Source: a virus
Virus record (IMG/VR): IMGVR_UViG_3300028025_002058
Coordinates: 1-64,000 of that record
Strand: one strand, 5' to 3'
DNA: 64,000 bases
Positions 1 to 64,000 of the stretch are shown piece by piece (within the stretch, counting starts at the first letter, position 1; each line of letters begins with the position of its first letter). The notes under the pieces are model-generated. The model ran no database searches and was not told the origin of the DNA. It saw only the letters and a list, made by a program, of their open reading frames with translations. Position numbers and translations under genes: made by a program.

Positions 1-599
1 TTCCACGCACAATGGTTATTGACCCACAAGGTGCTAATGATGAGACAAAACTTTATCTCATTGTCTGGACTTCACACGACGGCTCTGTTGCTGTTCAGGC
101 TGCCGTTACTCCTGTTCGTGTTGTATGCCAAAACACTTTGAATCTTGCTATGCGTAACGCTAAGCAATCATTCAAGATTCGTCATACACAATCTGTTGAA
201 GGTCGAATTCAAGTTGCTCGTGAGACTCTTGGACTTGCCCTTGGATACTTTGATGAATTCGAGAAGGAAGCGCAAGCGCTTTATTCTCAGTCAATTACTG
301 ACGCAGAATTTTCAAAGTTGATTACAACACTTTACCCAAAGCCTGAAAAGGATTCTAAGGGTGCGCTAAAGAAGTGGGAGAATAAGGTTGTGCTACTTGA
401 TGACCTTTATCATAACTCACCAACTAACGCTACAATCAAGGGCACAAAGTGGGGTGCGTTTAACGCTATCACTGAGCGCTTAGATTATTATCGTTCAGGT
501 CGTGGCAATTCTGAATCACTAATGGCTGGTGCTTCAGGCTTTGACCCAATTCTTACCGCAGAGAAAAATAAAATTCTCAAGTTGGTAAAAGCGTTTTAA
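1..599 (+). CDS. DUF932 / phage-plasmid-like protein, 5' truncated by window edge
   Basis: The frame is open to the left edge (residues PRT precede the first visible ATG at 12), so only the C-terminal part is here. Motifs such as MVIDPQGAND, VRVVCQNTLNLA and the TKWGAFNAITERLDYY segment near the end are typical of the DUF932 (TIGR03299) family, common in actinophages and plasmids. Its biochemical role is unknown; the VCQNTLN stretch and a late helical segment are the conserved landmarks. A tRNA-Asp gene follows 42 bases after the stop. Confidence 0.8.
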   Translation, partial: PRTMVIDPQGANDETKLYLIVWTSHDGSVAVQAAVTPVRVVCQNTLNLAMRNAKQSFKIRHTQSVEGRIQVARETLGLALGYFDEFEKEAQALYSQSITDAEFSKLITTLYPKPEKDSKGALKKWENKVVLLDDLYHNSPTNATIKGTKWGAFNAITERLDYYRSGRGNSESLMAGASGFDPILTAEKNKILKLVKAF

Positions 600-641
600 T
601 TAACGCAAAACCTGAGCAAGTTTTAAAACTGCTCACCATTA

Positions 642-715
642 GGTCCATTAGCTCAGTTGGTTAGAGCGCTACCCTGTCACGGTAGAGGTCGACGGTTCAA
701 GTCCGTTATGGATCG
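642..715 (+). tRNA. tRNA-Asp (anticodon GTC)
   Basis: A full cloverleaf can be drawn. Acceptor GGTCCAT (642-648) pairs with ATGGATC (708-714, one G-T). Anticodon stem CTACC/GGTAG encloses loop CTGTCAC with anticodon GTC. The T arm is GACGG-TTCAAGT-CCGTT. The discriminator is G715 and the next bases are CA, so CCA is not encoded as such. It reads GAC/GAT, frequent in the acidic phage proteins. Confidence 0.93.
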
Positions 716-762
716 CATCTTGATATGTGAGACGCCCGCAATACTGAAGGCCAGCTTTTTGT

Positions 763-792
763 GTTACGGATCACAAATTAAATCCCCTGAAA
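763..792 (+). repeat. Bipartite repeat copy 1, upstream of promoter P1
   Basis: GTTACG (763-768), 15 bases, then CCCCTGAAA (784-792). Near-match to the TTTACG-N14/15-TCCCTGAAA element found at 2680 and three times in the putative origin (6074, 6207, 6264). It lies just upstream of the promoter at 796-824. Confidence 0.5.
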
Positions 793-795
793 CCC

Positions 796-831
796 TTGTA
801 AATGTCAGTGGCCAGGTGTACAATACTCGCA
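796..831 (+). promoter_or_regulatory. Promoter P1, leaderless start for the gene at 831
   Basis: TTGTAA (796-801), 17-base spacer, TACAAT (819-824), then six bases to ATG 831. Transcription would begin at or next to the A of ATG, giving a leaderless mRNA, a common arrangement in Actinobacteria. The spacer contains TGTCAGTGG (803-811) seven bases before the -10 box, the element shared with P2-P4. No Shine-Dalgarno sequence precedes ATG 831, which fits. Confidence 0.75.
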
Positions 832-1490
832 TGACAACTTACAATAAGTACACATGGGTATGCACGGGAGACTGTGATGCTTTAATTGAATATACATATA
901 AAGATGGATTTGGATGGCCAAACGGTGTGACGCAACTCACATGCCCATGCAACTCTACATGCACATTATTGTCAGTGGAAGATGTTACAATACCGTATAC
1001 AGATACACCAATTAATGAAACGAAAGGGAATCAAATGGAACAAACAACAACACCTGCAGTTCCTGATACATATAATCCAAATCTATTAGTAACTTATAAA
1101 GTTATTCGTGGATATTCAGATGCAGAGTATCAGACAGATAAGGTTACATCAATTGAATGGGACCTACACAATGCACGTCAGGCACAGAAGACTAATGCCG
1201 TGCTCCAAGGCAAGATTGATGCCGTCAAGGAAATTATCTGCGAAGCATATGCAGATTCACAAGACCAAGACACATTGCGTGAAATTGCTGAAGCGCTATC
1301 AATTGAATTAATTAAGGAAGTTGAGTGGACCGCATCTATCGAAGTTAGCGGAACATATTCATATAACATTCTTGAGAATGAGTATGACTTAGACCTTGAA
1401 TCAGAAATTACAGATGCTATCTTTGCTGAATCAAACAATGGTAACATCGAAATTGGTGACCAAGAAGTTTGTAATGTGAGGGAAGCATAA
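831..1490 (+). CDS. Two-part hypothetical protein: Cys-rich N-terminal module plus acidic C-terminal domain (219 aa)
   Basis: Not recognised as a named family. Residues 1-50 hold a small Cys cluster (VCTGDC, then CPCNSTC) that looks like a zinc-binding module; the remainder is acidic and helical. The frame extends upstream through the tRNA, so the start is set at ATG 831, which sits at the expected transcription start of P1. A second in-frame start at ATG 1035, with CGAAAGG at 1021-1027 and its own promoter (970-991), would give a 151-residue form lacking the Cys module. It overlaps the next gene by one base (TAATG). Confidence 0.7.
   Translation: MTTYNKYTWVCTGDCDALIEYTYKDGFGWPNGVTQLTCPCNSTCTLLSVEDVTIPYTDTPINETKGNQMEQTTTPAVPDTYNPNLLVTYKVIRGYSDAEYQTDKVTSIEWDLHNARQAQKTNAVLQGKIDAVKEIICEAYADSQDQDTLREIAEALSIELIKEVEWTASIEVSGTYSYNILENEYDLDLESEITDAIFAESNNGNIEIGDQEVCNVREA
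970..991 (+). promoter_or_regulatory. Promoter P2 inside the gene at 831
   Basis: TGTCAGTGG (970-978), 7 bases, TACAAT (986-991). Same element and spacing as P1, P3 and P4. It lies inside coding sequence but directly ahead of an SD (CGAAAGG 1021-1027) and in-frame ATG 1035, so it probably drives the short form and the downstream genes. Confidence 0.65.
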
Positions 1491-1702
1491 TGTATTTTGA
1501 GTTGACTGCTCCTGATAGGCTCTCTATGGAGAGGGCCTATTGGGATGCACAGATGATAGGGCTTGACCCACAGGCAATGGCACCATTGACTTTCAACATT
1601 GGAACTGGTAGCATTGAGAAGGTAAGTCGCATTCGAGATAAGTATAATCTAATAGAAAGTTATACATCAGACTACGAACCGACTGGATATACAGGGAGAT
1701 AA
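1490..1702 (+). CDS. Small hypothetical protein (70 aa)
   Basis: Start ATG overlaps the previous stop (TAATG), suggesting translational coupling. The N-terminal half is helical (RLSMERAYWDAQMIGLDP); the C-terminus is Tyr/Gly rich. No catalytic motif or membrane segment is visible. Function unknown; its packing in a chain of small overlapping genes supports that it is coding. Confidence 0.65.
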   Translation: MYFELTAPDRLSMERAYWDAQMIGLDPQAMAPLTFNIGTGSIEKVSRIRDKYNLIESYTSDYEPTGYTGR

Positions 1703-1703
1703 A

Positions 1704-1859
1704 ATGGATTACCAAGATGGTTTTGAAGACGGCGTCAAATTTGCCCGTGAAGTTATTGTAAATAACATTCGCTTATGGGCAGAAACATCTGAGGATGGTT
1801 CAGCGTATGATGATATTGCTGACCGCCTAGAGTTTGGAACCGTTGACTATGACCTCTGA
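1704..1859 (+). CDS. Small acidic hypothetical protein (51 aa)
   Basis: ATG 1704 follows GGGAG with 4 bases between; stop TGA 1857-1859. The protein begins MDYQDGFEDGVKFAREV and ends in an acidic tail. The N-terminal amphipathic helix pattern is common in small phage proteins, but no family is recognised. It overlaps the start of the next gene at 1849. Confidence 0.65.
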   Translation: MDYQDGFEDGVKFAREVIVNNIRLWAETSEDGSAYDDIADRLEFGTVDYDL

Positions 1860-2058
1860 GGATCTAACTCGCTGGATTGGCTGCGATCAATGCAGTACAG
1901 CTCAGGCTATGTATCTAATTAAACTAGTAGAAGGTGAGTTATTCTTTTGTGGCCACCACTACAATAAAAACAAGGATGCCCTTGACAAAGTCTCATTCGA
2001 GATGATAGAATTAAATAAAAAAGAAGAAGCACCACAACTAACAGAAATGGCGGAATAA
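1849..2058 (+). CDS. DUF7455-like zinc-binding protein (69 aa)
   Basis: The pattern CDQC-(about 17)-ELFFCGHHYNKN matches the actinobacterial DUF7455 family: two Cys pairs/His on a small zinc fold, found in actinobacteria and their phages. Role unknown. Start chosen at ATG 1849, overlapping the previous gene by 11 bases; a TTG at 1834 would add five residues. The C-terminus is Glu/Lys rich. Confidence 0.7.
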   Translation: MTSEDLTRWIGCDQCSTAQAMYLIKLVEGELFFCGHHYNKNKDALDKVSFEMIELNKKEEAPQLTEMAE

Positions 2059-2059
2059 A

Positions 2060-2464
2060 ATGGGAGACAGAGCAAACTTTGGATTCGTCCAACCTAACGG
2101 AAATACAATTGTCCTATACGGGCACTGGTCTGGACATAACATGCTTGCTAATTTAGCAGAGGCAGTATTTAAAGCACGTCCTCGCTGGAATGACACATCA
2201 TATGCAACACGCATTACAATCAGTCAAATGATTGGTGATGACTGGAATTCTGAAACTGGATGGGGCCTGCATGTAAATGAGATTGGCGATAACGAGCACA
2301 AGATTGCTATCGTTGATTTTAATCAACAGACATTCAGTCTTCATGAAGAGGCGCCACGTAATGACTTAGACAACAAAGTAAATGGGATGAGCAATGAAGC
2401 AATCTTCACCATGGACCTCAGCAACTTTGTTGAAAAGTACGCAGACGTGACTATCTCAATTTAG
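2060..2464 (+). CDS. Conserved phage hypothetical protein, MGDRANFGF type (134 aa)
   Basis: Starts one base after the previous stop. The N-terminus MGDRANFGFVQPNGNTIVLY followed by GHWSGHN is a recurrent actinophage protein family of unknown function. The C-terminal half is acidic with a Trp-rich beta-like centre. No signal peptide or catalytic motif. It is the last gene before the structured intergenic region at 2465-2810. Confidence 0.75.
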   Translation: MGDRANFGFVQPNGNTIVLYGHWSGHNMLANLAEAVFKARPRWNDTSYATRITISQMIGDDWNSETGWGLHVNEIGDNEHKIAIVDFNQQTFSLHEEAPRNDLDNKVNGMSNEAIFTMDLSNFVEKYADVTISI

Positions 2465-2476
2465 TTAACTAAGATA

Positions 2477-2485
2477 TGCTATAAT
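2477..2485 (+). promoter_or_regulatory. Extended -10 promoter for the 2492-2642 RNA
   Basis: TGC-TATAAT (2477-2485) is an extended -10 element; no convincing -35 is seen. Expected transcription start is about 2492, just before the hairpin at 2493-2508. The same TGCTATAAT string recurs elsewhere (reverse strand near 10530, 22390 and 63709). Confidence 0.5.
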
Positions 2486-2492
2486 AGTGATT

Positions 2493-2512
2493 AGGTCCTA
2501 GCGGACCTTTTT
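2493..2512 (+). terminator. Hairpin with T-run after the gene ending at 2464
   Basis: AGGTCC (2493-2498), TAGC loop, GGACCT (2503-2508), then TTTT. It can terminate transcription of the 2060 gene or form the 5' hairpin of the RNA starting near 2492. Confidence 0.55.
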
Positions 2513-2615
2513 ACTAGAAGTAGGGTGCGGCTACCAGGGGTTCCCCCAAGTCGTTAAATAAAGCAGCGTATACTAAATTCCTTTCGTTCTGCTAGCAGCC
2601 TTACTTATCTTAAGA

Positions 2616-2642
2616 TCCTTCAGCTTAGCTGGGGGATTTTTT
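2616..2642 (+). terminator. Intrinsic terminator of the small RNA
   Basis: TCCTTCAGC (2616-2624) pairs with GCTGGGGGA (2628-2636) through nine pairs including G-T wobbles, loop TTA, followed by six T (2637-2642). Confidence 0.7.
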
Positions 2643-2679
2643 GTTTGGCCCGCAAAAGACGTGAGGGTATCATATGTTA

Positions 2680-2715
2680 TTTACGGGTGTCAATATATAT
2701 CCCTGGAAATTCCAG
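2680..2715 (+). repeat. Bipartite repeat copy 2, upstream of promoter P3
   Basis: TTTACG (2680-2685), 14 bases, then TCCCTGGAAATTCCAG (2700-2715); the second half contains the palindrome CTGGAAATTCCAG. Same element as copies at 763 and in the 6.1-6.3 kb origin region. Confidence 0.55.
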
Positions 2716-2763
2716 TATTTGAGATCAATGTGGTGTAGAACACACCCATATTGCATAGACAAA

Positions 2764-2785
2764 TGTCAGTGGTCTAATATATAAT
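2764..2785 (+). promoter_or_regulatory. Promoter P3 for the gene at 2811
   Basis: TGTCAGTGG (2764-2772), 7 bases, TATAAT (2780-2785); start expected near 2792. SD CGAAAGG at 2797-2803 and ATG 2811 follow. No standard -35 hexamer sits 17 bases upstream. Confidence 0.75.
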
Positions 2786-2810
2786 TGGGTTATTAGCGAA
2801 AGGAAATAAA

Positions 2811-3587
2811 ATGCCAAATTGGTGTTATAACACGTTAACTATCCAAGGACCTAAGTCTGAGGTAGATATGATTAAGGATAGACTTAATAAGCCTTTTACA
2901 TTAGCACAAGAGACTTATGGTATGGGTGATATCTCTTCTATGGGTTTCCCCACCAAAATTAAAGAAGTAACTTATTCTAATCCTGTCTTTGCTTTCTTTA
3001 ATATCCACTCATATAAAGATGAAGGGATTACTGATGAGGAATATGCTTGCCAACCTAATCGTGGAGATATAGATATTCAAAATGACCCTGATTGGTTCCG
3101 CAAATCTGTTGAGTTTGCTAAGACTCAAAAGGACTGGTATTCGTGGAACAATTCTAATTGGGGAACTAAATGGGATGTTGCCGTATCAGATGATGACAAG
3201 TATCCAAATACAGAACTAATTGAATATAAGTCAGAAGGTGATGATAACTGGGTTATTTATAAGTATGAGACTGCATGGTCACCTGCTGTAACTATCTTAA
3301 CTAAACTAAGTAATCTTGTTCCTAACTGCCTGCTTACATTAGAGTATGAGGAAGAAACAGGCTGGGGTGGGGAATATGAGATTGTCCGTGGTGAAGTAAA
3401 GGAGATTCTTTCATATGAGAATCGTTGCTATGCTTGCCAATCTTTTGATTGTGTTGAGTATTGTGAAGATGACTGTGGAGAATTCTGCTCTGAATGTAAT
3501 GAGGGTTCTTGGCAAGATGAAGAGGCTATGGCAAAATGTCAGACCCACATGGTATTATTGGAAAATACAGAAAAGGCGGAGGTATAA
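2811..3587 (+). CDS. YubB/DUF1281-like ferredoxin-fold protein (258 aa)
   Basis: Opens with MPNWCYNTLTIQGP, the hallmark of the DUF1281/YubB ferredoxin-like family found on phages and plasmids. Biochemical function is not established. The C-terminal 50 residues hold a Cys-rich block (CYACQSFDC, YCEDDCGEFCSEC), probably a zinc module added to the core. Strong SD (CGAAAGG) and promoter P3 precede it. It overlaps the next gene by one base (TAATG). Confidence 0.75.
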   Translation: MPNWCYNTLTIQGPKSEVDMIKDRLNKPFTLAQETYGMGDISSMGFPTKIKEVTYSNPVFAFFNIHSYKDEGITDEEYACQPNRGDIDIQNDPDWFRKSVEFAKTQKDWYSWNNSNWGTKWDVAVSDDDKYPNTELIEYKSEGDDNWVIYKYETAWSPAVTILTKLSNLVPNCLLTLEYEEETGWGGEYEIVRGEVKEILSYENRCYACQSFDCVEYCEDDCGEFCSECNEGSWQDEEAMAKCQTHMVLLENTEKAEV

Positions 3588-3805
3588 TGTCTAGTTTTCT
3601 AGAAGATGTAAATCAAATGGTAATTGACGCTGTATATCAAGATATAGCAGAGCAATTGCTAGATGACTGGATTAACAATAATCTTGACGAGGGTCAATAT
3701 TATGCAGATAAACAATTTGCTGAAATGTCAGGAGATAAGTTTATCTATGATGAGTTTAATAAATTCTATAATCTAAAAGAGGGAGATGAGGATTACCTAT
3801 GTTAG
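3587..3805 (+). CDS. Small acidic hypothetical protein (72 aa)
   Basis: Start ATG 3587 overlaps the previous stop; SD GGCGGAG precedes. Acidic and helical (VNQMVIDAVYQDIAEQLLDDW), with no Cys cluster except the last residue and no membrane segment. Overlaps the next gene by seven bases. Not recognised. Confidence 0.6.
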   Translation: MSSFLEDVNQMVIDAVYQDIAEQLLDDWINNNLDEGQYYADKQFAEMSGDKFIYDEFNKFYNLKEGDEDYLC

Positions 3806-3984
3806 GATATGACTTAGAAGCTTTGAATAGAATGATTAATGCTATACATGATGTTAAGTTATTCTATCTTCGATCCCCGTCCGATTTAATGAACAAGGAC
3901 CCTTTAATTAAAGATTTAGAGGACGCAGTTAGTTTCTTACAGGGCCTATGGGCAGAAGGGTATTTTGATGGCTACGAAGACTAG
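3799..3984 (+). CDS. Small hypothetical protein (61 aa)
   Basis: ATG 3799 lies within the end of the previous gene after GGGAGATGAGG. Helical, begins MLGYDLEALNRMINAIHDV. No recognised domain. Overlaps the following gene, consistent with a coupled small-gene chain. Confidence 0.55.
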   Translation: MLGYDLEALNRMINAIHDVKLFYLRSPSDLMNKDPLIKDLEDAVSFLQGLWAEGYFDGYED

Positions 3985-4159
3985 TAGATTTCTAGAGTAC
4001 ATGAAACTTCATTTAATTAGTCTTAACCAGGACATGGAGAAAGACTTGAATGTTGAATCTAAGATAAACATCCAGGGACAAATTATGGCAACAGAACATT
4101 TATTGTCAGTGGCAACTGATATAATGAATAACTCTAACGAAAGGTATAATAATGATTGA
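3968..4159 (+). CDS. Small helical hypothetical protein (63 aa)
   Basis: ATG 3968 chosen; a TTG one codon upstream is also possible. Entirely helical, Met-rich (SRFLEYMKLHLISLNQDMEK). No known family. Promoter P4 lies inside its 3' part (4104-4125). Confidence 0.55.
   Translation: MATKTSRFLEYMKLHLISLNQDMEKDLNVESKINIQGQIMATEHLLSVATDIMNNSNERYNND
4104..4125 (+). promoter_or_regulatory. Promoter P4 for the gene at 4152
   Basis: TGTCAGTGG (4104-4112), 7 bases, TATAAT (4120-4125). SD CGAAAGG at 4138-4144, ATG 4152. It sits inside the 3' end of the preceding gene, as P2 does. Confidence 0.7.
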
Positions 4160-4430
4160 AACTGCAGAGGCTCTACCAGAGAGCATTCAACGTGCCGTCG
4201 ACCTTGGAATATCAGGCATTGACATTATGCACGGGGAACTAAAGATAATGATGTTGGTTGCTGAGCAAGAACTTGCAAATGCACAGGCCATTGAAGATGA
4301 GACCGAAGAGGCAATGGATTCAATGGAACGCAAATACTGGGAAGGTCAACTTGACGCCCTAGTAGAACTATACAGACTAACTTATGATATCTCATTTGCG
4401 ATTGGAGCACGTAATGAAGCCAGCAGATAA
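4152..4430 (+). CDS. Acidic helical hypothetical protein (92 aa)
   Basis: ATG 4152 with SD CGAAAGG eight bases upstream. Acidic, predicted nearly all helix, with heptad-like LV/AE spacing in the middle that could form a coiled coil. No family recognised. Overlaps the next gene by 17 bases. Confidence 0.6.
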   Translation: MIETAEALPESIQRAVDLGISGIDIMHGELKIMMLVAEQELANAQAIEDETEEAMDSMERKYWEGQLDALVELYRLTYDISFAIGARNEASR

Positions 4431-4731
4431 AGATAAACTAAACGAATGTTTAAAGATTCTTGACACCACCGACCTTGGTCTATCCATGGTATGGCTGTGG
4501 ACATGGTCCACAATCAAGAACTTCATGGAAGACGAGACCTTCATTATGAAGTGTACAGAGGATAAGATGTGGGACCACCTGTGCGAGGCTGTGGAGGCGG
4601 GCCACGGGTTTTCCCTGGAATATGGTGCAGAACAACACCATGACGACGTTATGGAATGGATGTTAAATCGAGACTACATGGTAGACTCCATGTTCGAAGA
4701 AGAGGAAGAGGACGAGGATGAAGATGAGTGA
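4414..4731 (+). CDS. Hypothetical protein with extreme acidic tail (105 aa)
   Basis: ATG 4414 begins MKPADKDKLNECLK. The protein ends in an uninterrupted Glu/Asp tail of about 14 residues (EEEEEDEDEDE), reminiscent of tails that mimic DNA charge or bind basic partners; that is inference. The N-terminal half is helical and Trp-rich. Stop overlaps the next start. Confidence 0.6.
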   Translation: MKPADKDKLNECLKILDTTDLGLSMVWLWTWSTIKNFMEDETFIMKCTEDKMWDHLCEAVEAGHGFSLEYGAEQHHDDVMEWMLNRDYMVDSMFEEEEEDEDEDE

Positions 4732-4870
4732 TCAATACATAGACGACGTACTTAACCGTGCCCAAAAGCTTTTGTGGGGCGGATCTGAAACTGAGAACAT
4801 CGAAGCACATAATATGATTGCTAAACTAATTAAAGATCGTATGTCTGAGAAGGAGGGAACAAATGAGTAA
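4724..4870 (+). CDS. Small hypothetical protein (48 aa)
   Basis: ATG 4724 to TAA 4868-4870. Begins MSDQYIDDVLNRAQKLLWGG and is helical. It overlaps the neighbours on both sides by eight bases; AAGGAGG at 4851-4857 inside its 3' end serves as SD for the next gene. Function unknown. Confidence 0.6.
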   Translation: MSDQYIDDVLNRAQKLLWGGSETENIEAHNMIAKLIKDRMSEKEGTNE

Positions 4871-5099
4871 TTATGAGCCAAGCTTAGAAATCCTGGAAGT
4901 TAACTACTCATGTTCACCTGGAGGCATAGACACATTTGAGGTATATGATAAAGGGGACAATGCGGGCATAATGGACATTCCAATATATGAGACAGAGTCC
5001 TTGACAGAAGCAGTTCAATATTGTTATAATCTAGGTAAGGACTTTATTGTCCGTACATATGCGGAATGGGAAATGAGGGAACTACTTGCCGATCTATAG
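4863..5099 (+). CDS. Hypothetical protein (78 aa)
   Basis: ATG 4863 follows AAGGAGGGAAC, an excellent SD. Mixed alpha/beta, begins MSNYEPSLEILEVNYSC. No recognised motif. Overlaps the next gene by 14 bases. Confidence 0.6.
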   Translation: MSNYEPSLEILEVNYSCSPGGIDTFEVYDKGDNAGIMDIPIYETESLTEAVQYCYNLGKDFIVRTYAEWEMRELLADL

Positions 5100-5286
5100 A
5101 GTATTTGGTACCAAGTATACAAACTATTACACCATTGTTTCCGCTGCCGACGAATATGAAGCAGCAGAGCTTGCAAATTCTCGTCCATCAATTGATTGGA
5201 ATGAAATTCCAACAGATGATGAGATTGAGGCTACAGATGTATTTTTAGATGAAGATACATCAGAAGATCTACAATTTAATATATAG
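5086..5286 (+). CDS. Small phage hypothetical protein, MPIYRVFGT type (66 aa), TTG start
   Basis: Begins with TTG at 5086 preceded by GAGGGA; the resulting MPIYRVFGTKYTNYYTIV start resembles a family of small phage proteins with a beta strand then a helix (SAADEYEAAELA). No in-frame ATG gives a sensible N-terminus. Acidic C-terminus. Function unknown. Confidence 0.6.
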   Translation: MPIYRVFGTKYTNYYTIVSAADEYEAAELANSRPSIDWNEIPTDDEIEATDVFLDEDTSEDLQFNI

Positions 5287-5296
5287 GCGGAGGCTA

Positions 5297-5325
5297 TTTA
5301 CAGAATTGTAAATAGTTGATATAAT
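5297..5325 (+). promoter_or_regulatory. Sigma-70-type promoter for the gene at 5357
   Basis: TTTACA (5297-5302), 17-base spacer, TATAAT (5320-5325). Start expected near 5332; SD CGAAAGG at 5341-5347. It lacks the TGTCAGTGG element of P1-P4. Confidence 0.8.
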
Positions 5326-5356
5326 AAATAAAACATCTCTCGAAAGGGGAAAACAA

Positions 5357-5503
5357 ATGGCAACAAAGCGTGAATATCTAAAGTCTAAGGGGATCACAGT
5401 CGGAGCCCGTGGTCGTTTCTCATCAGCAGCAAAGCAAGCTCTCCAGGAAGCAACATCCAATGGAATGACGTTTGAGGCGGAGAAGCCAACCCCAAAGAAG
5501 TAA
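5357..5503 (+). CDS. Mini-protein resembling the Lsr2 C-terminal DNA-binding domain (48 aa)
   Basis: ATG 5357, stop TAA 5501-5503. The sequence REYLKSKGITVGARGRFSS followed by AAKQALQEA follows the Lsr2 C-terminal layout: a helix, a short strand, the RGR minor-groove hook, then a second helix with Ala/Leu spacing. Lsr2 is the actinobacterial AT-rich-DNA silencer. This protein has the DNA-binding half only and no oligomerisation domain, so it could compete with host Lsr2 or bind phage DNA. It has its own consensus promoter and a hairpin downstream, so it is a single-gene unit. Confidence 0.65.
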   Translation: MATKREYLKSKGITVGARGRFSSAAKQALQEATSNGMTFEAEKPTPKK

Positions 5504-5515
5504 TTAAACATACAT

Positions 5516-5543
5516 GAGGGGACTGGCGCATGTCGGTCCCCTC
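5516..5543 (+). terminator. Stem-loop after the Lsr2-like gene
   Basis: GAGGGGAC (5516-5523) pairs with GTCCCCTC (5536-5543), 8 bp, 12-base loop. No T-run follows, so it may be a weak terminator or an operator; it overlaps the P5 element. Confidence 0.45.
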
Positions 5544-5552
5544 TGCTATAAT
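5531..5552 (+). promoter_or_regulatory. Promoter P5 (degenerate copy) for the gene at 5573
   Basis: TGTCGGTCC (5531-5539), 7 bases, TATAAT (5547-5552), with TGC directly before the -10. Matches the TGTCAGTGG element at six of nine positions with the same spacing. SD CGAAAGG at 5560-5566, ATG 5573. Confidence 0.55.
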
Positions 5553-5572
5553 CTTAAGACGAAAGGCGGACT

Positions 5573-5989
5573 ATGAAAAACAAAGAACAGCAAATCGGAG
5601 AACTTCTGGCTAACTCAGTAGAAGACCACTTCTTCAACCCTGCCGCTCTAGGGCGGTATCTAGCAGAACAACCTACCTACACCATAGACCGTGTCATCGA
5701 AGTAGTCGCATGGATTATTGAGAAGCAGGCACGGCGCTATGAGCGAGAAGTAGAAAACGGCGGAATGGTATCAGAAGGTCTTGCTATAGCACATAAGTTA
5801 GATTTAGTTATAGATAAGATTAAAGATAAGAATACATTCCAACACGTCAAACTCCCAATAACGGGGGAGGAGCGGAAACAATTCATTAATCAAATCCCTA
5901 ATCCCAAAGAACAATCATATAGATACTCCTACTTGAATGAAACAGATACTCGTGGAGATAAAGTATATATAGAGCATCCATTCATTTAA
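5573..5989 (+). CDS. Hypothetical protein (138 aa), last rightward gene
   Basis: Strong SD CGAAAGGCGG and promoter P5 precede ATG 5573. The N-terminal 90 residues are helical (IGELLANSVEDHFFNPAALGRY); the C-terminus is charged and Tyr-rich. Not recognised. Because it directly abuts the putative origin (DnaA boxes begin 21 bases after the stop), a role in replication control is possible but only by position. Confidence 0.6.
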   Translation: MKNKEQQIGELLANSVEDHFFNPAALGRYLAEQPTYTIDRVIEVVAWIIEKQARRYEREVENGGMVSEGLAIAHKLDLVIDKIKDKNTFQHVKLPITGEERKQFINQIPNPKEQSYRYSYLNETDTRGDKVYIEHPFI

Positions 5990-6009
5990 ACATACATCCC
6001 TAGCCCAAA

Positions 6010-6053
6010 TTATCCACAGTCTTATCCACAGGCTGTGGATTTTTTGTGGAAAA
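6010..6053. other. DnaA-box cluster
   Basis: Two perfect TTATCCACA boxes (6010-6018 and 6022-6030, 12-base phase) are followed by inverted near-matches TGTGGATTT (6034-6042) and TGTGGAAAA (6045-6053). ATCCACA-GGC-TGTGGAT forms a palindrome. Confidence 0.6.
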
Positions 6054-6055
6054 AA

Positions 6056-6293
6056 TGTGGGCCAATATCTGCGTTTACGACCATGTATATAAAATCCCTG
6101 AAAATCTCAGATAATGAGATATAAATGTATATTAATCTAAAGAAACATATATAGAATATAACAGAATGTGATCTGAATCTGTCAAAATTGTGGGCGAATT
6201 TCTCCGTTTACGGAGCATAAAAATATGCCCCAGAAGCCTTGACAATATGGGCCGAATATGCCATTTACGGAGCTATTGACAAAATCCCTGAAA
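6056..6293 (+). repeat. Three origin-region copies of the bipartite repeat
   Basis: Copies have TTTACG at 6074, 6207 and 6264, each with 15 bases to the second half at 6095 (TCCCTGAAA), 6228 (CCCCAGAAG, degenerate) and 6285 (TCCCTGAAA). Each is preceded by a GGGC..AAT block (6059, 6192, 6249). Spacing between copies is 133 and 57 bases. Confidence 0.6.
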
Positions 6294-6537
6294 TATGCAG
6301 GGATATGGGTCAAAATGGTATTAAGTGGGGCAAAGTGGAGGGCCTGTCCAATTACATGTATATCTAACTATATATATCTTAGTAGTAATTGATCAAGAAT
6401 TAGTAGTATATTTTATCGTAGATCATCTCTAGAATAGGTCAAAATAAGCCATAGGAGGCTATATGAGAGGGTTTTATTGGAGGGGGGAATCTGGGGTATG
6501 GAGCTATTTTGGATGATATCCTAGTAATTAAGCAAGG

Positions 6538-6738
6538 CTACTCATGCATGATACTAGAGTTCATCCAGATCTCTCCATGGTTATCTATGGAGTATCTTAT
6601 GGTCATTTCGCTAGCACATTTCAAACATACTGGTATAAAGTCTAATTCTCTAGATAGCTCTATATTCATCTCTGATCTATCATACATACATAGGAAGTTA
6701 TAGGTGAATATAGGGTCTATTTCGGCTTCCCCCGCCAT
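6538..6738 (-). CDS. Small hypothetical protein with CxxC (66 aa)
   Basis: ATG at 6738 overlaps the stop of the upstream gene (TAATG), which supports coding over the opposing forward frame. Contains FIPVCLKCASEMTIRY, a CxxC that could be half a metal site, and an acidic N-terminus. It is the last leftward gene before the origin. Function unknown. Confidence 0.55.
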   Translation of the reverse strand: MAGEAEIDPIFTYNFLCMYDRSEMNIELSRELDFIPVCLKCASEMTIRYSIDNHGEIWMNSSIMHE

Positions 6739-6902
6739 TATCTATTTGGTCCCATGAATGGAGTAATTGGATTCCAGTCATCATCATCTGACCACTTACC
6801 TGTGGAGTAACCTGCTTCAGGTTTCTTTGTACATCTATTGTCGCCATTGCGATCACATCTTGGGAATAGCTTTGATGCATCACATACACATATCATACTC
6901 AT
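6738..6902 (-). CDS. Small Cys-containing hypothetical protein (54 aa)
   Basis: AGGAGA lies six bases before ATG 6902; stop TAA 6738-6740. Four Cys in the first 24 residues (ICVCD, RCDRNGDNRC) suggest a metal-binding knuckle; the second half is WSDDDDWNPITP, acidic and Trp-rich. Not recognised. Confidence 0.6.
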   Translation of the reverse strand: MSMICVCDASKLFPRCDRNGDNRCTKKPEAGYSTGKWSDDDDWNPITPFMGPNR

Positions 6903-6913
6903 AATATGTCTCC

Positions 6914-7408
6914 TTAGTTAAATAGAGATAATTGTACTATATTCTTAGTTGACTGCTTTCCTTGTAATATGTCGACAATTTCATGGAACTTATCGAACTC
7001 ACATACATTTCTACCAAAGTTAGCAAACCTTGTACATATGACTATATTCTCTTTTGTGTAGTCTCCATTTACATCTATCTTATCAATGGATGGAGCTAAT
7101 GGATGTTTAGGCATCCAATCTTTATGGTCTTTATATAGTAGTGTTATATCTAAGGGTATATTAAACCAATAACACTTCCCGCCCTGTTTATCCCAGATCT
7201 CCGCCAACTCTTCTGGGGTTACATATATTCTAGCAGGTATCCATTCCTGAGAGGATGGACCTGATGCTCCACCTACAGAGGATCCAGTCTTTTCCATTCT
7301 CCTCTTATTCGTGGAAGAATTGATTACTGTCCAATTACCCTCAGAGTCCTGGCGAACACCATTCGATAGAATGGTTGACCACAGCTTTTTAAAGTGATCT
7401 CTGGCCAT
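6914..7408 (-). CDS. HNH-like endonuclease (164 aa)
   Basis: The C-terminal 90 residues have the phage HNH layout: GGKCYWFNIPL, then PSIDKIDVNGDYTKENIV and a closing CTRFANFGRN segment. In such proteins SIDKID-N-GYT-NI replaces the classical HNH loop; a single Cys remains from the usual metal pairs. Residues 1-70 are basic and low complexity, possibly for DNA contact. Start ATG 7408 preferred; a TTG at 7420 is in frame. It overlaps the previous gene by 20 bases. It could be homing, packaging or host-DNA nuclease. Confidence 0.65.
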   Translation of the reverse strand: MARDHFKKLWSTILSNGVRQDSEGNWTVINSSTNKRRMEKTGSSVGGASGPSSQEWIPARIYVTPEELAEIWDKQGGKCYWFNIPLDITLLYKDHKDWMPKHPLAPSIDKIDVNGDYTKENIVICTRFANFGRNVCEFDKFHEIVDILQGKQSTKNIVQLSLFN

Positions 7409-7655
7409 GCATCTCTTCAAGGGATTCGATTGAACCCATCATGTCATGTTCTGGTACATCGTTAAAGTAATACTTATCACCTTCAATTGTCCAGCCACGC
7501 CAGCCATCTCCCTCATTCCAAAATGCCGATGCAGTCTTCATAGCCTCTGGATCTTTCAAAAGTGTAGTCATAGAGTTGTAAAATGTAGCCTCTGCAAGCA
7601 AGGCATTTCTTAGTGGAGTCCACCAGAATAATCTATTTACTAGCCAATCAATCAT
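7389..7655 (-). CDS. Phage hypothetical protein, MIDWLVNRLFWW type (88 aa)
   Basis: ATG 7655 gives MIDWLVNRLFWWTPLRNAL, an aromatic amphipathic N-terminus found in small actinophage proteins. The centre is FWNEGDGWRGWTIEGD. Possible membrane-surface association; function unknown. Overlaps the 39-residue gene upstream and the nuclease downstream. Confidence 0.6.
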   Translation of the reverse strand: MIDWLVNRLFWWTPLRNALLAEATFYNSMTTLLKDPEAMKTASAFWNEGDGWRGWTIEGDKYYFNDVPEHDMMGSIESLEEMHGQRSL

Positions 7656-7767
7656 TTCCAAGCCTTTCTAGTAGCTCTTTATTTTCTTCAAATACCTGCT
7701 CTATTACACGCTTTAGACGCAATGATCTGTCAAGATCATATTCATCGTCAAATTCTGTGGAATTCAT
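7648..7767 (-). CDS. Small acidic coiled-coil peptide (39 aa)
   Basis: ATG 7767 after GTAGAGAG; stop TGA 7648-7650, eight bases into the next gene. Sequence MNSTEFDDEYDLDRSLRLK followed by a Glu-rich helix. Short but well placed in the overlapping gene chain. Confidence 0.5.
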   Translation of the reverse strand: MNSTEFDDEYDLDRSLRLKRVIEQVFEENKELLERLGND

Positions 7768-7807
7768 CTCTCTACTTTCGCCGCACTTTTCGCTTTCACT
7801 ATGAGGT

Positions 7808-7960
7808 CTAATGACCAGTGAATTGTCTCCATATGTATGTAGTTATCTCTATGGTAGCATATACACCTACGAGTTGTAAACAGATATTAGCGAATATATT
7901 TATTAATGAATACCCGTCCGCTTTTCTTTCAATCTCTTCTAGTACATCTAGTCTGGCCAT
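7808..7960 (-). CDS. Small membrane-associated protein (50 aa)
   Basis: ATG 7960 chosen, overlapping the upstream stop by 13 bases. The N-terminal helix MARLDVLEEIERKADGYSL is followed by one hydrophobic segment (INIFANICLQLVGVYATIEI). Probably single-pass. The 40 bases downstream (7768-7807) contain no gene. Function unknown. Confidence 0.55.
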   Translation of the reverse strand: MARLDVLEEIERKADGYSLINIFANICLQLVGVYATIEITTYIWRQFTGH

Positions 7961-8397
7961 TTCAGTTCTCCGTCCTTGACAAAGACTAGGCCAAGGGAGT
8001 CTCCTGCATTTAATTCTAGATCGGATACTCCTAGTTGCGCCCATCCCCATCGTGGGAATAAGTTAATTAAACTAAACTTTTCTTTGACTATTATAGCCCA
8101 GTAAGCATTCTCTGCTGGCATATTTTTACAATCTTCTATCTCAGGGCCTGGAAGTTCTTCTACACGGCATACTACATCAAGGCCGTATCTATCTGTACCA
8201 TCTAGCTTTATTCCGCCGTCTCTCAGTATGTCTATGGCGTAGGCTTTCTCTGCTGGAATACAGCTAATTACTTTTTTATCTTTATTTAAAGATGCATAAT
8301 CAACATAAACATTTACGCATTCTGAATCATTAGAAAGGCTAGTAAATCCTAATGCTACTACAATTATAATCAATGATAAAACAATTTTACTCTTCAT
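7948..8397 (-). CDS. Exported DUF4430-like protein, possible corrinoid-binding partner (149 aa)
   Basis: ATG 8397 starts MKSKIVLSLIIIVVALGFTS, a signal peptide or membrane anchor. The mature part follows the actinobacterial DUF4430 (transcobalamin-C-like) plan: VNVYVDYASL, a mid-chain Cys, DRYGLDVVCRVEELPGP, C-x-NMPAENAYWA, W-GWAQLGV and a closing GDSLGLVF. Four Cys could form two disulfides outside the cell. It overlaps the cobalamin adenosyltransferase gene by 11 bases, suggesting linked function. DUF4430 domains also occur in unrelated surface proteins, so ligand binding is inferred. Confidence 0.6.
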   Translation of the reverse strand: MKSKIVLSLIIIVVALGFTSLSNDSECVNVYVDYASLNKDKKVISCIPAEKAYAIDILRDGGIKLDGTDRYGLDVVCRVEELPGPEIEDCKNMPAENAYWAIIVKEKFSLINLFPRWGWAQLGVSDLELNAGDSLGLVFVKDGELKWPD

Positions 8398-8917
8398 GCT
8401 TTGGAACCCAGAGTTTCTCCTTGTCTTTGTTGTGGTATCGTGCCATAACAAACAATAGATCTGATAATCTATTTAGGTAAACTGGAATATTACGATTAAT
8501 CTTAAAGTCATCATTGTTTTCGTGTATTTCTATTGCCATCCAAACATCTCTTTCGGCACGTCTTACAATAGTTCTAGCATTATGTAGAGACCCAGTAGGA
8601 AGCACAAATGAGTTTAAAGGCTCTAGGTGCTCGTTATAATCATCTATAACATTCTCTAGATATGTCACTCTATCTTGTGATATAGTCATTGACTTTGATC
8701 CAGCCAAGTCTGCCCCAAGATCAAATAAGTCGTTCTGAATTCTTTCAATTATGTCGTTGTAATATTCTGTGGCCATTCCTATTGCAGAGTTAGCTTCATC
8801 TACTGAACCTATAGCCTGAATGATAGGACTAATCTTACTTGTACGGACATTGTTGGCTAATGATGTTCCGCCATCATCACCAGTCTTTGTATAGATTCTA
8901 GTTAAATGAATAGACAT
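8387..8917 (-). CDS. pduO: PduO-type ATP:cob(I)alamin adenosyltransferase (176 aa)
   Basis: Transfers the adenosyl group of ATP to cob(I)alamin, making coenzyme B12. Diagnostic motifs are present: N-terminal ATP loop TRIYTKTGDDGGTSL, the RAERDVW helix in the middle, and C-terminal YLNRLSDLLFVMARY with the conserved Asn/Arg. Length is near the usual 180-190 residues for the family. Cytosolic, normally a trimer. Neighbours are the exported DUF4430 protein and GroES. Host class II ribonucleotide reductase or a mutase would be the consumer. Confidence 0.88.
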   Translation of the reverse strand: MSIHLTRIYTKTGDDGGTSLANNVRTSKISPIIQAIGSVDEANSAIGMATEYYNDIIERIQNDLFDLGADLAGSKSMTISQDRVTYLENVIDDYNEHLEPLNSFVLPTGSLHNARTIVRRAERDVWMAIEIHENNDDFKINRNIPVYLNRLSDLLFVMARYHNKDKEKLWVPKHEE

Positions 8918-8919
8918 TT

Positions 8920-9219
8920 TTATTTTTCTGCTTTTGCCATAATATGCTTATGGTTAATTAAAAGATACTTATTGGATTGATCATCCTCAATCTCTGTGCC
9001 TGTGTGGTCTGGGAAATAAACTACATCCCCCACCTCAAGCTCTGGGATAGGAATCAAGTCGCCCTTATAGTTGACCTCTCCAGCACCCATGTCAATAATA
9101 GTTCCAATCTTTGGGCCAGAGTCGTTAAATACTGCAGAGATAACTAAACCAGACTTAGTAGTCTTGTCTTCTTCCTGTTTTTTTGTAACCAGTAGCATAC
9201 CACCGATTGGCTTAATCAT
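8920..9219 (-). CDS. groES: GroES-like co-chaperonin (99 aa)
   Basis: IKPIGGMLLVTKKQEEDKTT begins the GroES fold; the SGLVI mobile-loop region, GTIIDMGAGE, LEVGDVVYFPDHTG and the closing KYLLINHKHIMA match the family. Length about 100 as usual. Start ATG 9219 has GGAAG nine bases upstream; ATG 9225 is possible. No GroEL is in the window, so it probably caps host GroEL, as T4 gp31 does, perhaps for capsid folding. Confidence 0.85.
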   Translation of the reverse strand: MIKPIGGMLLVTKKQEEDKTTKSGLVISAVFNDSGPKIGTIIDMGAGEVNYKGDLIPIPELEVGDVVYFPDHTGTEIEDDQSNKYLLINHKHIMAKAEK

Positions 9220-9349
9220 CTTCATCTTCTTCCGTGTCAAATAGATCATAGTCAATATCTTTTAGTTGACTAAGGCTGTTATATGTCGCATATGCAACTG
9301 CTACAAGGGCTACGATGAGCCCTACCAATGCCATTGCTTTCTTGTTCAT
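9212..9349 (-). CDS. Small membrane protein (45 aa)
   Basis: ATG 9349, stop TAA 9212-9214, overlapping GroES by eight bases. MNKKAMALVGLIVALVAVAY is one transmembrane segment, followed by an Asp/Glu-rich cytosolic or external tail ending DTEEDEDD. Function unknown. Confidence 0.6.
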   Translation of the reverse strand: MNKKAMALVGLIVALVAVAYATYNSLSQLKDIDYDLFDTEEDEDD

Positions 9350-9573
9350 ATCCATACTCCTTTTGATGCCTCTTGTCTCCATAATAAGTAAGATTTAATA
9401 TACACAATACCGTATGCTATTGCTGCAAATATGAATCCATATTGCTTTGTTGTTACAGCGTATACGATCCATAAACATTCATTTAGCATTAGGACTAGCC
9501 ATCCCCAGATGGTCTTACGACCAACAAAAAATATACCTGTAACGCCAATTGCTGCTAATACATACGACCACAT
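9346..9573 (-). CDS. Small multi-pass membrane protein (75 aa)
   Basis: Three hydrophobic segments (about residues 4-18, 22-40 and 46-64) with VGRKTIWGWLVLMLNECLW and YAVTTKQYGF between them. The G-R-K...W-G-W and Y-x-x-T-x-Q-x-G pattern is seen in small actinophage membrane proteins that look like half-transporters. SD GAGGAA precedes ATG 9573. Substrate unknown. Confidence 0.6.
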   Translation of the reverse strand: MWSYVLAAIGVTGIFFVGRKTIWGWLVLMLNECLWIVYAVTTKQYGFIFAAIAYGIVYIKSYLLWRQEASKGVWI

Positions 9574-9575
9574 AC

Positions 9576-9773
9576 TTATTCCTCAAATGATACCTGTGTA
9601 GTTGAAAGTAGATTATTGTATCTACGTTCCCATGTTTCCGCCCTTAGCTCTGCGTTTAACACTTTAGCTTCTAATTCATCTATATTGGATCTATCTAACA
9701 CGCTACTGGCCTGATCCATGCCAATCTTCCTACCAACCACAAATGATAGAAATACAAAAAATAGTTCTAACAT
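9576..9773 (-). CDS. Membrane-anchored coiled-coil protein (65 aa)
   Basis: N-terminal hydrophobic anchor MLELFFVFLSFVVG followed by a charged helix (IDELEAKVLNAELRAETWERRY). SD GAGGCGG precedes ATG 9773; a TTGACA/TATAAT promoter lies just upstream, so it starts a transcription unit reaching at least GroES and PduO. Role unknown. Confidence 0.6.
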   Translation of the reverse strand: MLELFFVFLSFVVGRKIGMDQASSVLDRSNIDELEAKVLNAELRAETWERRYNNLLSTTQVSFEE

Positions 9774-9797
9774 ATCCGCCTCTTTCTCTATCCCTTA

Positions 9798-9827
9798 ATT
9801 ATATAGGAGAGTCCAGGGTTTTGTCAA
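9798..9827 (-). promoter_or_regulatory. Consensus promoter for the 9773-to-6538 genes
   Basis: Reverse strand TTGACA (9827-9822), 18-base spacer, TATAAT (9803-9798). The stop codon of a 28-residue ORF overlaps the -10 box. Confidence 0.8.
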
Positions 9828-9885
9828 TAGAATCGTCTATTGTCCTAGTGTGTTCTTTAGCACAGTTGCCACAATCTTTACACAT
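9799..9885 (-). CDS. Cys-rich microprotein (28 aa)
   Basis: ATG 9885 with GGAG four bases upstream; stop TAA 9799-9801. Sequence starts MCKDCGNCAKEH, a CxxCxxC knuckle that could bind one metal ion, followed by a short acidic tail. Very short, so coding status rests on the SD and the Cys motif. Confidence 0.4.
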   Translation of the reverse strand: MCKDCGNCAKEHTRTIDDSIDKTLDSPI

Positions 9886-9902
9886 ATATCTCCAATAAAG
9901 AT

Positions 9903-9936
9903 CCCCACCAGCCCTAATTCGTAGGGCTTAGTGGGG
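9903..9936 (-). terminator. Strong stem-loop between 9946 gene and microprotein
   Basis: CCCCAC and AGCCCT on one arm pair with AGGGCT and GTGGGG on the other (9903-9936), a roughly 13-bp interrupted stem. On the reverse strand it is followed by ATCTTTATT, a weak T-run. Confidence 0.6.
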
Positions 9937-9945
9937 AATACTTAA

Positions 9946-10161
9946 TTAAACTTTCTTCGGCTTGGTTTTCTTTTGTCCAAGTACAGTCTCTCTGCGAATA
10001 CCGTGCTTGTTTGTGTCGATCTTAGTTGCTGGTCTTGGACCAGAGAATCCAGATCTAAACTTACCTTGCGAAGGATTTTTTCTTGCTGCTTCTTGCGAAG
10101 TCACTGCACCAGACGGTTCATTGTTTGGTGGAGTAGTCATACCTGTACCGTTATCACTCAC
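9946..10161 (-). CDS. Basic low-complexity hypothetical protein (71 aa)
   Basis: GTG start at 10161 (MSDNGTGMTTPPNNEP), overlapping the upstream gene by eight bases. Disordered Pro/Asn N-terminus and a Lys/Arg-rich end (LGQKKTKPKK). Could bind nucleic acid. Not recognised. Confidence 0.55.
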   Translation of the reverse strand: MSDNGTGMTTPPNNEPSGAVTSQEAARKNPSQGKFRSGFSGPRPATKIDTNKHGIRRETVLGQKKTKPKKV

Positions 10162-10312
10162 CTGAAATAAATCTTTCTCTTTGTTCTGGAGTTGCAGTCA
10201 TACTTAGTGTAAGTCCTGCTTCTCCATCCGTAGAAACATTTAGCATGCCTCCAGGGATCACATTGATTCCAGTTTCGCTACCGAATGATTCGCATCCGCA
10301 TTCAACGCACAT
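10154..10312 (-). CDS. Small hypothetical protein with N-terminal Cys cluster (52 aa)
   Basis: ATG 10312, stop TGA 10154-10156. Begins MCVECGCESFGSETGINVIP, with three Cys in the first seven residues, followed by a beta-rich stretch. Similar Cys-start mini-proteins occur in actinophage structural and accessory regions. Function unknown. Confidence 0.55.
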   Translation of the reverse strand: MCVECGCESFGSETGINVIPGGMLNVSTDGEAGLTLSMTATPEQRERFISGE

Positions 10313-10314
10313 TA

Positions 10315-10473
10315 TTACTTACCGCCGTTGCCAAGACCTGCGCCATCTTGCGATGACTTGTCTGTTGCTGGGAAAGCTGCTGCTGGTGCCTCTGTATATG
10401 ACTCTGTAGCCCATACTGGTGCATCATTTACCTTTGGTGATGTAAATCCGTTTAAATCTTTTCCGTCTGCCAT
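10315..10473 (-). CDS. Small disordered hypothetical protein (52 aa)
   Basis: GGAG eight bases before ATG 10473; stop TAA 10315-10317. Ala/Pro/Gly-rich (APAAAFPATDKSS), no Cys, likely disordered. First gene after an extended -10 promoter. Confidence 0.55.
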   Translation of the reverse strand: MADGKDLNGFTSPKVNDAPVWATESYTEAPAAAFPATDKSSQDGAGLGNGGK

Positions 10474-10529
10474 GTTATTACTCCTATAGGTTTGTATTTA
10501 GATGGGTCTAGAATGCCATCTATACATCT

Positions 10530-10538
10530 ATTATAGCA
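10530..10538 (-). promoter_or_regulatory. Extended -10 promoter ahead of 10473 gene
   Basis: Reverse strand TGC-TATAAT (10538-10530); no clear -35. About 50-base leader to ATG 10473. Confidence 0.5.
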
Positions 10539-10542
10539 TTTA

Positions 10543-10665
10543 TTATTTTCTATATTTGTCGTGCCAGCACTGGTCGCAAACGCTTATATATTTGCTTTCT
10601 GTGCTTGTTAGGCGGGATGCCGTATTCTGACACCCCGCCATTTCACATAATTCTTCTCTAGGCAT
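10543..10665 (-). CDS. Small zinc-knuckle-like protein (40 aa)
   Basis: ATG 10665 overlaps the upstream stop by one base (TAATG); stop TAA 10543-10545. Layout LCEMAGC-(about 15)-VCDQCWHDKY suggests a CxxxxC...CxxCxH metal site. Small Cys/His proteins of this type are frequent in actinophages; role unknown. Confidence 0.55.
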   Translation of the reverse strand: MPREELCEMAGCQNTASRLTSTESKYISVCDQCWHDKYRK

Positions 10666-10853
10666 TACTTCTTTTTAGTAGTCTTCTTAGGTGCAGTCTT
10701 CTTAACTGGGGCAGTCTTCTTGACTGGAGCCTTCTTCTTCGCTACTGTCTTCTTTGCTGTGCTCACTTTTTTCACCTTTCCGTTGCCTTCGCCTTGCTCG
10801 ATCATTGTCTTGACCTGTTGCTCTAACAACCATAATCTTAGTTTATTAAACAT
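10665..10853 (-). CDS. Histone H1-like lysine-rich protein (62 aa)
   Basis: A helical N-terminus (MFNKLRLWLLEQQVKTMIEQ) is joined to a tail made of repeated KKTAPVKKTAP-type units ending in TTKKK. Such Lys/Ala/Pro tails resemble the C-terminal arm of actinobacterial HupB and histone H1 and bind DNA without sequence preference. It may compact phage DNA or modulate the host nucleoid. Confidence 0.6.
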   Translation of the reverse strand: MFNKLRLWLLEQQVKTMIEQGEGNGKVKKVSTAKKTVAKKKAPVKKTAPVKKTAPKKTTKKK

Positions 10854-11021
10854 TTATTTCCTATCTATCTTATAAGTAATATAGTCTATTACTTGTTTTG
10901 GTGTCCAGTCGTCTGGAAACTCAAAATTATTTATTTGATCCACTACTTGTTTTATATACTTACGTTCGAAGTATCCTTCAAGCCCATAGATCTCGTCTTG
11001 TGTCATAGTATATTCTATCAT
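10854..11021 (-). CDS. Small hypothetical protein (55 aa)
   Basis: ATG 11021, stop TAA 10854-10856, directly followed by the next ATG. Begins MIEYTMTQDEIYGLEGYFER, a helix-turn pattern, then PDDWTPKQVIDYI. No known family; an internal ATG (11006) would shorten it by five residues. Confidence 0.55.
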   Translation of the reverse strand: MIEYTMTQDEIYGLEGYFERKYIKQVVDQINNFEFPDDWTPKQVIDYITYKIDRK

Positions 11022-11033
11022 TTATATGTCAAT

Positions 11034-11055
11034 GGGGCAAGGTTCCCCCTGCCCC
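11034..11055 (-). terminator. Stem-loop after the exported Ig-like gene
   Basis: GGGGCA (11034-11039) pairs with TGCCCC (11050-11055); no T-run. Probable transcription end or mRNA-stabilising hairpin for the 11073 gene. Confidence 0.4.
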
Positions 11056-11072
11056 ACGAACAATATAAAGAA

Positions 11073-12092
11073 TTACTTCTTTAGTGCTACCTTTAGCTTA
11101 GGGAACTTCTTGTTCCACTTTGTAGCAAGCGCATTGTATTCCTTGATATATGTAGCCTTAGCAAAATCTGCATCTGCCTTAGCCTTTGCTGCTGCAGCAT
11201 CTGCTGCAACCTTATCTGATGCACGTCCAGCCTTTTCTGCTGCTAGAGCATCTTGGGCTGCCTTGAGTGCTGAGTTGGCTGTCGCTAGCTCCGCATTCTT
11301 TGCTGCAAGTTCTGCTGCAATATCACGAACTACAATCGTAGCGCTTACAGAACCAACTGGTGCTGATAGGCCTGTTACGGCTCCTGCTACTGTTGCATAT
11401 GCAACCACTGTTACTGAGCCAGCTGCAGGAATTGCTACTGTCTGCTCTTTTGTTCCTAGTGTTGCTACTGCTGTGTCAGTTGTTAGCGCTGTTGCTAGTG
11501 CTACTCCAGAACTTGAAACCAAAGTATTAATTGTGGCTCCACCCTTTGGATTACCAAACACGTCAAATCCAGATACCTTAAGCACCTGTGATGTACCTGC
11601 TGCTGCTGATGCAGGAGCGGTTAGTGTAATTGAGTTCAAAGCACCTGCTTGTCCTTGAACGTAGTAAACTGTTGTAGTTCCAGCACGAGTGATTGATACT
11701 GATCCTACTGCTGTACTTTTAGTATATACATAAAAGTCTGCTGAGCTTCCAGTTCCTGTTGAAACTGAAAGTGTTGATGTTCCAGATGATGCTGTTACTA
11801 CTGTAGTTCCAGTTACTGCAGGAACAATTGTTGCATTAACTGCAACTGCTGTTACTACTGTTCCAGTGTCTACTGATGTTACAGCAATCTTCAATGCATC
11901 TGCTGCATCTACACTGTTGTCTGCTGGCACTGGTAGCAATACAGGAGTTGTTACTACTGTTCCACCTGTTGCTGCAGAGTTTGCTACCGTTAGGGTAACA
12001 GTTCCAGCGTTAGCGTTAGCTGCTGGCGATACAAGCATTGTGCTAGTCAGGGCTGCAGCGATGATTAGCGATACTTTCTTAAATGACTTCAT
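11073..12092 (-). CDS. Exported Ig-like/Thr-Val-rich surface protein with C-terminal coil (339 aa)
   Basis: A Sec signal peptide is clear (MKSFKKVSLIIAAALTSTML then a SPAANANA cleavage region). The mature protein is Thr/Val/Ala-rich with beta-sandwich-like stretches (LTAPASAAAGTSQVLKVSG), then an Ala-rich coiled coil and a basic Trp-containing end (KWNKKFPKLKV). It resembles actinobacterial envelope proteins more than virion proteins. Base use gives dense GCA/GTT repeats. SD AAGGAG precedes ATG 12092. It may coat the host surface during infection or be a virion decoration; undecided. Confidence 0.6.
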   Translation of the reverse strand: MKSFKKVSLIIAAALTSTMLVSPAANANAGTVTLTVANSAATGGTVVTTPVLLPVPADNSVDAADALKIAVTSVDTGTVVTAVAVNATIVPAVTGTTVVTASSGTSTLSVSTGTGSSADFYVYTKSTAVGSVSITRAGTTTVYYVQGQAGALNSITLTAPASAAAGTSQVLKVSGFDVFGNPKGGATINTLVSSSGVALATALTTDTAVATLGTKEQTVAIPAAGSVTVVAYATVAGAVTGLSAPVGSVSATIVVRDIAAELAAKNAELATANSALKAAQDALAAEKAGRASDKVAADAAAAKAKADADFAKATYIKEYNALATKWNKKFPKLKVALKK

Positions 12093-12139
12093 TTAATTTA
12101 TTCTCCTTAATTTTTCCACCTCTAGATGAGCGTGGAATT

Positions 12140-12373
12140 CTATTTTGTGTACGTGTTCCGCCATTGTGACGGAGAGTGAGTATCTTCTACTTCTTGTTTC
12201 ATTTCAATGTCGTCGTACATTCGAACAATATGTATACATGGATCTTGACCTTCGCCAAATTCTACATCTTCTTGTTCAGACATTGGTAGTCCGTCGTGTG
12301 TATTGCATACAGGAGGTCCGCACCAACCTTTTTCCATGCCGTAAGCAATCCATTCATTAAATGTTATATCCAT
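12140..12373 (-). CDS. Conserved actinophage protein, CGPPVCNTHDG type (77 aa)
   Basis: The block CGPPVCNTHDGLPMSEQED and DPCIHIVRMYDD recur in actinophage hypothetical proteins. Three Cys and two His could hold a metal ion. Ends with NHSP-like THSPSQW. It overlaps the thioredoxin stop by ten bases. Function unknown. Confidence 0.7.
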   Translation of the reverse strand: MDITFNEWIAYGMEKGWCGPPVCNTHDGLPMSEQEDVEFGEGQDPCIHIVRMYDDIEMKQEVEDTHSPSQWRNTYTK

Positions 12374-12666
12374 TCCGCCAGCTCCTTTAGAAGGATGTGC
12401 TTAGGCTTTGCGCCAAGTACTGTGTGGACTGGAGTTCCATCCTTAAATAATACCATAGTTGGTATTGAACTAACAGAGTATTCCTGAGTTTTTTCTGGAT
12501 TCTCATCAATATTTAACTTACCAACGAGTAGACCAGTAGATTCAGAGATCTCATCTAGGATTGGAGATACCTTTTTGCATGGTCCGCACCATTCTGCCCA
12601 GAAATCAATTAGTATGAGTTCATTTTCCTTTATAGTACTATCAAAATCTTTGTCTGTAATTATCAC
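12364..12666 (-). CDS. trxA: Thioredoxin (100 aa)
   Basis: Active site WAEWCGPCKK, followed by the cis-Pro region SSIPTMVLFKDG and the family's central LNIDENPE strand. Length about 105 as usual. Start taken as GTG 12666, which overlaps the previous stop (GTGA) with GGAG at suitable distance; a TTG at 12690 would add eight residues without family support. It could reduce ribonucleotide reductase or assist a polymerase. Confidence 0.88.
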   Translation of the reverse strand: MIITDKDFDSTIKENELILIDFWAEWCGPCKKVSPILDEISESTGLLVGKLNIDENPEKTQEYSVSSIPTMVLFKDGTPVHTVLGAKPKHILLKELAEWI

Positions 12667-13133
12667 TTTGACTCCACATGGGTTGGCCAATAATAACTAC
12701 ATGCTTCGCAACAGGTATATCCAAGTTCACGATAATCTGAATACTCATTATAAAAATAATAAGACTCTGGATCTTTTTCGAACAACCTGCCCTTGTGTGT
12801 GTAATGAAGCTTGTCATCGCCTAACCACCATGGCTTGTCTGACTCCAGCATCATAAAGTGTTCTTGGTAGATATCATCAAATGTTTGTCTTGTGCTATTC
12901 TTATAGCCACGCATAATGATCTCTTTAATTATTGCTTCATTGTATGTAAACAGCCAGTCTTCATGGCCATTCCACATTTTTACTGCTGGATGATTTTTCC
13001 ATGCACCTGAACTATAAAGTCCAGCCAAAGATTTAAGAACCTGTAGGTTCTCTACGCTTTGTTTAATTAAACGCTTACGATCTAAATGCTTTGCTGTTTC
13101 GGCAAAGTCCGCCTCTGGTAAGAATGTTTGCAT
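12663..13133 (-). CDS. Pyrimidine-dimer glycosylase-like protein, MSMEG_6728 type (156 aa)
   Basis: Begins MQTFLPEADFAETAKHLDR with KRLIKQSVENLQVL and NHPAVKMWNGHEDWL, the signature of the actinobacterial MSMEG_6728 family related to T4 endonuclease V (pyrimidine dimer DNA glycosylase). The conserved Gln2/Thr3-Arg-Lys-Gln and HPA residues are present. A Cys pair (CCEAC) near the end is extra. UV-damage repair is the likely role, useful in sunlit water. A leaderless promoter precedes ATG 13133. Confidence 0.7.
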   Translation of the reverse strand: MQTFLPEADFAETAKHLDRKRLIKQSVENLQVLKSLAGLYSSGAWKNHPAVKMWNGHEDWLFTYNEAIIKEIIMRGYKNSTRQTFDDIYQEHFMMLESDKPWWLGDDKLHYTHKGRLFEKDPESYYFYNEYSDYRELGYTCCEACSYYWPTHVESK

Positions 13134-13169
13134 GATACCTATTCTACTAAATAGTTAAAGGCTAGTCAA
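13133..13169 (-). promoter_or_regulatory. Leaderless promoter of the 13133 gene
   Basis: Reverse strand TTGACT (13169-13164), 17-base spacer, TAGAAT (13146-13141), then seven bases to ATG 13133. No SD. Confidence 0.7.
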
Positions 13170-13171
13170 CA

Positions 13172-13384
13172 CTAGTCTTGCTTTTGTAACTCTTCTGCTG
13201 CTTCGTTAATCTTATCCATATACATTTGAATAACGAAGATGGTTGTCTCAGCAGCATTTGCTGCTAATGGAGCTAGTGCCTCATCTGTTTGTTGATCTTG
13301 TGGGACATTGTTAACCCATTTTTGAAATAAGGCTAACTTGATATCATCAATAATTCCCTCAAGAATTGTTACCTGCTTACCCAT
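13172..13384 (-). CDS. Small helical hypothetical protein (70 aa)
   Basis: Overlaps the subtilase stop by eight bases, so it is probably co-expressed with it. Helical, begins MGKQVTILEGIIDDIKLALF; no Cys or membrane span. Possibly a protease partner, only by position. Confidence 0.55.
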   Translation of the reverse strand: MGKQVTILEGIIDDIKLALFQKWVNNVPQDQQTDEALAPLAANAAETTIFVIQMYMDKINEAAEELQKQD

Positions 13385-14309
13385 TTAGTGCTCCTTGTAG
13401 GTTAATTAGCTTTCCACCAGTAATTTTTGAATTAGTTGTTGGAGTAGCAGTTTTAGAAATCAAATCATAAATTTGAGCGTATGTTAGATTTGGTTTTGCT
13501 GCTTTAATTGTTGCCCATTGTGTGGCAGCAATTACTGTTGCTGCAGATGTTCCTGCAACGTTTATTACTTTATTGCCTACTGTTGTTGCTCTTGTTGTTC
13601 CTAGAGCAAAGAAGTCTGTGAGGACTTGATCATGATTTGAATAGATAGCAATACTTCCTGCAGGCATAGTTGCTCCTATGGCAACTGAGGCTGGAATGCA
13701 TGCTGGCCAATCAATTTTTACATAGTCACGAGCATTACCTGTTGGCAAAAATACTGGGACTCCAGCATCCATCAAAGTCTTGATCTTACTTTCTGTAATT
13801 GGAGTCTTAGGGCAATAGTCTGAGCTTGCTGTAAGATTGTGGTGTCCTTGAGACATAGATACAGACTGAATGTTAAATCTATCCTTATTACGAATTACCC
13901 AATCCAGTGCATTATAAACTGTTGCTTCACCAGTTGCCTGTCTTAGTCCTTTTGAATTGGCTCCAACAATACGAACAAACACGATATTAATATTTGGATT
14001 AGTTGCGACTGCAATTGATGCCATTTCAGTTCCGTGACTGAATCCGTTACTTGAAATCCATTCAGGTTTAATTACGGAAGAGCTTACACCTTCCATTTCA
14101 GATAAACCATTTGGACATGAAGCCCATTGAGTAACGCATGCCTCAAAAAGAATTCTATCCTTGAAAATTGGAAGTGATGTATCTAATGCTGTATCAAGGA
14201 TAGCAATAGTTGGGTTGCCTACAGTTTTATTCTGTACGGATGCCGCTTGTGCGGATATAGGTGTGATTAATGAGACGGCTAATATAACCGATAGTATTTT
14301 TTTATTCAT
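13377..14309 (-). CDS. Secreted subtilisin-like serine protease (310 aa)
   Basis: Signal peptide MNKKILSVILAVSLITPISA. S8 catalytic triad: Asp in PTIAILDTALD (about residue 39), His in GFSHGTEMA (about 92), Ser in NVAGTSAAT (about 255), with the GxxxPxGNAR-type oxyanion region as PVFLPTGNARDY. No propeptide of normal length. Chymotrypsin-like specificity cannot be read. Expressed from its own leaderless consensus promoter. A phage-encoded exported protease might trim host surface proteins or block superinfection; that is inference. Confidence 0.85.
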   Translation of the reverse strand: MNKKILSVILAVSLITPISAQAASVQNKTVGNPTIAILDTALDTSLPIFKDRILFEACVTQWASCPNGLSEMEGVSSSVIKPEWISSNGFSHGTEMASIAVATNPNINIVFVRIVGANSKGLRQATGEATVYNALDWVIRNKDRFNIQSVSMSQGHHNLTASSDYCPKTPITESKIKTLMDAGVPVFLPTGNARDYVKIDWPACIPASVAIGATMPAGSIAIYSNHDQVLTDFFALGTTRATTVGNKVINVAGTSAATVIAATQWATIKAAKPNLTYAQIYDLISKTATPTTNSKITGGKLINLQGALNG

Positions 14310-14344
14310 ATGCTTATAATACTAAATAAAAAAGTGGCTGTCAA
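14309..14344 (-). promoter_or_regulatory. Leaderless consensus promoter of the subtilase gene
   Basis: Reverse strand TTGACA (14344-14339), 17-base spacer, TATTAT (14321-14316), six bases to ATG 14309. Confidence 0.82.
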
Positions 14345-14348
14345 TACC

Positions 14349-14519
14349 CTACTTATTCTTATTTAGTTTAGCATCATACCATTTACCAGCGTCCATATCT
14401 GGACCCTTTACTTTATTTTCTTCTAGCAATAAAGTAACTGCTGTATTTAGGTATTCAATTTGGAACTGCATTCTAAGCATTTCCATCTCAAGTAATCTTA
14501 TTCTGTCTGACTTTCTCAT
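14349..14519 (-). CDS. Small coiled-coil protein (56 aa)
   Basis: ATG 14519 overlaps the upstream stop (ATGA); stop TAG 14349-14351. Sequence MRKSDRIRLLEMEMLRMQFQ continues as a heptad-like helix, then a basic end KLNKNK. Function unknown. Confidence 0.6.
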   Translation of the reverse strand: MRKSDRIRLLEMEMLRMQFQIEYLNTAVTLLLEENKVKGPDMDAGKWYDAKLNKNK

Positions 14520-14833
14520 TCCTGACTCTCTCTATCTAGTGGAGTGGGTGCCGTTGCTAAATTACCACACTCAACGCATTCCATATCTAGGAAATATGTT
14601 GCAATTTCATAGTTATCAAATACGGCTCTAATGTAAAAAACCTGTGATCCGCAAATGCACTCGTGTGTTGGAGTGCCACGAAGATCCATCCCTGAGACCA
14701 TTTGGTCTTGACGGGCTTGCTCTACATCATTTTTATCAAAAACTAGTACGTCATACCTATTAAAAAATTGATGCACAGCTTTAGCACTAAGCAATCCTGC
14801 TATTAGTAACGATAATCGATTTGCCCACTTCAT
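14516..14833 (-). CDS. Membrane-anchored zinc-ribbon protein (105 aa)
   Basis: N-terminal hydrophobic stretch (RLSLLIAGLLSAKAV) followed by a soluble part with ECICGSQVF and MECVECGNLA, two Cys pairs typical of a zinc ribbon. A consensus leaderless promoter precedes ATG 14833. Not assigned to a named family. Confidence 0.6.
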   Translation of the reverse strand: MKWANRLSLLIAGLLSAKAVHQFFNRYDVLVFDKNDVEQARQDQMVSGMDLRGTPTHECICGSQVFYIRAVFDNYEIATYFLDMECVECGNLATAPTPLDRESQE

Positions 14834-14868
14834 AAATCTATTATACTCTAGACTTCAATAATTGTAAA
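14833..14868 (-). promoter_or_regulatory. Leaderless promoter of the 14833 gene
   Basis: Reverse strand TTTACA (14868-14863), 17-base spacer, TATAAT (14845-14840), six bases to ATG 14833. It lies over the 3' end of the Ntn-hydrolase gene. Confidence 0.8.
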
Positions 14869-15414
14869 GGGGCCTCTTACGCTCATGATAAATTTTGCTG
14901 AAGCTTCTAAAGCCATTCTAACACGCTTACGTGGAGTCTTAATCTGTGCTGTAGAATGAAATGAGCCTAGGGCTACCTGTTGTCCGCTTCCTTCTGCCAT
15001 ATACATAACATCTGCTTCGCCTATGTGAAAGTCCATATCCATTGTGAATATTCTTCCAGTACCAGCAACTGCTACTAAAAAGATTCCGCCTTCATCGCCA
15101 TCTTCAGTTCCAGAACCAAAATTACCGTATCCGTGCTCTTTAAAAACTTCCTTAACTGAATCAACAAACTTAGTTCTCATAAATTTATCTAAGTTTTTAT
15201 TTCCAGCAGTAGGGACATATTTTGGTGGGGTCCAATTAAATTGAAGTATCTGACCCATTCTAAAAGAGTCTGTAAAGCCAATACCAAACTGCCCAACTTT
15301 AAATACCTTTGGATCAGTTCTTTGAACGATTAAGCCAGTTTTATCATCAGATGCAGCGGCGTCTCCGCCAAGGTACACCTTGTTCTCATGGATTAGGGCT
15401 ACTATACAGGTCAT
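14848..15414 (-). CDS. Proteasome/HslV-like Ntn-hydrolase (188 aa)
   Basis: MTCIVALI...VYLGGDAAAS is the N-terminus of proteasome-beta/HslV-type peptidases: Met removal would expose Thr2 as nucleophile, with the GGD Asp and a Lys in the RTDPKVFKV stretch completing the site. The GIGFTDSFRMGQIL segment corresponds to the HslV AGFAG...F..LF region. Length fits a single beta subunit. No HslU-like ATPase is in the window, so it might act alone, as Anbu-like rings do, or use a host unfoldase. Leaderless promoter. Confidence 0.75.
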   Translation of the reverse strand: MTCIVALIHENKVYLGGDAAASDDKTGLIVQRTDPKVFKVGQFGIGFTDSFRMGQILQFNWTPPKYVPTAGNKNLDKFMRTKFVDSVKEVFKEHGYGNFGSGTEDGDEGGIFLVAVAGTGRIFTMDMDFHIGEADVMYMAEGSGQQVALGSFHSTAQIKTPRKRVRMALEASAKFIMSVRGPFTIIEV

Positions 15415-15450
15415 ATATACCAGTATACTATTTTTAAAATTCTCTGTCCA
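15414..15450 (-). promoter_or_regulatory. Leaderless promoter of the Ntn-hydrolase gene
   Basis: Reverse strand TGGACA (15450-15445), 17-base spacer, TATACT (15427-15422), seven bases to ATG 15414. Confidence 0.75.
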
Positions 15451-15763
15451 GTGACTCTAAATCCTCTATATGGTGATCAATAAAAGACAATTTAAGCATA
15501 GTTTCCTCAAGCTCAGATTTGACTGATATTAGCTCCTGAATGGCATTATAATATTTATCTTTCCATTCGGTCAAATCACGCTCAAGTTTATATAGCGATA
15601 TCTTTAGATCTTTAATTTCTAGCTTTAATTGATCCTGCTCACGCTCAGCCTGACGAACTTTTTCTTTCCTGTTGTCTCTTAAGCCAGCAATAATTGCCGT
15701 TCCCATTCCGCTCAAAATAGCTGCAGAAATAGCAATTATAATAGATGTATAATTTAGATTCAT
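15434..15763 (-). CDS. Membrane-anchored long coiled-coil protein (109 aa)
   Basis: One transmembrane segment near the N-terminus (TSIIIAISAAILSGMGTAII) then a continuous charged helix (about residues 30-100). The topology resembles i-spanin or membrane-tethered scaffold proteins, though it is not adjacent to the endolysin. TATAAT on the reverse strand (15778-15773) lies nine bases before ATG 15763. Confidence 0.6.
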   Translation of the reverse strand: MNLNYTSIIIAISAAILSGMGTAIIAGLRDNRKEKVRQAEREQDQLKLEIKDLKISLYKLERDLTEWKDKYYNAIQELISVKSELEETMLKLSFIDHHIEDLESLDREF

Positions 15764-15792
15764 GATAAACTAATTATACAGTAATATGATGC

Positions 15793-16029
15793 CTAAATAA
15801 GAAGCTCAGATGCTGTGATTTCGTTACCTAAATATCGCCTTTTAATAATAAACTCCTTGACATGGTCTGGCCCGTTAGATCTTCCAGATAAAATTACAAC
15901 CCATCTAGGTTCTAGTTTAGCAGAACTACATGTCTCACATACCAATAGGTTAATTGGCAATAGGGAAGACTTCTTAACATCTAATTTATTCTTTGACTTA
16001 TTGCAACTGTAACATAAAATTTTTTCCAT
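15793..16029 (-). CDS. Conserved phage CxxC protein (78 aa)
   Basis: Pattern ILCYSCNKSKNKL, SSLLPINLLVCETC, EPRWVVILSGR and KRRYLGNEITASELL is a recurring actinophage family with two CxxC pairs forming a zinc ribbon and a basic C-terminus. Overlaps the upstream stop by one base. Function unknown, possibly nucleic-acid binding. Confidence 0.7.
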   Translation of the reverse strand: MEKILCYSCNKSKNKLDVKKSSLLPINLLVCETCSSAKLEPRWVVILSGRSNGPDHVKEFIIKRRYLGNEITASELLI

Positions 16030-16229
16030 TAATTTGATTCCTCAATATGCTTAAATACTATCTCGTCTACTATAGTAAAATCTTCATTTTCCATAAGTTC
16101 GCTGTACTCTATTCCATCTTCTTTTTTATAGTTAACAATGGATGCATATGCACCAAGACTTTCTACTGTTCCGTGACATTGTTCTGAATGAATAAACACA
16201 ATATGTGTTGTATCATAGTACTCTTTCAC
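16029..16229 (-). CDS. Conserved phage hypothetical protein (66 aa), GTG start
   Basis: QCHGTVESLGAYASIVNY followed by YSELMENEDFTIVDEIVF is a conserved beta-rich actinophage small protein. GTG 16229 is preceded by GGAGG at nine bases and overlaps the upstream gene. Role unknown. Confidence 0.65.
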   Translation of the reverse strand: MKEYYDTTHIVFIHSEQCHGTVESLGAYASIVNYKKEDGIEYSELMENEDFTIVDEIVFKHIEESN

Positions 16230-16539
16230 TAGGCTTGCCCTCCAACTCGCATCTTACTCCATATGATTCAAGCAGGCGCTTGATTTTTGTTACATAATCA
16301 ATAACCATTTCTTTTTTAGTTCCTTCAAACTGTAAAAAATTATCTTCATATAGTCTTAATGCTAGGAAGTCTGGATACATTACAACATCCATTAGAAGCA
16401 TTGATGGCTTCTTGACTTGGTGTACTGCCTTTTTCATCTCTTCGTTATAAAATACTGGCTTATTTGGCTCACCAGTCCACTGGTTAATGCCATACTTAAA
16501 ATGTTTTCTTAAAGCCTCTTCGCTTTTGTCAATGAACAT
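16213..16539 (-). CDS. Conserved phage hypothetical protein (108 aa)
   Basis: Centre MLLMDVVMYPDFLALRLYED with FLQFEGTKKEMVIDYV; alpha/beta, no Cys cluster. It sits between WhiB and the small conserved genes with short overlaps on both sides, suggesting one operon from the 17093 promoter. Not recognised beyond that. Confidence 0.6.
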   Translation of the reverse strand: MFIDKSEEALRKHFKYGINQWTGEPNKPVFYNEEMKKAVHQVKKPSMLLMDVVMYPDFLALRLYEDNFLQFEGTKKEMVIDYVTKIKRLLESYGVRCELEGKPSERVL

Positions 16540-16840
16540 TTTTCTTTTTCAACCTCTTCCAGGTATCCGCTGTTTTATGTAGATTTTTAGATTTATCTAT
16601 AGATCCTGAGCTAAGGTAAACTCCACCCCAGATTCCATATTCATTTCCCTCTACTCCAGTTTCATAACACATATTAATAACTGGACAACTTAAACACATC
16701 TCGTCAATGTTCTTTGCAATATTTGAATCAGCTTCATATTTTTCATAAAATAAATTAGTGTCCATTCCTCTACATATAGCAAGGTGGAACCAATCTAGAT
16801 CATCTGTATCTATGCCTAATTCATTTAAAATGTCTGACAT
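16529..16840 (-). CDS. whiB: WhiB-family iron-sulfur transcription factor (103 aa)
   Basis: Four Cys in WhiB spacing: AICRG, then about 29 residues, MCLSCPVINMC (C-x2-C-x5-C). They ligate a 4Fe-4S cluster. The GNEYGIWGGVYL turn contains the family GIWGG loop that contacts the sigma factor, and a basic C-terminus (WKRLKKK) would bind DNA. Start ATG 16840 preferred; upstream alternatives extend into the previous gene. A phage WhiB can redirect or repress host sigma-A transcription. Confidence 0.87.
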   Translation of the reverse strand: MSDILNELGIDTDDLDWFHLAICRGMDTNLFYEKYEADSNIAKNIDEMCLSCPVINMCYETGVEGNEYGIWGGVYLSSGSIDKSKNLHKTADTWKRLKKKNVH

Positions 16841-17048
16841 ACTTTGTGGGCAACTTCCATATTCCGTTACTGTTAACAGCAATTCTATCTGCTGTCCCCC
16901 AAGCGTTCTCTCTGAACATGCCCTTTATGTTTGTAAATCCACTACTGTCTTTTTTCCAAATAATGAGATCGTAATTCTCCCAGTATGGAGTTATATTTTT
17001 AGCCTTCTTTATAAAGACTTCGACACCTAGTTCTGTTAAATTTAACAT
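16821..17048 (-). CDS. Conserved actinophage hypothetical protein (75 aa)
   Basis: YDLIIWKKDSSGFTNIKGMF then ENAWGTADRIAVNSNG-IWKLP is a conserved pattern in actinophages. First gene behind the promoter at 17088-17117, with AAGGA near ATG 17048; overlaps whiB by 20 bases. Function unknown. Confidence 0.65.
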   Translation of the reverse strand: MLNLTELGVEVFIKKAKNITPYWENYDLIIWKKDSSGFTNIKGMFRENAWGTADRIAVNSNGIWKLPTKYVRHFK

Positions 17049-17066
17049 TTTTCCTTAAACATAAAA

Positions 17067-17117
17067 CGTAGCATCCCACTGATATATATTATACAGGAAA
17101 TGCTACGGCTATGTCAA
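17067..17117 (-). promoter_or_regulatory. Promoter of the whiB operon within an inverted repeat
   Basis: Reverse strand TTGACA (17117-17112), 18-base spacer, TATAAT (17093-17088). The -10 box and start are flanked by an 8-bp inverted repeat CGTAGCAT/ATGCTACG (17067-17074 and 17100-17107). The repeat could be an operator or, followed by TTTT on the reverse strand, a terminator for the 17121 gene. Confidence 0.75.
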
Positions 17118-17120
17118 TGC

Positions 17121-18053
17121 CTATTTAAGAAAAGTTCCATCCCATATGGACTTTTTAACTTGATCTGCTTCTGATAAATCTTCTGCTTTTTCTACTGGGA
17201 CACAATTAGGCACCATACGGCCATTCTTTTCTTTCATGCCTCGTTGAGTATATCCAGACCAGCATGCCTTTTCCATATTGTCCCATTTATCTTCGTCTTC
17301 ATTATCTGACTCGTAAGACTTGCTCATTTCTTCTGAGCATTTTGAGCACTTATCGCATGTTACATTCTCTGCCTTGCATGTCTCGCAACCACAATTTTCA
17401 TATGCTTTTGAAATTGGCCAATTAACTTCATTCTTCATTGGATCTCCAATAGGAGCTGGGTTAGATGAATTTGCGTCTTCTGATTCCATTTCCGTTGTAT
17501 CTGACTCTTCTTCTGAGTCCTCTTCTTCTGGCACTTCAATCATGCCTTCAATTGCTTCCATAAGATGCTCAATAACCATTCCAAGCTGTTCTTTTGTGAT
17601 CTCTGGGCGCAAAGCCTTTGTAATCTCTTCGTCATCTGGAATTTCTACTACTGTATCTGCTGGATTAACTACATCATCTAGTATATCTTTAATTTCTTCT
17701 ACTAATTCATTTGTTGTAAGTGATTTCTTCATATTTTTCTCTCTCTCTACTATTTTACGAGACCAAGAGAATCCTGCATCCCCGCCCCATGCTAACCACA
17801 TAATCTTACCATTTGAAGGATTTTCTGCGTTATCCCAATCCTTACCCTTTTTATCTACTTCATGACGTGAGAAGAATGAATACATACGCTTAACTGTAGA
17901 AAGGCTAAGAGTCTCTCCACGAGATAATTGTCCTGCACGAGTCCAGCCAACTGCAGTTCCTGCACCTTTAGCCTTACCCTGCTCTTTTAGTTTAATAGCA
18001 CGACGGGCTGCTGACTGCATCCCAGATGTTGGCTTGTATCCTTCTTTTGCCAT
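17121..18053 (-). CDS. Phage head-associated-like protein with WGGDAG module and Cys-rich tail (310 aa)
   Basis: The first 105 residues carry a widespread phage module: SAARRAIKLKEQG, VGWTRAGQLSRGE, TVKRMYSFFSRHEVDK and the signature IMWLAWGGDAGFSWSRK. The middle is acidic. The end has CGCETC, CDKCSKC and a MKEKNGRMVPNCVPV motif often seen at the ends of phage head proteins. Exact role unclear; in other phages the module is fused to head or protease proteins. SD GGAG before ATG 18053. Confidence 0.6.
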   Translation of the reverse strand: MAKEGYKPTSGMQSAARRAIKLKEQGKAKGAGTAVGWTRAGQLSRGETLSLSTVKRMYSFFSRHEVDKKGKDWDNAENPSNGKIMWLAWGGDAGFSWSRKIVEREKNMKKSLTTNELVEEIKDILDDVVNPADTVVEIPDDEEITKALRPEITKEQLGMVIEHLMEAIEGMIEVPEEEDSEEESDTTEMESEDANSSNPAPIGDPMKNEVNWPISKAYENCGCETCKAENVTCDKCSKCSEEMSKSYESDNEDEDKWDNMEKACWSGYTQRGMKEKNGRMVPNCVPVEKAEDLSEADQVKKSIWDGTFLK

Positions 18054-18054
18054 A

Positions 18055-18198
18055 TTATTTCTCCTTTACGCTAAGGACTTTAACGTTTTTAATTTCATCA
18101 TCTACACCAAAAATATCATTGGCATAATCGACTGCATCTTCTGAAGAAAATGCTTCTACTTCAGCATCAACCTCAAGCTTGATTTTATAAGTATTCAT
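18055..18198 (-). CDS. Small hypothetical protein (47 aa)
   Basis: ATG 18198, stop TAA 18055-18057, one base before the next gene's ATG. Begins MNTYKIKLEVDAEVEAFSSE, one strand-helix-strand unit (beta-alpha-beta). Function unknown. Confidence 0.6.
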   Translation of the reverse strand: MNTYKIKLEVDAEVEAFSSEDAVDYANDIFGVDDEIKNVKVLSVKEK

Positions 18199-18199
18199 T

Positions 18200-18796
18200 T
18201 TACTTTCCGCAGGTTGGGCATGCTCCAGCAGATGTTACTGTTGGCTTTGCTGCTCCTCCAGATTTAAACTTTGGTCGTCCAAATCCTACTATAGAAACCT
18301 GTACTCCTGCTTTATTTTTCTTAAAAGCACGAAGTTGTTTGCAAGCCTCTCCGCCATTTCTTTGGCTTCCAGACTTCTTTGAAGAAGTATTTCCTTCAAT
18401 ACACCATACTGTTCCATCTTCGTTATCTTCAATAACAATTCCTACGTGAGAAATTCTATCGACACCGTCTGAGGGGAAATCAAAATAGGCGATATCTCCT
18501 GGTTCTGGATCTGCAATATCTCCGTCAATCCATGCGCCAGCCTTTTTAAATGCTGCTGCTCCGCCTGGTGTATAAACAGTATTAGGAATTTTTACGGATG
18601 CCTCGTTCCCGCACCAATTAACGAAACTTCCGCACCATGGTTGAAAGTTAGCTTTTGTAAATGCGCCATACTTTGTCTCATTATCTTTAGGACCTTCAAT
18701 GTATCCTACTTGAGACTTAGCAACTTGAATTAATCTAGCAACTGATCCTGCTGGAGCTTTTGCTGTTTCTGCTGGGACTGGAAAATCTTGTGACAT
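18200..18796 (-). CDS. Endolysin, CHAP-type peptidoglycan hydrolase (198 aa)
   Basis: A CHAP/NlpC-P60-like fold: catalytic Cys in QPWCGSFVNWC (Cys55) and His in DRISHVGIVIED (about residue 118), with IEGNTS as the polar third site. Cleaves peptide bonds in the cell wall to release virions. No signal peptide, so a holin is needed; the 18799 gene fits. C-terminal linker ends in ACPTCGK, a Cys pair that may bind zinc. Confidence 0.85.
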   Translation of the reverse strand: MSQDFPVPAETAKAPAGSVARLIQVAKSQVGYIEGPKDNETKYGAFTKANFQPWCGSFVNWCGNEASVKIPNTVYTPGGAAAFKKAGAWIDGDIADPEPGDIAYFDFPSDGVDRISHVGIVIEDNEDGTVWCIEGNTSSKKSGSQRNGGEACKQLRAFKKNKAGVQVSIVGFGRPKFKSGGAAKPTVTSAGACPTCGK

Positions 18797-18798
18797 AA

Positions 18799-19209
18799 TT
18801 AATTCTTATCCCAATCTGTATCAACTGGTTGCTCTGCTGGCATTGCACCATCAGGCTTTGCTGCTAAACGTGCTGCAGTTGCATCAATCTCTGCTTCAAG
18901 CTTTTTGTCTGCTTGTGTATTCTTAGCATCCATCTCTTTATTATCGAGTTGAGCCTTCATAATATCTTTAGCACCTGACTGACCAATTAGAAGACCAGCA
19001 AGTGTTCCTGTAATAAATGTAGCAACTGAACCAAGAACATTAAAGAACATTTTATCATTCTCTGATTGTCCGCCGATTGGCTGTGTTACGAAAATAAGAG
19101 CATAAAGAATGCCCAATGATGTGCACAAAAGGATTGTGCCTAATGTAATTCCTAAAATAAACTTTAATCTAGCGTCCAAATCTTGTGGACTTAGTCTTTC
19201 TCTAGCCAT
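18799..19209 (-). CDS. Putative holin (136 aa)
   Basis: Two hydrophobic segments (about residues 14-40 and 56-78: ILGITLGTILLCTSLGILYA and VLGSVATFITGTLAGLLIGQ) followed by a charged helix. Start ATG 19209 preferred, overlapping the lipoprotein stop. Located immediately upstream of the endolysin in the same operon, the usual holin position. Would form pores timing endolysin release. Confidence 0.65.
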   Translation of the reverse strand: MARERLSPQDLDARLKFILGITLGTILLCTSLGILYALIFVTQPIGGQSENDKMFFNVLGSVATFITGTLAGLLIGQSGAKDIMKAQLDNKEMDAKNTQADKKLEAEIDATAARLAAKPDGAMPAEQPVDTDWDKN

Positions 19210-19420
19210 TTGGTGTACCTGTTTCAGTCGTTGTAATTTGATCTTTACCAATTACATCTTTAGTGCATGTGCCTGTTGCTTCACAAATTGGTGGATTGCA
19301 TTCCGCCTTCTCCCAATTAGCAGGGTCCTGGCATGGGTATCTATAAAAACCTTGATACCCACAGCTAGTTAATGATAGCATTAAGAGACCTGACAAAGCA
19401 ATAGCAGTTATTCTTTTCAT
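19202..19420 (-). CDS. Phage lipoprotein (72 aa)
   Basis: Signal peptide with lipobox LSLTSCGYQG. The mature part YRYPCQDPANWEKAECNPP is a conserved Cys-rich pattern in actinophage lysis regions. Exposed outside the membrane, it may act in lysis or superinfection exclusion; undetermined. Confidence 0.7.
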   Translation of the reverse strand: MKRITAIALSGLLMLSLTSCGYQGFYRYPCQDPANWEKAECNPPICEATGTCTKDVIGKDQITTTETGTPNG

Positions 19421-19434
19421 ACCACTATTATACC

Positions 19435-19617
19435 CTACTCTGATTCTTTATTTCTAGCAGGGCTTGTGACTACCCATAGAGCTGTTGTGGCTATAATTCC
19501 ATAGCCTACTATAGTCTTTGCGCTTCCGTCCAAAACGACCCAAGCAATGAACATACCAAGAAGGGTCCAAGCTTGATCAATTAGATCCTTGATTATATTT
19601 TTTAGTATTCTTACCAT
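19435..19617 (-). CDS. Small two-span membrane protein (60 aa)
   Basis: Two hydrophobic segments (WTLLGMFIAWVVL and IVGYGIIATTALWVV) with a charged N-terminus. SD GGAGG before ATG 19617, overlapping the giant upstream gene. Could be a second holin or antiholin, given its place in the lysis cassette. Confidence 0.6.
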   Translation of the reverse strand: MVRILKNIIKDLIDQAWTLLGMFIAWVVLDGSAKTIVGYGIIATTALWVVTSPARNKESE

Positions 19618-22346
19618 TTTCTACCTCCTCGTGAACCTGGTGAATTGGCACCTGAAGCGCCTCCACCAGAACTTCCTCCGCCTCCTGTGCCACCTCCCGT
19701 GGCTCCTCCTGTGGCAACTGCTGCTGCGTTAATTGCAGCACCTGCTGCAACTACTGTAGCAACAACCATATCTGTTGCTTCTTCTCTTTCTTCATCTGAC
19801 ATATCTGCGCCTATACTTCCAAATGCGGCTAATGCTGCTGCTGGATTAGTAAACAATTCTTCTACAAGTGCTCCTGGGTTCTGTAATAATTCTACTTGTG
19901 CTGCAACTGCTGCGGTAATTACAACTGCATTTCCATTTTCATCAGTTCTAACATCTACTGGGGTTGCAGGTGGTAGATCTTTATATTCAATTCCAGATGC
20001 TTTTATATCCGCAGAGCTTACTGCTTCTCCTGGCTTTAAATCTTCAATCAATGTATTGACTACTGCATCTTTTTGTTCTTCAGTTAATTCTTTACCTTCT
20101 TTAGCATCTTCTATTGCTTTATCAAGGGCTTCCTTCTCTGCTTCTTTTGCTTCTGCCTCTGCCTTTAATTTATCTGCCTCTGCTTGCTTAGCCTCTGCTT
20201 CAGCTTTTGCATTTGCCTCTTCTTGTGCCTTAGCTTCTGCTTCAGCTTTTGCTTGCTCTTCTGCTTCTCTTGCAGCCTCTGCTTCTGCTTCTAATCTTTC
20301 TGCTTCCGCTTTTGCATCTGCCTCTGCTTGCTCTTTAGCTTCTTGTTCTGCTTTTGCTGCAGCCTCTTCTGCTGCTAAACGATCTGCCTCTGCTTTAGCT
20401 GCTGCTTCCTCAGCAGCAACTCTATCTGCTTCTGCTTTAGCCGCTGCTTCAGCGGCTGCCTTTGCTTGTGCAGCAGCCTGCGCTGCTGCTTGTTCTGCTG
20501 CTCTTGCTTGTGCTTCTGCATACTCTGCCTCTGCTGCTGCTTGCGCTGCTGCGGCTTCTGCTGCTGCATTTGCTGCTGCTTGCGCTGCTGCTTGTTGCTC
20601 TGCATAATAATTTGTAGTAACCTGTGCAGCATTTGTCATTGCAGTTACCGCTTCATTAACTTTTGTTGTTGCCGTATTCGCAAGGGAGTCTGCTGCTTGA
20701 ACTGCAATTGTTAGGTTTTGATTCGCAGTTGTTAGGTTTTGCTGCTCAGTTGTTAAGTTTGTCTGAGCGGTTGTGAGGCTTGTTTGGGCTACTGTTAGGT
20801 TTTGTTGTAGTGTATTTAGTATAGCTGTGTCGGTAGCTAATGTTTGTTTAGCAGTATTTAGTGTATTTATTTGCTGGGGTGTAGCTGAAGATGTAGAAAA
20901 TTCAGAAGCTGGAATAACTTCCCACCCTGATCCTGTATATCTCATTAAAGATACTGCAGCTCCACCACCGTTTTCGTAATACCACATTTCAAAAGTCTTT
21001 GATATACCAGCCGTTGTCTGAACGTCAGCGGTGGATCCTCCACCACCTTTATCTACCCAGTCATTAATCACAAGCTGTCCGTCAAGATATAGTTTTACGC
21101 CGTCATCTGCTGGTGCTGTTATATACTGTGTTCCTGTAGTTTGTGGTGTCCATAAACCGTCCCATTTAACTTGAAAATCTTCTGTGACTGTAGTCTGTGT
21201 TGTTTTGGTTACTGATATATTGTCTACAATGTAGTAGTCAGCATCTTTTACAATTGTAACTTTATCAATATTTGTTCCAGTTACTGTTTCTGTTGATGTA
21301 TATCCACTAGCCATATTATCTGAGCTTACGTTATTTTCCATTACGCTTGTGCTTGTAGTACCATCTGCATTTATTGTAATAATACTAGTATCACCATTTT
21401 TAGCATAAACACCCATAGTAACTTGTGTTACTGTTCCAGTGTTAGATGGGTTTACATCAATAACAACATTTTCTGAAGGGTTAATTATTGTAAGTGCTGA
21501 TCCACTAACAACATCTGTTTTCCCAGCAGAGTCTGACCAGTTGCCTCCTATAGAAACACCACCAACAGGTTCTACTGAAACAACTGTGGCTGTTCCATTT
21601 GCAAATGTTTCTGTTACCGTAGTGGTTCCACCATTTACTGTTGGCCCTCCGCTACCCCATTGCTCATTAATACCATTCGTATCTTTTCCAGTATAAACAA
21701 CTGTTCCTCCCTGAGATGGAGACCCTGCTGTTCCTGGATTGCTATAAATAGTTATATTTAATCCAGGTGATGTATTTGAATCAACTACTGCTTGTGCTGC
21801 TGCTACAGCAGATTGATCTGAAGCAACTACTGCTGTTTGAGATTCAACTGCTGATGTTGCTGTAGTAACTGTTGCTGTAGATGACTCAACAACTGTTGTT
21901 GCTTGTGCAACTACCGCCGTTTGTGATTCAACAGCCGATGCTGCTGTTGTTGCAACTTGTACTGCTGTCTCTGCAGACTGTATAGCCGTTGTAGCTTCTT
22001 GTACTTTTACTGTAGCATCTGCTACGGCAGTAGCAATCGGCTCTTGTGTTGTTGCAATTGTTGCGGCTTGCTCTGTTGTTGTATTAGGAACATTTGCCTG
22101 AATTGTAGTAGTGATTGCTGCTGCCTGTGTTTCAGCTGCCTGTTGCAATGTTGTTTCTGCTGTTTCAACTTTTGTTGCAACTGTCTCAACTGTAACAGGA
22201 GTGGTTGCTGTGGCGGTATCTGAAGAAGGGTTAGACGGTGTTACTTGAACTGTTGGCTCATCAGCGTTTGCTACGCTTGGCCCAAAAAGGAAAAGCCAGC
22301 CAATTATAAAAAGGCTGGTTAAAAAGTACTTAAACTTTCTAGTCAA
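19611..22346 (-). CDS. Giant exported PA14-domain protein with Ala-rich coil (911 aa), TTG start
   Basis: Signal peptide MTRKFKYFLTSLFIIGWLFL ending ANADEP. Residues about 60-190 are Thr/Val/Ala repeats with a duplicated SAVESQTAVVA unit. A PA14-like carbohydrate-binding domain follows (DFQVKWDGLWTPQTTGTQYI, DDGVKLYLDGQLVINDWVDK, WYYENGGGAAVSL). Then a TolA-like Ala/Glu/Lys coil (about 570-760) and a Gly/Ser-rich end. TTG 22346 has AGGAG eight bases upstream and a 5' hairpin. Host-surface glycan binding is likely; virion or cell surface location is open. Confidence 0.7.
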   Translation of the reverse strand: MTRKFKYFLTSLFIIGWLFLFGPSVANADEPTVQVTPSNPSSDTATATTPVTVETVATKVETAETTLQQAAETQAAAITTTIQANVPNTTTEQAATIATTQEPIATAVADATVKVQEATTAIQSAETAVQVATTAASAVESQTAVVAQATTVVESSTATVTTATSAVESQTAVVASDQSAVAAAQAVVDSNTSPGLNITIYSNPGTAGSPSQGGTVVYTGKDTNGINEQWGSGGPTVNGGTTTVTETFANGTATVVSVEPVGGVSIGGNWSDSAGKTDVVSGSALTIINPSENVVIDVNPSNTGTVTQVTMGVYAKNGDTSIITINADGTTSTSVMENNVSSDNMASGYTSTETVTGTNIDKVTIVKDADYYIVDNISVTKTTQTTVTEDFQVKWDGLWTPQTTGTQYITAPADDGVKLYLDGQLVINDWVDKGGGGSTADVQTTAGISKTFEMWYYENGGGAAVSLMRYTGSGWEVIPASEFSTSSATPQQINTLNTAKQTLATDTAILNTLQQNLTVAQTSLTTAQTNLTTEQQNLTTANQNLTIAVQAADSLANTATTKVNEAVTAMTNAAQVTTNYYAEQQAAAQAAANAAAEAAAAQAAAEAEYAEAQARAAEQAAAQAAAQAKAAAEAAAKAEADRVAAEEAAAKAEADRLAAEEAAAKAEQEAKEQAEADAKAEAERLEAEAEAAREAEEQAKAEAEAKAQEEANAKAEAEAKQAEADKLKAEAEAKEAEKEALDKAIEDAKEGKELTEEQKDAVVNTLIEDLKPGEAVSSADIKASGIEYKDLPPATPVDVRTDENGNAVVITAAVAAQVELLQNPGALVEELFTNPAAALAAFGSIGADMSDEEREEATDMVVATVVAAGAAINAAAVATGGATGGGTGGGGSSGGGASGANSPGSRGGRKW

Positions 22347-22357
22347 CTAGGTATCTC

Positions 22358-22395
22358 CTAAGTAATGCAATATCTTTGCTTACTTAGTAATTATA
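22358..22395 (-). promoter_or_regulatory. Extended -10 promoter and 5' hairpin of the PA14 gene
   Basis: Reverse strand TGC-TATAAT with -10 at 22395-22390; the transcript would begin at a hairpin CTAAGTAAGCA/TGC-TTACTTAG (22387-22358) that abuts the GGAG ribosome site. It may stabilise the mRNA or tune translation. Confidence 0.55.
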
Positions 22396-22413
22396 GCAGA
22401 ATGTTAGTTTAAA

Positions 22414-22599
22414 CTACTTAGGATTATCTGTTTTATAAAAACCAGAACCGTTAAACTTAATACCAAATGATCCGTAATGTCTTTGTAATCTTTTACCGCA
22501 TTCATTGCATAGATAGTTTGGTTCAACAGAAGTTATAGATCTTTCTTTAGACACAATGTCTTCTGGTGAACATTCGCATTTGTATTCGTATATTGGCAT
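22414..22599 (-). CDS. FmdB-type zinc-ribbon protein (61 aa)
   Basis: MPIYEYKCEC...YLCNECGKRLQRH is the FmdB (CxxC zinc ribbon) family signature; the ending IKFNGSGFYKTD is highly typical of actinobacterial members. The first site reads CEC, so one Cys pair is altered. Predicted regulatory or metal-binding protein. SD AAAGGA before ATG 22599, inside a structured leader. Confidence 0.8.
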   Translation of the reverse strand: MPIYEYKCECSPEDIVSKERSITSVEPNYLCNECGKRLQRHYGSFGIKFNGSGFYKTDNPK

Positions 22600-22602
22600 A
22601 AC

Positions 22603-22713
22603 CGTCCTTTAATAATAAGGAGCAGTTTATACACTTGCTCAGGTGTATCCTGCGGGTAGCGGCCCGCATATAATCTGCGACTCCCCAGTGACGGGGTGCA
22701 GACTACTATTATA
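22603..22713 (-). promoter_or_regulatory. Riboswitch-like leader with H-type pseudoknot ahead of the FmdB gene
   Basis: Reverse strand: TATAAT (22713-22708); nested stem TCTGC/GCAGA with CCCC/GGGG inside (22702-22674); hairpin GCGGG/CCCGC (22667-22652); hairpin ATACAC/GTGTAT (22648-22629) whose loop GAGCA pairs with downstream TGCTC (22624-22620), an H-type pseudoknot. The overlapping TCCTT (22621-22617) can instead pair with AAGGA of the SD (22609-22605). The two pairings compete, as in translational riboswitches. No known class is recognised. Confidence 0.5.
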
Positions 22714-22716
22714 CTA

Positions 22717-23136
22717 TTATTTGATTTTGATGGTCTTTGGCTTTTTGTCTTCAGGTACAATCCTAATAATATTAATATTAAGCATACCGTCCTTTAGAGA
22801 TGCACTAGATACTTCCATGTACTCTCCAAGCGCAAATGACCTTGTGAATTTACGTGCAGCAATTCCCTTATGCAAAACTTCTGCATCTGTGACTTCAGTA
22901 ATTTCTCCAGAGATAACCAGTGTTCCGTTATCTACAGATAGATTAATGTCTTCTTTTGTGAATCCTGCAACCGCAAGAGATACCTGATATGTATCTTCGT
23001 CTAGCTTTAATACGTCATATGGGGGATACGATTGGCGTGATGCAGCATTATGCACGTTAGCCATTCTTTCAATTTCACGATTAAAGCCAATAAAAAATGG
23101 GTCCTTAAAAAGGTCCCATGTATATGTTGTTACCAT
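22717..23136 (-). CDS. HSP20 small heat-shock protein (139 aa)
   Basis: Alpha-crystallin domain: PPYDVLKLDEDTYQVSLAVA, GFTKEDINLSVDNGTLVISGE, KFTRSFALGEYMEV with the A-x-x-x-GML-like SASLKDGMLNI loop, and a C-terminal IKI tail in place of IxI. Chaperone holdase that keeps unfolded proteins soluble. Length usual for IbpA-like proteins. SD AAGGAGG sits in a possible temperature-sensitive hairpin. Phage HSP20 genes are known in several T4-like phages. Confidence 0.88.
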   Translation of the reverse strand: MVTTYTWDLFKDPFFIGFNREIERMANVHNAASRQSYPPYDVLKLDEDTYQVSLAVAGFTKEDINLSVDNGTLVISGEITEVTDAEVLHKGIAARKFTRSFALGEYMEVSSASLKDGMLNINIIRIVPEDKKPKTIKIK

Positions 23137-23137
23137 T

Positions 23138-23160
23138 TTATTCCTCCTTCAAGCGAATAA
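23138..23160 (-). promoter_or_regulatory. Possible RNA-thermometer hairpin at the hsp20 ribosome site
   Basis: Reverse strand TTATTC (23160-23155) pairs with GAATAA (23143-23138), six A/T-rich pairs enclosing the SD AAGGAGG. An upstream hairpin GGA.CCC/GGG.TCC lies at 23190-23172. Weak stem near the SD fits a ROSE-type switch, but this is by eye. Confidence 0.35.
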
Positions 23161-23211
23161 GTTAATTTATAGGACCCCTTATGGGCATCCTATAATAATT
23201 ATATCATAATT

Positions 23212-23535
23212 TTAATTGTCTGGAATTTCAGGAATATCTATTTCGATCAGCCCTTTTTCCTTAGCTAGCCTTTGTCCTTCTGGGCTTAAGTGTATTGTTG
23301 CTTCTAGATTTTCATCATATTCAACTTCTACTAGTCCTGCTTCATATAATTCCATAAGAGACTTATCAACATATTCAATATGAGACTGCCAAAGCTCTGG
23401 TGCGATATCCTTAGCGTTTTCGCTTATAGCAAATATCATTTCACCGCTTTCATCTATTCCTTCAAGAGAGACTGCGCCAATCTCCAAGTAATAAGCAAGT
23501 CTTGAATCTGCGTCGTCTTCTTCGTCTTCGTACAT
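23212..23535 (-). CDS. Acidic hypothetical protein (107 aa)
   Basis: Strongly acidic N-terminus (MYEDEEDDADSRLAYYLE), then a winged-helix-like helical centre (HIEYVDKSLMELYEAGLVEV) and LSPEGQRLAKEKG. The YEAGLVE-beta-LSPEG layout resembles winged HTH proteins. Role unknown. tRNA-Met lies 13 bases upstream of it. Confidence 0.6.
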   Translation of the reverse strand: MYEDEEDDADSRLAYYLEIGAVSLEGIDESGEMIFAISENAKDIAPELWQSHIEYVDKSLMELYEAGLVEVEYDENLEATIHLSPEGQRLAKEKGLIEIDIPEIPDN

Positions 23536-23547
23536 GCCTCTCCTTTG

Positions 23548-23621
23548 TGCGACAAGTAGGACTTGAACCTACGATTACCGAATTATGAGTTCGGGGCTTT
23601 AACCAACTAAGCTATTGTCGC
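23548..23621 (-). tRNA. tRNA-Met (anticodon CAT)
   Basis: Reverse strand acceptor GCGACAA (23621-23615) pairs with TTGTCGC; anticodon stem CCGAA/TTCGG holds loop CTCATAA with anticodon CAT; T arm GTAGG-TTCAAGT-CCTAC. Discriminator A at 23548. Elongator Met is likely; a lysidine-modified Ile2 tRNA cannot be excluded. Confidence 0.92.
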
Positions 23622-23629
23622 TTAGTAGT

Positions 23630-23881
23630 CTATTGTAACGTTCCATCTTCATTTTTGTCAATAGTTTCTTCTACTAACTGCTGGACATAATCAGAAAAAT
23701 GTTTTCTAATACTTCCTGTTGGTCGTGAGCCTATTGTTTTCCATATTCTTTTGTATTCAACTACATTAGCAAATGTAGTTGGGCATATTGGTACTCCATT
23801 ATATTCCTTTAATACTGTTGGTAGAGGTACGTGTTTACCACAGCACTTACATTCTTTTGCTTTTTCTTGATATATACTCAT
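23630..23881 (-). CDS. Zinc-finger-like hypothetical protein next to terminase (83 aa)
   Basis: ATG 23881 overlaps the terminase stop (ATGA). KECKCCGKHVPLPTVLKEYNG and VPICPTTF give a Cys trio and a later Cys, a probable zinc site. The rest is basic. Many phages encode a small HNH or zinc protein beside terminase; no HNH motif is visible here. Confidence 0.6.
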   Translation of the reverse strand: MSIYQEKAKECKCCGKHVPLPTVLKEYNGVPICPTTFANVVEYKRIWKTIGSRPTGSIRKHFSDYVQQLVEETIDKNEDGTLQ

Positions 23882-25677
23882 ACTATTTCCATTCCGTCTA
23901 GTAAGTCTGCTAACCTTTGTGGCATTCTTGGTGGTCTGATCATATTTGTCACTACAGTATCCTCTTCTTCTCTGTCCCACTTTAGAGAGCTATATGTGTG
24001 GATATCTATCTCTTCATTATTTTGTGGCCTACTTCTACTAATTGCATTAAATATAGAACCGCAAACAGCATCCGCTAAGTCTTTAGATCCCTTTCTAGGG
24101 TGATCTACTCTATCTCTCATAATTTTAAGCTGAAGCAATTCGTCTATAAGCAATGGTATATGTGGACCATCAAGTCTATCCTCTGCGACAACCATAGCCA
24201 TATCATCATAATGCTTTTTAGCAACAGACAAAGTTTCAGTATTAATTCCATACTGCTTCAATTGCTGCATCATATCATGAGAGTTCCAACGGTCAAATGT
24301 ACAAACTCTAACTTTAAATCCCTTAGATCTAAGTGATAGAATATAATCTTTAACTTCTGTAAAGTCAACTGATTTATCTGGAGTAGGAGTCCAATATCTT
24401 ACAACATCTACTTCAACAATAGGGGCTGGTTGAGAGTAAGTATCAGTTACCTTAACGTTAACCCACTTCTTAACGTGTGACATTGCAACTGCACAATGGT
24501 CATGCTTCTGAGCAAGGTCTACGTGAATAAAATATTCTTTATCTGGATCTGGTGCGAACCACTCTTCAAATCTTCCAAAATTATCTACGGCAATTGCCAT
24601 ATTACTAAAAGCTTTTTCAATCTTCTCTCTTGATTTAAAGAATGCATCTATGGCTTCTGAGGGCATGCAGGCAAATCTTCCTAGAGCATCTGGGGCATTC
24701 TTATAAAAAGCTACCTTAAAATCATCAATTTTTCTTACTGGGTTTACTTCCCATGTTGGCCTTTTAAGGGCATACATCTTGGGATACTTATAAGAGATGA
24801 TATGATCTTCTTCCCACTCAATATCAAATTCGTTACCCTCTGTGCCATCTGGAAGATCTTCATCTAATTTAAAATGATGGGTTCTAGTAATAACTTCTTT
24901 CTCTGCCACAACATCGTCGTATCTTTGCTGGATATAGTCATTCTTGTATCTAGGGAATGAAAGTAATATTACCTTACCAAAGTCTGGGAAACGAGAGTCT
25001 ACCGAAGCCCTATACATATCATATATAGCCCCACCAGTTTTAGCCTGCTCATGCCCAGTAGTATTTTCTGTGGCGAAGCCTGAGATCTCGTCTAGGATAA
25101 TGACAATAACGTTATAACCTTCCCAAGCTTCTCTTTCTGAGTGGCCTGAGTGAACTGTTATAGACTTATCAAATTTCATTTCAGAAGCCTTTGGCTCATA
25201 CTTTCCAGCAAACCATGGGGACTTATCTATTCGTGTTTTAAATCCTTTAAAGAAAACATTGTTAGCCTGTTGTGAGTTAATAGCAATATTAATAATATCA
25301 ATTGAGTCGCCAGGAGGTTTACCATAATATGTTGCTGGGTCTTTTAAGCATAATAGTAAATATACTATATAGGCAACTGATATTGTAGAGCAGTAATCTT
25401 TTCCAGAACCTTTACCTAGCTGGGCAACAACCTCATTGGCTGTTTGCTTAAACATTCTTCTGCCTTCGTCTTCGCCAAACAACTTGATCAGCGTTGACTC
25501 TTTATAAATCTGCGAACTCTTTTCAATAAGAGTATACTGGTATTCAGATAAAGGTGGTAGCCCTAGATAGTCTGGACTCTGTACAAATGTACGCAAGTCA
25601 ACTGGGCGTTCATCAAACTCTTCACCATCCAGTATATCGATAAGATCATTGAAATTAAGGTCCACTAACTTCCTCAA
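23878..25677 (-). CDS. Terminase large subunit (599 aa)
   Basis: Packaging ATPase-nuclease. Walker A VVAQLGKGSGKDY (about residue 85), Walker B VIVIILDEISGF (about 190), coupling region and a C-terminal RNase H-like nuclease starting FIHVDLAQKHDHCAVAMS with later Asp residues in VCTFDRWNSHDM and GSKDLADAVCGS. Length is normal. It lies between the tRNA-Met and the 179-residue putative small subunit, far from the capsid genes in this window. Confidence 0.9.
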   Translation of the reverse strand: MRKLVDLNFNDLIDILDGEEFDERPVDLRTFVQSPDYLGLPPLSEYQYTLIEKSSQIYKESTLIKLFGEDEGRRMFKQTANEVVAQLGKGSGKDYCSTISVAYIVYLLLCLKDPATYYGKPPGDSIDIINIAINSQQANNVFFKGFKTRIDKSPWFAGKYEPKASEMKFDKSITVHSGHSEREAWEGYNVIVIILDEISGFATENTTGHEQAKTGGAIYDMYRASVDSRFPDFGKVILLSFPRYKNDYIQQRYDDVVAEKEVITRTHHFKLDEDLPDGTEGNEFDIEWEEDHIISYKYPKMYALKRPTWEVNPVRKIDDFKVAFYKNAPDALGRFACMPSEAIDAFFKSREKIEKAFSNMAIAVDNFGRFEEWFAPDPDKEYFIHVDLAQKHDHCAVAMSHVKKWVNVKVTDTYSQPAPIVEVDVVRYWTPTPDKSVDFTEVKDYILSLRSKGFKVRVCTFDRWNSHDMMQQLKQYGINTETLSVAKKHYDDMAMVVAEDRLDGPHIPLLIDELLQLKIMRDRVDHPRKGSKDLADAVCGSIFNAISRSRPQNNEEIDIHTYSSLKWDREEEDTVVTNMIRPPRMPQRLADLLDGMEIV

Positions 25678-26194
25678 CTATCTCTATAGGCTCTACGATT
25701 CCTGTAATCTGAGATAATCTTTTTGCAACATCCATCTTACATTTTGGACATGTAGCAGTAACTTCTTTTAGAATCTTTACAAGAATATCCTGCTTACGCT
25801 CCGTATCAGCAATTTGTGTGGCAAGCTCTGCGTTATCTAGTAGACCTATCTCTTGAAGCATGCCTATTCTTTTGCCTTCAATATCAGCAATTATTTTAAG
25901 GGCTGTAGCCTTAACGTTTAGTTGTCCCGCCTGATCTGCATCTTCTACGGTTTTCCAGGCTTCTTTAATAAGCATGGCGTAGTGACGGTCTGCTCCTGAG
26001 ATAGCCTCTTTAGCCCTGTCACGGGCCGCTGTGTCGTTGTGAACAACGCTCTTCCACTCATCTATCAACTCAACCACTTCGGCTCTCTTGAAGCCCGTTA
26101 TGGTGGCGATTTGGGTAGGGTTGCTTCCCTTGAGTAGTTCTGAGACTACTACGTTCATGCGATCAAAATGATCGGCTAATTCAATTTCAGACAT
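25655..26194 (-). CDS. Putative terminase small subunit (179 aa)
   Basis: N-terminal helix-turn-helix (SELLKGSNPTQIATITGFKR) then a long helical oligomerisation region and a late CPKC pair. It overlaps the large-subunit gene by 23 bases, the typical arrangement, and would recognise the packaging site. Leaderless promoter ahead of ATG 26194. Assigned by position and HTH rather than clear homology. Confidence 0.65.
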   Translation of the reverse strand: MSEIELADHFDRMNVVVSELLKGSNPTQIATITGFKRAEVVELIDEWKSVVHNDTAARDRAKEAISGADRHYAMLIKEAWKTVEDADQAGQLNVKATALKIIADIEGKRIGMLQEIGLLDNAELATQIADTERKQDILVKILKEVTATCPKCKMDVAKRLSQITGIVEPIEIVEEVSGP

Positions 26195-26230
26195 ATATTA
26201 GAGTATACTCTTAGTCGACTAAAAAATCAA
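26194..26230 (-). promoter_or_regulatory. Leaderless promoter of the terminase genes
   Basis: Reverse strand TTGATT (26230-26225), 17-base spacer, TATACT (26207-26202), seven bases to ATG 26194. The -10 lies in the palindrome AGAGTATACTCT. Confidence 0.72.
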
Positions 26231-26550
26231 CTGGATTTGGCTATTTTATATAGAACTAGATACCCTATTAAATCATCAATGTCATTATCCCCAGCAAATC
26301 CCTGGTTATTCTTAACTCTATTTAATTTATCATCAATACGAACCTTTAATTGCTCTGTCGCATCTGTTGTTGAGAATATTCTAATTGGGTTTAAAGCTGA
26401 GTCTCCGTATGAGATATTCTTGTCAATAAGCATATGAGCAATCTCATGGCATGCCCCCCATATTTTACTGCCAGATGGGGCACCTACGGAGTGTAAATAT
26501 AGATCTGAACACTTAAATTCTGATACATCTTGAAATACTGGTCTTAACAT
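26227..26550 (-). CDS. DUF6378/DUF1599-like phage protein (107 aa)
   Basis: DKNISYGDSALNPIRIFSTT followed by LKVRIDDKLNRVKN and DDIDDLIGYLVLYKIA matches the phage family tentatively tied to nucleotide metabolism or base modification (Nmad-like, MazG-like helices with E/D residues). ATG 26550 overlaps the methyltransferase stop by one base. Confidence 0.6.
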   Translation of the reverse strand: MLRPVFQDVSEFKCSDLYLHSVGAPSGSKIWGACHEIAHMLIDKNISYGDSALNPIRIFSTTDATEQLKVRIDDKLNRVKNNQGFAGDNDIDDLIGYLVLYKIAKSS

Positions 26551-27299
26551 TATCTTCTCCTTAACAGAACGTTTACAACATCATGCTGTTTAATTCTTTC
26601 AAATGAAGCCGCTTCTCCATTTAAAAACTCCATAGTGTATTTATCATTTAATTGTACTAAAAATTCGTCTGGTTGTCCAGAGCCTAATTCAACTACAATT
26701 AATGGACATTCCCATGCCGCATCTGAGAATCCTTCAAATACAAATCTTTCATGACCTTCCACATCTATCTTCATGAAATCAACCTTGTCAGCATAAACAT
26801 TATCTAGTCTCTTAGCAGCAATCTCTTGAGTATAAAAGTTTCCATGCTGACCATCGTTACCTATTCTATGCTCTCCAACTATTCCAGATCCGCCAATATT
26901 CTCTTCCCAAATATTTAAAATAAGATCATCTTCTTTATCCGATAGGGCAAAAGGGTGAACAGATATAGGGGAAGACTCGTCATAAGAATTAAATGTTTTA
27001 GCAATAGAATACATATCGCACAATCTAGTTATTGGTTCAAATGCTAGAACTGAACCAGTTGGACCAGTAAGTCTTGACATAACCTCTGTAAAATAAAATA
27101 TGTTTGCTCCGATATCAAGGCAAGTCCATCCTGGCTTTATATTCTGGATCATCCACTCAGTAAGCTGTTTATCCCATACGCCACTATCTATGCAGCTACG
27201 CTGAACATACTTATCTGTTTTATCTCCAGTATAAACATAAAATGAATCTAAAACTTTACTAAAGGTAATTGATTCAATATTTCTTGGGTCTACTCTCAT
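26550..27299 (-). CDS. FkbM-family SAM-dependent methyltransferase (249 aa)
   Basis: Motif I GWTCLDIGANIFYFTEVMSR, motif II VLAFEPITRLCD, and the family's VDFMKIDVEGHERFVFEG are all present. FkbM enzymes O-methylate sugars or small molecules. In a phage it may modify a glycan or the host surface. Note Phe in place of a Gly in GANIF compared with the usual GANxG. Flanked by an HTH mini-protein and a DUF6378-like gene. Confidence 0.85.
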   Translation of the reverse strand: MRVDPRNIESITFSKVLDSFYVYTGDKTDKYVQRSCIDSGVWDKQLTEWMIQNIKPGWTCLDIGANIFYFTEVMSRLTGPTGSVLAFEPITRLCDMYSIAKTFNSYDESSPISVHPFALSDKEDDLILNIWEENIGGSGIVGEHRIGNDGQHGNFYTQEIAAKRLDNVYADKVDFMKIDVEGHERFVFEGFSDAAWECPLIVVELGSGQPDEFLVQLNDKYTMEFLNGEAASFERIKQHDVVNVLLRRR

Positions 27300-27442
27300 C
27301 TTTTTTTAATTAATCCGAACTGCTCTAGATATCTCTGTATAGTCATAGCAGAGACCCCACACTCGATTGCAATTTCTGTAACCGTTTTCTTTTGAATCAC
27401 ATACCTTCTATATAGCCATGGTTGGCTTTGATATAATTTCAT
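27296..27442 (-). CDS. HTH mini-protein (48 aa)
   Basis: ATG 27442, stop TGA 27296-27298 overlapping the next start (ATGA). WLYRRYVIQKKTVTEIAIEC then GVSAMTIQRYLEQFG is a canonical helix-turn-helix, resembling sigma region-4-like or nuclease-associated DNA readers. Single domain, basic end. Confidence 0.65.
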   Translation of the reverse strand: MKLYQSQPWLYRRYVIQKKTVTEIAIECGVSAMTIQRYLEQFGLIKKR

Positions 27443-28005
27443 CGTTCCGTCAACACCTTGTTGGCATAATGTGCAATTCCAAATGAATCTGCAACATCAA
27501 AATCTGATATAGACAAGCCATACTTTTTATTAAAGTAGTCAGCAGTTCTTTGTTTTCTCATATTTCGCAACTGAGTTTTATACCATGAGTCTGCGTATCC
27601 TGGGTTCTTTACTCTAATAGCCTGCTTCTCATCTTTAGTTGGGTTCTTATTACCAATGTATGCCTGCCATGATGAAGGGCTAATAGTGATAACTTTAGCC
27701 CCAGTAGACATAAGCTCTGCAATAACAACTCCATATACATATGATAGTTTAATTACTGCATCAGGAGATCTTACAAGTATGGCACCCTCCACGGCAATAT
27801 AGTCTGACTTTAACTCTTCTAGCATTACATGCATCTTTACCTTAGCGTCATATATCTTTTCATATATATCTGATCCAACAAACTCTATCTTACCCCACTT
27901 TAGAGGCTGATCATTTTCCATAAGACAAAAGGCTACAGAGTTAGTTGATGCATCAATTCCAAGAACTCTGTTTGCCCTAGTTTTTACCAGGTCAGCTAAT
28001 TTCAT
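27439..28005 (-). CDS. RuvC-like Holliday-junction resolvase (188 aa)
   Basis: RNase H-fold nuclease with catalytic acids in RVLGIDASTNSVAF (Asp), DYIAVEGAIL (Glu) and FDVADSFGIAHY (Asp), the RuvC order. Resolves recombination or replication intermediates before packaging. Length 188 is near RuvC (about 170). Followed by a zinc-ribbon partner. Confidence 0.8.
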   Translation of the reverse strand: MKLADLVKTRANRVLGIDASTNSVAFCLMENDQPLKWGKIEFVGSDIYEKIYDAKVKMHVMLEELKSDYIAVEGAILVRSPDAVIKLSYVYGVVIAELMSTGAKVITISPSSWQAYIGNKNPTKDEKQAIRVKNPGYADSWYKTQLRNMRKQRTADYFNKKYGLSISDFDVADSFGIAHYANKVLTER

Positions 28006-28270
28006 CTAGCATCCCAACAATTCTATTTCTTTTAGTTATATCTATTTTCTTTTGGCATGAGGCACATAATGTAGTGTCATTGTATCTACTTAGCTGTGCT
28101 CCACACTTCTTGCATCCACGAGCAGCACCATTTCTAATAGCCTTCTTTTCATAATACTTTTCCATAATTCTACGATTAGTTGCAACTCTGCAACACTCAT
28201 CTGTACAATATTTTTGATTATGTGTTTTTGGCTCAAAGTCTTTGGCGCATTCTTTGTTTGCACAAATCAT
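27992..28270 (-). CDS. Double zinc-ribbon protein (92 aa)
   Basis: Two Cys-pair blocks: MICANKECAKDF...YCTDECC and GCKKCGAQLSR...LCASC. Basic linker between them. Likely nucleic-acid binding and overlapping the resolvase start by 14 bases, so possibly an accessory. Confidence 0.65.
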   Translation of the reverse strand: MICANKECAKDFEPKTHNQKYCTDECCRVATNRRIMEKYYEKKAIRNGAARGCKKCGAQLSRYNDTTLCASCQKKIDITKRNRIVGMLDEIS

Positions 28271-29052
28271 AACTTAGGCACCTTATATGTTTCTATCTGA
28301 ACTGTGCCAGTAAGTCCAGCGTAACATTCCTTTTTAATTGGACAATAAGTGCATGGCATCTTTGACTTAGATGATCCTGCTGGACGCATAGGAAGATCGC
28401 CTTCCTTAAAGTTATCCCAAACCTCGCACATCCAGGTAAAAGCCTCTTCAATTATCTCAGTATTCTTTTCATTCATAGAAACTGGAATAACTATTAATTC
28501 TTGAGTGTTTTTATTCTCATAAAGGAAGAATCCTTCTTTAGCATTCTTAAGCTTCATATAGGTTAAAAGCTGTAGTAGGTGATTTGTTGTAGGCTTCATC
28601 TCTGACTGTCTAGCATCCCATACTTCTTGCTTTGCCGTTTTAATTTCACCAATTACAGTTTCATTATCATACTCCATAATTAAGTCGATAAATCCTCTAA
28701 TCGGTGGATACTCATTAACAATCTCTTCTTCTTCTGCTCTCCACTCTGGCATTGTCTTAATTAAATTCTGCAAGCGTTCATGTGCCTGAGTTCCCTGAGC
28801 CATATTAGCAACTGCAACTGCATCATTATCATCAATAAACATTGCTCCGCTAAATGCCATATACCAGTATCTAGGGCATGTGCCATGACCATAGCCAAGA
28901 GAGCTTGGGCTAAACGACTTCTTTGTCATCTCTCCATCTGGACGCTTTGTATTTCTATATGACTCATCAAGTAATCGTGCAAATAGTTCTGGGTCGAAGT
29001 GCTTGCCAGTATGCTTTTTAAACTTAAGGTTCTTTACAATATCTCTAGCCAT
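28267..29052 (-). CDS. Cas4-like PD-(D/E)XK exonuclease with Fe-S cluster (261 aa)
   Basis: RecB-type nuclease: AHERLQNL (His), IRGFIDLIMEYD (Asp), VIGEIKTAK (E-x-K), and four Cys framing the fold: GTCPRYW near the start and CTYCPIKKEC at the end, typical of Cas4/AddB iron-sulfur nucleases. 5'-3' or 3'-5' resection of DNA ends for recombination. No CRISPR array or Cas1 is present. Start ATG 29052 preferred. Confidence 0.85.
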   Translation of the reverse strand: MARDIVKNLKFKKHTGKHFDPELFARLLDESYRNTKRPDGEMTKKSFSPSSLGYGHGTCPRYWYMAFSGAMFIDDNDAVAVANMAQGTQAHERLQNLIKTMPEWRAEEEEIVNEYPPIRGFIDLIMEYDNETVIGEIKTAKQEVWDARQSEMKPTTNHLLQLLTYMKLKNAKEGFFLYENKNTQELIVIPVSMNEKNTEIIEEAFTWMCEVWDNFKEGDLPMRPAGSSKSKMPCTYCPIKKECYAGLTGTVQIETYKVPKL

Positions 29053-29380
29053 TATATCTGACCACATACTTTAGTGCGTCAACTAGTTTGTCTACTGACT
29101 CTTTTGCTGAATAGTAAATATTCTTCTTATTATTGTTTACTGTTCCAGCCTTGTCTTTAGCAATAGTTGAATAAACTGAAGCCATCATAGCAAATTTAGT
29201 AGACATAGCCTGTAGCTCAATAATTAGAGAAGGGGCTTTTGCTGCTGGCACGTCAGGATTCATTAACAACTTTACAACAATTGCTAGCGTCTTATCTAAC
29301 TGTTCATCTTTCATATACTCATGAAGATCATTAAACTCAGTGATATTATTAATAAGTTCTAGTGTATTTAGGTCGCTCAT
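29045..29380 (-). CDS. Helical hypothetical protein (111 aa)
   Basis: ATG 29380 gives MSDLNTLELINNITEFNDLH; all helix, with AAKAPSLIIELQAMSTKFAM and a basic C-terminus. It overlaps the nuclease start by eight bases. Common in actinophage replication clusters, function unknown. Confidence 0.65.
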   Translation of the reverse strand: MSDLNTLELINNITEFNDLHEYMKDEQLDKTLAIVVKLLMNPDVPAAKAPSLIIELQAMSTKFAMMASVYSTIAKDKAGTVNNNKKNIYYSAKESVDKLVDALKYVVRYNG

Positions 29381-29535
29381 TATGCAAACCTCGTCACAAT
29401 AGCATAGCCAATCCAAAGTCCAACTATTCCCATTAGCCCAGCAAATACTGGTGGGGCAGGAATTGGTAGCTTAAGTATGCTGAATATTCCACCCACTGCA
29501 GCACCAGTTAATGTTGTATATAGTATCTCTTTCAT
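29380..29535 (-). CDS. XapX-domain membrane protein (51 aa)
   Basis: GAAVGGIFSILKLPIPAPPV followed by GLMGIVGLWIGY is the XapX (DUF1427) signature: two short helices with a PIPAPP turn. Found in bacteria as a tiny membrane protein of unknown role. ATG 29535 and stop overlap neighbours by one base (TAATG) on both ends. Unusual in a replication operon. Confidence 0.8.
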   Translation of the reverse strand: MKEILYTTLTGAAVGGIFSILKLPIPAPPVFAGLMGIVGLWIGYAIVTRFA

Positions 29536-29660
29536 TACTTTGCCTTCTTATGCTTTACTATATAAGGACCAACTACTGATCGTATTGTTCCATCTTTACG
29601 AATCTTAACAATCATTCCATTTTTAATAATGGTGTCATTAAATCTACGCTTATTCGCCAT
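29535..29660 (-). CDS. Small basic protein (41 aa)
   Basis: ATG 29660, stop TAA 29535-29537. MANKRRFNDTIIKNGMIVKI then RKDGTIRSVVGPYI, a KOW-like beta hairpin pattern with basic residues. Possibly RNA or DNA binding. Confidence 0.55.
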   Translation of the reverse strand: MANKRRFNDTIIKNGMIVKIRKDGTIRSVVGPYIVKHKKAK

Positions 29661-29958
29661 GATTATCCTCCCAAAACTGAATCAGTTCTTCCAATACAGC
29701 CCATTCAATAATTCCAAGACGAACCTTGGAATCTGTTCCTATAATAATTTTTAATGCTGGATGCATGTCTCTGCTTACCTTAAATGTATCCGTACAAATC
29801 TTTGACCAGGCTGGTTTATTTAAAGTAAAACTCTTAGATGCTTCTTTGTAATCAACTAGGAATTGTTTCCATTTAGCATCGCCTTTTTGATAGTCGCCAC
29901 GTCCGCTATTCTTTTGCGCTTTTGCACCATCACGTTTTACTTCAGATCTTTCAGACAT
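29650..29958 (-). CDS. Nuclease-like phage protein (102 aa)
   Basis: AKAQKNSGRGDYQKGDAKWK then FLVDYKEASKSFTL and W-x-K match a small phage family with an archaeal-resolvase-like core (GRG..KGD...VDYKE). The Asp/Glu-x-Lys pattern suggests PD-(D/E)XK chemistry. Tentative. Confidence 0.5.
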   Translation of the reverse strand: MSERSEVKRDGAKAQKNSGRGDYQKGDAKWKQFLVDYKEASKSFTLNKPAWSKICTDTFKVSRDMHPALKIIIGTDSKVRLGIIEWAVLEELIQFWEDNHGE

Positions 29959-30146
29959 TATTCAACACGCACTTGATTCTTATGACCGTTTGGGCATTCC
30001 CATGCAAGCGTTAAAATTGCAGGATCCCAGAAGGCTTCCTGTGCATCTTCATCACACTTTGAGCATGGTTTAAGTCCATGAATTGATTGAAGTTCTGATT
30101 TATGAATAAGCTCTGGCTTATGGAAAAACTCATTAAGATTTGGCAC
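29958..30146 (-). CDS. Zinc-ribbon hypothetical protein (62 aa)
   Basis: Cys pairs KPCSKCDED and WECPNGH enclose a strand-rich centre; the fourth ligand would be His. Overlaps the RecA stop by 14 bases. Function unknown. Confidence 0.6.
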   Translation of the reverse strand: MPNLNEFFHKPELIHKSELQSIHGLKPCSKCDEDAQEAFWDPAILTLAWECPNGHKNQVRVE

Positions 30147-31137
30147 TTATATCCTCTCGAAGTTTTTCAACTACATCTGGATTCTCTCTAAGATACTGTA
30201 CTGCTTTAGCACGTCCTTGGAATCTTTCTCCATTAACAGTATACCAAGCGCCACCTTTTTCAATAGCTCCAGTCATTTCTGCAACGTCAAGAGTTTCTCC
30301 AACGCTATCTACACCAAGAGTTTCCCCTTGGTAATAAAAGTCGTACTGTCCTGATAAATTTGGGGGACCGAGTTTGTTGTAATCAATAATCCAGTTAACT
30401 GGCCTGCCAACTCTTTGTTCAATGATCTTGTCGCCAACTTTAACCCCAGCCTTAATAGCATTCGCCTCAGCCTCAGACGACCAGAGTTTAATGACAGTGG
30501 AAGAAAAGAACTTGACTGCCATGCCACCTGTTGGGATGTGACTAGCATGCATAGATCCAAACTGATTTCGTTGTTGTGAGATGAGTACAAGTAATGTGTT
30601 TTTGTTTGCATAATTTAACATCTTGACTGCGTGAGTCATATCCTTTGCTTCAGCGCCGATTTGCTTAGTGTCTTGCAAATCTTTTAATTCATTTCCATCT
30701 TTTTCAAAATAGATTGCTGGTAGTAGTGCTGAGATTGAATCAACTACAATAACATCTACACCTGCATCCATTAACTTAGTAGACACATCTACCATATCAT
30801 TAACAGTCTTAACCTTTGAATGAATAAGGAGTGATGAGTCAACGCCCAATAACTCTGCCCATGACTGATCATATGAATCTTCCGCATCAATCCACGCACA
30901 GGTCTTTCCTTCTTTTTGAGCTAATGCAATCATTTGTAAACAGAAAGAAGATTTTCCTGCAGACTTGTTACCCCAAACTAAAGTTTGTCTCCCATAACCA
31001 AGCCCGCCTTTTAAAGCCATGTTCAATCCAATACTAGGGGTTTGTTGCTTTAGCACCTGAACATTTTGTGCAGACTGAACTCGTGCCCTTGTTTTTGGAT
31101 CTAGTTTTGCCAATATTTCATCTAATACAATTTTCAT
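30133..31137 (-). CDS. recA: RecA-like recombinase (334 aa)
   Basis: Walker A VWGNKSAGKSSF (about residues 53-64), Walker B VDVIVVDSISAL, L1/L2 regions around LISQQRNQFG and HIPTGGMAVKFFSS, and the KVGDKIIEQRVGRPVNW segment. Strand-exchange protein for phage replication and repair. Slightly shorter than host RecA, with the acidic C-terminal tail missing. SD in AGAGAAGAAAG ahead of ATG 31137. Confidence 0.9.
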   Translation of the reverse strand: MKIVLDEILAKLDPKTRARVQSAQNVQVLKQQTPSIGLNMALKGGLGYGRQTLVWGNKSAGKSSFCLQMIALAQKEGKTCAWIDAEDSYDQSWAELLGVDSSLLIHSKVKTVNDMVDVSTKLMDAGVDVIVVDSISALLPAIYFEKDGNELKDLQDTKQIGAEAKDMTHAVKMLNYANKNTLLVLISQQRNQFGSMHASHIPTGGMAVKFFSSTVIKLWSSEAEANAIKAGVKVGDKIIEQRVGRPVNWIIDYNKLGPPNLSGQYDFYYQGETLGVDSVGETLDVAEMTGAIEKGGAWYTVNGERFQGRAKAVQYLRENPDVVEKLREDISAKS

Positions 31138-31170
31138 TATTATTCTTTCTTCTCTCTAGTTATTATAGCA

Positions 31171-31518
31171 TTAAAACAGGTTGCCGTGAAGTCTTGGACG
31201 CTCTTTATTTTTATTAATCTTTGATTCTAGAACCTCATCAAGACTATGTAGGATCTGCTCTTCATTTCTCATTGCTGCATATACATCTAGCAATCTAATA
31301 ATTACATCAGCCATTTCTTCTACAATCTTTTCAGATCCATGACTCTTTCTAATTGCTTCTAATACTTCAGTAACTTCTGAATGTACGAGAGCAAGCTTGT
31401 TTCCAACCTTGTCATGAGAATACTCTCCATCCCAAAACCCCTTTTCTTTTGCTGTTTCATGTAGCAATGCTGCTAATGCGTCAAGCCCGTACTCAGTTAA
31501 AATATTATTGCTGTTCAA
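31171..31518 (-). CDS. MazG-like nucleotide pyrophosphohydrolase (115 aa)
   Basis: The E-x-x-E...E-x-x-D signature appears as VHSEVTEVLEAIRKSH...IVEEMADVIIRLLD. MazG-type enzymes hydrolyse NTPs or (p)ppGpp, which in phages may keep the host from starvation response. All-helical, single domain length. Confidence 0.82.
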   Translation of the reverse strand: MNSNNILTEYGLDALAALLHETAKEKGFWDGEYSHDKVGNKLALVHSEVTEVLEAIRKSHGSEKIVEEMADVIIRLLDVYAAMRNEEQILHSLDEVLESKINKNKERPRLHGNLF

Positions 31519-31708
31519 TTTTTTCCCTTAAACTAAATGTAAATGATGGGCCAGTCTCATCATAATCAATAACTAACTCTTTTTCTGTAGCCCCTGCATC
31601 TAAAAACCTTAAAGTGGGTACAGTTAATTTGCCATGCTCTTCTAAAATAGCTACTAGCACCTGATTAATGCTAATTGATGTAACCAGACCTTCTATATTA
31701 TCTGTCAT
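31505..31708 (-). CDS. Small hypothetical protein (67 aa)
   Basis: Beta-rich with acidic patches (IDYDETGPSFTFSLREK), located between polymerase and MazG with overlaps of 4 and 14 bases. Function unknown. Confidence 0.6.
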   Translation of the reverse strand: MTDNIEGLVTSISINQVLVAILEEHGKLTVPTLRFLDAGATEKELVIDYDETGPSFTFSLREKIEQQ

Positions 31709-34700
31709 TTTATTTCCTTAACCATCAGTGTTCCATCATCTAATTTAGATAACACTACCTGACATGTCATTCCCTCACGCATTTTTGCTAAGGCAATCTT
31801 ATACATACTAGAGAATACGATAGCTCTAGTTAAATTCTTATCCTTATCTGACAGTACAATGTGTGCCATTGTTTTGCCAGCCTTTGTCTTGTAAGGGGTA
31901 AAGTCTACCACATGATACTGGTTTTCTTCAAGGTCATACTCTTTACGATATAGGTAATCTACAAATGAATCCTTAGACTGAGGATTGATATCTTGAACCT
32001 TAACATATCTTGCAATTCTATTATCTCCTACTAGAATAAAATACATCTGATTAGTTTCAATTGGAGTCTGTTCATTATGGAAAAGCCCAATTGATCCAGT
32101 CTCGTCTACCAATTCAATTCTTGCCCAACCAGTTCCACGCTTGATAGACTTGGCCATTCCAAACATTACAAATGAACCTAAGTCATCAAACTCTGAAATT
32201 GGACGAGCCTGTGTTTTAATTCTAGGAGGAAGATCTAGATTAAATGTTGGAATACCAAGGTACTCATAGTAATTATCTTTCTCATTACCTTCTCTAGGAT
32301 TATCTTCAAATGCCGCTGCACCAATAGCGTTCAATGCAGATATTGCTCTGCTATTAATTCCGCTTCCCTTTTTAGAAGCTTTATCTATAAAATCAGAGTA
32401 GTTAGTGTATGGTCTTTTCTCCATAATTTTATTTGCAATGCTGTCAGAAATAAATTTAACTTCTGCCAACCCAAATCTAATTGCATCTTTTTGCAGAGAG
32501 AAGTAAATCTCTGACTCGTTGATATGAGGAAGTAATACCTTAAGACCTAATCTTTTAGCTTCAATTAAGTATTCTGTACGAACATCCTTGTCATTTTCGT
32601 TTTTAAGAATCGAAAACATGAACTCAAGAGGGTAGTAAGTTTTAAGCCAAGCCGTATAATAAGAAAGCATGGAATAAGCAACAGCATGAGAACGGTTAAA
32701 AGAATAGCCAGCATGAGCCTCGAAAGTATGCCATAAGGTTTCGGCTTGCTTCTTAGAAATGTGTTTTGAAGCCCCAACAATAAACCTATCTTTGAACTCG
32801 TCAAATTCTTTTGCATCTTTCTTCTTTCCGATAATCTTGCGGACCTTATCAGCCTCTGACCAAGACATTCCACCTAGGTGTACGCAAGCTTGCATAACCT
32901 GTTCTTGATATATGATAACACCATATGTATTTTCAGTAAAAGGCTTCATGATAGGATGAATATATTGAACTGCTTCTTGACCATGTTTTCTTTTAATATA
33001 AGATGCACCCACTGTATTCATTGCTCCTGGACGAACCAAAGCATTTGATGCAGCGAGATCTTCAAATACACTAACTCCCATTTTAATCAATAGGTTTGTA
33101 TATGGGGTTGCTTCAGCCTGGAATATACCCTTAGTATACCCTTCGCTCAATGTCTTATAAACTTTTGGATCATCTAGAGGAAGGCTAGAAAGATTAATGA
33201 CCTTTCCACTTCTATCCTTAATTGATTTTAATGTATCTGATATCACAGATAAGGTCTTAAGTCCTAGTGCATCTAGTTTAATAAGACCTATATCTGCAAC
33301 CGTATCCATATCGTATGCAACGACTGGAATTCTGCCTGACACATCATCGCTAGCATCTGCACGAGATTCTACTGGAGCAAACTTTCTAATATCGTCTTTA
33401 GCTACAACAACTCCAGCTGCATGTACTCCCACGCTTCTAATCTTGCCACGTAATCTTTCTGCTAGCCATACAACTTCTGGATACTTCATTCTAAACTCTT
33501 TTGTATTTGGCGAATCCATAAAGTCTTCAAATGTGTCAATTGATTTCATTGCACGATTAACATCAGACAGCGGTACCATAAATACACGAGCAGCATCTCT
33601 AATTACACCCTTATCTTTAAAATAAGTGTAAGTTGAAATAGAAGCAACGTGCTTAAACTTTTTCTTTAAATAATCTTTTACCTCTTTGCGACGACGGTCT
33701 TCAAAGTCGGTATCAATGTCTGGAAAGTCATTACGTTCTGGATTAATAAATCGGAAGAACAGTAGGTCATACTTAATTGGATCTACATCTGTAATTCCTA
33801 GGGCATAGCAAACAAGGGAGCCAGCGGCAGATCCACGGCCAGGACCAACCATGATGCTATTATCTTTAGCCCAGTTAATCATATCTGCTACAACTAAGAA
33901 ATATGAGGCAAATGATTTATCTTTAATTATAGATAACTCTTCATCAAGTCTGTCTAGGTAGACCTGATCTTCTGACAGATTTAGCCTTTTAAGGCCTTCT
34001 AAGGCCATTTCGCCAAGCTTTTTGTCAGCATTGGTCTTAGGGACAGGGAGGAGGTCCAATCCCCTGTTAAAATCGTATTCTCCAATTTTATTGGCTATCT
34101 CCATGGTATTCTCATAGATATCTTTTCGAGTAATTCCAGCCTTATTAAAGTCAGCCTCAATTTCATCCCTAGTCTGAATGAACAAATTATAGTCTATGAA
34201 TGATATCTTTCTATCTGGATAAAGATAGTTAAATCTATCTAACATATCCTTAATGTTTCTAGACATGTCAAAGTCTGCTTCTTTATCAGACTTAGGAGAT
34301 GTTGATAGAATAAGCATAGCCTCTTCTAATATACGATCTTCTTCTTTAGCAAAGTGGGCATCTCCAGTTGCCACCGCCTTAATTTTAAGTTCATCTGCCA
34401 GTTCAAGCAGCTTTGAGTTTATTTCTTCTGGATTGTGAGATTGAACCTCAATGTAAAAATCTTCACCGAAAGTCTTTTTAAAGTCTTGGAGAACCAGTTT
34501 AGCCTCAGAAAACTCGCTCCTCTCGATAGCTTTAGAGATAAGCCCATTAAGGCATCCAGACAATACAATAATACCTTCCGCATATTCCTTAAGCACCTCT
34601 CTATCAATACGTGGCTTATGATAAAAGCCTTCGTTCCATGCAAGTTCCTGTAATATATTTATATTCTCTAAACCCTTTTTGTTTTTAGCAAGGAGAATAA

Positions 34701-34971
34701 TATGGTTATAAGCTTGAATAGATTTATCTGTTTTAGAGGAGCGATCAAATCTATCTGTTGGGGATATATACGCTTCTACTCCAAGGATTGGCTTTATGCC
34801 TTGTTCCTTACACGCAATCTGCATTTCACGGTGCGAAGATAATGTTCCGTGGTCTGTGATTGCCAATGCTGTCTGACCAGCATCCTTTGCTGCTTTTACA
34901 AGTTCGGCAGGAGAGTTAAGACCATCCATTAATGAATAGTAAGAATGCACATGTAAATGTGTGAATGACAT
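31705..34971 (-). CDS. dnaE: DNA polymerase III alpha subunit, DnaE type (1088 aa)
   Basis: N-terminal PHP domain FTHLHVHSYYSLMDG and ITDHGTLSS; palm motifs GPGRGSAAGSLVCYALG and the catalytic PDIDTDFEDRRR; fingers GYSFNRSHAVAYSMLSYYTA; then a helix-hairpin-helix segment and an OB-fold region (IELVDETGSIGLF). Complete by length. The phage carries its own replicative polymerase, along with helicase, primase and SSB, so replication is largely autonomous. Confidence 0.93.
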   Translation of the reverse strand: MSFTHLHVHSYYSLMDGLNSPAELVKAAKDAGQTALAITDHGTLSSHREMQIACKEQGIKPILGVEAYISPTDRFDRSSKTDKSIQAYNHIILLAKNKKGLENINILQELAWNEGFYHKPRIDREVLKEYAEGIIVLSGCLNGLISKAIERSEFSEAKLVLQDFKKTFGEDFYIEVQSHNPEEINSKLLELADELKIKAVATGDAHFAKEEDRILEEAMLILSTSPKSDKEADFDMSRNIKDMLDRFNYLYPDRKISFIDYNLFIQTRDEIEADFNKAGITRKDIYENTMEIANKIGEYDFNRGLDLLPVPKTNADKKLGEMALEGLKRLNLSEDQVYLDRLDEELSIIKDKSFASYFLVVADMINWAKDNSIMVGPGRGSAAGSLVCYALGITDVDPIKYDLLFFRFINPERNDFPDIDTDFEDRRRKEVKDYLKKKFKHVASISTYTYFKDKGVIRDAARVFMVPLSDVNRAMKSIDTFEDFMDSPNTKEFRMKYPEVVWLAERLRGKIRSVGVHAAGVVVAKDDIRKFAPVESRADASDDVSGRIPVVAYDMDTVADIGLIKLDALGLKTLSVISDTLKSIKDRSGKVINLSSLPLDDPKVYKTLSEGYTKGIFQAEATPYTNLLIKMGVSVFEDLAASNALVRPGAMNTVGASYIKRKHGQEAVQYIHPIMKPFTENTYGVIIYQEQVMQACVHLGGMSWSEADKVRKIIGKKKDAKEFDEFKDRFIVGASKHISKKQAETLWHTFEAHAGYSFNRSHAVAYSMLSYYTAWLKTYYPLEFMFSILKNENDKDVRTEYLIEAKRLGLKVLLPHINESEIYFSLQKDAIRFGLAEVKFISDSIANKIMEKRPYTNYSDFIDKASKKGSGINSRAISALNAIGAAAFEDNPREGNEKDNYYEYLGIPTFNLDLPPRIKTQARPISEFDDLGSFVMFGMAKSIKRGTGWARIELVDETGSIGLFHNEQTPIETNQMYFILVGDNRIARYVKVQDINPQSKDSFVDYLYRKEYDLEENQYHVVDFTPYKTKAGKTMAHIVLSDKDKNLTRAIVFSSMYKIALAKMREGMTCQVVLSKLDDGTLMVKEIK

Positions 34972-34995
34972 TAACTCTCCGCCTTTAACCTTGTG

Positions 34996-35667
34996 TTACC
35001 AGTCTACACTGCTGGATGAAGCAGAGGACTCTTCTGTGTTGCCACCGTCACCCATATAGAAAGCTTCTTGCTCTGCATATGGTACGTGACGTACTGCTGT
35101 TTTTTCAAGATCATGCAATTCCAAGCCAGAGAAGTCGAATGGTGTTTCGTCTTTACCTAGAGGGATAATTGTATAACTTGTGTCTGTCTTTGAACCGTTA
35201 CGCTTAATTCGCCACATCAAATTAGTGATGCTTCCCATTTCGCCAGCGTATTCAATTAATGTAGGTGTGATTGTCTTACCACTTGTACCTTGTGAAAGAA
35301 TTGCAACGTATGGCTCTTCTTTGCCATCGTCTACTAATACATTGATGTAAAGACGTGTTCTAGCCTTCCAGCCAGCCTTTGGATCCTTACGGTGTTGTTC
35401 ATTTGCCCAGTCACGGCCTTCAGTCTCCATTGTATCTAGAGCCTTACGACGGTAATCCTTCGGGTTTGTGTGCTCTAATGCGATAAACCCGCATCCAAGC
35501 TTGTCATTATATGTTGGTGAGTCTGGATCAAGTTCCTGTAGGAATCTAATCTTTACGCTTTCGCCGTCTTCAATCTTTAGCCAACGACCTTTGTTTTCAT
35601 CCCCACCGCTATAGGTAGGCTTATCTAGTGCCTTGTTGAGGTCTTTTAGACCCTTTACTATACTCAT
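34996..35667 (-). CDS. ssb: Phage single-stranded DNA-binding protein (223 aa)
   Basis: OB-fold-like core with IKIRFLQELDPDSPTYNDK and TRLYINVLVDDGKEE...AILSQG (typical of gp32-like actinophage SSBs), and a Ser/Glu-rich tail ending SSSVDW, similar to the acidic tip used by SSBs to bind partners. Located between DnaE and primase. A weak Cys (LGCGF) does not form a zinc site. Confidence 0.75.
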   Translation of the reverse strand: MSIVKGLKDLNKALDKPTYSGGDENKGRWLKIEDGESVKIRFLQELDPDSPTYNDKLGCGFIALEHTNPKDYRRKALDTMETEGRDWANEQHRKDPKAGWKARTRLYINVLVDDGKEEPYVAILSQGTSGKTITPTLIEYAGEMGSITNLMWRIKRNGSKTDTSYTIIPLGKDETPFDFSGLELHDLEKTAVRHVPYAEQEAFYMGDGGNTEESSASSSSVDW

Positions 35668-35719
35668 TTATATCTCCTTTATAGTTGATGGTATAAATCC
35701 ATCTGTATTTTTTATTATA

Positions 35720-36718
35720 TCACGAGTTCCAAGATCTGTATTCTATGTCGGATACAGAATTTTTAATGCAGGTTTTGATTTCCTCATCGGTCATGTCGCC
35801 AACATCTTTTGCATCATGAGGATATATCTTACCATATTCGTACGAAGCCCACAAGAGGTCTTTGAACCTTAATTTATTTACTATGCTTTTACCTAATTCT
35901 CTACCAGCTTGGTCAGCATCAGTCATAACAGTTATTTTATTAAAATGTCTATTTAAAAGATTCTGCTGCTCTGTAGACAGGAAACCGCCAAGCGTAGCAA
36001 CTACATTTGGAAATCCAGCTTGATGCACACGGATTGCATCAAAGCTAGACTCCACAACTATAACATGGTTACCAATTTTTTTGGCACGATGAATATTAAA
36101 TAATGTTTTGCTCTTTGGTAAATTAGTGCTATTCTTAAAAGACTTACCTTCAATTGATCTGCCAACAATTCCTATTGGCATTCCGTCTGGGCTATGTACT
36201 GGAACAGTAACCATTCCCATATTCTTAGAGTATCCTAAATCAAAGTGTCTCATGGACTCTTCTTCAATACCCCTAGATTTGAAATAAGACTTACCCTCTT
36301 CTGTAGACAGTAGTTCTTTACTTAGTTTATTTAATGTATCTAAAGAAAACTCTTCAAATACTGGCTTCTCTTCCATGGCATCTGAAAGCAATGAGTCAAA
36401 GTTCTCTAATGCCTCAGCTTCTTTTGTTGCAATAAATCTCATTGCTTCAAATTCATTCTTATTCATAACACGCTTTACAAGTTCTTGTAGGGTTCCAGCC
36501 TCACCGCATGAAGGGTTAAAGCATATGAATGCTCCCTTTTCACGGCTTACGCTAAAGCTTGATGTGTGTCTATTGGAATGAAATGGGCAGTAGCATAGAA
36601 AGTCATTACCAGTCTCACCAACAATTTCAAGTCCTATGGATTTTAGGATAGACTTGATGTGCGTTGGCGTGTAGTGCGTGGTATCGACTTCCCTTGTGTT
36701 ATACCCTCTAATTGCCAT
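35720..36718 (-). CDS. dnaG: DNA primase, DnaG type (332 aa)
   Basis: CHC2 zinc finger CYCPFHSNRHTSSFSVSR...CFNPSCG, followed by the RNA-polymerase fold and a Toprim domain: VIVVESSFDAIRV and VMTDADQAGRELG. No helicase-binding C-terminal domain, so shorter than host DnaG. Start ATG 36718 gives MAIRGYNTREVD; upstream starts fall in the previous gene. Confidence 0.9.
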   Translation of the reverse strand: MAIRGYNTREVDTTHYTPTHIKSILKSIGLEIVGETGNDFLCYCPFHSNRHTSSFSVSREKGAFICFNPSCGEAGTLQELVKRVMNKNEFEAMRFIATKEAEALENFDSLLSDAMEEKPVFEEFSLDTLNKLSKELLSTEEGKSYFKSRGIEEESMRHFDLGYSKNMGMVTVPVHSPDGMPIGIVGRSIEGKSFKNSTNLPKSKTLFNIHRAKKIGNHVIVVESSFDAIRVHQAGFPNVVATLGGFLSTEQQNLLNRHFNKITVMTDADQAGRELGKSIVNKLRFKDLLWASYEYGKIYPHDAKDVGDMTDEEIKTCIKNSVSDIEYRSWNS

Positions 36719-36945
36719 GCTTTCTTCTTTCCCACATAAACACCATGAATGCTCATTAAGAACTTCCATGTCTCGCCTGTAAATTCTACCGAAAAGGCTG
36801 GGTCTATGTCAAGTACCCTGACGTAACCTTTACCTCTCATGTCCTGAACTAACAAATTCTCATACTGTGGTCTCAAACTAATTAACTGAGAATTATCTTG
36901 AAACTCTACATCGATTTGAAATCTTTTAATTTTTCGATGCGTCAT
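36643..36945 (-). CDS. Conserved actinophage protein between helicase and primase (100 aa)
   Basis: MTHRKIKRFQIDVEFQ, VRVLDIDPAFSVEF and MSIHGVYVGKKKAWQLEG form a conserved beta-rich family. It overlaps primase by 76 bases and helicase by 20 in different frames. Probably a replisome accessory by position. Confidence 0.65.
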   Translation of the reverse strand: MTHRKIKRFQIDVEFQDNSQLISLRPQYENLLVQDMRGKGYVRVLDIDPAFSVEFTGETWKFLMSIHGVYVGKKKAWQLEGITQGKSIPRTTRQRTSSLS

Positions 36946-38170
36946 TAGCAAACGGATTCTCATAAATCTCTTTGATGATACCCCTGTTGATATCCCAATC
37001 TAAGAACACATTAAACTCCTGACCATGACGATTCTTTCTGCTAACAACCTCAATCATGTTGGTGTCGGTATACTTATGAATTGCAATTGCCATATCTGCA
37101 TCGTACTCAATCGCTTTTGACCAAGCAACTTGAGACAGCATAGGAGGAGCATCTTGATCCGTAATATCATCCATTGTTGCTGCAGTAATGTCAATCACTG
37201 GAATGTTATTTGTCATCGCCAGCATTTTAAATTCACGAGATACGTTCATGTTACGCTCAGTTGCGCCAGAGCTTCTCTTATTATCTGAGAATAGCTGGTG
37301 ATAGTCAAGGATTACTAGGTCTGGTTTATGCTGATCTATCTTTGCCTGAACAGTATTAGCGTTAACGTCACCCATTCCTTCGTTAGATACAAGGATAAAT
37401 CCATTTTTGTTTTCAAATCTTTTCTGTCCCCATGACCTAAATGTATCAACATTAACATCACCTCTTGCAAAGTCTGATGCACGGAATAGACCAGAACCCA
37501 TCATTGTGTAAATGCGATCACGCATATTCTCTGGTGACATTTCAAGAGATACAATCATAGGCTTAAAGCCTTGTTCCCAAGCTTTGCAAGCCAAGTAGGA
37601 TGTGAACCATGTCTTACCACGTCCTGGCCAACCAATAGCCACGATAAGGTGTCCTGGAGCCATTCCTGTTGGATATGCTTTATCAATAGCATCGAAGCCT
37701 GTTAGAATTCCTGGAGCCCCGCCCATAATAGTAGAACGCTCTTTAACGGCTAAGAAATGCTTCTCTGCCAATTCAATATCAGTAATGTCTACGTCACGTA
37801 CGTTATTGGTAAACTTTGAAAGCTGTGAAAGTTTTGCCTGCAAGTCACCTAGAACTCTGGATGCTGCATCTTCTCTGAGAGAAGATCCGCTCTGCAGAAT
37901 AATATTCTTTAATCTTCCAGTTAGGTATTCATTTTTAAGCTTATCTAAATAGTATCCAGTCTCACCCTTTGTTTCAACTGGGTCAAAATCTTTGAATCGC
38001 TCCATAAGAATTCCAACTTCTGGAACTGCTTTAAACTTATAATAATAAGACTTTAATGAATCCCAAATGTCTTTATGGGAAGTGAATATCTCATCAACAT
38101 TGTCTGCAAGTAGTGTGCTTATGTCTTTATTCTTGCATACTGCTGAGATTAACTCTGCTTCTGTATTCAC
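36926..38170 (-). CDS. dnaB: Replicative DNA helicase, DnaB type (414 aa), GTG start
   Basis: N-terminal helical domain, then the RecA-like core: Walker A IVAIGWPGRGKTW, SLEMSPENMRDRI, Walker B KPDLVILDYHQLF, and Q/R motifs SREFKMLAMTNNIPVI and VVSRKNRHGQEF. Unwinds DNA at phage forks. GTG 38170 is preceded by GGCGGGAAC. Shorter N-domain than host DnaB. Confidence 0.92.
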   Translation of the reverse strand: MNTEAELISAVCKNKDISTLLADNVDEIFTSHKDIWDSLKSYYYKFKAVPEVGILMERFKDFDPVETKGETGYYLDKLKNEYLTGRLKNIILQSGSSLREDAASRVLGDLQAKLSQLSKFTNNVRDVDITDIELAEKHFLAVKERSTIMGGAPGILTGFDAIDKAYPTGMAPGHLIVAIGWPGRGKTWFTSYLACKAWEQGFKPMIVSLEMSPENMRDRIYTMMGSGLFRASDFARGDVNVDTFRSWGQKRFENKNGFILVSNEGMGDVNANTVQAKIDQHKPDLVILDYHQLFSDNKRSSGATERNMNVSREFKMLAMTNNIPVIDITAATMDDITDQDAPPMLSQVAWSKAIEYDADMAIAIHKYTDTNMIEVVSRKNRHGQEFNVFLDWDINRGIIKEIYENPFANDASKN

Positions 38171-38487
38171 TCGTTCCCGCCTTCAACTAATTCTTTCGTT
38201 GCCTGAAGTAGCAATCGACGATGCTTCTCATCCTTCTCACGTTCTGTTTTTGCATAATCCATCTTGTCAAAATTATAAAAAAAGAAATTTAGTGGATGAC
38301 CAGACTTTGTTGTCTTAAAGTAATATACTAAAAGATCCTTAGCCTTGTCAAATCCTACGCTATCAATAACATCCTGCATAGCCCACTTTTCACGAAACTT
38401 ATTTATGCGTGGCTTTCTTCCATACTTTTCGTTATAAAGATTTTCATATAGACCAATTAGAACATAGGGCTCTTTCTCACTTGCCAC
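38167..38487 (-). CDS. Possible helicase-loader-like protein (106 aa)
   Basis: YNEKYGRKPRINKFREKWAM then FDKAKDLLVYYFKTTKSGHP and FFFYNFDKM form a conserved helical phage family located directly upstream of DnaB. Basic and DNA-binding-like. Loader role is inferred from position; no AAA motifs. Confidence 0.55.
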   Translation of the reverse strand: MASEKEPYVLIGLYENLYNEKYGRKPRINKFREKWAMQDVIDSVGFDKAKDLLVYYFKTTKSGHPLNFFFYNFDKMDYAKTEREKDEKHRRLLLQATKELVEGGNE

Positions 38488-38683
38488 GTTTTAATTCCTC
38501 TTCAACCTCACGAGTTTTCTCAATTAGCTTACTCTCAACAAAAGCATAGACTCTTTCAGTAGCAGCATCCACATTCTCTCCACTGCGAACATCGTCTTCC
38601 ACGCCAATACCAATTTTAATGCTTTCGTAGTTTCCTAGATTGCGTGTGAACGACAGGTCCACCTTCACTCTTGTTTCTGACAT
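38477..38683 (-). CDS. Small phage hypothetical protein (68 aa)
   Basis: ATG 38683 gives MSETRVKVDLSFTRNLGNYE, a beta hairpin then a long charged helix (ATERVYAFVESKLIEKT). A common replication-operon protein of unknown function. Overlaps neighbours on both sides. Confidence 0.6.
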   Translation of the reverse strand: MSETRVKVDLSFTRNLGNYESIKIGIGVEDDVRSGENVDAATERVYAFVESKLIEKTREVEEELKRGK

Positions 38684-39165
38684 TACTCCGCCTTCCATAC
38701 AGGTACAAATTTTCCATCTTCTGTCTTAGTATACAATATTAAGTTGTGTTTGAGAATAGCCTGAAGCTCTGATCTTGAAGGCAATTCTCTAATGTGTCCA
38801 GCATCAATAATAAACTGATGAATGTCCAATATGTCCGATTCGCTCAACATATACTTAGACCAAGTACTATCTGGGTTACTAATTGGATATATCTTCTGAG
38901 GCTGTTTAATCTTGCCCTGCAAAATATATTCCTCTATAGTAACCCTATGTCTACCTAGAATTTTGCTTACTTCTACAACGCTGTAGGCTTTCTCCATATT
39001 CTTCTCAACCTGAGAATAAGGATACATCATTCTTTTTTTATCTAAATAGCACCATGCAATTATTTCATCTCTTGCTCTCGATAGCTTAAGTACTTTATGT
39101 ACTTTACCATTTAAGAAGAAATAGACGAATTTTTTGCGTAGTCTTTGTCTTTTTTCTCTAGCCAT
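38683..39165 (-). CDS. MerR/excisionase-type DNA-binding protein (160 aa)
   Basis: Central HTH: AYSVVEVSKILGRHRVTIEE followed by YILQGKIKQPQKIY, the MerR-like/HTH_17 pattern (read-through loop plus wing). Flanked by basic N-terminus and a C-terminal helical domain. May regulate replication genes or act as an origin factor. Confidence 0.7.
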   Translation of the reverse strand: MAREKRQRLRKKFVYFFLNGKVHKVLKLSRARDEIIAWCYLDKKRMMYPYSQVEKNMEKAYSVVEVSKILGRHRVTIEEYILQGKIKQPQKIYPISNPDSTWSKYMLSESDILDIHQFIIDAGHIRELPSRSELQAILKHNLILYTKTEDGKFVPVWKAE

Positions 39166-39299
39166 CTACCGAATGCATTCGTTTCTTTATTGATCATCCA
39201 ACGCTTTCCGCAAAGGATGCAAAACAGTTCTGTATGTAGTTTCTGAGAAAATACCCTATCAACGAATACTCTTCCATTACATCTGCCACAGGTCATCAT
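39111..39299 (-). CDS. Zinc-ribbon protein (62 aa)
   Basis: TCGRCNGRVFVDRVFSQ and LFCILCGKRWMINKE give two CxxC pairs of a zinc ribbon; basic end. ATG 39299 overlaps the phosphoesterase stop. Overlaps the HTH gene by 55 bases. Confidence 0.65.
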   Translation of the reverse strand: MMTCGRCNGRVFVDRVFSQKLHTELFCILCGKRWMINKETNAFGRWLEKKDKDYAKNSSISS

Positions 39300-40096
39300 A
39301 GTGTAAATGTTTTCCCATCCACAACACATGAGTAATCTGGTGATACGTGAATCATTTGAATATGGGGATAGTCATTAACAATATGAGCAATAGCAAATCC
39401 CTTTTGCCAGTCATGATGCTGACTATACTTCATACCATCACTCTTTTCATCACACATGTGTCCAATTTCATAACCACGAAGAGTTTCTCCTTCGCCACCA
39501 TTTCTAAGTTCATATGTTACCATATGCGAAGCAATTCTGTGAGAGTGGCCTCTAATTAAAGATACTTGAAGATCTTCCATATCTTTTCTTACAGAGCCTG
39601 ATGCTGCAATTGATAGCCCATGATGAACATGAACATCTCCGAAACGGCGTTTTGGCAATTCATTATAATAAATATATTCATAACCTAGAGAGTCTAGACT
39701 CCATAGGGATTCTGGTGTTACCTCTGAAATATATTCTGGAAGCTTTGCGTCTACATAATTAAAAACTCTAATGTCATGATTTCCTAATGCAGAAAATAAT
39801 TGAGCATCTGGCAACATCTCTCGTGTCTTAGTGTAAAAATCTCTTGCGCCTTTTGCTTCGTGACGCATCATGGGTACAATTAAATCTCCACTTTCAGTCT
39901 TGTGGTAATTTAAAAATTCAGCTGATCGTCCTTCAGTATACTTACTGTAACATGCCTGATCATCCGTATCTCCAAGATAGTCTACCACGTCTGGCTTAAA
40001 CCACTTCATAACCTTAAACCATAGGGCAATCATTTTATCGTCTTGATATGGAAATTGCTGATCAGATGACAGCATCCATTTTAAATCGTTTGTCAT
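39296..40096 (-). CDS. Metallophosphoesterase (266 aa)
   Basis: Calcineurin-like motifs: DVVDYLGDTDDQ (GDxxD), FSALGNHDIRV (GNHD), VHVHHGLS and LIRGHSHRIAS (GHxH). Needs two metal ions. Could be a DNA nuclease (SbcD/Mre11-like) or cyclic nucleotide phosphodiesterase. First gene of the replication operon, behind the promoter at 40151-40178; SD GGGAAA. Confidence 0.82.
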   Translation of the reverse strand: MTNDLKWMLSSDQQFPYQDDKMIALWFKVMKWFKPDVVDYLGDTDDQACYSKYTEGRSAEFLNYHKTESGDLIVPMMRHEAKGARDFYTKTREMLPDAQLFSALGNHDIRVFNYVDAKLPEYISEVTPESLWSLDSLGYEYIYYNELPKRRFGDVHVHHGLSIAASGSVRKDMEDLQVSLIRGHSHRIASHMVTYELRNGGEGETLRGYEIGHMCDEKSDGMKYSQHHDWQKGFAIAHIVNDYPHIQMIHVSPDYSCVVDGKTFTL

Positions 40097-40111
40097 TTAG
40101 TTTCCCTGCGT

Positions 40112-40136
40112 AAAAAAGGGTCACAGATTAGTGACC
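40112..40136 (-). terminator. Intrinsic terminator between structural and replication operons
   Basis: Reverse strand GGTCAC (40136-40131), loop of six, GTGACC (40124-40119), C, then six T (40117-40112). It lies downstream of the promoter at 40151-40178, so it could also act as an attenuator. Confidence 0.8.
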
Positions 40137-40150
40137 TTGATATTATCTAA

Positions 40151-40178
40151 ATTGTAGCATATAGCTACAGCCTGTCAA
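40151..40178 (-). promoter_or_regulatory. Promoter ahead of the replication operon
   Basis: Reverse strand TTGACA (40178-40173), 16-base spacer, TACAAT (40156-40151). Start near 40145, just upstream of the terminator hairpin. Confidence 0.72.
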
Positions 40179-40182
40179 TAGG

Positions 40183-40608
40183 CTAGTTTTGAACTGCTAC
40201 AAAATGAAATCTTGCAGTTCCAGCGGTTGTGCTAGAAGGAATTCTAACCCTGCACTTTGCGCCAGTAGTTGTTATTGATATAATTTGAGGGGCATAGGCA
40301 AGTGTTACGTTTTTAGTAATCCCTGCAAGGTACGGGGTTAGTGCTATATATGGCTTCTTTGTAAACCCTGCGTCAGAATAATCAATATCAAATGGGGTAT
40401 AGGCTCCAGCTGTTAAATCAATTTTTTCTGTAGTTCCACCAAAAAACTTTGGGATAACAATATCTGCTACCTTTTTATTTTCAATATTAATGGTAGACCC
40501 AGCACTTATCTTAGATCCAGCTAATGCTTCGACAGCGGACAGCCTTGTTAGTAAATTTTGCAGCGCTGCTGCATCAATTGGATCTCCGTCATTAAATGTG
40601 TCTGCCAT
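40183..40608 (-). CDS. Putative tail/fibre accessory protein (141 aa)
   Basis: Short helical N-terminus (DAAALQNLLTRLSAVEALAG), then beta-rich sequence (FTKKPYIALTPYLAG, KCRVRIPSSTTAGTARFHF) like H-type-lectin/fibre tips of phages. Last gene of the structural operon, so a fibre-end role is likely. Confidence 0.55.
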   Translation of the reverse strand: MADTFNDGDPIDAAALQNLLTRLSAVEALAGSKISAGSTINIENKKVADIVIPKFFGGTTEKIDLTAGAYTPFDIDYSDAGFTKKPYIALTPYLAGITKNVTLAYAPQIISITTTGAKCRVRIPSSTTAGTARFHFVAVQN

Positions 40609-41012
40609 TATAAGTTTTCTCCTAATTCATGTGCTGAAATTTCTTTTTCAGAAACCTCAATCATATTTGACTTATCTAGACCATATCTGCTAAAAGAATC
40701 TGGGTCTACAATGTGTCTTAGTTTATTTTGTGATACTAGATACATTTTACCATCTGCTACGTTCTTGATCAAGGAGCCATCTCTGAATCCCAGTTTGCCA
40801 ACTAGCTTAATCCCTGATAATGCCGCCTCAGTAGCTAATACCGTAGTAAATAGCCATGACTGGGCGGCCCTATCTGAAATCAATCTATATCTCTTGCCGT
40901 CTTTAATCCAATAAGTATCTTTATCTGTTTTAACAGCGATTCCAGATGGGAAATTAGTCGGCGATGTTATTAAGCTTTTCTGAATAGGCTTCTGCCGCCT
41001 CAAATTTAGCAT
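40608..41012 (-). CDS. Putative fibre-associated protein with two YWI/YLV repeats (134 aa)
   Basis: Two similar halves: KTDKDTYWIKDGKRYRLISD...and VADGKMYLVSQNKLRHIVD, each about 45 residues, resembling repeats of actinobacterial envelope proteins. Start ATG 41012 preferred. Overlaps its upstream neighbour by 59 bases in another frame. Confidence 0.5.
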   Translation of the reverse strand: MLNLRRQKPIQKSLITSPTNFPSGIAVKTDKDTYWIKDGKRYRLISDRAAQSWLFTTVLATEAALSGIKLVGKLGFRDGSLIKNVADGKMYLVSQNKLRHIVDPDSFSRYGLDKSNMIEVSEKEISAHELGENL

Positions 41013-41157
41013 CTGCTTCTCTCTTTGCATTTTCAATTTGTTCTAAAGCCTTTGTATAATCTGCACGTAAAATAGCAATTTGAGTTTCATAGTTTGAAAC
41101 TATTTCACCAATTCTCTGTTGCAGGGCTGTAATGACAAGTTCTGCCTTCTCTGCCAT
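40954..41157 (-). CDS. Small coiled-coil protein (67 aa)
   Basis: Entire length is an Ala/Glu/Lys helix (QIENAKREADAKFEAAEAYS). Probable oligomerising stalk or chaperone near the tail fibres. SD weak. Confidence 0.55.
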   Translation of the reverse strand: MAEKAELVITALQQRIGEIVSNYETQIAILRADYTKALEQIENAKREADAKFEAAEAYSEKLNNIAD

Positions 41158-41164
41158 GTTTATC

Positions 41165-41392
41165 CTATTCTGTAATTACAGTTAAAGAATCTCTTTCTTC
41201 AACTAGAGCTGCTCTTCTAACATTAGCAGAAGCGATTCTTCCACTTGTAGATGCAACCTGTATTGCGTCTGGAGTATCAATTGCCTGAGCCTCTATCAAA
41301 TCTAGCTGTAAGCCATAGATGCTATAGTCTATAGACTTGATATGCTGATTTACAATATTCAACTTCTCTTCATTTGTTAATTCAATAGTCAT
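41165..41392 (-). CDS. Small helical protein, paralogue A (75 aa)
   Basis: LTNEEKLNIVNQHIKSIDYS and a closing RRAALVEERDSLTV. Shares its start and end blocks with the next gene, a tandem duplication. Possibly a fibre chaperone. Confidence 0.55.
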   Translation of the reverse strand: MTIELTNEEKLNIVNQHIKSIDYSIYGLQLDLIEAQAIDTPDAIQVASTSGRIASANVRRAALVEERDSLTVITE

Positions 41393-41419
41393 TTTTTACC
41401 TCCTTTCATATTATATCAT

Positions 41420-41611
41420 TTAGCCTTGATTAGTCAAGGCCTGTCTTTCTTCTAATAAAGCCATTTTTTTGCTATTGCATATAAAAAGTTCATCTTCTAA
41501 TGAATACTTATCTTTAAACTCTTCGGCATGTTCAATGAATGAATTCATTATAGCCTCAAGGTTGTCGAGCCTGCTGTTTAAAATACTTAACTTCTCTTCA
41601 TTAGTAATCAT
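41420..41611 (-). CDS. Small helical protein, paralogue B (63 aa)
   Basis: ITNEEKLSILNSRLDNLEAI...KKMALLEERQALT mirrors the 41165 gene. SD GGAG precedes ATG 41611. Between the two large fibre-like genes and smaller tail-end genes. Confidence 0.55.
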   Translation of the reverse strand: MITNEEKLSILNSRLDNLEAIMNSFIEHAEEFKDKYSLEDELFICNSKKMALLEERQALTNQG

Positions 41612-41619
41612 ACATTCTC

Positions 41620-44589
41620 CTATACATAAGTTGTGCTTGATGGGTACCAGGCTGAATATGTTGAAACTCCAGCAGAGTTTCTAGCCCTTACCTGGGCTCT
41701 AGCATAGTTATTTGATCCTGAGTAACCTTGGGTAGAGCTAAGCTGTAAAGATGTTCCAGTTATGCCTGTAGTGGTATAAGGTCCAAGACGGTTGGTAGTA
41801 TTTGTTGGACTAGATGTTCGATCTGTATAATTTAGCACCTCATATGATTCTGCGCCAGAAACTGCACCCCAACTTACAAGTCCGCTTGTGCTTACGTTAA
41901 CTCCGCCAGGTACTCCTGGAACTGAAACTGATGGGCTATTAACTGTAGGATATGCTGCTGCTACTGCTGATCCTGCTGAATTTGTAGCAGTAACTAAAAA
42001 CCTCCAACCATAATTTGGATATAATGTGTTAATATTTGATGGTGGAGAAAATGTAGTTCCAGTTGTATATTGTACATAAGTAAATGAGCTCTGTGAAAAA
42101 TATTCCCATGAGTATGAATATGAAGTAGGTGACCCAGACCATCCAGAAGTAGATCCAGTATATGTTGTTGTTCCAGCAGTTCCAGTCTCTGGATTTACTG
42201 TAGCAGTTCCTCCAGATGGGACAACTACTGGTTCAACATAAGGCGTAGATATAACTGTATTAGATCCCACTGTATTGCTACCGTAGGCATTAGATCCAGT
42301 AGTAAAAGCTTTAAATTGATCTGGTGTTCCAGACGCTTCTGAAGTAGTAATTGTATGGGTTGCAGCATTTGAAGGACCCGTACCAAAACCTTGTGACCCT
42401 ACTGCGGTGTCAGTCTCAACAGGTTCTCTTCCTGTTGCTTTTCTAATAGTTGTTACGTAGCTTATTGTTGCAGTTCCAGACATTGCCCCAGCAACAGCGC
42501 TTATTGTTGTTCCCGCCATTTGTGTTCCGCTTGGTGTTAATGTTACCGAACCACCACTAGGGGCAACTCCTGGAGATACTTGAGTTATAGAGTTTGAAGA
42601 CGCTGTAGTTGATCCACCAGCATTTGTAGCAGTAACATCGCAATATATACTGTAGTTATCATAAGAAGAAATACCTGAATATGAATTAGAATTTGTTCCA
42701 ACGTTTATAGTGCTGGCATATGGTGGGTATGGTAAATAAGTATAAGCTTTCCATTGATATGAGTAGCTCGTAGGTGAATTATTCCAAGAACCAGTTGTTA
42801 CTGAAAAATTACGTGTGCCGCTTGTATTTGTATTTACTGGAGAACTTACTAGAACTGGTGCTGCGCCTGCAACAGTAATAGACCGAGCCCTTGTACTTCT
42901 TGTTGGGTCTCCCTGTGGCTCCCATTTCAATACAGCAGTATAGCTTCCTGTATCATAATATGTTTTGCTTATTCCAGAAAAACTTGGATTGCTTACGCCA
43001 GTTGAAAAATATTGCCATCCACTATTTGTTCCATCTCCAAAATCTATTAGGTATCTTCTTGGGAAAGATGAAGTTCCAGAAGGATAACCTGCTGTTGTGC
43101 CAGAAAATGTTACAGAAGATCCTGGAGATACTGTAGATGAACTTACATTTAAAGTCATTGCTGATGATGGGTGAACGCTAACCATTGCTGGAACATCAAG
43201 TCCTTGCATGTATACGCTATCTGCTCCCAGAGATGCTATACCAGTAAAATAAGATGCCGAAGAATTTGTTGAAGATGAGGATGCTCTTGCGCTTACTCTA
43301 AATTCAAATTGAAATCTCGGTTGGCCTCCAGAGTATGTCGGCGTTCCAATAGAATACAAAGTATCTGCATTAATATATATTCTCCATGTTACCGTTGCTG
43401 TTGTTCCATTTAATGAAACAGATGTTGGAGTAAGATCGGTAGGAAATGATGTGCTTCCAATTACGGTACTACTATTAAATTCATATGTATTGCCATTAAA
43501 ATTGTTATAGATTCTTGGCTCTAGTAAATAATAGGTAGATGCGGCTGCATCTTGAACGGTTGCCACAAAGTTTAAGTATCCGTCAGATATAATTCTTGGG
43601 GACGACTGATTATCAACAACTCCGTTTCCATTATCATCTGATACTGAAAGAGCAGTTATTGATGGCTTATTTCCAGTTGATACAAATGCGCTTATTGGGG
43701 AGCCAGTATGGTCTGTGTATGAATTAATTAAAACAATTTCAGCTATTATATATTGACCTGCTGGAATCCCTCCCATTGCAACATAGGAGTCAACACCGCT
43801 TACTGTTGTTCCAGTACCATTATAATCTGAGTATGAACCGCTTCTTGTATCAATAAGTCCAAATATATCTTGTATTGGGGTATTCTGAAGAGGTGTTCCT
43901 CCAGGAGACTTTGATGAATTTTGCCACCATTGAATATATGACCTATCAAGATCTGCTGCTTTCCACCAAGTATCACTGAATGAAAAATTAATAGATATAA
44001 CTGGGTTGGTTCCAGAATAATCTTCTCCAATAGTTGGAGAGTTTGAGCTAAATGTTGGTGCCTGTCTTATAATTTTAATTGGTGGATTTGAAAACAATGT
44101 TGTTCCTGGAGGATAGGTAGACCATACGTTTGAAGCAACAATCTCATAAAATAGCCACCATCCGTCAGCCAAATATCTTTTGTATCCAATATCTGTTTCT
44201 GAGTTGCTTGTTAAGTTATAAACATCTGTTGTTTCTAATTGATATCTTGTTGTATTACCACTATTATCTTCAGAAATTTTCATTCTTCTTGAATTAATAG
44301 TAATTGGAGTAGCTCCGACTATGCTGGCTCCATTTGAATCATGTCCATACAATACTGTATTTATAGACTGTGGACTAGATGCTACTGTTCCATTATATCC
44401 AGTTAATCTAATATTAATTGGATCATTTAAATTAACCGCTGGAGCATCTCCAGGCCACATTTGAACCCAGCCATTTAATGTCTTAGCAAATAGTTTTGTT
44501 CCAGACTTCCATCCATCTGTTGCTTTAACCCATACCTTTTTGGCATTTGTTGACCAGCTGCTTGTTCCTACTTTAGCGTATATTGGCAT
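41620..44589 (-). CDS. Large tail-fibre-like protein with PKD and Fn3 domains (989 aa)
   Basis: N-terminal AKVGTSSWSTNAKKVWVKAT looks like a virion-binding domain. A PKD domain is visible near residue 480 (PGSSVTFSGTTAG, YLIDFGDGTNSGW, KTYYDTGSYTAVLKW). Further Ig-like Ser/Thr repeats and a closing Fn3 (PGVPGGVNVSTSGLVSWG) follow. Such chains extend from the tail tip and touch the host surface. The receptor is unknown. Confidence 0.7.
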   Translation of the reverse strand: MPIYAKVGTSSWSTNAKKVWVKATDGWKSGTKLFAKTLNGWVQMWPGDAPAVNLNDPINIRLTGYNGTVASSPQSINTVLYGHDSNGASIVGATPITINSRRMKISEDNSGNTTRYQLETTDVYNLTSNSETDIGYKRYLADGWWLFYEIVASNVWSTYPPGTTLFSNPPIKIIRQAPTFSSNSPTIGEDYSGTNPVISINFSFSDTWWKAADLDRSYIQWWQNSSKSPGGTPLQNTPIQDIFGLIDTRSGSYSDYNGTGTTVSGVDSYVAMGGIPAGQYIIAEIVLINSYTDHTGSPISAFVSTGNKPSITALSVSDDNGNGVVDNQSSPRIISDGYLNFVATVQDAAASTYYLLEPRIYNNFNGNTYEFNSSTVIGSTSFPTDLTPTSVSLNGTTATVTWRIYINADTLYSIGTPTYSGGQPRFQFEFRVSARASSSSTNSSASYFTGIASLGADSVYMQGLDVPAMVSVHPSSAMTLNVSSSTVSPGSSVTFSGTTAGYPSGTSSFPRRYLIDFGDGTNSGWQYFSTGVSNPSFSGISKTYYDTGSYTAVLKWEPQGDPTRSTRARSITVAGAAPVLVSSPVNTNTSGTRNFSVTTGSWNNSPTSYSYQWKAYTYLPYPPYASTINVGTNSNSYSGISSYDNYSIYCDVTATNAGGSTTASSNSITQVSPGVAPSGGSVTLTPSGTQMAGTTISAVAGAMSGTATISYVTTIRKATGREPVETDTAVGSQGFGTGPSNAATHTITTSEASGTPDQFKAFTTGSNAYGSNTVGSNTVISTPYVEPVVVPSGGTATVNPETGTAGTTTYTGSTSGWSGSPTSYSYSWEYFSQSSFTYVQYTTGTTFSPPSNINTLYPNYGWRFLVTATNSAGSAVAAAYPTVNSPSVSVPGVPGGVNVSTSGLVSWGAVSGAESYEVLNYTDRTSSPTNTTNRLGPYTTTGITGTSLQLSSTQGYSGSNNYARAQVRARNSAGVSTYSAWYPSSTTYV

Positions 44590-44597
44590 TTGTATTC

Positions 44598-47549
44598 CTA
44601 GTATGTAATGAAAATGTCGCCGACATGCCCTGTTGTTGTAGCAGGGGTAGAGTTTGTTTGTTTAATATAAATATTTCTTACATATGCACCAGCTGTTCCG
44701 CCTGGATATAGAAGTGGTGCACCTTTTCTTAATCTCAAAGTTCCATCAATTGATATCCATGGAACACGAGTTGACAATGATGTTGATTGAACATTTGAAG
44801 ATGAAGATTTTGCGGGATCTCCTAAATAAAGCCCCTCTGTAAAATACATTGCGGATTTTGTAGAATCAAACATTGCTGACTGAGTTCCACCAGATAAAAT
44901 TTCTGTATAACTGGATCCCTCTATTCTCATAATGCTATTAGAAGAAATTTTACCGTTTTGTAATGTTAATTCTGGGGTAAAAGTCGCAGCTCCAACATAA
45001 GATGTGGATGTATCCTGATTAGTATCATTACTTTCAGAAAGCGAGGAATCGCTAGCTGTTGGCAAGCCTGTGGATGTAATTGCAGCAGTTACTGTAACTG
45101 ACGCTCCAGTAATAGAGCCTCCAGTAATTGAAGGTGCAGATAATGAAATTCCTGAAGATAATGTTCCTAAGAAGAAAGCGTTTCCGCTTGAGTCGATTCT
45201 AAACTGCTTTGCTGTAAGAGTTCCGTTATCTAAATTAATAGCCATACCAGCCGTAGAATAATTAGATCCATCAGATGGTCCAGATTGTGCAGCATTTCTA
45301 ATAATGCCTGTTGTTATTACTCCACCACTAATGCTTGTTACATTTGTGTTAACTTGTCCTGCTGTAATAAATCCAGAAACATCTGGAATAGAGCTTGATG
45401 AAGCATATCCAGTAATCAATGCAGACTTCATAACTACAGTTCCGTCTGCTTTTACATAAAAATTAGCATCTGTACTTCTAGATCCTCCTGCCCAAAAAAC
45501 AATATCGCTTGCGGAGTTTGTATCTGGTGTCGCAATTCCTGCAGTATATGATGTACTTGAAGCCGTAATTTGTGCAGTAGATGAATTAAGGGTAATTGTT
45601 CCGCTATTTGAAGTTTTTGATATTGCGCTAGAAGCAACATTCCATCCGCCGATATTTGCACTAGTTGTTGTAAACAAACCAGATGTTGCATCAATTGTGG
45701 TTATACCAGATACCGTTGCTGAACTAAATGTTAGTCCAGAAGAATTTAATATATATCCAGCTCCAGATAAAGATCCGCCTGTATCTCCAGTAGTTGTAAC
45801 TGTGTTACCAGTTAGAGTTCCACTATATAAAGAAGCACCACTTGCAATACTTACGTTTCCGCTAAATGATCCTTTTTTAGCTCTTAGGTCTCCATCTATA
45901 ACAAAGGACGCACCGTTCCACTCAATGTAATTTGTTGTTGCTCCGCCGACTTTTAATGATGCAGATTGATTAGAATCTATATACCAATAGTTATTTGGAT
46001 TAAATACAAGTCCTCTTTTGCCTGTATCTACTCCGTATCCAAATTTAAATGCTGTGCTATCTAAATCTGTAGGATTTGCCTTTGCCTTAAAGTAGCCAGT
46101 AACATCCACTGTACTTGCAATATATGGTGTTCCACCTACAGTAACATTAGAACCAGCAACATAATTAGAAGAGGTATTATTATACTCATCATATGTAGCA
46201 ACTGCTATTTCATATACTAGCCCAGCTCCCAATCCTGTTAATCTATATGATGTTCCAGAACCAGGTGAATCTGCATAAGAATACACTGAAGAGGTTGTTG
46301 CCTTATATCTAATTCTGTATCCACGAATTCCGCCAGTTGTTACAGCAGGCCAAGATATATCTGCATATCCGTTAAAGCCTACTGTTCCACTGCTATCTAA
46401 TCCGCCTGAAGTTGTTACTGATCCAACATCTGGTGGACCTTCATTATCTACAACTACAGGACTAGTTGGTGTAACAGCAACCGCTGTGCCATACGCACCG
46501 AAACCTCCGATGTTGTCAGAAAACCTTGCACGTACCCATCTCTTGTTTGTATTTGGAACAATTACAACTGCTGGGTTGCTTGATCCAGAAAATATTTTTG
46601 TAAAGCCAGTTGTTGGTGCAGTAAGGCTTGAAGATTCAATTTCTTCTATTTCTATCTTATCAAATGTTGCATCTGACGGAGTTGTATAGGATACGCTATA
46701 TCCATTACTTATTGCTGAGGCTATAATTGTTGCAGATGGCAATGTGTTCGCATATGCTGAAGAGCTAAATGGAACTGAAGATCCTTCGTTGCCATATATG
46801 TTTACTGTTTTAACTGATCCGCTAAAAGAAGTTTGAGGTACACCAAATGCTGCTCTATTTTGAGATAAGCTTAATGTAAAAGATTGAGATGATGTTCCTG
46901 GCAATGGTGGCACATCAAATACCTTAGATGTTCCGCCGCCAGTTATTGTAACCTTGTAATAACTAAAATATTCTTCTGATGGATTATGATTAAATGAAAC
47001 CTTAAAGTTTGTTCCTACCCAAGATCCAGAAGCAGATGTTGGTAAGGTTAGCGGTACAAGCTTTGGCGTTTCAAATTGCGATGTACTAAAATCTGACTCT
47101 GTTCCATCTAATGCAACAACTGTTAGCTTAACGCTATGAGCTACTGGAGGTACTGCAACCTTTAATGTTCCAGCTGCTTTTAATGAGCCAACAAGTCTAT
47201 AGGGTGATCCAATAAGCGTTTCATCTTTTACATAAACATTAATTCTATCAAATGCTTTGCCGTATGGTTGACCGTTTGCGTCTAAGCCATTCCATGTAAT
47301 ATTTAAAATTCCATTGAAGTAAGTAAGATCTGTATTTAAAAATTTTGGTGCAGTAAGGGTAGGTAAATCTACGGTTGTAAGTGTATAGCCATCCGACCAC
47401 GGACTTAGTTCGCCATCAGAATAGACCCATTGGAATTGAAAAGAATATTTAGTATCTATCTTTAAATTGGGAACAGGAACTGTAAAATAATCTTGATCTG
47501 TTAATTGATTATTTTTAGCTAAGTCTGAAGGAAAGTATTTTTCGGCCAC
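44598..47549 (-). CDS. Large tail-tip/fibre protein with Fn3-like repeats (983 aa)
   Basis: N-terminal half has repeats of Fn3 type (KYSFQFQWVYSDGELSPWSD, GGIRGYRIRYKATTSSVYSY). The C-terminal half is Ser/Gly/Thr-rich beta-helix-like (GTITLNSSTAQITASSTSY). Ends with a compact tip (GAYVRNIYIKQTN). Probably the central tail-tip or side fibre recognising the host. Confidence 0.65.
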   Translation of the reverse strand: MAEKYFPSDLAKNNQLTDQDYFTVPVPNLKIDTKYSFQFQWVYSDGELSPWSDGYTLTTVDLPTLTAPKFLNTDLTYFNGILNITWNGLDANGQPYGKAFDRINVYVKDETLIGSPYRLVGSLKAAGTLKVAVPPVAHSVKLTVVALDGTESDFSTSQFETPKLVPLTLPTSASGSWVGTNFKVSFNHNPSEEYFSYYKVTITGGGTSKVFDVPPLPGTSSQSFTLSLSQNRAAFGVPQTSFSGSVKTVNIYGNEGSSVPFSSSAYANTLPSATIIASAISNGYSVSYTTPSDATFDKIEIEEIESSSLTAPTTGFTKIFSGSSNPAVVIVPNTNKRWVRARFSDNIGGFGAYGTAVAVTPTSPVVVDNEGPPDVGSVTTSGGLDSSGTVGFNGYADISWPAVTTGGIRGYRIRYKATTSSVYSYADSPGSGTSYRLTGLGAGLVYEIAVATYDEYNNTSSNYVAGSNVTVGGTPYIASTVDVTGYFKAKANPTDLDSTAFKFGYGVDTGKRGLVFNPNNYWYIDSNQSASLKVGGATTNYIEWNGASFVIDGDLRAKKGSFSGNVSIASGASLYSGTLTGNTVTTTGDTGGSLSGAGYILNSSGLTFSSATVSGITTIDATSGLFTTTSANIGGWNVASSAISKTSNSGTITLNSSTAQITASSTSYTAGIATPDTNSASDIVFWAGGSRSTDANFYVKADGTVVMKSALITGYASSSSIPDVSGFITAGQVNTNVTSISGGVITTGIIRNAAQSGPSDGSNYSTAGMAINLDNGTLTAKQFRIDSSGNAFFLGTLSSGISLSAPSITGGSITGASVTVTAAITSTGLPTASDSSLSESNDTNQDTSTSYVGAATFTPELTLQNGKISSNSIMRIEGSSYTEILSGGTQSAMFDSTKSAMYFTEGLYLGDPAKSSSSNVQSTSLSTRVPWISIDGTLRLRKGAPLLYPGGTAGAYVRNIYIKQTNSTPATTTGHVGDIFITY

Positions 47550-48476
47550 TTAGAACTCCAGAAGCATTTTGTATTCTATGTCTACAGGTCTTCCTGGCTT
47601 TTTAATTAGAGGGGTAGACAATACATATCTGCTAATAATTCCATATGATGGATCAAATGTGTCTTCGTCGTTAATTCTGATTCCATCGAAATAAACTGAT
47701 GTGCTACCTCCAGTAGCTGTTACCTCAACTCCAATTTTTATAATTGAAGATGGATCTGGTAAATTTGGAGATGCGGTATAGTTTGCAAATAGGTTACTCA
47801 GAGATAGGCTCTGTACCTTATCGCCTGTTCCAGATAATGGGGTAAAATCAATATAGTAATATGCTGAAGATGAACTATAAAACTTTAGTCTAATCTTAGA
47901 AAGATTATTGTCTGCCTTCTTATATGCAATTGCTATACTGTCATTTACGCTATATCCAGACAGGTCATAGGATACTAATGAGTTAATATATTCTTTAGGG
48001 AAACCAGATGTGGCATCAATTCTAACCATACTGTCACCAATTTTTGACAAGAATGTGTATTCTCCAAGTGCGTCTACTGTATTGCTTTGAGATACTGGAT
48101 TAGACGATCCGTCAAACCAGTTAAAATTATTTGAAAAAGATGAAACAAATGCGCTGTCGAAATTATTAAAAGATGTTCTGCCACTTGGATATAATCCCAT
48201 TTCAGAAATTACCCCAGATATATCTTGTGGGATTGTTGATTTATAAACAATGTTATAAGCAAATACTGGGTCTCCGTCTATATCTACACCAGTTTGAATA
48301 ACATCAAATCCTGATAACTCTACTGGCATTCTGTAGAACTCAAACTCTAGTCTAGTATCATTACCTTTAGGGTCTGCCGCCGTTGATCCTATTCCTAAAG
48401 CTATCTCTTTGCCCACAAATGCGTTATTGCCAGATAGGTAGCTTGTTAAAAATCTTTTACCAAATTTAGTTATCAT
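47550..48476 (-). CDS. Putative tail/baseplate protein (308 aa)
   Basis: Begins MITKFGKRFLTSYLSGNNAF with IALGIGSTAADPKGNDTRLE, a pattern of actinophage tail-tip proteins; later a jellyroll-like carbohydrate-binding-type region (YYIDFTPLSGTGDKVQSL). Shares the fibre operon; exact position in the tail not clear. Confidence 0.6.
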   Translation of the reverse strand: MITKFGKRFLTSYLSGNNAFVGKEIALGIGSTAADPKGNDTRLEFEFYRMPVELSGFDVIQTGVDIDGDPVFAYNIVYKSTIPQDISGVISEMGLYPSGRTSFNNFDSAFVSSFSNNFNWFDGSSNPVSQSNTVDALGEYTFLSKIGDSMVRIDATSGFPKEYINSLVSYDLSGYSVNDSIAIAYKKADNNLSKIRLKFYSSSSAYYYIDFTPLSGTGDKVQSLSLSNLFANYTASPNLPDPSSIIKIGVEVTATGGSTSVYFDGIRINDEDTFDPSYGIISRYVLSTPLIKKPGRPVDIEYKMLLEF

Positions 48477-48877
48477 TTTCTCTCAACCTTTACATTTATT
48501 GCTTTTAGCGCTTCTCCACTGCTATTTCTAACTTTAAAAACTACTTTTGCTGTAGGGTTATTTGCTGCATCATAAACAATTTCATTAGAAACAACTTGTA
48601 TATCAGAAAGACTAGGCTTTAAGTTATTGCCTTCCTCTGGCCCGTCTGGCCCGTCTGGACCCTCTGGACCATCATCTGGATCCTCTTCTGGATCTTCTTC
48701 TCCATTATTTAGGTCATCAGATGATTGCTGACCAACTAATCTTGCGGCTGCAACGTTTGGGGTTAGATAGGCTAAATAGTTTGAATTCGCTACAACATCA
48801 AGCTCTGAGCCTACAACAGTAACTAATGGAGCTGTGGTTGGCTGAGCACTCGAAGAGGTCTTTGATTTTTTAACCAT
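48473..48877 (-). CDS. Acidic protein with collagen-like tract (134 aa)
   Basis: Contains DPDDGPEGPDGPDGPEEG, short collagen-type G-x-P repeats that could trimerise, then a beta-rich end (AKVVFKVRNSSGEALK). Overlaps the next gene by four bases. Own promoter-like -10 six bases before ATG 48877. Possibly links fibres to the tail. Confidence 0.55.
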   Translation of the reverse strand: MVKKSKTSSSAQPTTAPLVTVVGSELDVVANSNYLAYLTPNVAAARLVGQQSSDDLNNGEEDPEEDPDDGPEGPDGPDGPEEGNNLKPSLSDIQVVSNEIVYDAANNPTAKVVFKVRNSSGEALKAINVKVERK

Positions 48878-48883
48878 TTTTTT

Positions 48884-48892
48884 ATTATACCA
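48884..48892 (-). promoter_or_regulatory. Leaderless extended -10 promoter of 48877 gene
   Basis: Reverse strand TGG-TATAAT (48892-48884), six bases to ATG 48877. No consensus -35. Confidence 0.55.
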
Positions 48893-48896
48893 TTTA

Positions 48897-51800
48897 TTAA
48901 CTATAAATAGATCTAGTAGTTATCTTGGTCTTTAGCCCTTCCTCGAAACTATTGTTTATACTGGATACTATAAATTTTTGTGTTCCATCTAGGCCATTAG
49001 AAGGATAGTTAATTGTAACAAGATCTCCTACAGAAATCAAGGGGTTTGAGAATATTTCTAATTCGCATACTGACTGTTTTTTAGACCATTGGTTCTTAAT
49101 CCAATCAGATAAATTTTTTGCGTCCTCTTCTCTTTGAATCCAGGTGGACTCAAACGTGGCCTGCTCTGGGCTAGTGAACTCATTTATTGTTTTATCCAAG
49201 TATTCATTTTGACCAGACTGCACAATCGTATTTCCAATAATACTGAATGAGGCAAATTGAGAATCATCTAGCGGGACAAATGTTCCTGCGTTATTTACCA
49301 CATATACCTCTGCTCCAAATGAAGTTAGTCTGGAGCCAAGAACTTCTACATACTGGCTTAGGCCAACGCTTGGGAATACAGGGAAAGCTGGTCTTGAGTC
49401 GTATTTAACATTAATCTTTTTTAACTCTCTTGCAACAGTTCCAAATTCATCGACTGCTCCTCCAGGTACTCCACCACTGTCAAAGCTGCTTGTTAGTTTA
49501 TCTCCGTAAAGGAATTTTAAAGCAGTGCTTCCAAATCTTCCGTAGTACTGGTCTTGTAAGATACCTTGCTCGTATTGAGTTTGATTTAATGGAACTGCAT
49601 ATACATAATCAAAGAACGTGGATCCTACGTTTGAGTAGATTGCTAAATTTGAAGTACGTGCAAGAATGTCGTTTGAATCAGCAGCAGTTATCTTAAAGTT
49701 ATTTATAAAAACATCTATCACTACTACTTGATTTGTTGAATCATATTTTACTCTAACATCTACTTTATAAGAAGTTGAGCCAGTAAGAAATGCAAGTGTC
49801 TTTGCTTTGTCTTGTTGAGAATCTGTAAGAGAAGTCTTAATTCCATTTTTAACTTTAAATATACCCAGTGCCTTGTCAGACCCACTGTCTGCCAGATTAG
49901 AAGTAGTCTCCATAGAAATATAATAGCCATCCATACCATTAGGACTTGTAAAAAATCCAATTCCACCAGAAGCGTTAACATTCTTTACAGTGCTCTTGAA
50001 GAACATTCCTGTTCCAAATGTATAGTACTCTGAAGATTCTGATATATTCATATCTTTTACAGCCACCGCATTTAAAGCTTTATTAGTGCTGTCAGATGTT
50101 ATTTGAAATAAAGACTTCTGGATTTGCTTAACTGGAGAAGTTATATCTGTTTCAGCAGGAGTTGAATTTAAAGATGGAGGTGTAGCAACAGACCATGTAA
50201 CATTTGATGGTACGCTACTGGCAACAGTAGTGTCTGATGTATTATTAGTTTTAAAAGTGTTATTGTATCCGTTCCAGCCAATTGCTGCAACTGAACCTGA
50301 AGCTGTGTGGAAAGCTGGTGTCGTGCCAAATGCTCCTCTGGCTTTAATTCTTATTCTTCCAGTTTGTCCTATAGCTTTATTGGCTGGCAGAGTCAGGGAT
50401 ATGTTATTTGCAATCTTTTGAAGGTCGCTCTGTTGTTCTATGTCTACTTTAGATACAGTGCCTAACTTATTAACGTATTGATACTCTACTGCGTCATATT
50501 CAATAATCTCAGAATCAATTACTAGGTATCCAGAATAGCTATATATGATTTGCTTGGTTTCTTGATTTACTGTTATTGGAGATAGGCTAATATATGAACC
50601 AGCGCCAGCATCATTTAAAAGCGTTGTGTTAAGAGAAAATGCTCCTAGATAAGAAGATCCAGATTTCCATAATGGCTGACCACTTCCGAGAAGCTCGCTT
50701 GCAGTTACTGGATTCCATAAAATCTTTACTTGATTAATTGCTGGAAGATCCCTTTTCTGTAGAGACATAATGTTTGGCAATATGTTTCCGTCTTTTGAAT
50801 ATTTAAAATTCCAGTGTGGTGTTGTTTGCGAAAACAAATAGTCTCGTGTGTAGAATTGCAGTACGTTGTTCTCATCAAATGTGGCTACCATCTGAGAGTC
50901 TCTACATATTTCTTGAATAGCATTCCATACTGTTTCATTGTCATCTGTCCACCAGTAAATAGGACTTAAGATTGATTTATCTGTGATGGTTACAACGCCA
51001 TTTAGCTCAGTCTTTTTATAATTTATATTATAGTTAGTAAATCCAACGTTATCCAAAAGCTTTCTGATAATAGCTATTGCTGAACTATCTTTAGATACCA
51101 TTCCAGGAACAATTATGTCCTGTAGTGATTTTGCTCCATCTAGGGCATCTACTGTTATGTTTCCGAATTCTGAAGTGGTCCATGAGTCCGCATAAAATGT
51201 ACCTTGCTTTACCTTTTCATACTGACCTTGTGAATCTGTAAGAGGTGCTCCTGAGTAATACACTTTAATGTATGGCTTTAGCTCTGCACTCTTATAAAGA
51301 TAAATATTTGATGCACTAAATGCTGTTCCCTTTTCGTATGAAATAATTTTTCTAGGAGATTCGTACGATACCAAGTCTAATGACATTGAGTTTGCTGAAA
51401 CTTTTCCTACTGGCAAAATGTCGTCTGGGCTGCTAGATGATTCCTGGGATGTAGAAAAATTTGATATGTGTGGGGTTAGATCTGCCACCCATCTTGGAGA
51501 TAATTCAATTACTCCTATGTTAGATCCGCTAACTTCAGGAGCCGTTCTAATAGGGGTACTAACACCTGATGTTACTAGCTTTAATGATGTTATAGATACT
51601 GGTGTTGATATAGTGGCAGGCTCTGTTGTCACCCATGCCGTTCCATTATAATAAAGAGTCAATGTTCCAGCATCGTAATTCTTTGTTCCGCTAGTTGTAA
51701 AAGGCTTTATGGCAGAACTTGTTCCTGTTGCAAGTACTGCGTCTCCTTCTTTATAAACAGTCCATGTTGGAGGAATAGCATGAGATATTTCAAATCTAAC

Positions 51801-52205
51801 AATGATCTTGTTGGTCAAGACTGCTTGTGGGTATGTGATTTCTATATTTGCCCCAGTGCCTCTTTCAGATAACCAATACTTATAATATGTATCAATGCCA
51901 GGATAGTAGGTTCTATAATTTAATGTGTAATCTATATTCTTTGGATCTTTCCAGCTATTTAAATCTACATCACCAACAATTCCATATCTTACTCCCGCCC
52001 CTACTGGTCTAAATGCTTTTACAACTGAAGATGCTGGGAAAAGTTTTTTATAAGGTTTAGATCCATCTGTTCTAGTATACTCAGATCCAGTTACAGAAAT
52101 ATTATCAATCATAGAATTCATATTATATTCAATAGTACAACCAATATTAGATTTAATGGTTGTATTTTGCTCTATAATTGTTTTAACTGCTGGTGCCTGA
52201 ATCAT
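48897..52205 (-). CDS. Minor tail protein, tail-tip hub (1102 aa)
   Basis: Long beta-rich protein beginning MIQAPAVKTIIEQNTTIKSN. Its N-terminal part has jellyroll-like beta structure, and the middle (IAIIRKLLDNVGFTNYNINY, YSFDENNVLQFYTRDYLF type segments) resembles the gp27/hub fold of siphophage tail tips. Follows the distal tail gene in the usual order. Role: baseplate hub or Tal-like protein. Confidence 0.65.
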   Translation of the reverse strand: MIQAPAVKTIIEQNTTIKSNIGCTIEYNMNSMIDNISVTGSEYTRTDGSKPYKKLFPASSVVKAFRPVGAGVRYGIVGDVDLNSWKDPKNIDYTLNYRTYYPGIDTYYKYWLSERGTGANIEITYPQAVLTNKIIVRFEISHAIPPTWTVYKEGDAVLATGTSSAIKPFTTSGTKNYDAGTLTLYYNGTAWVTTEPATISTPVSITSLKLVTSGVSTPIRTAPEVSGSNIGVIELSPRWVADLTPHISNFSTSQESSSSPDDILPVGKVSANSMSLDLVSYESPRKIISYEKGTAFSASNIYLYKSAELKPYIKVYYSGAPLTDSQGQYEKVKQGTFYADSWTTSEFGNITVDALDGAKSLQDIIVPGMVSKDSSAIAIIRKLLDNVGFTNYNINYKKTELNGVVTITDKSILSPIYWWTDDNETVWNAIQEICRDSQMVATFDENNVLQFYTRDYLFSQTTPHWNFKYSKDGNILPNIMSLQKRDLPAINQVKILWNPVTASELLGSGQPLWKSGSSYLGAFSLNTTLLNDAGAGSYISLSPITVNQETKQIIYSYSGYLVIDSEIIEYDAVEYQYVNKLGTVSKVDIEQQSDLQKIANNISLTLPANKAIGQTGRIRIKARGAFGTTPAFHTASGSVAAIGWNGYNNTFKTNNTSDTTVASSVPSNVTWSVATPPSLNSTPAETDITSPVKQIQKSLFQITSDSTNKALNAVAVKDMNISESSEYYTFGTGMFFKSTVKNVNASGGIGFFTSPNGMDGYYISMETTSNLADSGSDKALGIFKVKNGIKTSLTDSQQDKAKTLAFLTGSTSYKVDVRVKYDSTNQVVVIDVFINNFKITAADSNDILARTSNLAIYSNVGSTFFDYVYAVPLNQTQYEQGILQDQYYGRFGSTALKFLYGDKLTSSFDSGGVPGGAVDEFGTVARELKKINVKYDSRPAFPVFPSVGLSQYVEVLGSRLTSFGAEVYVVNNAGTFVPLDDSQFASFSIIGNTIVQSGQNEYLDKTINEFTSPEQATFESTWIQREEDAKNLSDWIKNQWSKKQSVCELEIFSNPLISVGDLVTINYPSNGLDGTQKFIVSSINNSFEEGLKTKITTRSIYS

Positions 52206-52675
52206 TAGACTTCTTCCAACTCAATAGATACATTCCAGTGTGGTTGTAAGCCACGCTTTACAACTGAAAAATTACAGCCTCCAAATACCACAGTATACGG
52301 CTCAAATCCAGACGATGACTGGTCTGCCCCATTTGATGCTAAGTTAATCTTAATATTAAATTCCTTTTTACCATCTTCGCTTAGATAAAATTGTCTTAGG
52401 TCTTCCGCTCCCCATGCCCCGTCAACAGTTAATGTTCTATATGAAGGAAGCATAGACCAAGACATTGAGAATCTTCTTTTATCTGCTATGTGATTTTTTC
52501 TAAGAGTTCCATTAGATGTTCTAATAGACTGTTCAATTCTTTCTATTGATACAGACAAATCTGACCTGTTATGCTCAGTTACTTTATTCCATATTTTAGT
52601 TGTGCCTGCAGGAGTAGCAAGAATATCTTTTGCTTCTATGCTTAGAACTGATCCTCTAGGTAAATACATACTCAT
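52205..52675 (-). CDS. Minor tail protein, distal-tail-like (156 aa)
   Basis: Conserved pattern: KRRFSMSWSMLPSYRTLTVD, GAWGAEDLRQFYLSED, VVFGGCNFSVVKRG. Short beta protein directly after the tape measure; in siphophages this position is held by the distal tail (Dit-like) ring. Overlaps the tape measure by one base. Confidence 0.65.
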   Translation of the reverse strand: MSMYLPRGSVLSIEAKDILATPAGTTKIWNKVTEHNRSDLSVSIERIEQSIRTSNGTLRKNHIADKRRFSMSWSMLPSYRTLTVDGAWGAEDLRQFYLSEDGKKEFNIKINLASNGADQSSSGFEPYTVVFGGCNFSVVKRGLQPHWNVSIELEEV

Positions 52676-55600
52676 TATACACTTCCTCCGATACGTCTGT
52701 CAATGCCTTCTCTTGCGTTAACTAAGGCTAGTTCTCTCTTGAAACTACGCAATACGTCATCGGCAGTCACATTTGTTCCATTCAATGCAATATCTATATT
52801 ATATACGTTATTACTGCTTGGACTATTTGATATATTAACACCGCTATAGTTAGTTCCTCCAGGCATATTAAACTTTGGCATTGTAGCCGCATTTGGATAA
52901 ATTGTGCCAGAAACATTAGGAATAAATCCTTCTCCTTGGGTTCCCAATGCGTTAACTCTATCGTTTACAATATATTGTTTGCCAGCGACAACTGCTCCTC
53001 CAAGAGCTTTCTTTTCATAAGGATTCTTTACTCTTGTAATATTTCCGTCATCGTCTTTTACTTTAAATATCGAAACAAGACCCTTGTCGTCTTCTGCTGA
53101 GAAATAATCACCCATAACTAAGCCCTGTTTGTAAGCAAAATTCTTGAGCTTTTGACCTATACCAAATTCGCCAAAATCTTTTAGTGGGTTTCCATAGCTT
53201 GAAAGACTTGCTCCTTGTATATCTCCCTTGGTGCCAGTACCCTGTGATCCCAGTGTAAACGGATCTTTGAGCGTTCCAGAACCACCCATGCTTCCATCTC
53301 TAACTTTGCCAGTTAAAATATTAACTTGTTGTGCTAAGATTTGATTTTTAGAAAGAGCTTTACCAATTTGATCTAGTACTTCTTGAGGAGTTGTTTTAAT
53401 TCCAAGAGAGTCGCCCATCTTTGTTAGGGCAGCCATTGTGTTTTTAAACTCATCTGTTAACTTAAACTTATCTCCTTCCACTTGAAGTTTTGTCATTAAG
53501 TTATTTAAGTTTGTTGTGTACTCTGTTAATCCGCTATTAAAAGTATCAGCTTTAGTGCGAAGAGAAGATAGGCTTTCACCAGCAAGGCTTGCCTTGTCTG
53601 CAGCATTTTGATTCTTTTTAGCAAGGGCGTCTAACTGATCCTGTAGAGGTTTGATATCAAGTTCTGCCTTGGCTATGATTGCTTCTTCAGCAGATTTACG
53701 ATTAGCATCATTTAGAAGTTGCTCAATTGTCATCTGCTCTTCTGCGTAGCCAGTCAGATTTCCTTGAGCTAACAGTTGCTGTGCTCTTAGTTGAGCCTTT
53801 TGAATTTCTAGCTGAGTATTCTCTGCTTCTGTTGCTCTACGAATACCATCAATTTTATCTTGTGCTGCTTTTCTAATTGCAGCAATTTGCTTATTTAATC
53901 CTTCAATTACTTTTCTAGAATCAATTTGGGCTTTTGCAGACTGACCTCTTTGAGCTTTTTCAAGACGCTTAATCTCATCTGTCATTCCCTTATATTTACT
54001 ATTTGCAGCTGCTATAGAAGGATTAAGTTGAACTTGAGCCTTTACTATTTCATTTAATCTATTTGCAGCAATTGCTGCTTCTCCGCTCATGAATTGGAAG
54101 TTCATTGAAACTCCGCTAAGAGTTAGTCTATACTTTGCCCATGCGCTATTTAGGGTGTCTGTTTTATTTAGCATTCCAGCTAATAATGGATCTGTCTTGC
54201 CTATCTCTGCTATAACGTCCTTTGATAGACCAGCTTGCTTTCCAAATAAAACATTTATCTGGTCAAGCTTACTCTTTACAGCCGCCGCTTGTTGTTCTGC
54301 ACTAGCTTTTCCTGACTCACCTAATTGCTTTTGCTTTGAAATTGTTTCTTCTAGGGTAGCATCCATTGCCATAAATACACTATGTAATGCCCTTGCTTGA
54401 GACTCAGCATCTCCAGTTTTCATTGCAGCCTCAAATGTTTTTACTGTTTGAGCTGATGCCTGCTCCATGTTTTGAATACTTTGGAATGCATTAGAACTAA
54501 TAGCTTGTGCTGCCATGTTAGCATTTTCAGATTGCTTAATCATTGTAAAGATTTTAGCCGTAGCAATTTCTGCAGAATCTCCAGCCGCCATAAATTGTGC
54601 CTTTAGCTGAACAGCAACCTGACCAACATCTTTTCTGTCTGTTTGGTCAAACAATTCTACGTAGCTTGACATAGTTGTCTTTACTTGTTCTTTAAGCTTC
54701 TTATATTCTTCAATTGTCATCTTGATAGGAATGTTTGCTTTTGTCATGCTCTCATAAACCATAAGATTTTTTTCTTTAAGAGCCTGAGCATTTTCAATTG
54801 CTTGCTTTATCTTAGCGTTATAATCAGTATATTTAAATCCTGCTTTAGATGCTGCTTCTGCATCCATTCCAAACGCTTGTCTACCAATCTCTAGCTGCTT
54901 GGCTTTTTCTTTTTGCATCTTAACAAAGATAGAAACTCCTGCAGTTAATGCAGTAAGTGCTACTCCTAATGGAGATGCAAATCTTAATACTCCAGCAAGG
55001 CCTTTTATAACTGGGCCAATTAATCTAGCAGCTCCAGATAGGCCTCCAGAAAAAGCTCTCATCTTTGTGGTAAGAGTATCTATCGGTCCAAATGTCTTTG
55101 TTGACTTAACTGCTATGTCTTGAAGTCCTTGAGGAAGTTTGCTCATAGCTCTTCCGCCCATACTTGGAGATCCGTCTGCTCCTCCGCCGCCCATGCCACC
55201 AAATGAATACATTGAGCCAAGTATTCCTGACCCCATTGATATTGCAGTTCCTAAACCACCACCAATTTGAGAACCCAGCATCTGTCCACCAATTGCAATT
55301 CCAGTTCCGCCAATCATCTGCTTAACTAGACCGCCTCTGTTGTATCCTGGAACCATTCCTCCCATATTCATAAACAAAGATTCGTCTAGTGGTAGATGAG
55401 CATATGAAAGTTGCTCTCCTCCTCTAGTGCCAGCAGGCATTCCCTGTCTTAATGTTTCATAAGAAGTTCCTTGTTGAGAGAGTGGTCGTGTTTGTTCGTG
55501 CTCTATTTTAAATGGAGCTTGTCCAGGAAGCTCAACAATTATATTATTATTGCTACTTGGATCTACCTTAAATGATCCTGAAGGATATTTTTCAGATAAT

Positions 55601-58600
55601 GTTTTTATTAAATTATCTCTTCTTTGTGTAATGGTACCTGTTCCTGGGAACTGGAATCTCATTGTATTTCTTGCAGCAATAGCTCTTAGTTGATCTCTTG
55701 TTACGCCAGCATTTAAATAAGCTTTTGTTAAATGTCTTCCAAACTCTTGCTCTGTGATATTGCCATTAGGATCAATATTAGTTCTTAAATATGTATTAAC
55801 ATCTTTGTGTTGCTGTGATGTTAGTGGAGGAAGCTTAGATCTTCTTAGAACAGCATTTGCCATTCCAAATACATTTGGGTCTGCAAATTCATCTAGGTAA
55901 GAAGATGCTGTTACTGGTGCCCCGCCACGACTTCTTAGATTTGCAGATTGACGTGCAGGATATACAGAATTTTGAAGAGTATTAATTGGAATACCAGCAT
56001 CATCTAATAATGCCTTTGCTCTGTACTGTCTTCCGCCTCTAGCGCTGTTTATAGCCTGTAGCAGCGGAAGGTTTGCCCTGGTTGCTTCTGCGTTTACAAC
56101 AAACTCTCCTGGGGTCAATACAGCTGGAACTATATCTTTATTTACATTAGGTCCTGGGACTCTTCTTCCAGTAAATCTTCCAGCTAGTCTCATTGCAAGT
56201 CCGCCAAGGTTAAACTTCTTAGGGACCGTTGTTTCAATGTTGTAGCCTGCTCCAGATGTTCTAACTCCTAGTGCTCCTGCTATTTTGTTAATAAAATCTC
56301 TTGTCTTACCCTTTTTAAATAACTCTCTCATATTAGATTTACCAGTTGGGTCAACTACTGGCTGATTTAATGTAGGAACCATTGTGGGGTTAATTGTTCT
56401 GCCCATAGCTGTTGCCTGTGCGCCAACTGCTGATGCAATCATTCTTTCTGTTTCCAGATTAAGGGCAATAATTTTTGCTTTTGCTGCTTCAACTGTCATC
56501 TTGCCTGCACGAAGCTCTGCAACGATTACTGCAGATTCTCTTGCAGCATTATCTGTTAGCTTAGAAACAACTGGAAGAATATCGTCAAACTGCATCATAA
56601 AGTCTTTGCTTACAACTCCTGTTGCAACAATTTGTTTCTTTAATGCTTCAATTTCTGCCTTTGATTGCATAGATAAAGTTGCCATCATGGCATGCCATCT
56701 AGCAGCTTCTCCTGAAACTATACCAGTTGATACTCCGCCTACTGTTGTTAGGCCAGGAACATTTGGAAGTCTTTCATTCATATAGATCTGTGGATTCTGA
56801 CCTATTTTTTGATTAACTGGTCCAGATCCTGGAACCATTCCAAACATTGTCTGCTGAAGTCTTTCAGCATCGTTCATTCCAGATCTAGGAACCATGTGTG
56901 AGCTTGCTCTTGTTCCCATTGCTCCAGCTAGTGGATGATTTGGATCTACTACTCTTGGTCCGCCTGCTGCTACAACAAGGTTTCCCGCCATTGTTGAAAC
57001 TGCTGGATTAACACTAATTGAACCAGATTTTGCCTTTGCTTCTAATACTGCAAACTCATCAATTAAGTTTCCTAATGCTTGTTTTAATACTGCCGCCGCT
57101 TTTGCATCGCTATAGAATGATTGCTCAACTAACTTACCAGCTTTTTCTGCTGCTAGCATTTCTGGAGTTAAATACTTCCATCCTTCTCCGCCCTTAAAGA
57201 ATGCTCTAAGATGTGCTGCTCCCTTTAATAAATATCCAAAGAAGTTTGCAAGCACACCAGTTAACATAATGAAAGGACCAATGATTGCAGTTATTCCTCC
57301 AAGTAGGGCAAGCACTTGCTTGACAGGCTTTGGTAAGTTATTTGCAAACTGCACGACCTTATCAATTACTTGAATTAATACAGTATTAATTGTTAAAAAT
57401 TGTTCTCCAACTTCAGCAAGGGAAGCCTTCAGGCTTTCTAATGCTCTACGGTATTTACCAGAAGCAGATTCGGTTACGGCTGATAATTCTCGATCAGCTA
57501 CAGAAGCTAATTCAGAAGAAGATGCCTTCATTAGATCTAATACTTTAAGAGTCTGGCTTCCTTGACGACCTAGGTTTTCAAACAACGCATTAAGTCTTGA
57601 GAACTGGAACTTACCAAATAGTTGCTCGATTGCCTGTTGTTTCTGAAGTGGATCTAGACTATCTAGTGCACCCTGAAGCTCCATTAATGTTCCAGTTAAG
57701 TCTCCAGCATTATCATTAACTATGCTAAGAAGATTTATTCCTAAGTCTTGGAATTTTCCAACTGCAACATCTGTTGGGTTAATTAAAGAAGCTAATGCTG
57801 ACTTTAAAGCGTTTGCACCTTCTGATGCATTAATTCCGCCTTCTCTCATAGCTGTCAAATATAAAGCTAGATCTTGAACACTTCCACCTAGTCCTTGAAT
57901 TACTGGACCAGCTTTTGGAATTGCTTCTACTAAATCGTTTAGCGTTGTAGAAGTTTGGTTTTCAACTGCGTTCAGGAAGTTAATTGATTGTGACAATTCT
58001 TCTGTATTTTGTTTAAATGCTGATTGAATTGCAAGTGTTGCTTTCATTGCTTCCTGGCGATCTACTTCACCAAGCACTGCTAGTCTTGTTGTTTCCTGAA
58101 TAGAACCTAACAGTTCATTACCAGTTTTACCAGTTGCTGCAATATCTGCTGCTAATCCAATTGTTTCTTTAAAGCTGACACCCATTGCTGCAGATATTTG
58201 TTTTGCAGTTTCAGAAACATCTTTACGAACCTTGCCAAGCTCTGCTGCAGAAGTTCCTGCAACATCGCCATAAACCTTTGTAAGACGAACTAATTCTTGA
58301 TCTGCTTCTCTAAATGCTTTTGCTGCCTGAGCACCAAATGCTGCAAGTGGTACTGTGAGACCTACTGTTAATTGGCGACCTGCCCACTGAGTATTTTTAC
58401 CCCAGTTAATAAGTTGTCCAGCGCCATCTTGAAGAACTTTATTCATAATCTGAAGTTCTTGTCTTGCAATTGCTGCCTTGTTCTTTACTTCATCTAGCCC
58501 TCTTGGAACGTGCACATTGAACTGCATAAGTCCTTGTGCATTCCTGCCTAGCGGTTGTAATATTGAATTTTGTAGGGCTACCTGTTGTTTTGCTAAATCA

Positions 58601-58926
58601 CGAATAACACCACCAGATTGTTTAGCATGATCTCTGAAAGTATTAAAATATTGATTTAGCTTTAATTTTCCGCCGTCAAGATTTTTACCAAACTTTTCAA
58701 CATCTGATTGTAGGCTGACGAAGTGTGTGGAAAACTGTCCTGTGCTTCTTAGTGTATCCGAAAACGATCTATTCATTACGGCAATTTGATTTGCCAACAT
58801 CTTATTGGAGTTAGCTAATTGCTCTTGTAATTTTGATAGGCTGGCAGTAACCTTATGCACATCGGCAATAAGGGCTGAGAAGTCGGCGTTAGCGACTATG
58901 CGGGTACTGATCGTTTCGTCAGCCAT
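52675..58926 (-). CDS. Tape-measure protein (2083 aa)
   Basis: The longest gene sets tail length: 2083 residues at about 0.15 nm each predict a tail near 310 nm. Helical throughout with hydrophobic segments (about residues 545-570 LLGGITAIIGPFIMLTGVLA and 1320-1345 FASPLGVALTALTAGVSIFV). The TMP hallmark VLTPGEFVVNAEATRANLPL lies near 930, and the Gly-rich GGLGTAISMGSGILGS near 1240. Follows the tail assembly chaperones in the usual order. Confidence 0.92.
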   Translation of the reverse strand: MADETISTRIVANADFSALIADVHKVTASLSKLQEQLANSNKMLANQIAVMNRSFSDTLRSTGQFSTHFVSLQSDVEKFGKNLDGGKLKLNQYFNTFRDHAKQSGGVIRDLAKQQVALQNSILQPLGRNAQGLMQFNVHVPRGLDEVKNKAAIARQELQIMNKVLQDGAGQLINWGKNTQWAGRQLTVGLTVPLAAFGAQAAKAFREADQELVRLTKVYGDVAGTSAAELGKVRKDVSETAKQISAAMGVSFKETIGLAADIAATGKTGNELLGSIQETTRLAVLGEVDRQEAMKATLAIQSAFKQNTEELSQSINFLNAVENQTSTTLNDLVEAIPKAGPVIQGLGGSVQDLALYLTAMREGGINASEGANALKSALASLINPTDVAVGKFQDLGINLLSIVNDNAGDLTGTLMELQGALDSLDPLQKQQAIEQLFGKFQFSRLNALFENLGRQGSQTLKVLDLMKASSSELASVADRELSAVTESASGKYRRALESLKASLAEVGEQFLTINTVLIQVIDKVVQFANNLPKPVKQVLALLGGITAIIGPFIMLTGVLANFFGYLLKGAAHLRAFFKGGEGWKYLTPEMLAAEKAGKLVEQSFYSDAKAAAVLKQALGNLIDEFAVLEAKAKSGSISVNPAVSTMAGNLVVAAGGPRVVDPNHPLAGAMGTRASSHMVPRSGMNDAERLQQTMFGMVPGSGPVNQKIGQNPQIYMNERLPNVPGLTTVGGVSTGIVSGEAARWHAMMATLSMQSKAEIEALKKQIVATGVVSKDFMMQFDDILPVVSKLTDNAARESAVIVAELRAGKMTVEAAKAKIIALNLETERMIASAVGAQATAMGRTINPTMVPTLNQPVVDPTGKSNMRELFKKGKTRDFINKIAGALGVRTSGAGYNIETTVPKKFNLGGLAMRLAGRFTGRRVPGPNVNKDIVPAVLTPGEFVVNAEATRANLPLLQAINSARGGRQYRAKALLDDAGIPINTLQNSVYPARQSANLRSRGGAPVTASSYLDEFADPNVFGMANAVLRRSKLPPLTSQQHKDVNTYLRTNIDPNGNITEQEFGRHLTKAYLNAGVTRDQLRAIAARNTMRFQFPGTGTITQRRDNLIKTLSEKYPSGSFKVDPSSNNNIIVELPGQAPFKIEHEQTRPLSQQGTSYETLRQGMPAGTRGGEQLSYAHLPLDESLFMNMGGMVPGYNRGGLVKQMIGGTGIAIGGQMLGSQIGGGLGTAISMGSGILGSMYSFGGMGGGGADGSPSMGGRAMSKLPQGLQDIAVKSTKTFGPIDTLTTKMRAFSGGLSGAARLIGPVIKGLAGVLRFASPLGVALTALTAGVSIFVKMQKEKAKQLEIGRQAFGMDAEAASKAGFKYTDYNAKIKQAIENAQALKEKNLMVYESMTKANIPIKMTIEEYKKLKEQVKTTMSSYVELFDQTDRKDVGQVAVQLKAQFMAAGDSAEIATAKIFTMIKQSENANMAAQAISSNAFQSIQNMEQASAQTVKTFEAAMKTGDAESQARALHSVFMAMDATLEETISKQKQLGESGKASAEQQAAAVKSKLDQINVLFGKQAGLSKDVIAEIGKTDPLLAGMLNKTDTLNSAWAKYRLTLSGVSMNFQFMSGEAAIAANRLNEIVKAQVQLNPSIAAANSKYKGMTDEIKRLEKAQRGQSAKAQIDSRKVIEGLNKQIAAIRKAAQDKIDGIRRATEAENTQLEIQKAQLRAQQLLAQGNLTGYAEEQMTIEQLLNDANRKSAEEAIIAKAELDIKPLQDQLDALAKKNQNAADKASLAGESLSSLRTKADTFNSGLTEYTTNLNNLMTKLQVEGDKFKLTDEFKNTMAALTKMGDSLGIKTTPQEVLDQIGKALSKNQILAQQVNILTGKVRDGSMGGSGTLKDPFTLGSQGTGTKGDIQGASLSSYGNPLKDFGEFGIGQKLKNFAYKQGLVMGDYFSAEDDKGLVSIFKVKDDDGNITRVKNPYEKKALGGAVVAGKQYIVNDRVNALGTQGEGFIPNVSGTIYPNAATMPKFNMPGGTNYSGVNISNSPSSNNVYNIDIALNGTNVTADDVLRSFKRELALVNAREGIDRRIGGSV

Positions 58927-58936
58927 TTATATCAAA

Positions 58937-59601
58937 CTATTCCCTTGTGTATCCTAGTCCCGCTCCAATTCCAAATCCAGCTTGCGCTGCAAAATTTCCT
59001 TGTAACGAAACAACATCGTTGCTAGCTGCATCTATTCCTGCGGCTCGTAACTCTATATCTTGGAAACTAGGGCCTCCCTTTTTATCATCTTGGTATTCAC
59101 CTATATCTACTCCCTTTAAAGAAGCTGCAAATTTTTTATCTTCGTGCTCTTTTCTCTTTAAAGACTTCAATGTATTTATAAGCTCTGGCATTGATAAGCT
59201 TTCTTCTAGTTCTTGGTAATTTTTCCAATGTCCTAAAAGAAAAACTTCTCCCTCTAAAGCGGCTAAATCTAGTTCTGACCAGCCAGAACCGCTGCCGCTA
59301 GTAGGTTTGGGTCGTCAAGTTTGATTCCTCCGCAAACTTCTAGAATGCGGTTCATTGTTGGAACATCTAAAGCATCTTCAAATGCTTCTCTGTTTGCTAC
59401 CAATTCTGGTAGTTGTTTTTCAAGTGCAATTGCACAAGCATCAATCAGAATGTTTAGGGTGTCATCTTCTGTTTGGGACTCTGCTGTCTTTTTAATCGCT
59501 ATCATGAACTTACGCAGTTCTGCTATTGATAGTGGCTTGAGCTTTACATTTTGCCCATTTTGTAGCTGTACTTCTTCTACGTCGTATACTGTTGTTGCCA
59601 A
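58937..59601 (-). CDS. Tail assembly chaperone, -1 frameshift product (gpGT-like, about 221 aa)
   Basis: Reading from 59601, ribosomes slipping back one base at CCCAAAC (59311-59305) leave the G frame and enter the T frame (PTSGSGSGWSELDLAALEG, GHWKNYQELEESL), which stays open to 58937. The T frame has no good start until MPELINTLK (59191), supporting frameshift expression. The two products are needed for tail assembly around the tape measure. Confidence 0.75.
59269..59601 (-). CDS. Tail assembly chaperone, unshifted product (gpG-like, 110 aa)
   Basis: Helical, begins MATTVYDVEEVQLQNGQNVK and includes LSIAELRKFMIAIKKT, a pattern of phage tail chaperone G proteins. Ends GQN at TAG 59269. SD GGAGG before ATG 59601. 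Lies between major tail and tape measure as expected. Confidence 0.78.
   Translation of the reverse strand: MATTVYDVEEVQLQNGQNVKLKPLSIAELRKFMIAIKKTAESQTEDDTLNILIDACAIALEKQLPELVANREAFEDALDVPTMNRILEVCGGIKLDDPNLLAAAVLAGQN
59305..59311 (-). other. Programmed -1 frameshift site
   Basis: Reverse strand heptamer C-CCA-AAC in the G frame fits X-XXY-YYZ, followed about 36 bases later by the G-frame stop. Confidence 0.72.
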
Positions 59602-59667
59602 TTTAATCCTCCTAGGATCTAGTCTAAATCATTATACTAAAAATTATATACTAATACAACCACAAAA

Positions 59668-59687
59668 GCCCCCAATTTCTTGGGGGC
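59668..59687 (-). terminator. Intrinsic terminator between major tail and chaperone genes
   Basis: GCCCCCAA pairs with TTGGGGGC (8 bp), loop of four, followed by TTTT on the reverse strand. A second -10-like TATAAT just below (59636-59631) may restart transcription. Confidence 0.88.
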
Positions 59688-59711
59688 CCCTGTAGAATAA
59701 TTAATTAATTA

Positions 59712-60452
59712 TTAAGCCAATACACGGTCAATAATCTTGCCGTACTCTTGTCCTTCGTAGCCGCTCATAGCGGTTGGAAGAAGACGGAATGTTACTGGGA
59801 ATGTAGTTGGAGTAGATCTTGCCAATGTGAAAGCTGATTGCTGCACTGACAAAACACGACGTGCATAATATACACGCTCCGTTGACTTATTGTTTGATCC
59901 ATCTGTTGTTGATGGAGCATTTCCAACTGCAATTAGCTGACGCTCTGTAGGTGCGATACCTAGAGCTCCTGCTGCTAGACCAAGTGTCTTCTTTGTATTT
60001 GCTGTTCCTGCTGCAAATCCTGTGTCTTCAATAATTGTGTTTGTGTTAGAAATTGTGTTTGATGTTGGATCATCTGACTGTCCAAATACAACTAGAACGT
60101 TCTCTAGAGTACCTTCTGACATTTCTGTTGCGATCATAACCTCCATCGCAGACTTGAACAGCTTAGCTGTATCAAGCAACTGGTCGACGGTTACTGAATC
60201 GTATGTTGGATTGTAAGTGATCTGAAGACCATTATTTGTAAATCCTACGTTGCGATACGCAAATGTTGAACCTGGGGTAATAGCATTAAGAGTCTTTGTA
60301 TAGGATTCTCCTGATACGTATGCTCCTGCTGCTGTTGTTCCTGGCTCTGCATTTTCTATGTATGATGTTCCTGCTGTTACGTCAATATTCGAAATGAATA
60401 GTGGTGACGCACCAACGAGAATATTTTTAGCATTACCTGCGTTTTGTGCCAT
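59712..60452 (-). CDS. Major tail protein (246 aa)
   Basis: Tail-tube pattern with beta-rich N-terminus (NILVGASPLFISNIDVTAGT), a central helix (LLDTAKLFKSAMEVMIATEM) and RVYYARRVLSVQQSAFTLAR, PTTFPVTFRLLP. SD AGGAGG before ATG 60452 and a strong terminator after it fit a highly expressed structural protein. Placed between the tail terminator and chaperone genes. Confidence 0.82.
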   Translation of the reverse strand: MAQNAGNAKNILVGASPLFISNIDVTAGTSYIENAEPGTTAAGAYVSGESYTKTLNAITPGSTFAYRNVGFTNNGLQITYNPTYDSVTVDQLLDTAKLFKSAMEVMIATEMSEGTLENVLVVFGQSDDPTSNTISNTNTIIEDTGFAAGTANTKKTLGLAAGALGIAPTERQLIAVGNAPSTTDGSNNKSTERVYYARRVLSVQQSAFTLARSTPTTFPVTFRLLPTAMSGYEGQEYGKIIDRVLA

Positions 60453-60485
60453 ATTGTGTTTCCACCTCCTGGAATTCTTTGGTTA

Positions 60486-60572
60486 TTAAATTGTAAAATC
60501 AAATTTTAAATCTGGCTGGCTAGGCCTCTTCCCTCTTGGTATAATTCTATGCCATTCTAGGTAAAAAGGCAA
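60486..60572 (-). CDS. Possible short protein (28 aa), TTG start
   Basis: TTG 60572, three bases after the upstream stop, to TAA 60486-60488. Reads MPFYLEWHRIIPRGKRPSQP and a beta end. SD is poor. It fills the gap between tail terminator and major tail genes; coding uncertain. Confidence 0.3.
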   Translation of the reverse strand: MPFYLEWHRIIPRGKRPSQPDLKFDFTI

Positions 60573-60575
60573 ACC

Positions 60576-61088
60576 TTAAAGGAATCTTCCCTGGCCGTCT
60601 GTAATTCTTGAATATTTAATTTCTAATATGACCTCAGCAGAGAAAAATCCTTGAATCTCTTCTGATGGGGCTGTAGGGGAGATATCTGCTACCCAGACAG
60701 TATGGAACTTGAACTTATCTGATAGATCTGCCCATTTATTTATATCTCTAGCGGACTCATCCATTCTTCTAAACTCATCTGTCATATAGTTTCTGATTTC
60801 ATTTATATCAGATACTGAGGTCGAGTATATAGTAAATAGAATTTGCTCACAGCATATTAACCAGTTATCCTCATAGGACATACCTATCTTGTCATAGACT
60901 ATGTGCTTCTTGCCGCTCAAAAACTGGTTCATCTCTGCAGATTGTTGAACTGGGATAATTGGAACGATATTCTCATTTAGATTATCACTCCAGTAGTCGT
61001 CCTGGTCAAATATGTTTCTTGTATGCAATTCTTTCCATAGATATTTTCTAAGTTCAATCATTGCGTCTAGCTTATAATTAGCTGTCAC
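60576..61088 (-). CDS. Tail terminator/completion-like protein (170 aa)
   Basis: Alpha/beta protein: ELRKYLWKELHTRNIFDQDD, ICCEQILFTIYSTSVSDINE and SAEVILEIKY. Position immediately before the major tail gene is that of the tail terminator ring. No strong sequence signature; the call is by order and fold impression. Confidence 0.6.
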   Translation of the reverse strand: MTANYKLDAMIELRKYLWKELHTRNIFDQDDYWSDNLNENIVPIIPVQQSAEMNQFLSGKKHIVYDKIGMSYEDNWLICCEQILFTIYSTSVSDINEIRNYMTDEFRRMDESARDINKWADLSDKFKFHTVWVADISPTAPSEEIQGFFSAEVILEIKYSRITDGQGRFL

Positions 61089-61867
61089 ATTACACCTCCA
61101 AATGCCAAGGATAGAGCAGAGTCTGCCTGAGATTTAATAGTATTTGGAGAGAATGAATACTGAACCTTCTTTATATCAGAAGGAACGCTAAGAGCTTTAG
61201 TCATGCTTGAATTAAATATCTTTTGGAACCCAGACTTTTTAATTGATTCATTTACAAGTCTACCGCTAAAAAATCTTGAATGCGCTAACGAAAATTGATT
61301 ACGTGCTGCAGACCCACCAGGTCTCTTTACTGTAACTGATGCGCCTTTAGGCATAAATACAGTTTCTCCGTTATATTCAAACACTAGTCTTTCTGCATTC
61401 TTTGGTCTAATAACTAATGGTAATCCAGCTTCCATTACTGCTGCCTTGTTTGCGAACATGTGTCTACGCTTTCCCTTTGGAGCAGGAACCATAGATCTTG
61501 ATGGAAGGAATTCATAGTTAACTCTAAATGATAATCCTTGCTCTGAAATCTTATTTAACTTAAAAAGCCTATCAGACTTAGACCCAGTCCTCTTCCACTC
61601 ATAAACATGGTGCAAAGACTTTGGTCTTGTTCTTGCCAGTGCGTCTATATATGCACCGAAATCCTGATCTATCTGCTGGAATATTAACGATGTAAATGCA
61701 TTTTGAAATTTCTTGTTAGTTGTAAGCTTAGAGATTACAGATGCCTCATAGTATACGTATGCTGATATTTGAGCTACGGTACTATCTTTCAGCGGGCCGT
61801 TTTGATTAGAATACATCATTCTCTCAAGACCGCTGGCTGTTTGAACTAGAAGTGCACTATTGTCCAA
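61085..61867 (-). CDS. Neck/HK97 gp10-like head-tail connector (260 aa)
   Basis: RSMVPAPKGKRRHMFANKAA, ERLVFEYNGETVFMPKGAS and long basic helices fit the HK97-gp10-like neck family. Overlaps both neighbours by a few bases, consistent with the connector operon. Confidence 0.6.
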   Translation of the reverse strand: MDNSALLVQTASGLERMMYSNQNGPLKDSTVAQISAYVYYEASVISKLTTNKKFQNAFTSLIFQQIDQDFGAYIDALARTRPKSLHHVYEWKRTGSKSDRLFKLNKISEQGLSFRVNYEFLPSRSMVPAPKGKRRHMFANKAAVMEAGLPLVIRPKNAERLVFEYNGETVFMPKGASVTVKRPGGSAARNQFSLAHSRFFSGRLVNESIKKSGFQKIFNSSMTKALSVPSDIKKVQYSFSPNTIKSQADSALSLAFGGVM

Positions 61868-62285
61868 TTTGCTGGTTCTCCGATCTCTTCATAGATGAGT
61901 TATAAGCAATCACACGGCTAAAAGGATCAGTTACTGGCGTTGTTCCTATTACTTCAAATACGGTTGGGCTTTCGTTTGGATAATTTATTTCTTGCCAAAT
62001 TACGTTGTCATCTACATCTCTTATATTAGTTACCTTTTCTCTGGCAGTTAATTTTTCAGATGTACGAACTTGAATGATTTGGTCGTTTATATATTTGTTA
62101 GAAAAAACTTGTTTATCGCTAGATCTAGTTGTAGCAGAGTTGCTAATAACTCCCTTTGCATGGCACGGAATGGTCTTATAGTAAGTCCATTCTCTGATTA
62201 TGGCACCAGTGTCTGGATCTTGACCTTCAAACTGTCTGTAAACATCTAACTTCATAGACAATACTGAGTCAACGATATCATTCAT
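61857..62285 (-). CDS. Head-tail stopper-like protein (142 aa)
   Basis: Beta-rich: MKLDVYRQFEGQDPDTGAII, VRTSEKLTAREKVTNIRD, FEVIGTTPVTDPFSRVIAYN. The layout (SH3-like barrel closing the head-tail channel) and order after the adaptor fit a stopper. Confidence 0.62.
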   Translation of the reverse strand: MNDIVDSVLSMKLDVYRQFEGQDPDTGAIIREWTYYKTIPCHAKGVISNSATTRSSDKQVFSNKYINDQIIQVRTSEKLTAREKVTNIRDVDDNVIWQEINYPNESPTVFEVIGTTPVTDPFSRVIAYNSSMKRSENQQIGQ

Positions 62286-63265
62286 TATATGATCTCTACC
62301 TTAGTGCCCAATACATAGTCGGCAAGTAGTTTGTCTGCATATGAGTTTCCAGTACCAGAATACGCCTCTCCGTTGTATTCGAAATCCCAGTCGAATGTTG
62401 AAATCTTCTTTATATACTTAGTTCTCCATAGCAGATCCTTCGCAAAGAAGTCCTTCATAAGTTCTATAGCTGCTAGCTCAACATTATCTGGAACCTTTTC
62501 CCATCCAAATCTTCCTTGAATTCTGTATGGGGTGTTTGATTGAAATACTCCATTAACATCATATATAGATGGAGGAATCATCCCATTTGCGGTATAGACA
62601 GTATTATCTAAAGCAGTTGCACGATTAATTCTTATTCCATAACCGCTTTCGCTGATGATTACGTCGTAGTTCCAATTATCTATTTCGTCTATAGTATTTA
62701 ATAGCAATGTATCATTCATATACAATTCGTGTAGCTGATATATCTTTTCTGGCAATGGCAATATGTCTGAGCCATACCCATACACTACATAAACGTCATC
62801 GTGAAGATAAAACTTTTGCTGGGTATAGTCTTCAATTTGTTTTCTAGCATATTTCTCTGCACGTACTAATTCTTGATATGACTTATATCCTGGATCTGAA
62901 GAATCCATGCTAAAGCCCATGTCCTGAATATGATTAAAGTTTACGTATGGAGTAACTACAAATACATCATCTGACTTTGTTACCGCCGTCCCATTTACAT
63001 AATACTCCCACTGCAGTCTCAGAGTCTTATTTCTTTGAGTCTGTGCATATGGAATATTTACAATATATGAACCAGGATTTACTTCGTCTGCTACAGAAGA
63101 AAGAACCGCTACAAGCTGTCCTGGATTTATTGGAGGGGTTATGGCTGGATCATCTGTAACGTCAAATAACTTTACGGATGGTGCTGAATCTGCAACTGCA
63201 ACCTCACCATTCCAAAAAACTTGGTGCTTTATTGGTGACTGACTGTTTATAAATATCTCTGCCAT
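62285..63265 (-). CDS. Head-tail adaptor-like protein with Ig-like N-domain (326 aa)
   Basis: Residues 1-105 form a beta-sandwich-like domain (VLSSVADEVNPGSYIVNIPY); the C-terminal part has the adaptor helices (ARKQIEDYTQQKF, VELAAIELMKDFFAKDLLWR). Follows the 63280 gene. Adaptor rings attach to the portal, which is not in the window. Confidence 0.65.
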   Translation of the reverse strand: MAEIFINSQSPIKHQVFWNGEVAVADSAPSVKLFDVTDDPAITPPINPGQLVAVLSSVADEVNPGSYIVNIPYAQTQRNKTLRLQWEYYVNGTAVTKSDDVFVVTPYVNFNHIQDMGFSMDSSDPGYKSYQELVRAEKYARKQIEDYTQQKFYLHDDVYVVYGYGSDILPLPEKIYQLHELYMNDTLLLNTIDEIDNWNYDVIISESGYGIRINRATALDNTVYTANGMIPPSIYDVNGVFQSNTPYRIQGRFGWEKVPDNVELAAIELMKDFFAKDLLWRTKYIKKISTFDWDFEYNGEAYSGTGNSYADKLLADYVLGTKVEII

Positions 63266-63279
63266 TTTATAGGCTTAGA

Positions 63280-63681
63280 CTAGTTGTAGTACTCCTGGAC
63301 TTCCTTTGGAGTTGCTAATCTAAAGCCCTCCTCCTTATCAAAAATTTCTTGAGCTCTATCTTTATTCATTGCTACGAATGGGTGTTCCTTTGTGAAAGTA
63401 AACCCTGCAATATCATATCTAAAATTAGCTCTGGTCATTCTAACTAATACTGTGTTCTCTGGCTGGTCCGCCTTTGGATCGAATTTTGGCAATACTTCTA
63501 CTGACATATCTTCTGACTCTTCTTCCATCTTTTCAATGGTCTTGTTATATACAGACCAAGTTACGCCTTCTTCTGCGAGGGCCGCAATAACGTCGGCTTT
63601 ATTTTTTAAGCCATCTGTATCAACTGCAAAATCTTCTGCAATCTTTTTTAGTTCTGAAACCTTCAATGTCTCAAATGACAT
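63280..63681 (-). CDS. HeH/SAP-domain protein of head region (133 aa)
   Basis: N-terminal LKVSELKKIAEDFAVDTDGL then KNKADVIAALAEEGV is a HeH/LEM-SAP fold, often found in phage head proteins. C-terminal YDIAGFTFTKEHPFVAMNKD beta region. Own TGCTATAAT promoter and SD AGGAGA. Confidence 0.65.
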   Translation of the reverse strand: MSFETLKVSELKKIAEDFAVDTDGLKNKADVIAALAEEGVTWSVYNKTIEKMEEESEDMSVEVLPKFDPKADQPENTVLVRMTRANFRYDIAGFTFTKEHPFVAMNKDRAQEIFDKEEGFRLATPKEVQEYYN

Positions 63682-63708
63682 GTAAATCTCCTATTTCTAC
63701 TCTAAACA

Positions 63709-63717
63709 ATTATAGCA
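63709..63717 (-). promoter_or_regulatory. Extended -10 promoter below the capsid gene
   Basis: Reverse strand TGC-TATAAT (63717-63709), just after the capsid terminator, restarting transcription for 63681 and the neck genes. Confidence 0.55.
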
Positions 63718-63737
63718 TTACTAAATTAAAATGAAAA

Positions 63738-63761
63738 GCCCCCAAAATTTAATTTGGGGGC
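63738..63761 (-). terminator. Intrinsic terminator after the capsid gene
   Basis: GCCCCCAAA pairs with TTTGGGGGC around a short A/T loop, then TTTTC on the reverse strand. Same design as the one at 59668. Confidence 0.85.
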
Positions 63762-63787
63762 CTTTCTAGAGATCTAAATCCTAATAA

Positions 63788-64000
63788 TTAGGAAGCGACC
63801 TTAACGTTCTTTACAACGACCCAAGCGTCTGCTTGCTCGATCTGGACGCCAACACGAGTATACATTGTGTACTCAATTGAGTCCTTACGTGGCCAGAAGA
63901 AACGGTAAACAGTTACATCACGCTTGATACCAATAACTACGTTATTTGGGAATGTCAAGTGGATATCTCCGTGGTTACCAGTCTCACCTGTGTAATCGCC
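63788..64000 (-). CDS. Major capsid protein, C-terminal 70 residues (cut by window)
   Basis: Reverse frame open to the right edge and ending at TAA 63790-63788. NNVVIGIKRDVTVYRFFWPR and YTMYTRVGVQIEQADAWVVV are the closing strands of an HK97-fold capsid (A-domain/P-domain end), and the strong terminator after it fits. N-terminus lies beyond 64000. Confidence 0.75.
   Translation of the reverse strand, partial: GDYTGETGNHGDIHLTFPNNVVIGIKRDVTVYRFFWPRKDSIEYTMYTRVGVQIEQADAWVVVKNVKVAS

What the first reader, a model, noticed from the sequence alone, without database searches (positions are those of the whole stretch)
22603..22713. Riboswitch-like leader with competing pseudoknot and anti-SD pairing before an FmdB-type gene
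The roughly 100-nt leader holds two GC-rich stems and an H-type pseudoknot (stem ATACAC/GTGTAT, loop GAGCA with downstream TGCTC). The next bases, TCCTT, can pair with AAGGA of the Shine-Dalgarno; the two pairings share two bases and exclude each other. This is the geometry of a translational riboswitch, and I recognise no known class. The product is a metal-binding-type zinc ribbon.
Basis: partly seen in the sequence, partly recalled or inferred. Interest (0 to 1): 0.7.

Follow-up and report, generated by a model that had tools for sequence, protein, structure and literature searches.

The report
Widespread phage RNA pseudoknot between genes
The leader contains a 24-29-base RNA pseudoknot that is repeated, with its stems re-paired many times over, just after stop codons and before tRNAs, ribozymes or promoters in many unrelated bacterial viruses, so it is a general RNA boundary element not listed in Rfam rather than a private switch for one gene.

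Summary
The stems and the H-type pseudoknot are real; they lie on the minus strand (22620-22702), between an Hsp20-like gene and the FmdB-like ORF. The pseudoknot is not a private riboswitch. Its core, nnC-CU-[NNNYA]-W-Gnn-nnnAAAC-[URNNN], recurs in hundreds of IMG/VR contigs, isolate phages of Firmicutes, Actinobacteria, cyanobacteria, Alpha- and Gammaproteobacteria and crAss-like phages, and at low frequency in bacterial genomes. A second copy lies at 607-634 of this window, between a DUF932 gene and tRNA-Asp. Both helices covary strongly. Across IMG/VR, the native and a re-paired stem 2 each exceed 120 contigs; broken pairings give 11 and 5. The closing A-U pair and AAA of loop 3 are near-invariant (6 and 3 contigs when changed). 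Copies sit on the coding strand, most often 9-13 nt after a stop codon, behind >100 different genes. They are followed preferentially by tRNAs, U-tracts, promoters or a few hammerheads. Rfam 15 has no match; only GP20-b (RF03003) has a related architecture. Best reading: a compact 3'-end/intercistronic cap that stabilises or insulates the upstream RNA (inferred). A ligand switch is not supported; a local competition with the Shine-Dalgarno is possible but not general.

The parts
22620..22648 (-). H-type pseudoknot: S1a 22643-22648, L1 CU 22641-22642, S2a GAGCA 22636-22640, L2 22635, S1b 22629-22634, L3 AAAC 22625-22628, S2b UGCUC 22620-22624
   Evidence: Sequence and coordinates; covariation in homologues
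22674..22702 (-). P1 hairpin UCUGC-A-CCCC-GUCACU-GGGG-AGUC-GCAGA, nearly invariant in the homologous leaders
   Evidence: -12.5 kcal/mol
22651..22668 (-). P2 hairpin UGCGGG-CCGCUA-CCCGCA; one compensatory variant (UUCGGG/CCCGAA), absent in L039
   Evidence: -9.7 kcal/mol
22605..22621 (-). Alternative hairpin UCCUU...AAGGA that would sequester the Shine-Dalgarno and exclude S2
   Evidence: -3.4 kcal/mol; not general
22708..22713 (-). TATAAT, -10-like element kept in the P1 leaders
   Evidence: not listed by the promoter scan
22414..22599 (-). 61-aa FmdB-like zinc-ribbon ORF (Zn_ribbon_8, below the Pfam cut-off)
22717..23136 (-). Hsp20-like gene upstream of the leader
   Evidence: PF00011, E 4.9e-19
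607..634 (+). Second copy of the pseudoknot, 7 nt after the DUF932 stop and 7 nt before tRNA-Asp
12..599 (+). DUF932 gene upstream of the second copy
642..715 (+). tRNA-Asp downstream of the second copy

Best explanation
The pseudoknot is a compact, sequence-specific RNA module that phages place at the 3' boundary of a cistron. Shown by sequence: it starts where a terminating ribosome would end (first conserved loop 9-13 nt after the stop in most copies), on the coding strand, behind more than 100 different genes. What follows is often a site that makes a new RNA end: a tRNA (RNase P cleavage a few nt past the pseudoknot), a hammerhead (cleavage 6-13 nt past it), a U-tract, or the promoter of the next unit. 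Inferred: the folded pseudoknot (short S1, 5-bp S2, A-rich L3 probably lying in the S1 groove) caps the upstream RNA against 3'-to-5' decay, and/or walls the downstream RNA off from post-termination ribosomes. In the window's FmdB leader the same module was built into a 5' leader with P1 and P2; there it may also compete with Shine-Dalgarno sequestration.
For: S1 and S2 covary: pairs 2 and 3 of S1 are both formed in 96-99% of sequence-retrieved copies, against about 50% per pair in shuffles. On 46 sequences, 96.9% of cells are paired, covariation score 0.693 against 0.234 in shuffles, and 26-39% paired when slid. Collection-wide test: native and re-paired S2 exceed 120 contigs each, broken S2 gives 11 and 5. 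Strand: 274 copies with both neighbours co-directional against 7 with both opposite. Stop spacing: sharp onset at 9 nt; 221 of 315 non-leader copies have an ORF stop within 25 nt. tRNA downstream 35/426 against 3/424 upstream, none antisense (p 3.6e-8). Hammerhead downstream 8 against 1 upstream. T-run after the pseudoknot 58/385 against 7 shuffled; promoter-like sites 23 against 9.5 shuffled. In isolates, copies lie before tRNA (Arthrobacter Amigo, Mycobacterium Labelle, Nostoc NMeng1) or between RNR and glutaredoxin.
Against: No experiment shows stabilisation or termination. Only 1 of 112 phage hammerheads of one pattern has the pseudoknot upstream, so ribozyme ends do not need it. Many tRNA cases are one orthologous DUF932/tRNA-Asp arrangement. 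Some copies lie after a terminator-like hairpin and before scaffold/capsid genes (Lactobacillus jlb1, Geobacillus D6E), which fits a 5' role for the next cistron. The window's own leader copy is about 70 nt from the upstream stop and close to a Shine-Dalgarno.
Confidence: 0.42

Rival explanations
1. Barrier for post-termination ribosomes: the pseudoknot abuts the terminating ribosome and blocks scanning or re-initiation into the next cistron or structured RNA.
For: Hard lower limit of 8-9 nt from stop to L1, with most copies right at it; coremin xrRNAs can block scanning ribosomes (PMC10520033).
Against: Also present where no downstream gene follows closely, or where a promoter follows; the stop spacing could simply be the closest place that fits.
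Confidence: 0.2
2. 5'-end cap of the downstream RNA, an xrRNA-like block to 5'-3' decay (RNase J).
For: Located before scaffold/capsid genes in unrelated Firmicutes phages; GUC...GACGUUAAAC resembles the coremin core GUCCGAAGACGUUAAACUAC; a flaviviral xrRNA blocks bacterial RNase J1 (PMC5760640).
Against: Before tRNAs and hammerheads the cleavage removes it from the downstream RNA; spacing is tight to the stop and loose to the next start; copies occur in phages of gammaproteobacteria, which lack RNase J (own knowledge).
Confidence: 0.15
3. Binding site for a protein (phage or host) that regulates translation or RNA processing, as gene 32 protein does on its pseudoknot.
For: Loops, closing A-U and closing C-G are invariant beyond what pairing needs.
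Against: The carrier phages are very diverse and no shared protein was identified; a host factor would have to be universal.
Confidence: 0.11
4. Transcription terminator or pause signal in which the pseudoknot replaces the terminator hairpin.
For: T-run directly after 58 of 385 copies against 7 shuffled; next promoter close by in some.
Against: 85% of copies have no T-run; many lie inside co-directional gene pairs.
Confidence: 0.07
5. Translational riboswitch as proposed by the first reader: ligand-dependent pseudoknot against Shine-Dalgarno sequestration.
For: In P1 leaders S2b can pair with the Shine-Dalgarno in 31 of 34.
Against: Generic module before tRNAs, ribozymes and promoters; more than 100 unrelated upstream genes; anti-SD strength not conserved; no Rfam riboswitch match.
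Confidence: 0.05

Closest known systems
GP20-b RNA (Rfam RF03003)
   Same: Upstream of GP20 scaffold/minor capsid genes in Firmicutes phages. Its 5' half reads as a related H-type pseudoknot (GGUC-AAA-GCA-GACC-UAAAA-UGC in L605; GCC-CC-GGGCC-GGC-GUAAAAG-GGCC in L604), though Rfam marks only one of the helices. The AQ113 copy scores 26.2 bits against a cut-off of 36.2.
   Different: L1 and L3 differ (no invariant CU or AAAC) and it has an obligatory second hairpin; the present motif lies before many other genes, tRNAs and ribozymes.
coremin xrRNA (xrRNA-C) of plant RNA viruses
   Same: 3-4 bp hairpin followed by a GUUAAACU-type spacer; some coremin-like loops of up to 8 nt (PMC10520033).
   Different: Coremin loop is YGAD or YGNNAD and needs a second hairpin; our loop pairs with the downstream strand; different replicons; no resistance shown.
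preQ1-I riboswitch and luteoviral frameshift pseudoknots (own knowledge)
   Same: Compact H-type geometry with short L1, 1-nt L2 and A-rich L3.
   Different: No shared sequence; not at slippery sites; no reading-frame or leaky-stop preference; not tied to queuosine genes.
T4 gene 32 operator pseudoknot (own knowledge)
   Same: Phage mRNA pseudoknot near an intergenic boundary.
   Different: Single gene, autoregulatory, different sequence; here more than 100 gene contexts.

Membership tests
Translational riboswitch | Conserved aptamer tied to a metabolic gene family | tested here: not met
   More than 100 unrelated upstream genes; tRNAs, ribozymes and promoters downstream
Translational riboswitch | Conserved mutually exclusive pairing with the Shine-Dalgarno | tested here: inconclusive
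   31/34 P1 leaders but 24/73 freestanding copies of the same S2 type, with widely varying energy
Translational riboswitch | Ligand-dependent folding | not testable with these tools
   Needs probing
Any Rfam 15 family | Score at or above the gathering cut-off | tested here: not met
   isolate-phage copies, where GP20-b is 26.2 against 36.2
GP20-b (RF03003) | Two-hairpin consensus with a UAAAAg linker | tested here: not met
   Below cut-off, second hairpin absent in most copies
Coremin xrRNA | YGAD/YGNNAD loop plus conserved spacer plus second hairpin | tested here: not met
   Loop CUNNNYAW and S2 pairing instead
Exoribonuclease-resistant RNA (function) | Blocks an exoribonuclease | not testable with these tools
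   Needs in vitro assay
Recoding/readthrough pseudoknot | Fixed frame, leaky stop or slippery site, open extension | tested here: not met
   TAA 93 of 142, frames 53/49/40, mostly short extensions
H-type pseudoknot | Two interlocked helices supported by covariation | tested here: met

The most novel reading that the evidence does not exclude
A previously uncatalogued class of small phage RNA: a sequence-specific pseudoknot that acts as a portable 3'-end cap or cistron boundary, used several times per genome by unrelated phages across bacterial phyla.
Probability: 0.4. Interest if true: 0.85.

Novelty: new variant of a known kind. Interest (0 to 1): 0.72.

Why it matters
If right, many bacterial viruses share a minimal (about 24-nt) RNA part that marks and protects ends of their messages independently of proteins of their own. 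It would explain short conserved gaps between phage genes, help to predict phage operon structure, and offer a small portable stabiliser or insulator. Because the consensus, the invariant positions and the compensatory variants are now known, the question of its function can be tested directly with broken and re-paired mutants.

Tried and rejected
Rfam scans of the window and of carriers gave no match to the pseudoknot. DUF2800 RNA lies directly downstream of it in L231 and L255 but does not include it. An RNase-J-host-only distribution was dropped after copies were found in Vibrio and Chaseviridae phages. Stop-codon readthrough was rejected. 'All phage hammerheads carry it' was rejected: 1 of 112. 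A chromosome-wide role was rejected: apart from the seed genome, none of the other 199 sampled Bacilli genomes has it. Text search for the sequence and for related terms found no prior description in the held library; the 2017 224-motif and 2023 phage-RNA papers are not held, so an earlier unnamed listing cannot be excluded. Two genome searches with a wrong handle failed.

Full report
Where it is. The finding lies in a phage contig (virus record of 65,465 bases) and on the minus strand. Between the stop of an Hsp20-like gene (22717-23136) and the start of a 61-aa FmdB-like ORF (22414-22599) there are 117 bases that hold a TATAAT (22708-22713), hairpin P1 (22674-22702), hairpin P2 (22651-22668), an H-type pseudoknot (22620-22648) and the Shine-Dalgarno. 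The region folds better than all 200 shuffles (z -3.4).

Not specific to this gene. Fetching relatives of the FmdB-like protein showed the same leader directly upstream of FmdB in only a few loci (L003, L018, L019, L039 among the 80). In most of the others it stands about 450 nt upstream, before another gene of the MFEYRVKQ type, judged by eye to be nuclease-like. The pseudoknot core alone was then found in more than 120 IMG/VR contigs, often several times per contig, and a second time in this window, between a DUF932 gene and tRNA-Asp. It is also in bacterial genomes across phyla (about a tenth of those matches form little or no S1 and look like chance), in isolate phages and, rarely, as a sequence relative of Rfam GP20-b. 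Apart from the seed genome, none of the other 199 sampled Bacilli genomes holds it, so it belongs to phages and prophages rather than to chromosomes.

It is a pseudoknot by covariation. In copies retrieved by loop and stem-2 sequence only, the second and third pairs of S1 are both formed in 96% (GAGYA type, 188 copies) and 99% (AGGCA type, 77 copies), with more than a dozen pair combinations; each pair alone is expected at about 0.5 by shuffling. For S2, a relaxed structural scan found re-paired versions with the same L1 and L3. The whole collection was then used as a double-mutant test: GAGYA/UGCUC and AGGCA/UGCCU both exceed the 120-contig limit, whereas AGGCA/UGCUC gives 11 and GAGCA/UGCCU gives 5. 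Keeping S2 paired but changing its closing A-U to G-C gives 6, and changing L3 AAAC to GGAC gives 3. The invariant bases are therefore needed beyond pairing. An alignment of 46 copies gives 96.9% paired cells, covariation score 0.693 (shuffles 0.234) and 26-39% paired when slid; those 46 were chosen from a scan that required S1, so one search is the less biased test for S1. The distance from L2 to AAAC is 6 nt in 381 of 439 copies.

Where it sits. Of 345 copies placed between predicted genes, 274 have both neighbours on the pseudoknot's strand and 7 have both on the opposite strand. The distance from the stop codon to L1 has a hard edge at 8-9 nt and piles up at 9-13; stop codons are mostly TAA and all three frames are used, so this is not recoding. 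Excluding the P1 leaders, 221 of 315 copies have an ORF stop within 25 nt upstream. The upstream proteins fall into 114 dissimilar groups. Downstream, 35 of 426 copies are followed by a tRNA on the same strand, most within 4-9 nt, against 3 of 424 upstream (p 3.6e-8); many of these are one orthologous DUF932/tRNA-Asp context, but Arg, Asn, Lys, Trp and Glu tRNAs also occur. Hammerhead-like sequences follow in 8 and precede in 1; by inspection their cleavage sites lie 6-13 nt past the pseudoknot. T-runs follow 58 of 385 copies (7 after shuffling), and promoter-like sites 23 (9.5 after shuffling, 12 upstream). DUF2800 RNA begins directly after it in two loci. Conversely, only 1 of 112 phage hammerheads of one sequence type has it upstream.

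What it does. These facts fit an element that belongs to the 3' side of a cistron and often sits just before a place where an RNA end is made. The simplest mechanism is a compact cap against 3'-to-5' decay, possibly combined with a wall against ribosomes that have just terminated. This is inferred. Some copies lie after a terminator-like hairpin and before scaffold and capsid genes, which would suit a 5' role; the resemblance to the plant-virus coremin core (PMC10520033) and the ability of a flaviviral xrRNA to stop RNase J1 (PMC5760640) make that thinkable. Copies in gammaproteobacterial phages argue against an RNase-J-only function.

The window's leader. In P1-containing leaders S2b can pair with the Shine-Dalgarno in 31 of 34, but with energies from about 0 to -8.9 kcal/mol, and freestanding copies of the same S2 type do so in 24 of 73. 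A local competition is thus possible, but it is not what the module is for in general. P1 is almost invariant in sequence; P2 shows one compensatory variant and is lost in L039. Their role remains open.

Novelty. Nothing in Rfam 15 matches the pseudoknot. The nearest family, GP20-b, contains a related pseudoknot in its 5' half that Rfam's structure does not mark, and differs in loops and second hairpin. The held literature shows no description; two key papers were not held, so novelty is probable, not certain.

Noticed in passing
L604 1501-1557, L605 1501-1566: Rfam GP20-b (RF03003) seems to hold an H-type pseudoknot whose S1 (GCC/GGC, GGUC/GACC) the curated structure omits.
   Followed up: partly
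L231 5432-5592, L255 2824-2981: DUF2800 RNA (RF02960) begins within about 2 nt of the pseudoknot's 3' end in two genomes.
   Followed up: partly
L016, L022, L067 and relatives, upstream of the pseudoknot: A second conserved element GTCGGGGGAGACAGCGAC...AACTGG replaces or accompanies P2 in some leaders; it may be another structured RNA.
   Followed up: no
window 22674-22702 (-): P1 with its A/AGUC internal loop is nearly invariant across the leaders, more than a plain hairpin needs.
   Followed up: no
L335 213-1630: Erwinia phage Berlingot has no annotated gene for at least 1.4 kb around and after the pseudoknot, a possible long noncoding RNA region.
   Followed up: no
L258 5516 onward, L285: Sequences right after the pseudoknot (CTCACC..GTGATCG..CCGAGTGCACA) are alike in two genomes and match no Rfam family; possible unknown ribozyme or structured RNA.
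   Followed up: no
L204, L212, L226, L230, L246, L260, L316 and relatives: In Aminicenantes and others the pseudoknot follows a conserved CDS end of the type (P/S)R(V/I)AHC-x-(E/K)GC.
   Followed up: no
window 19611-22346 (-): 911-aa secreted-looking protein with an alanine/glutamate-rich coiled-coil region next to the lysis/endolysin region.
   Followed up: no
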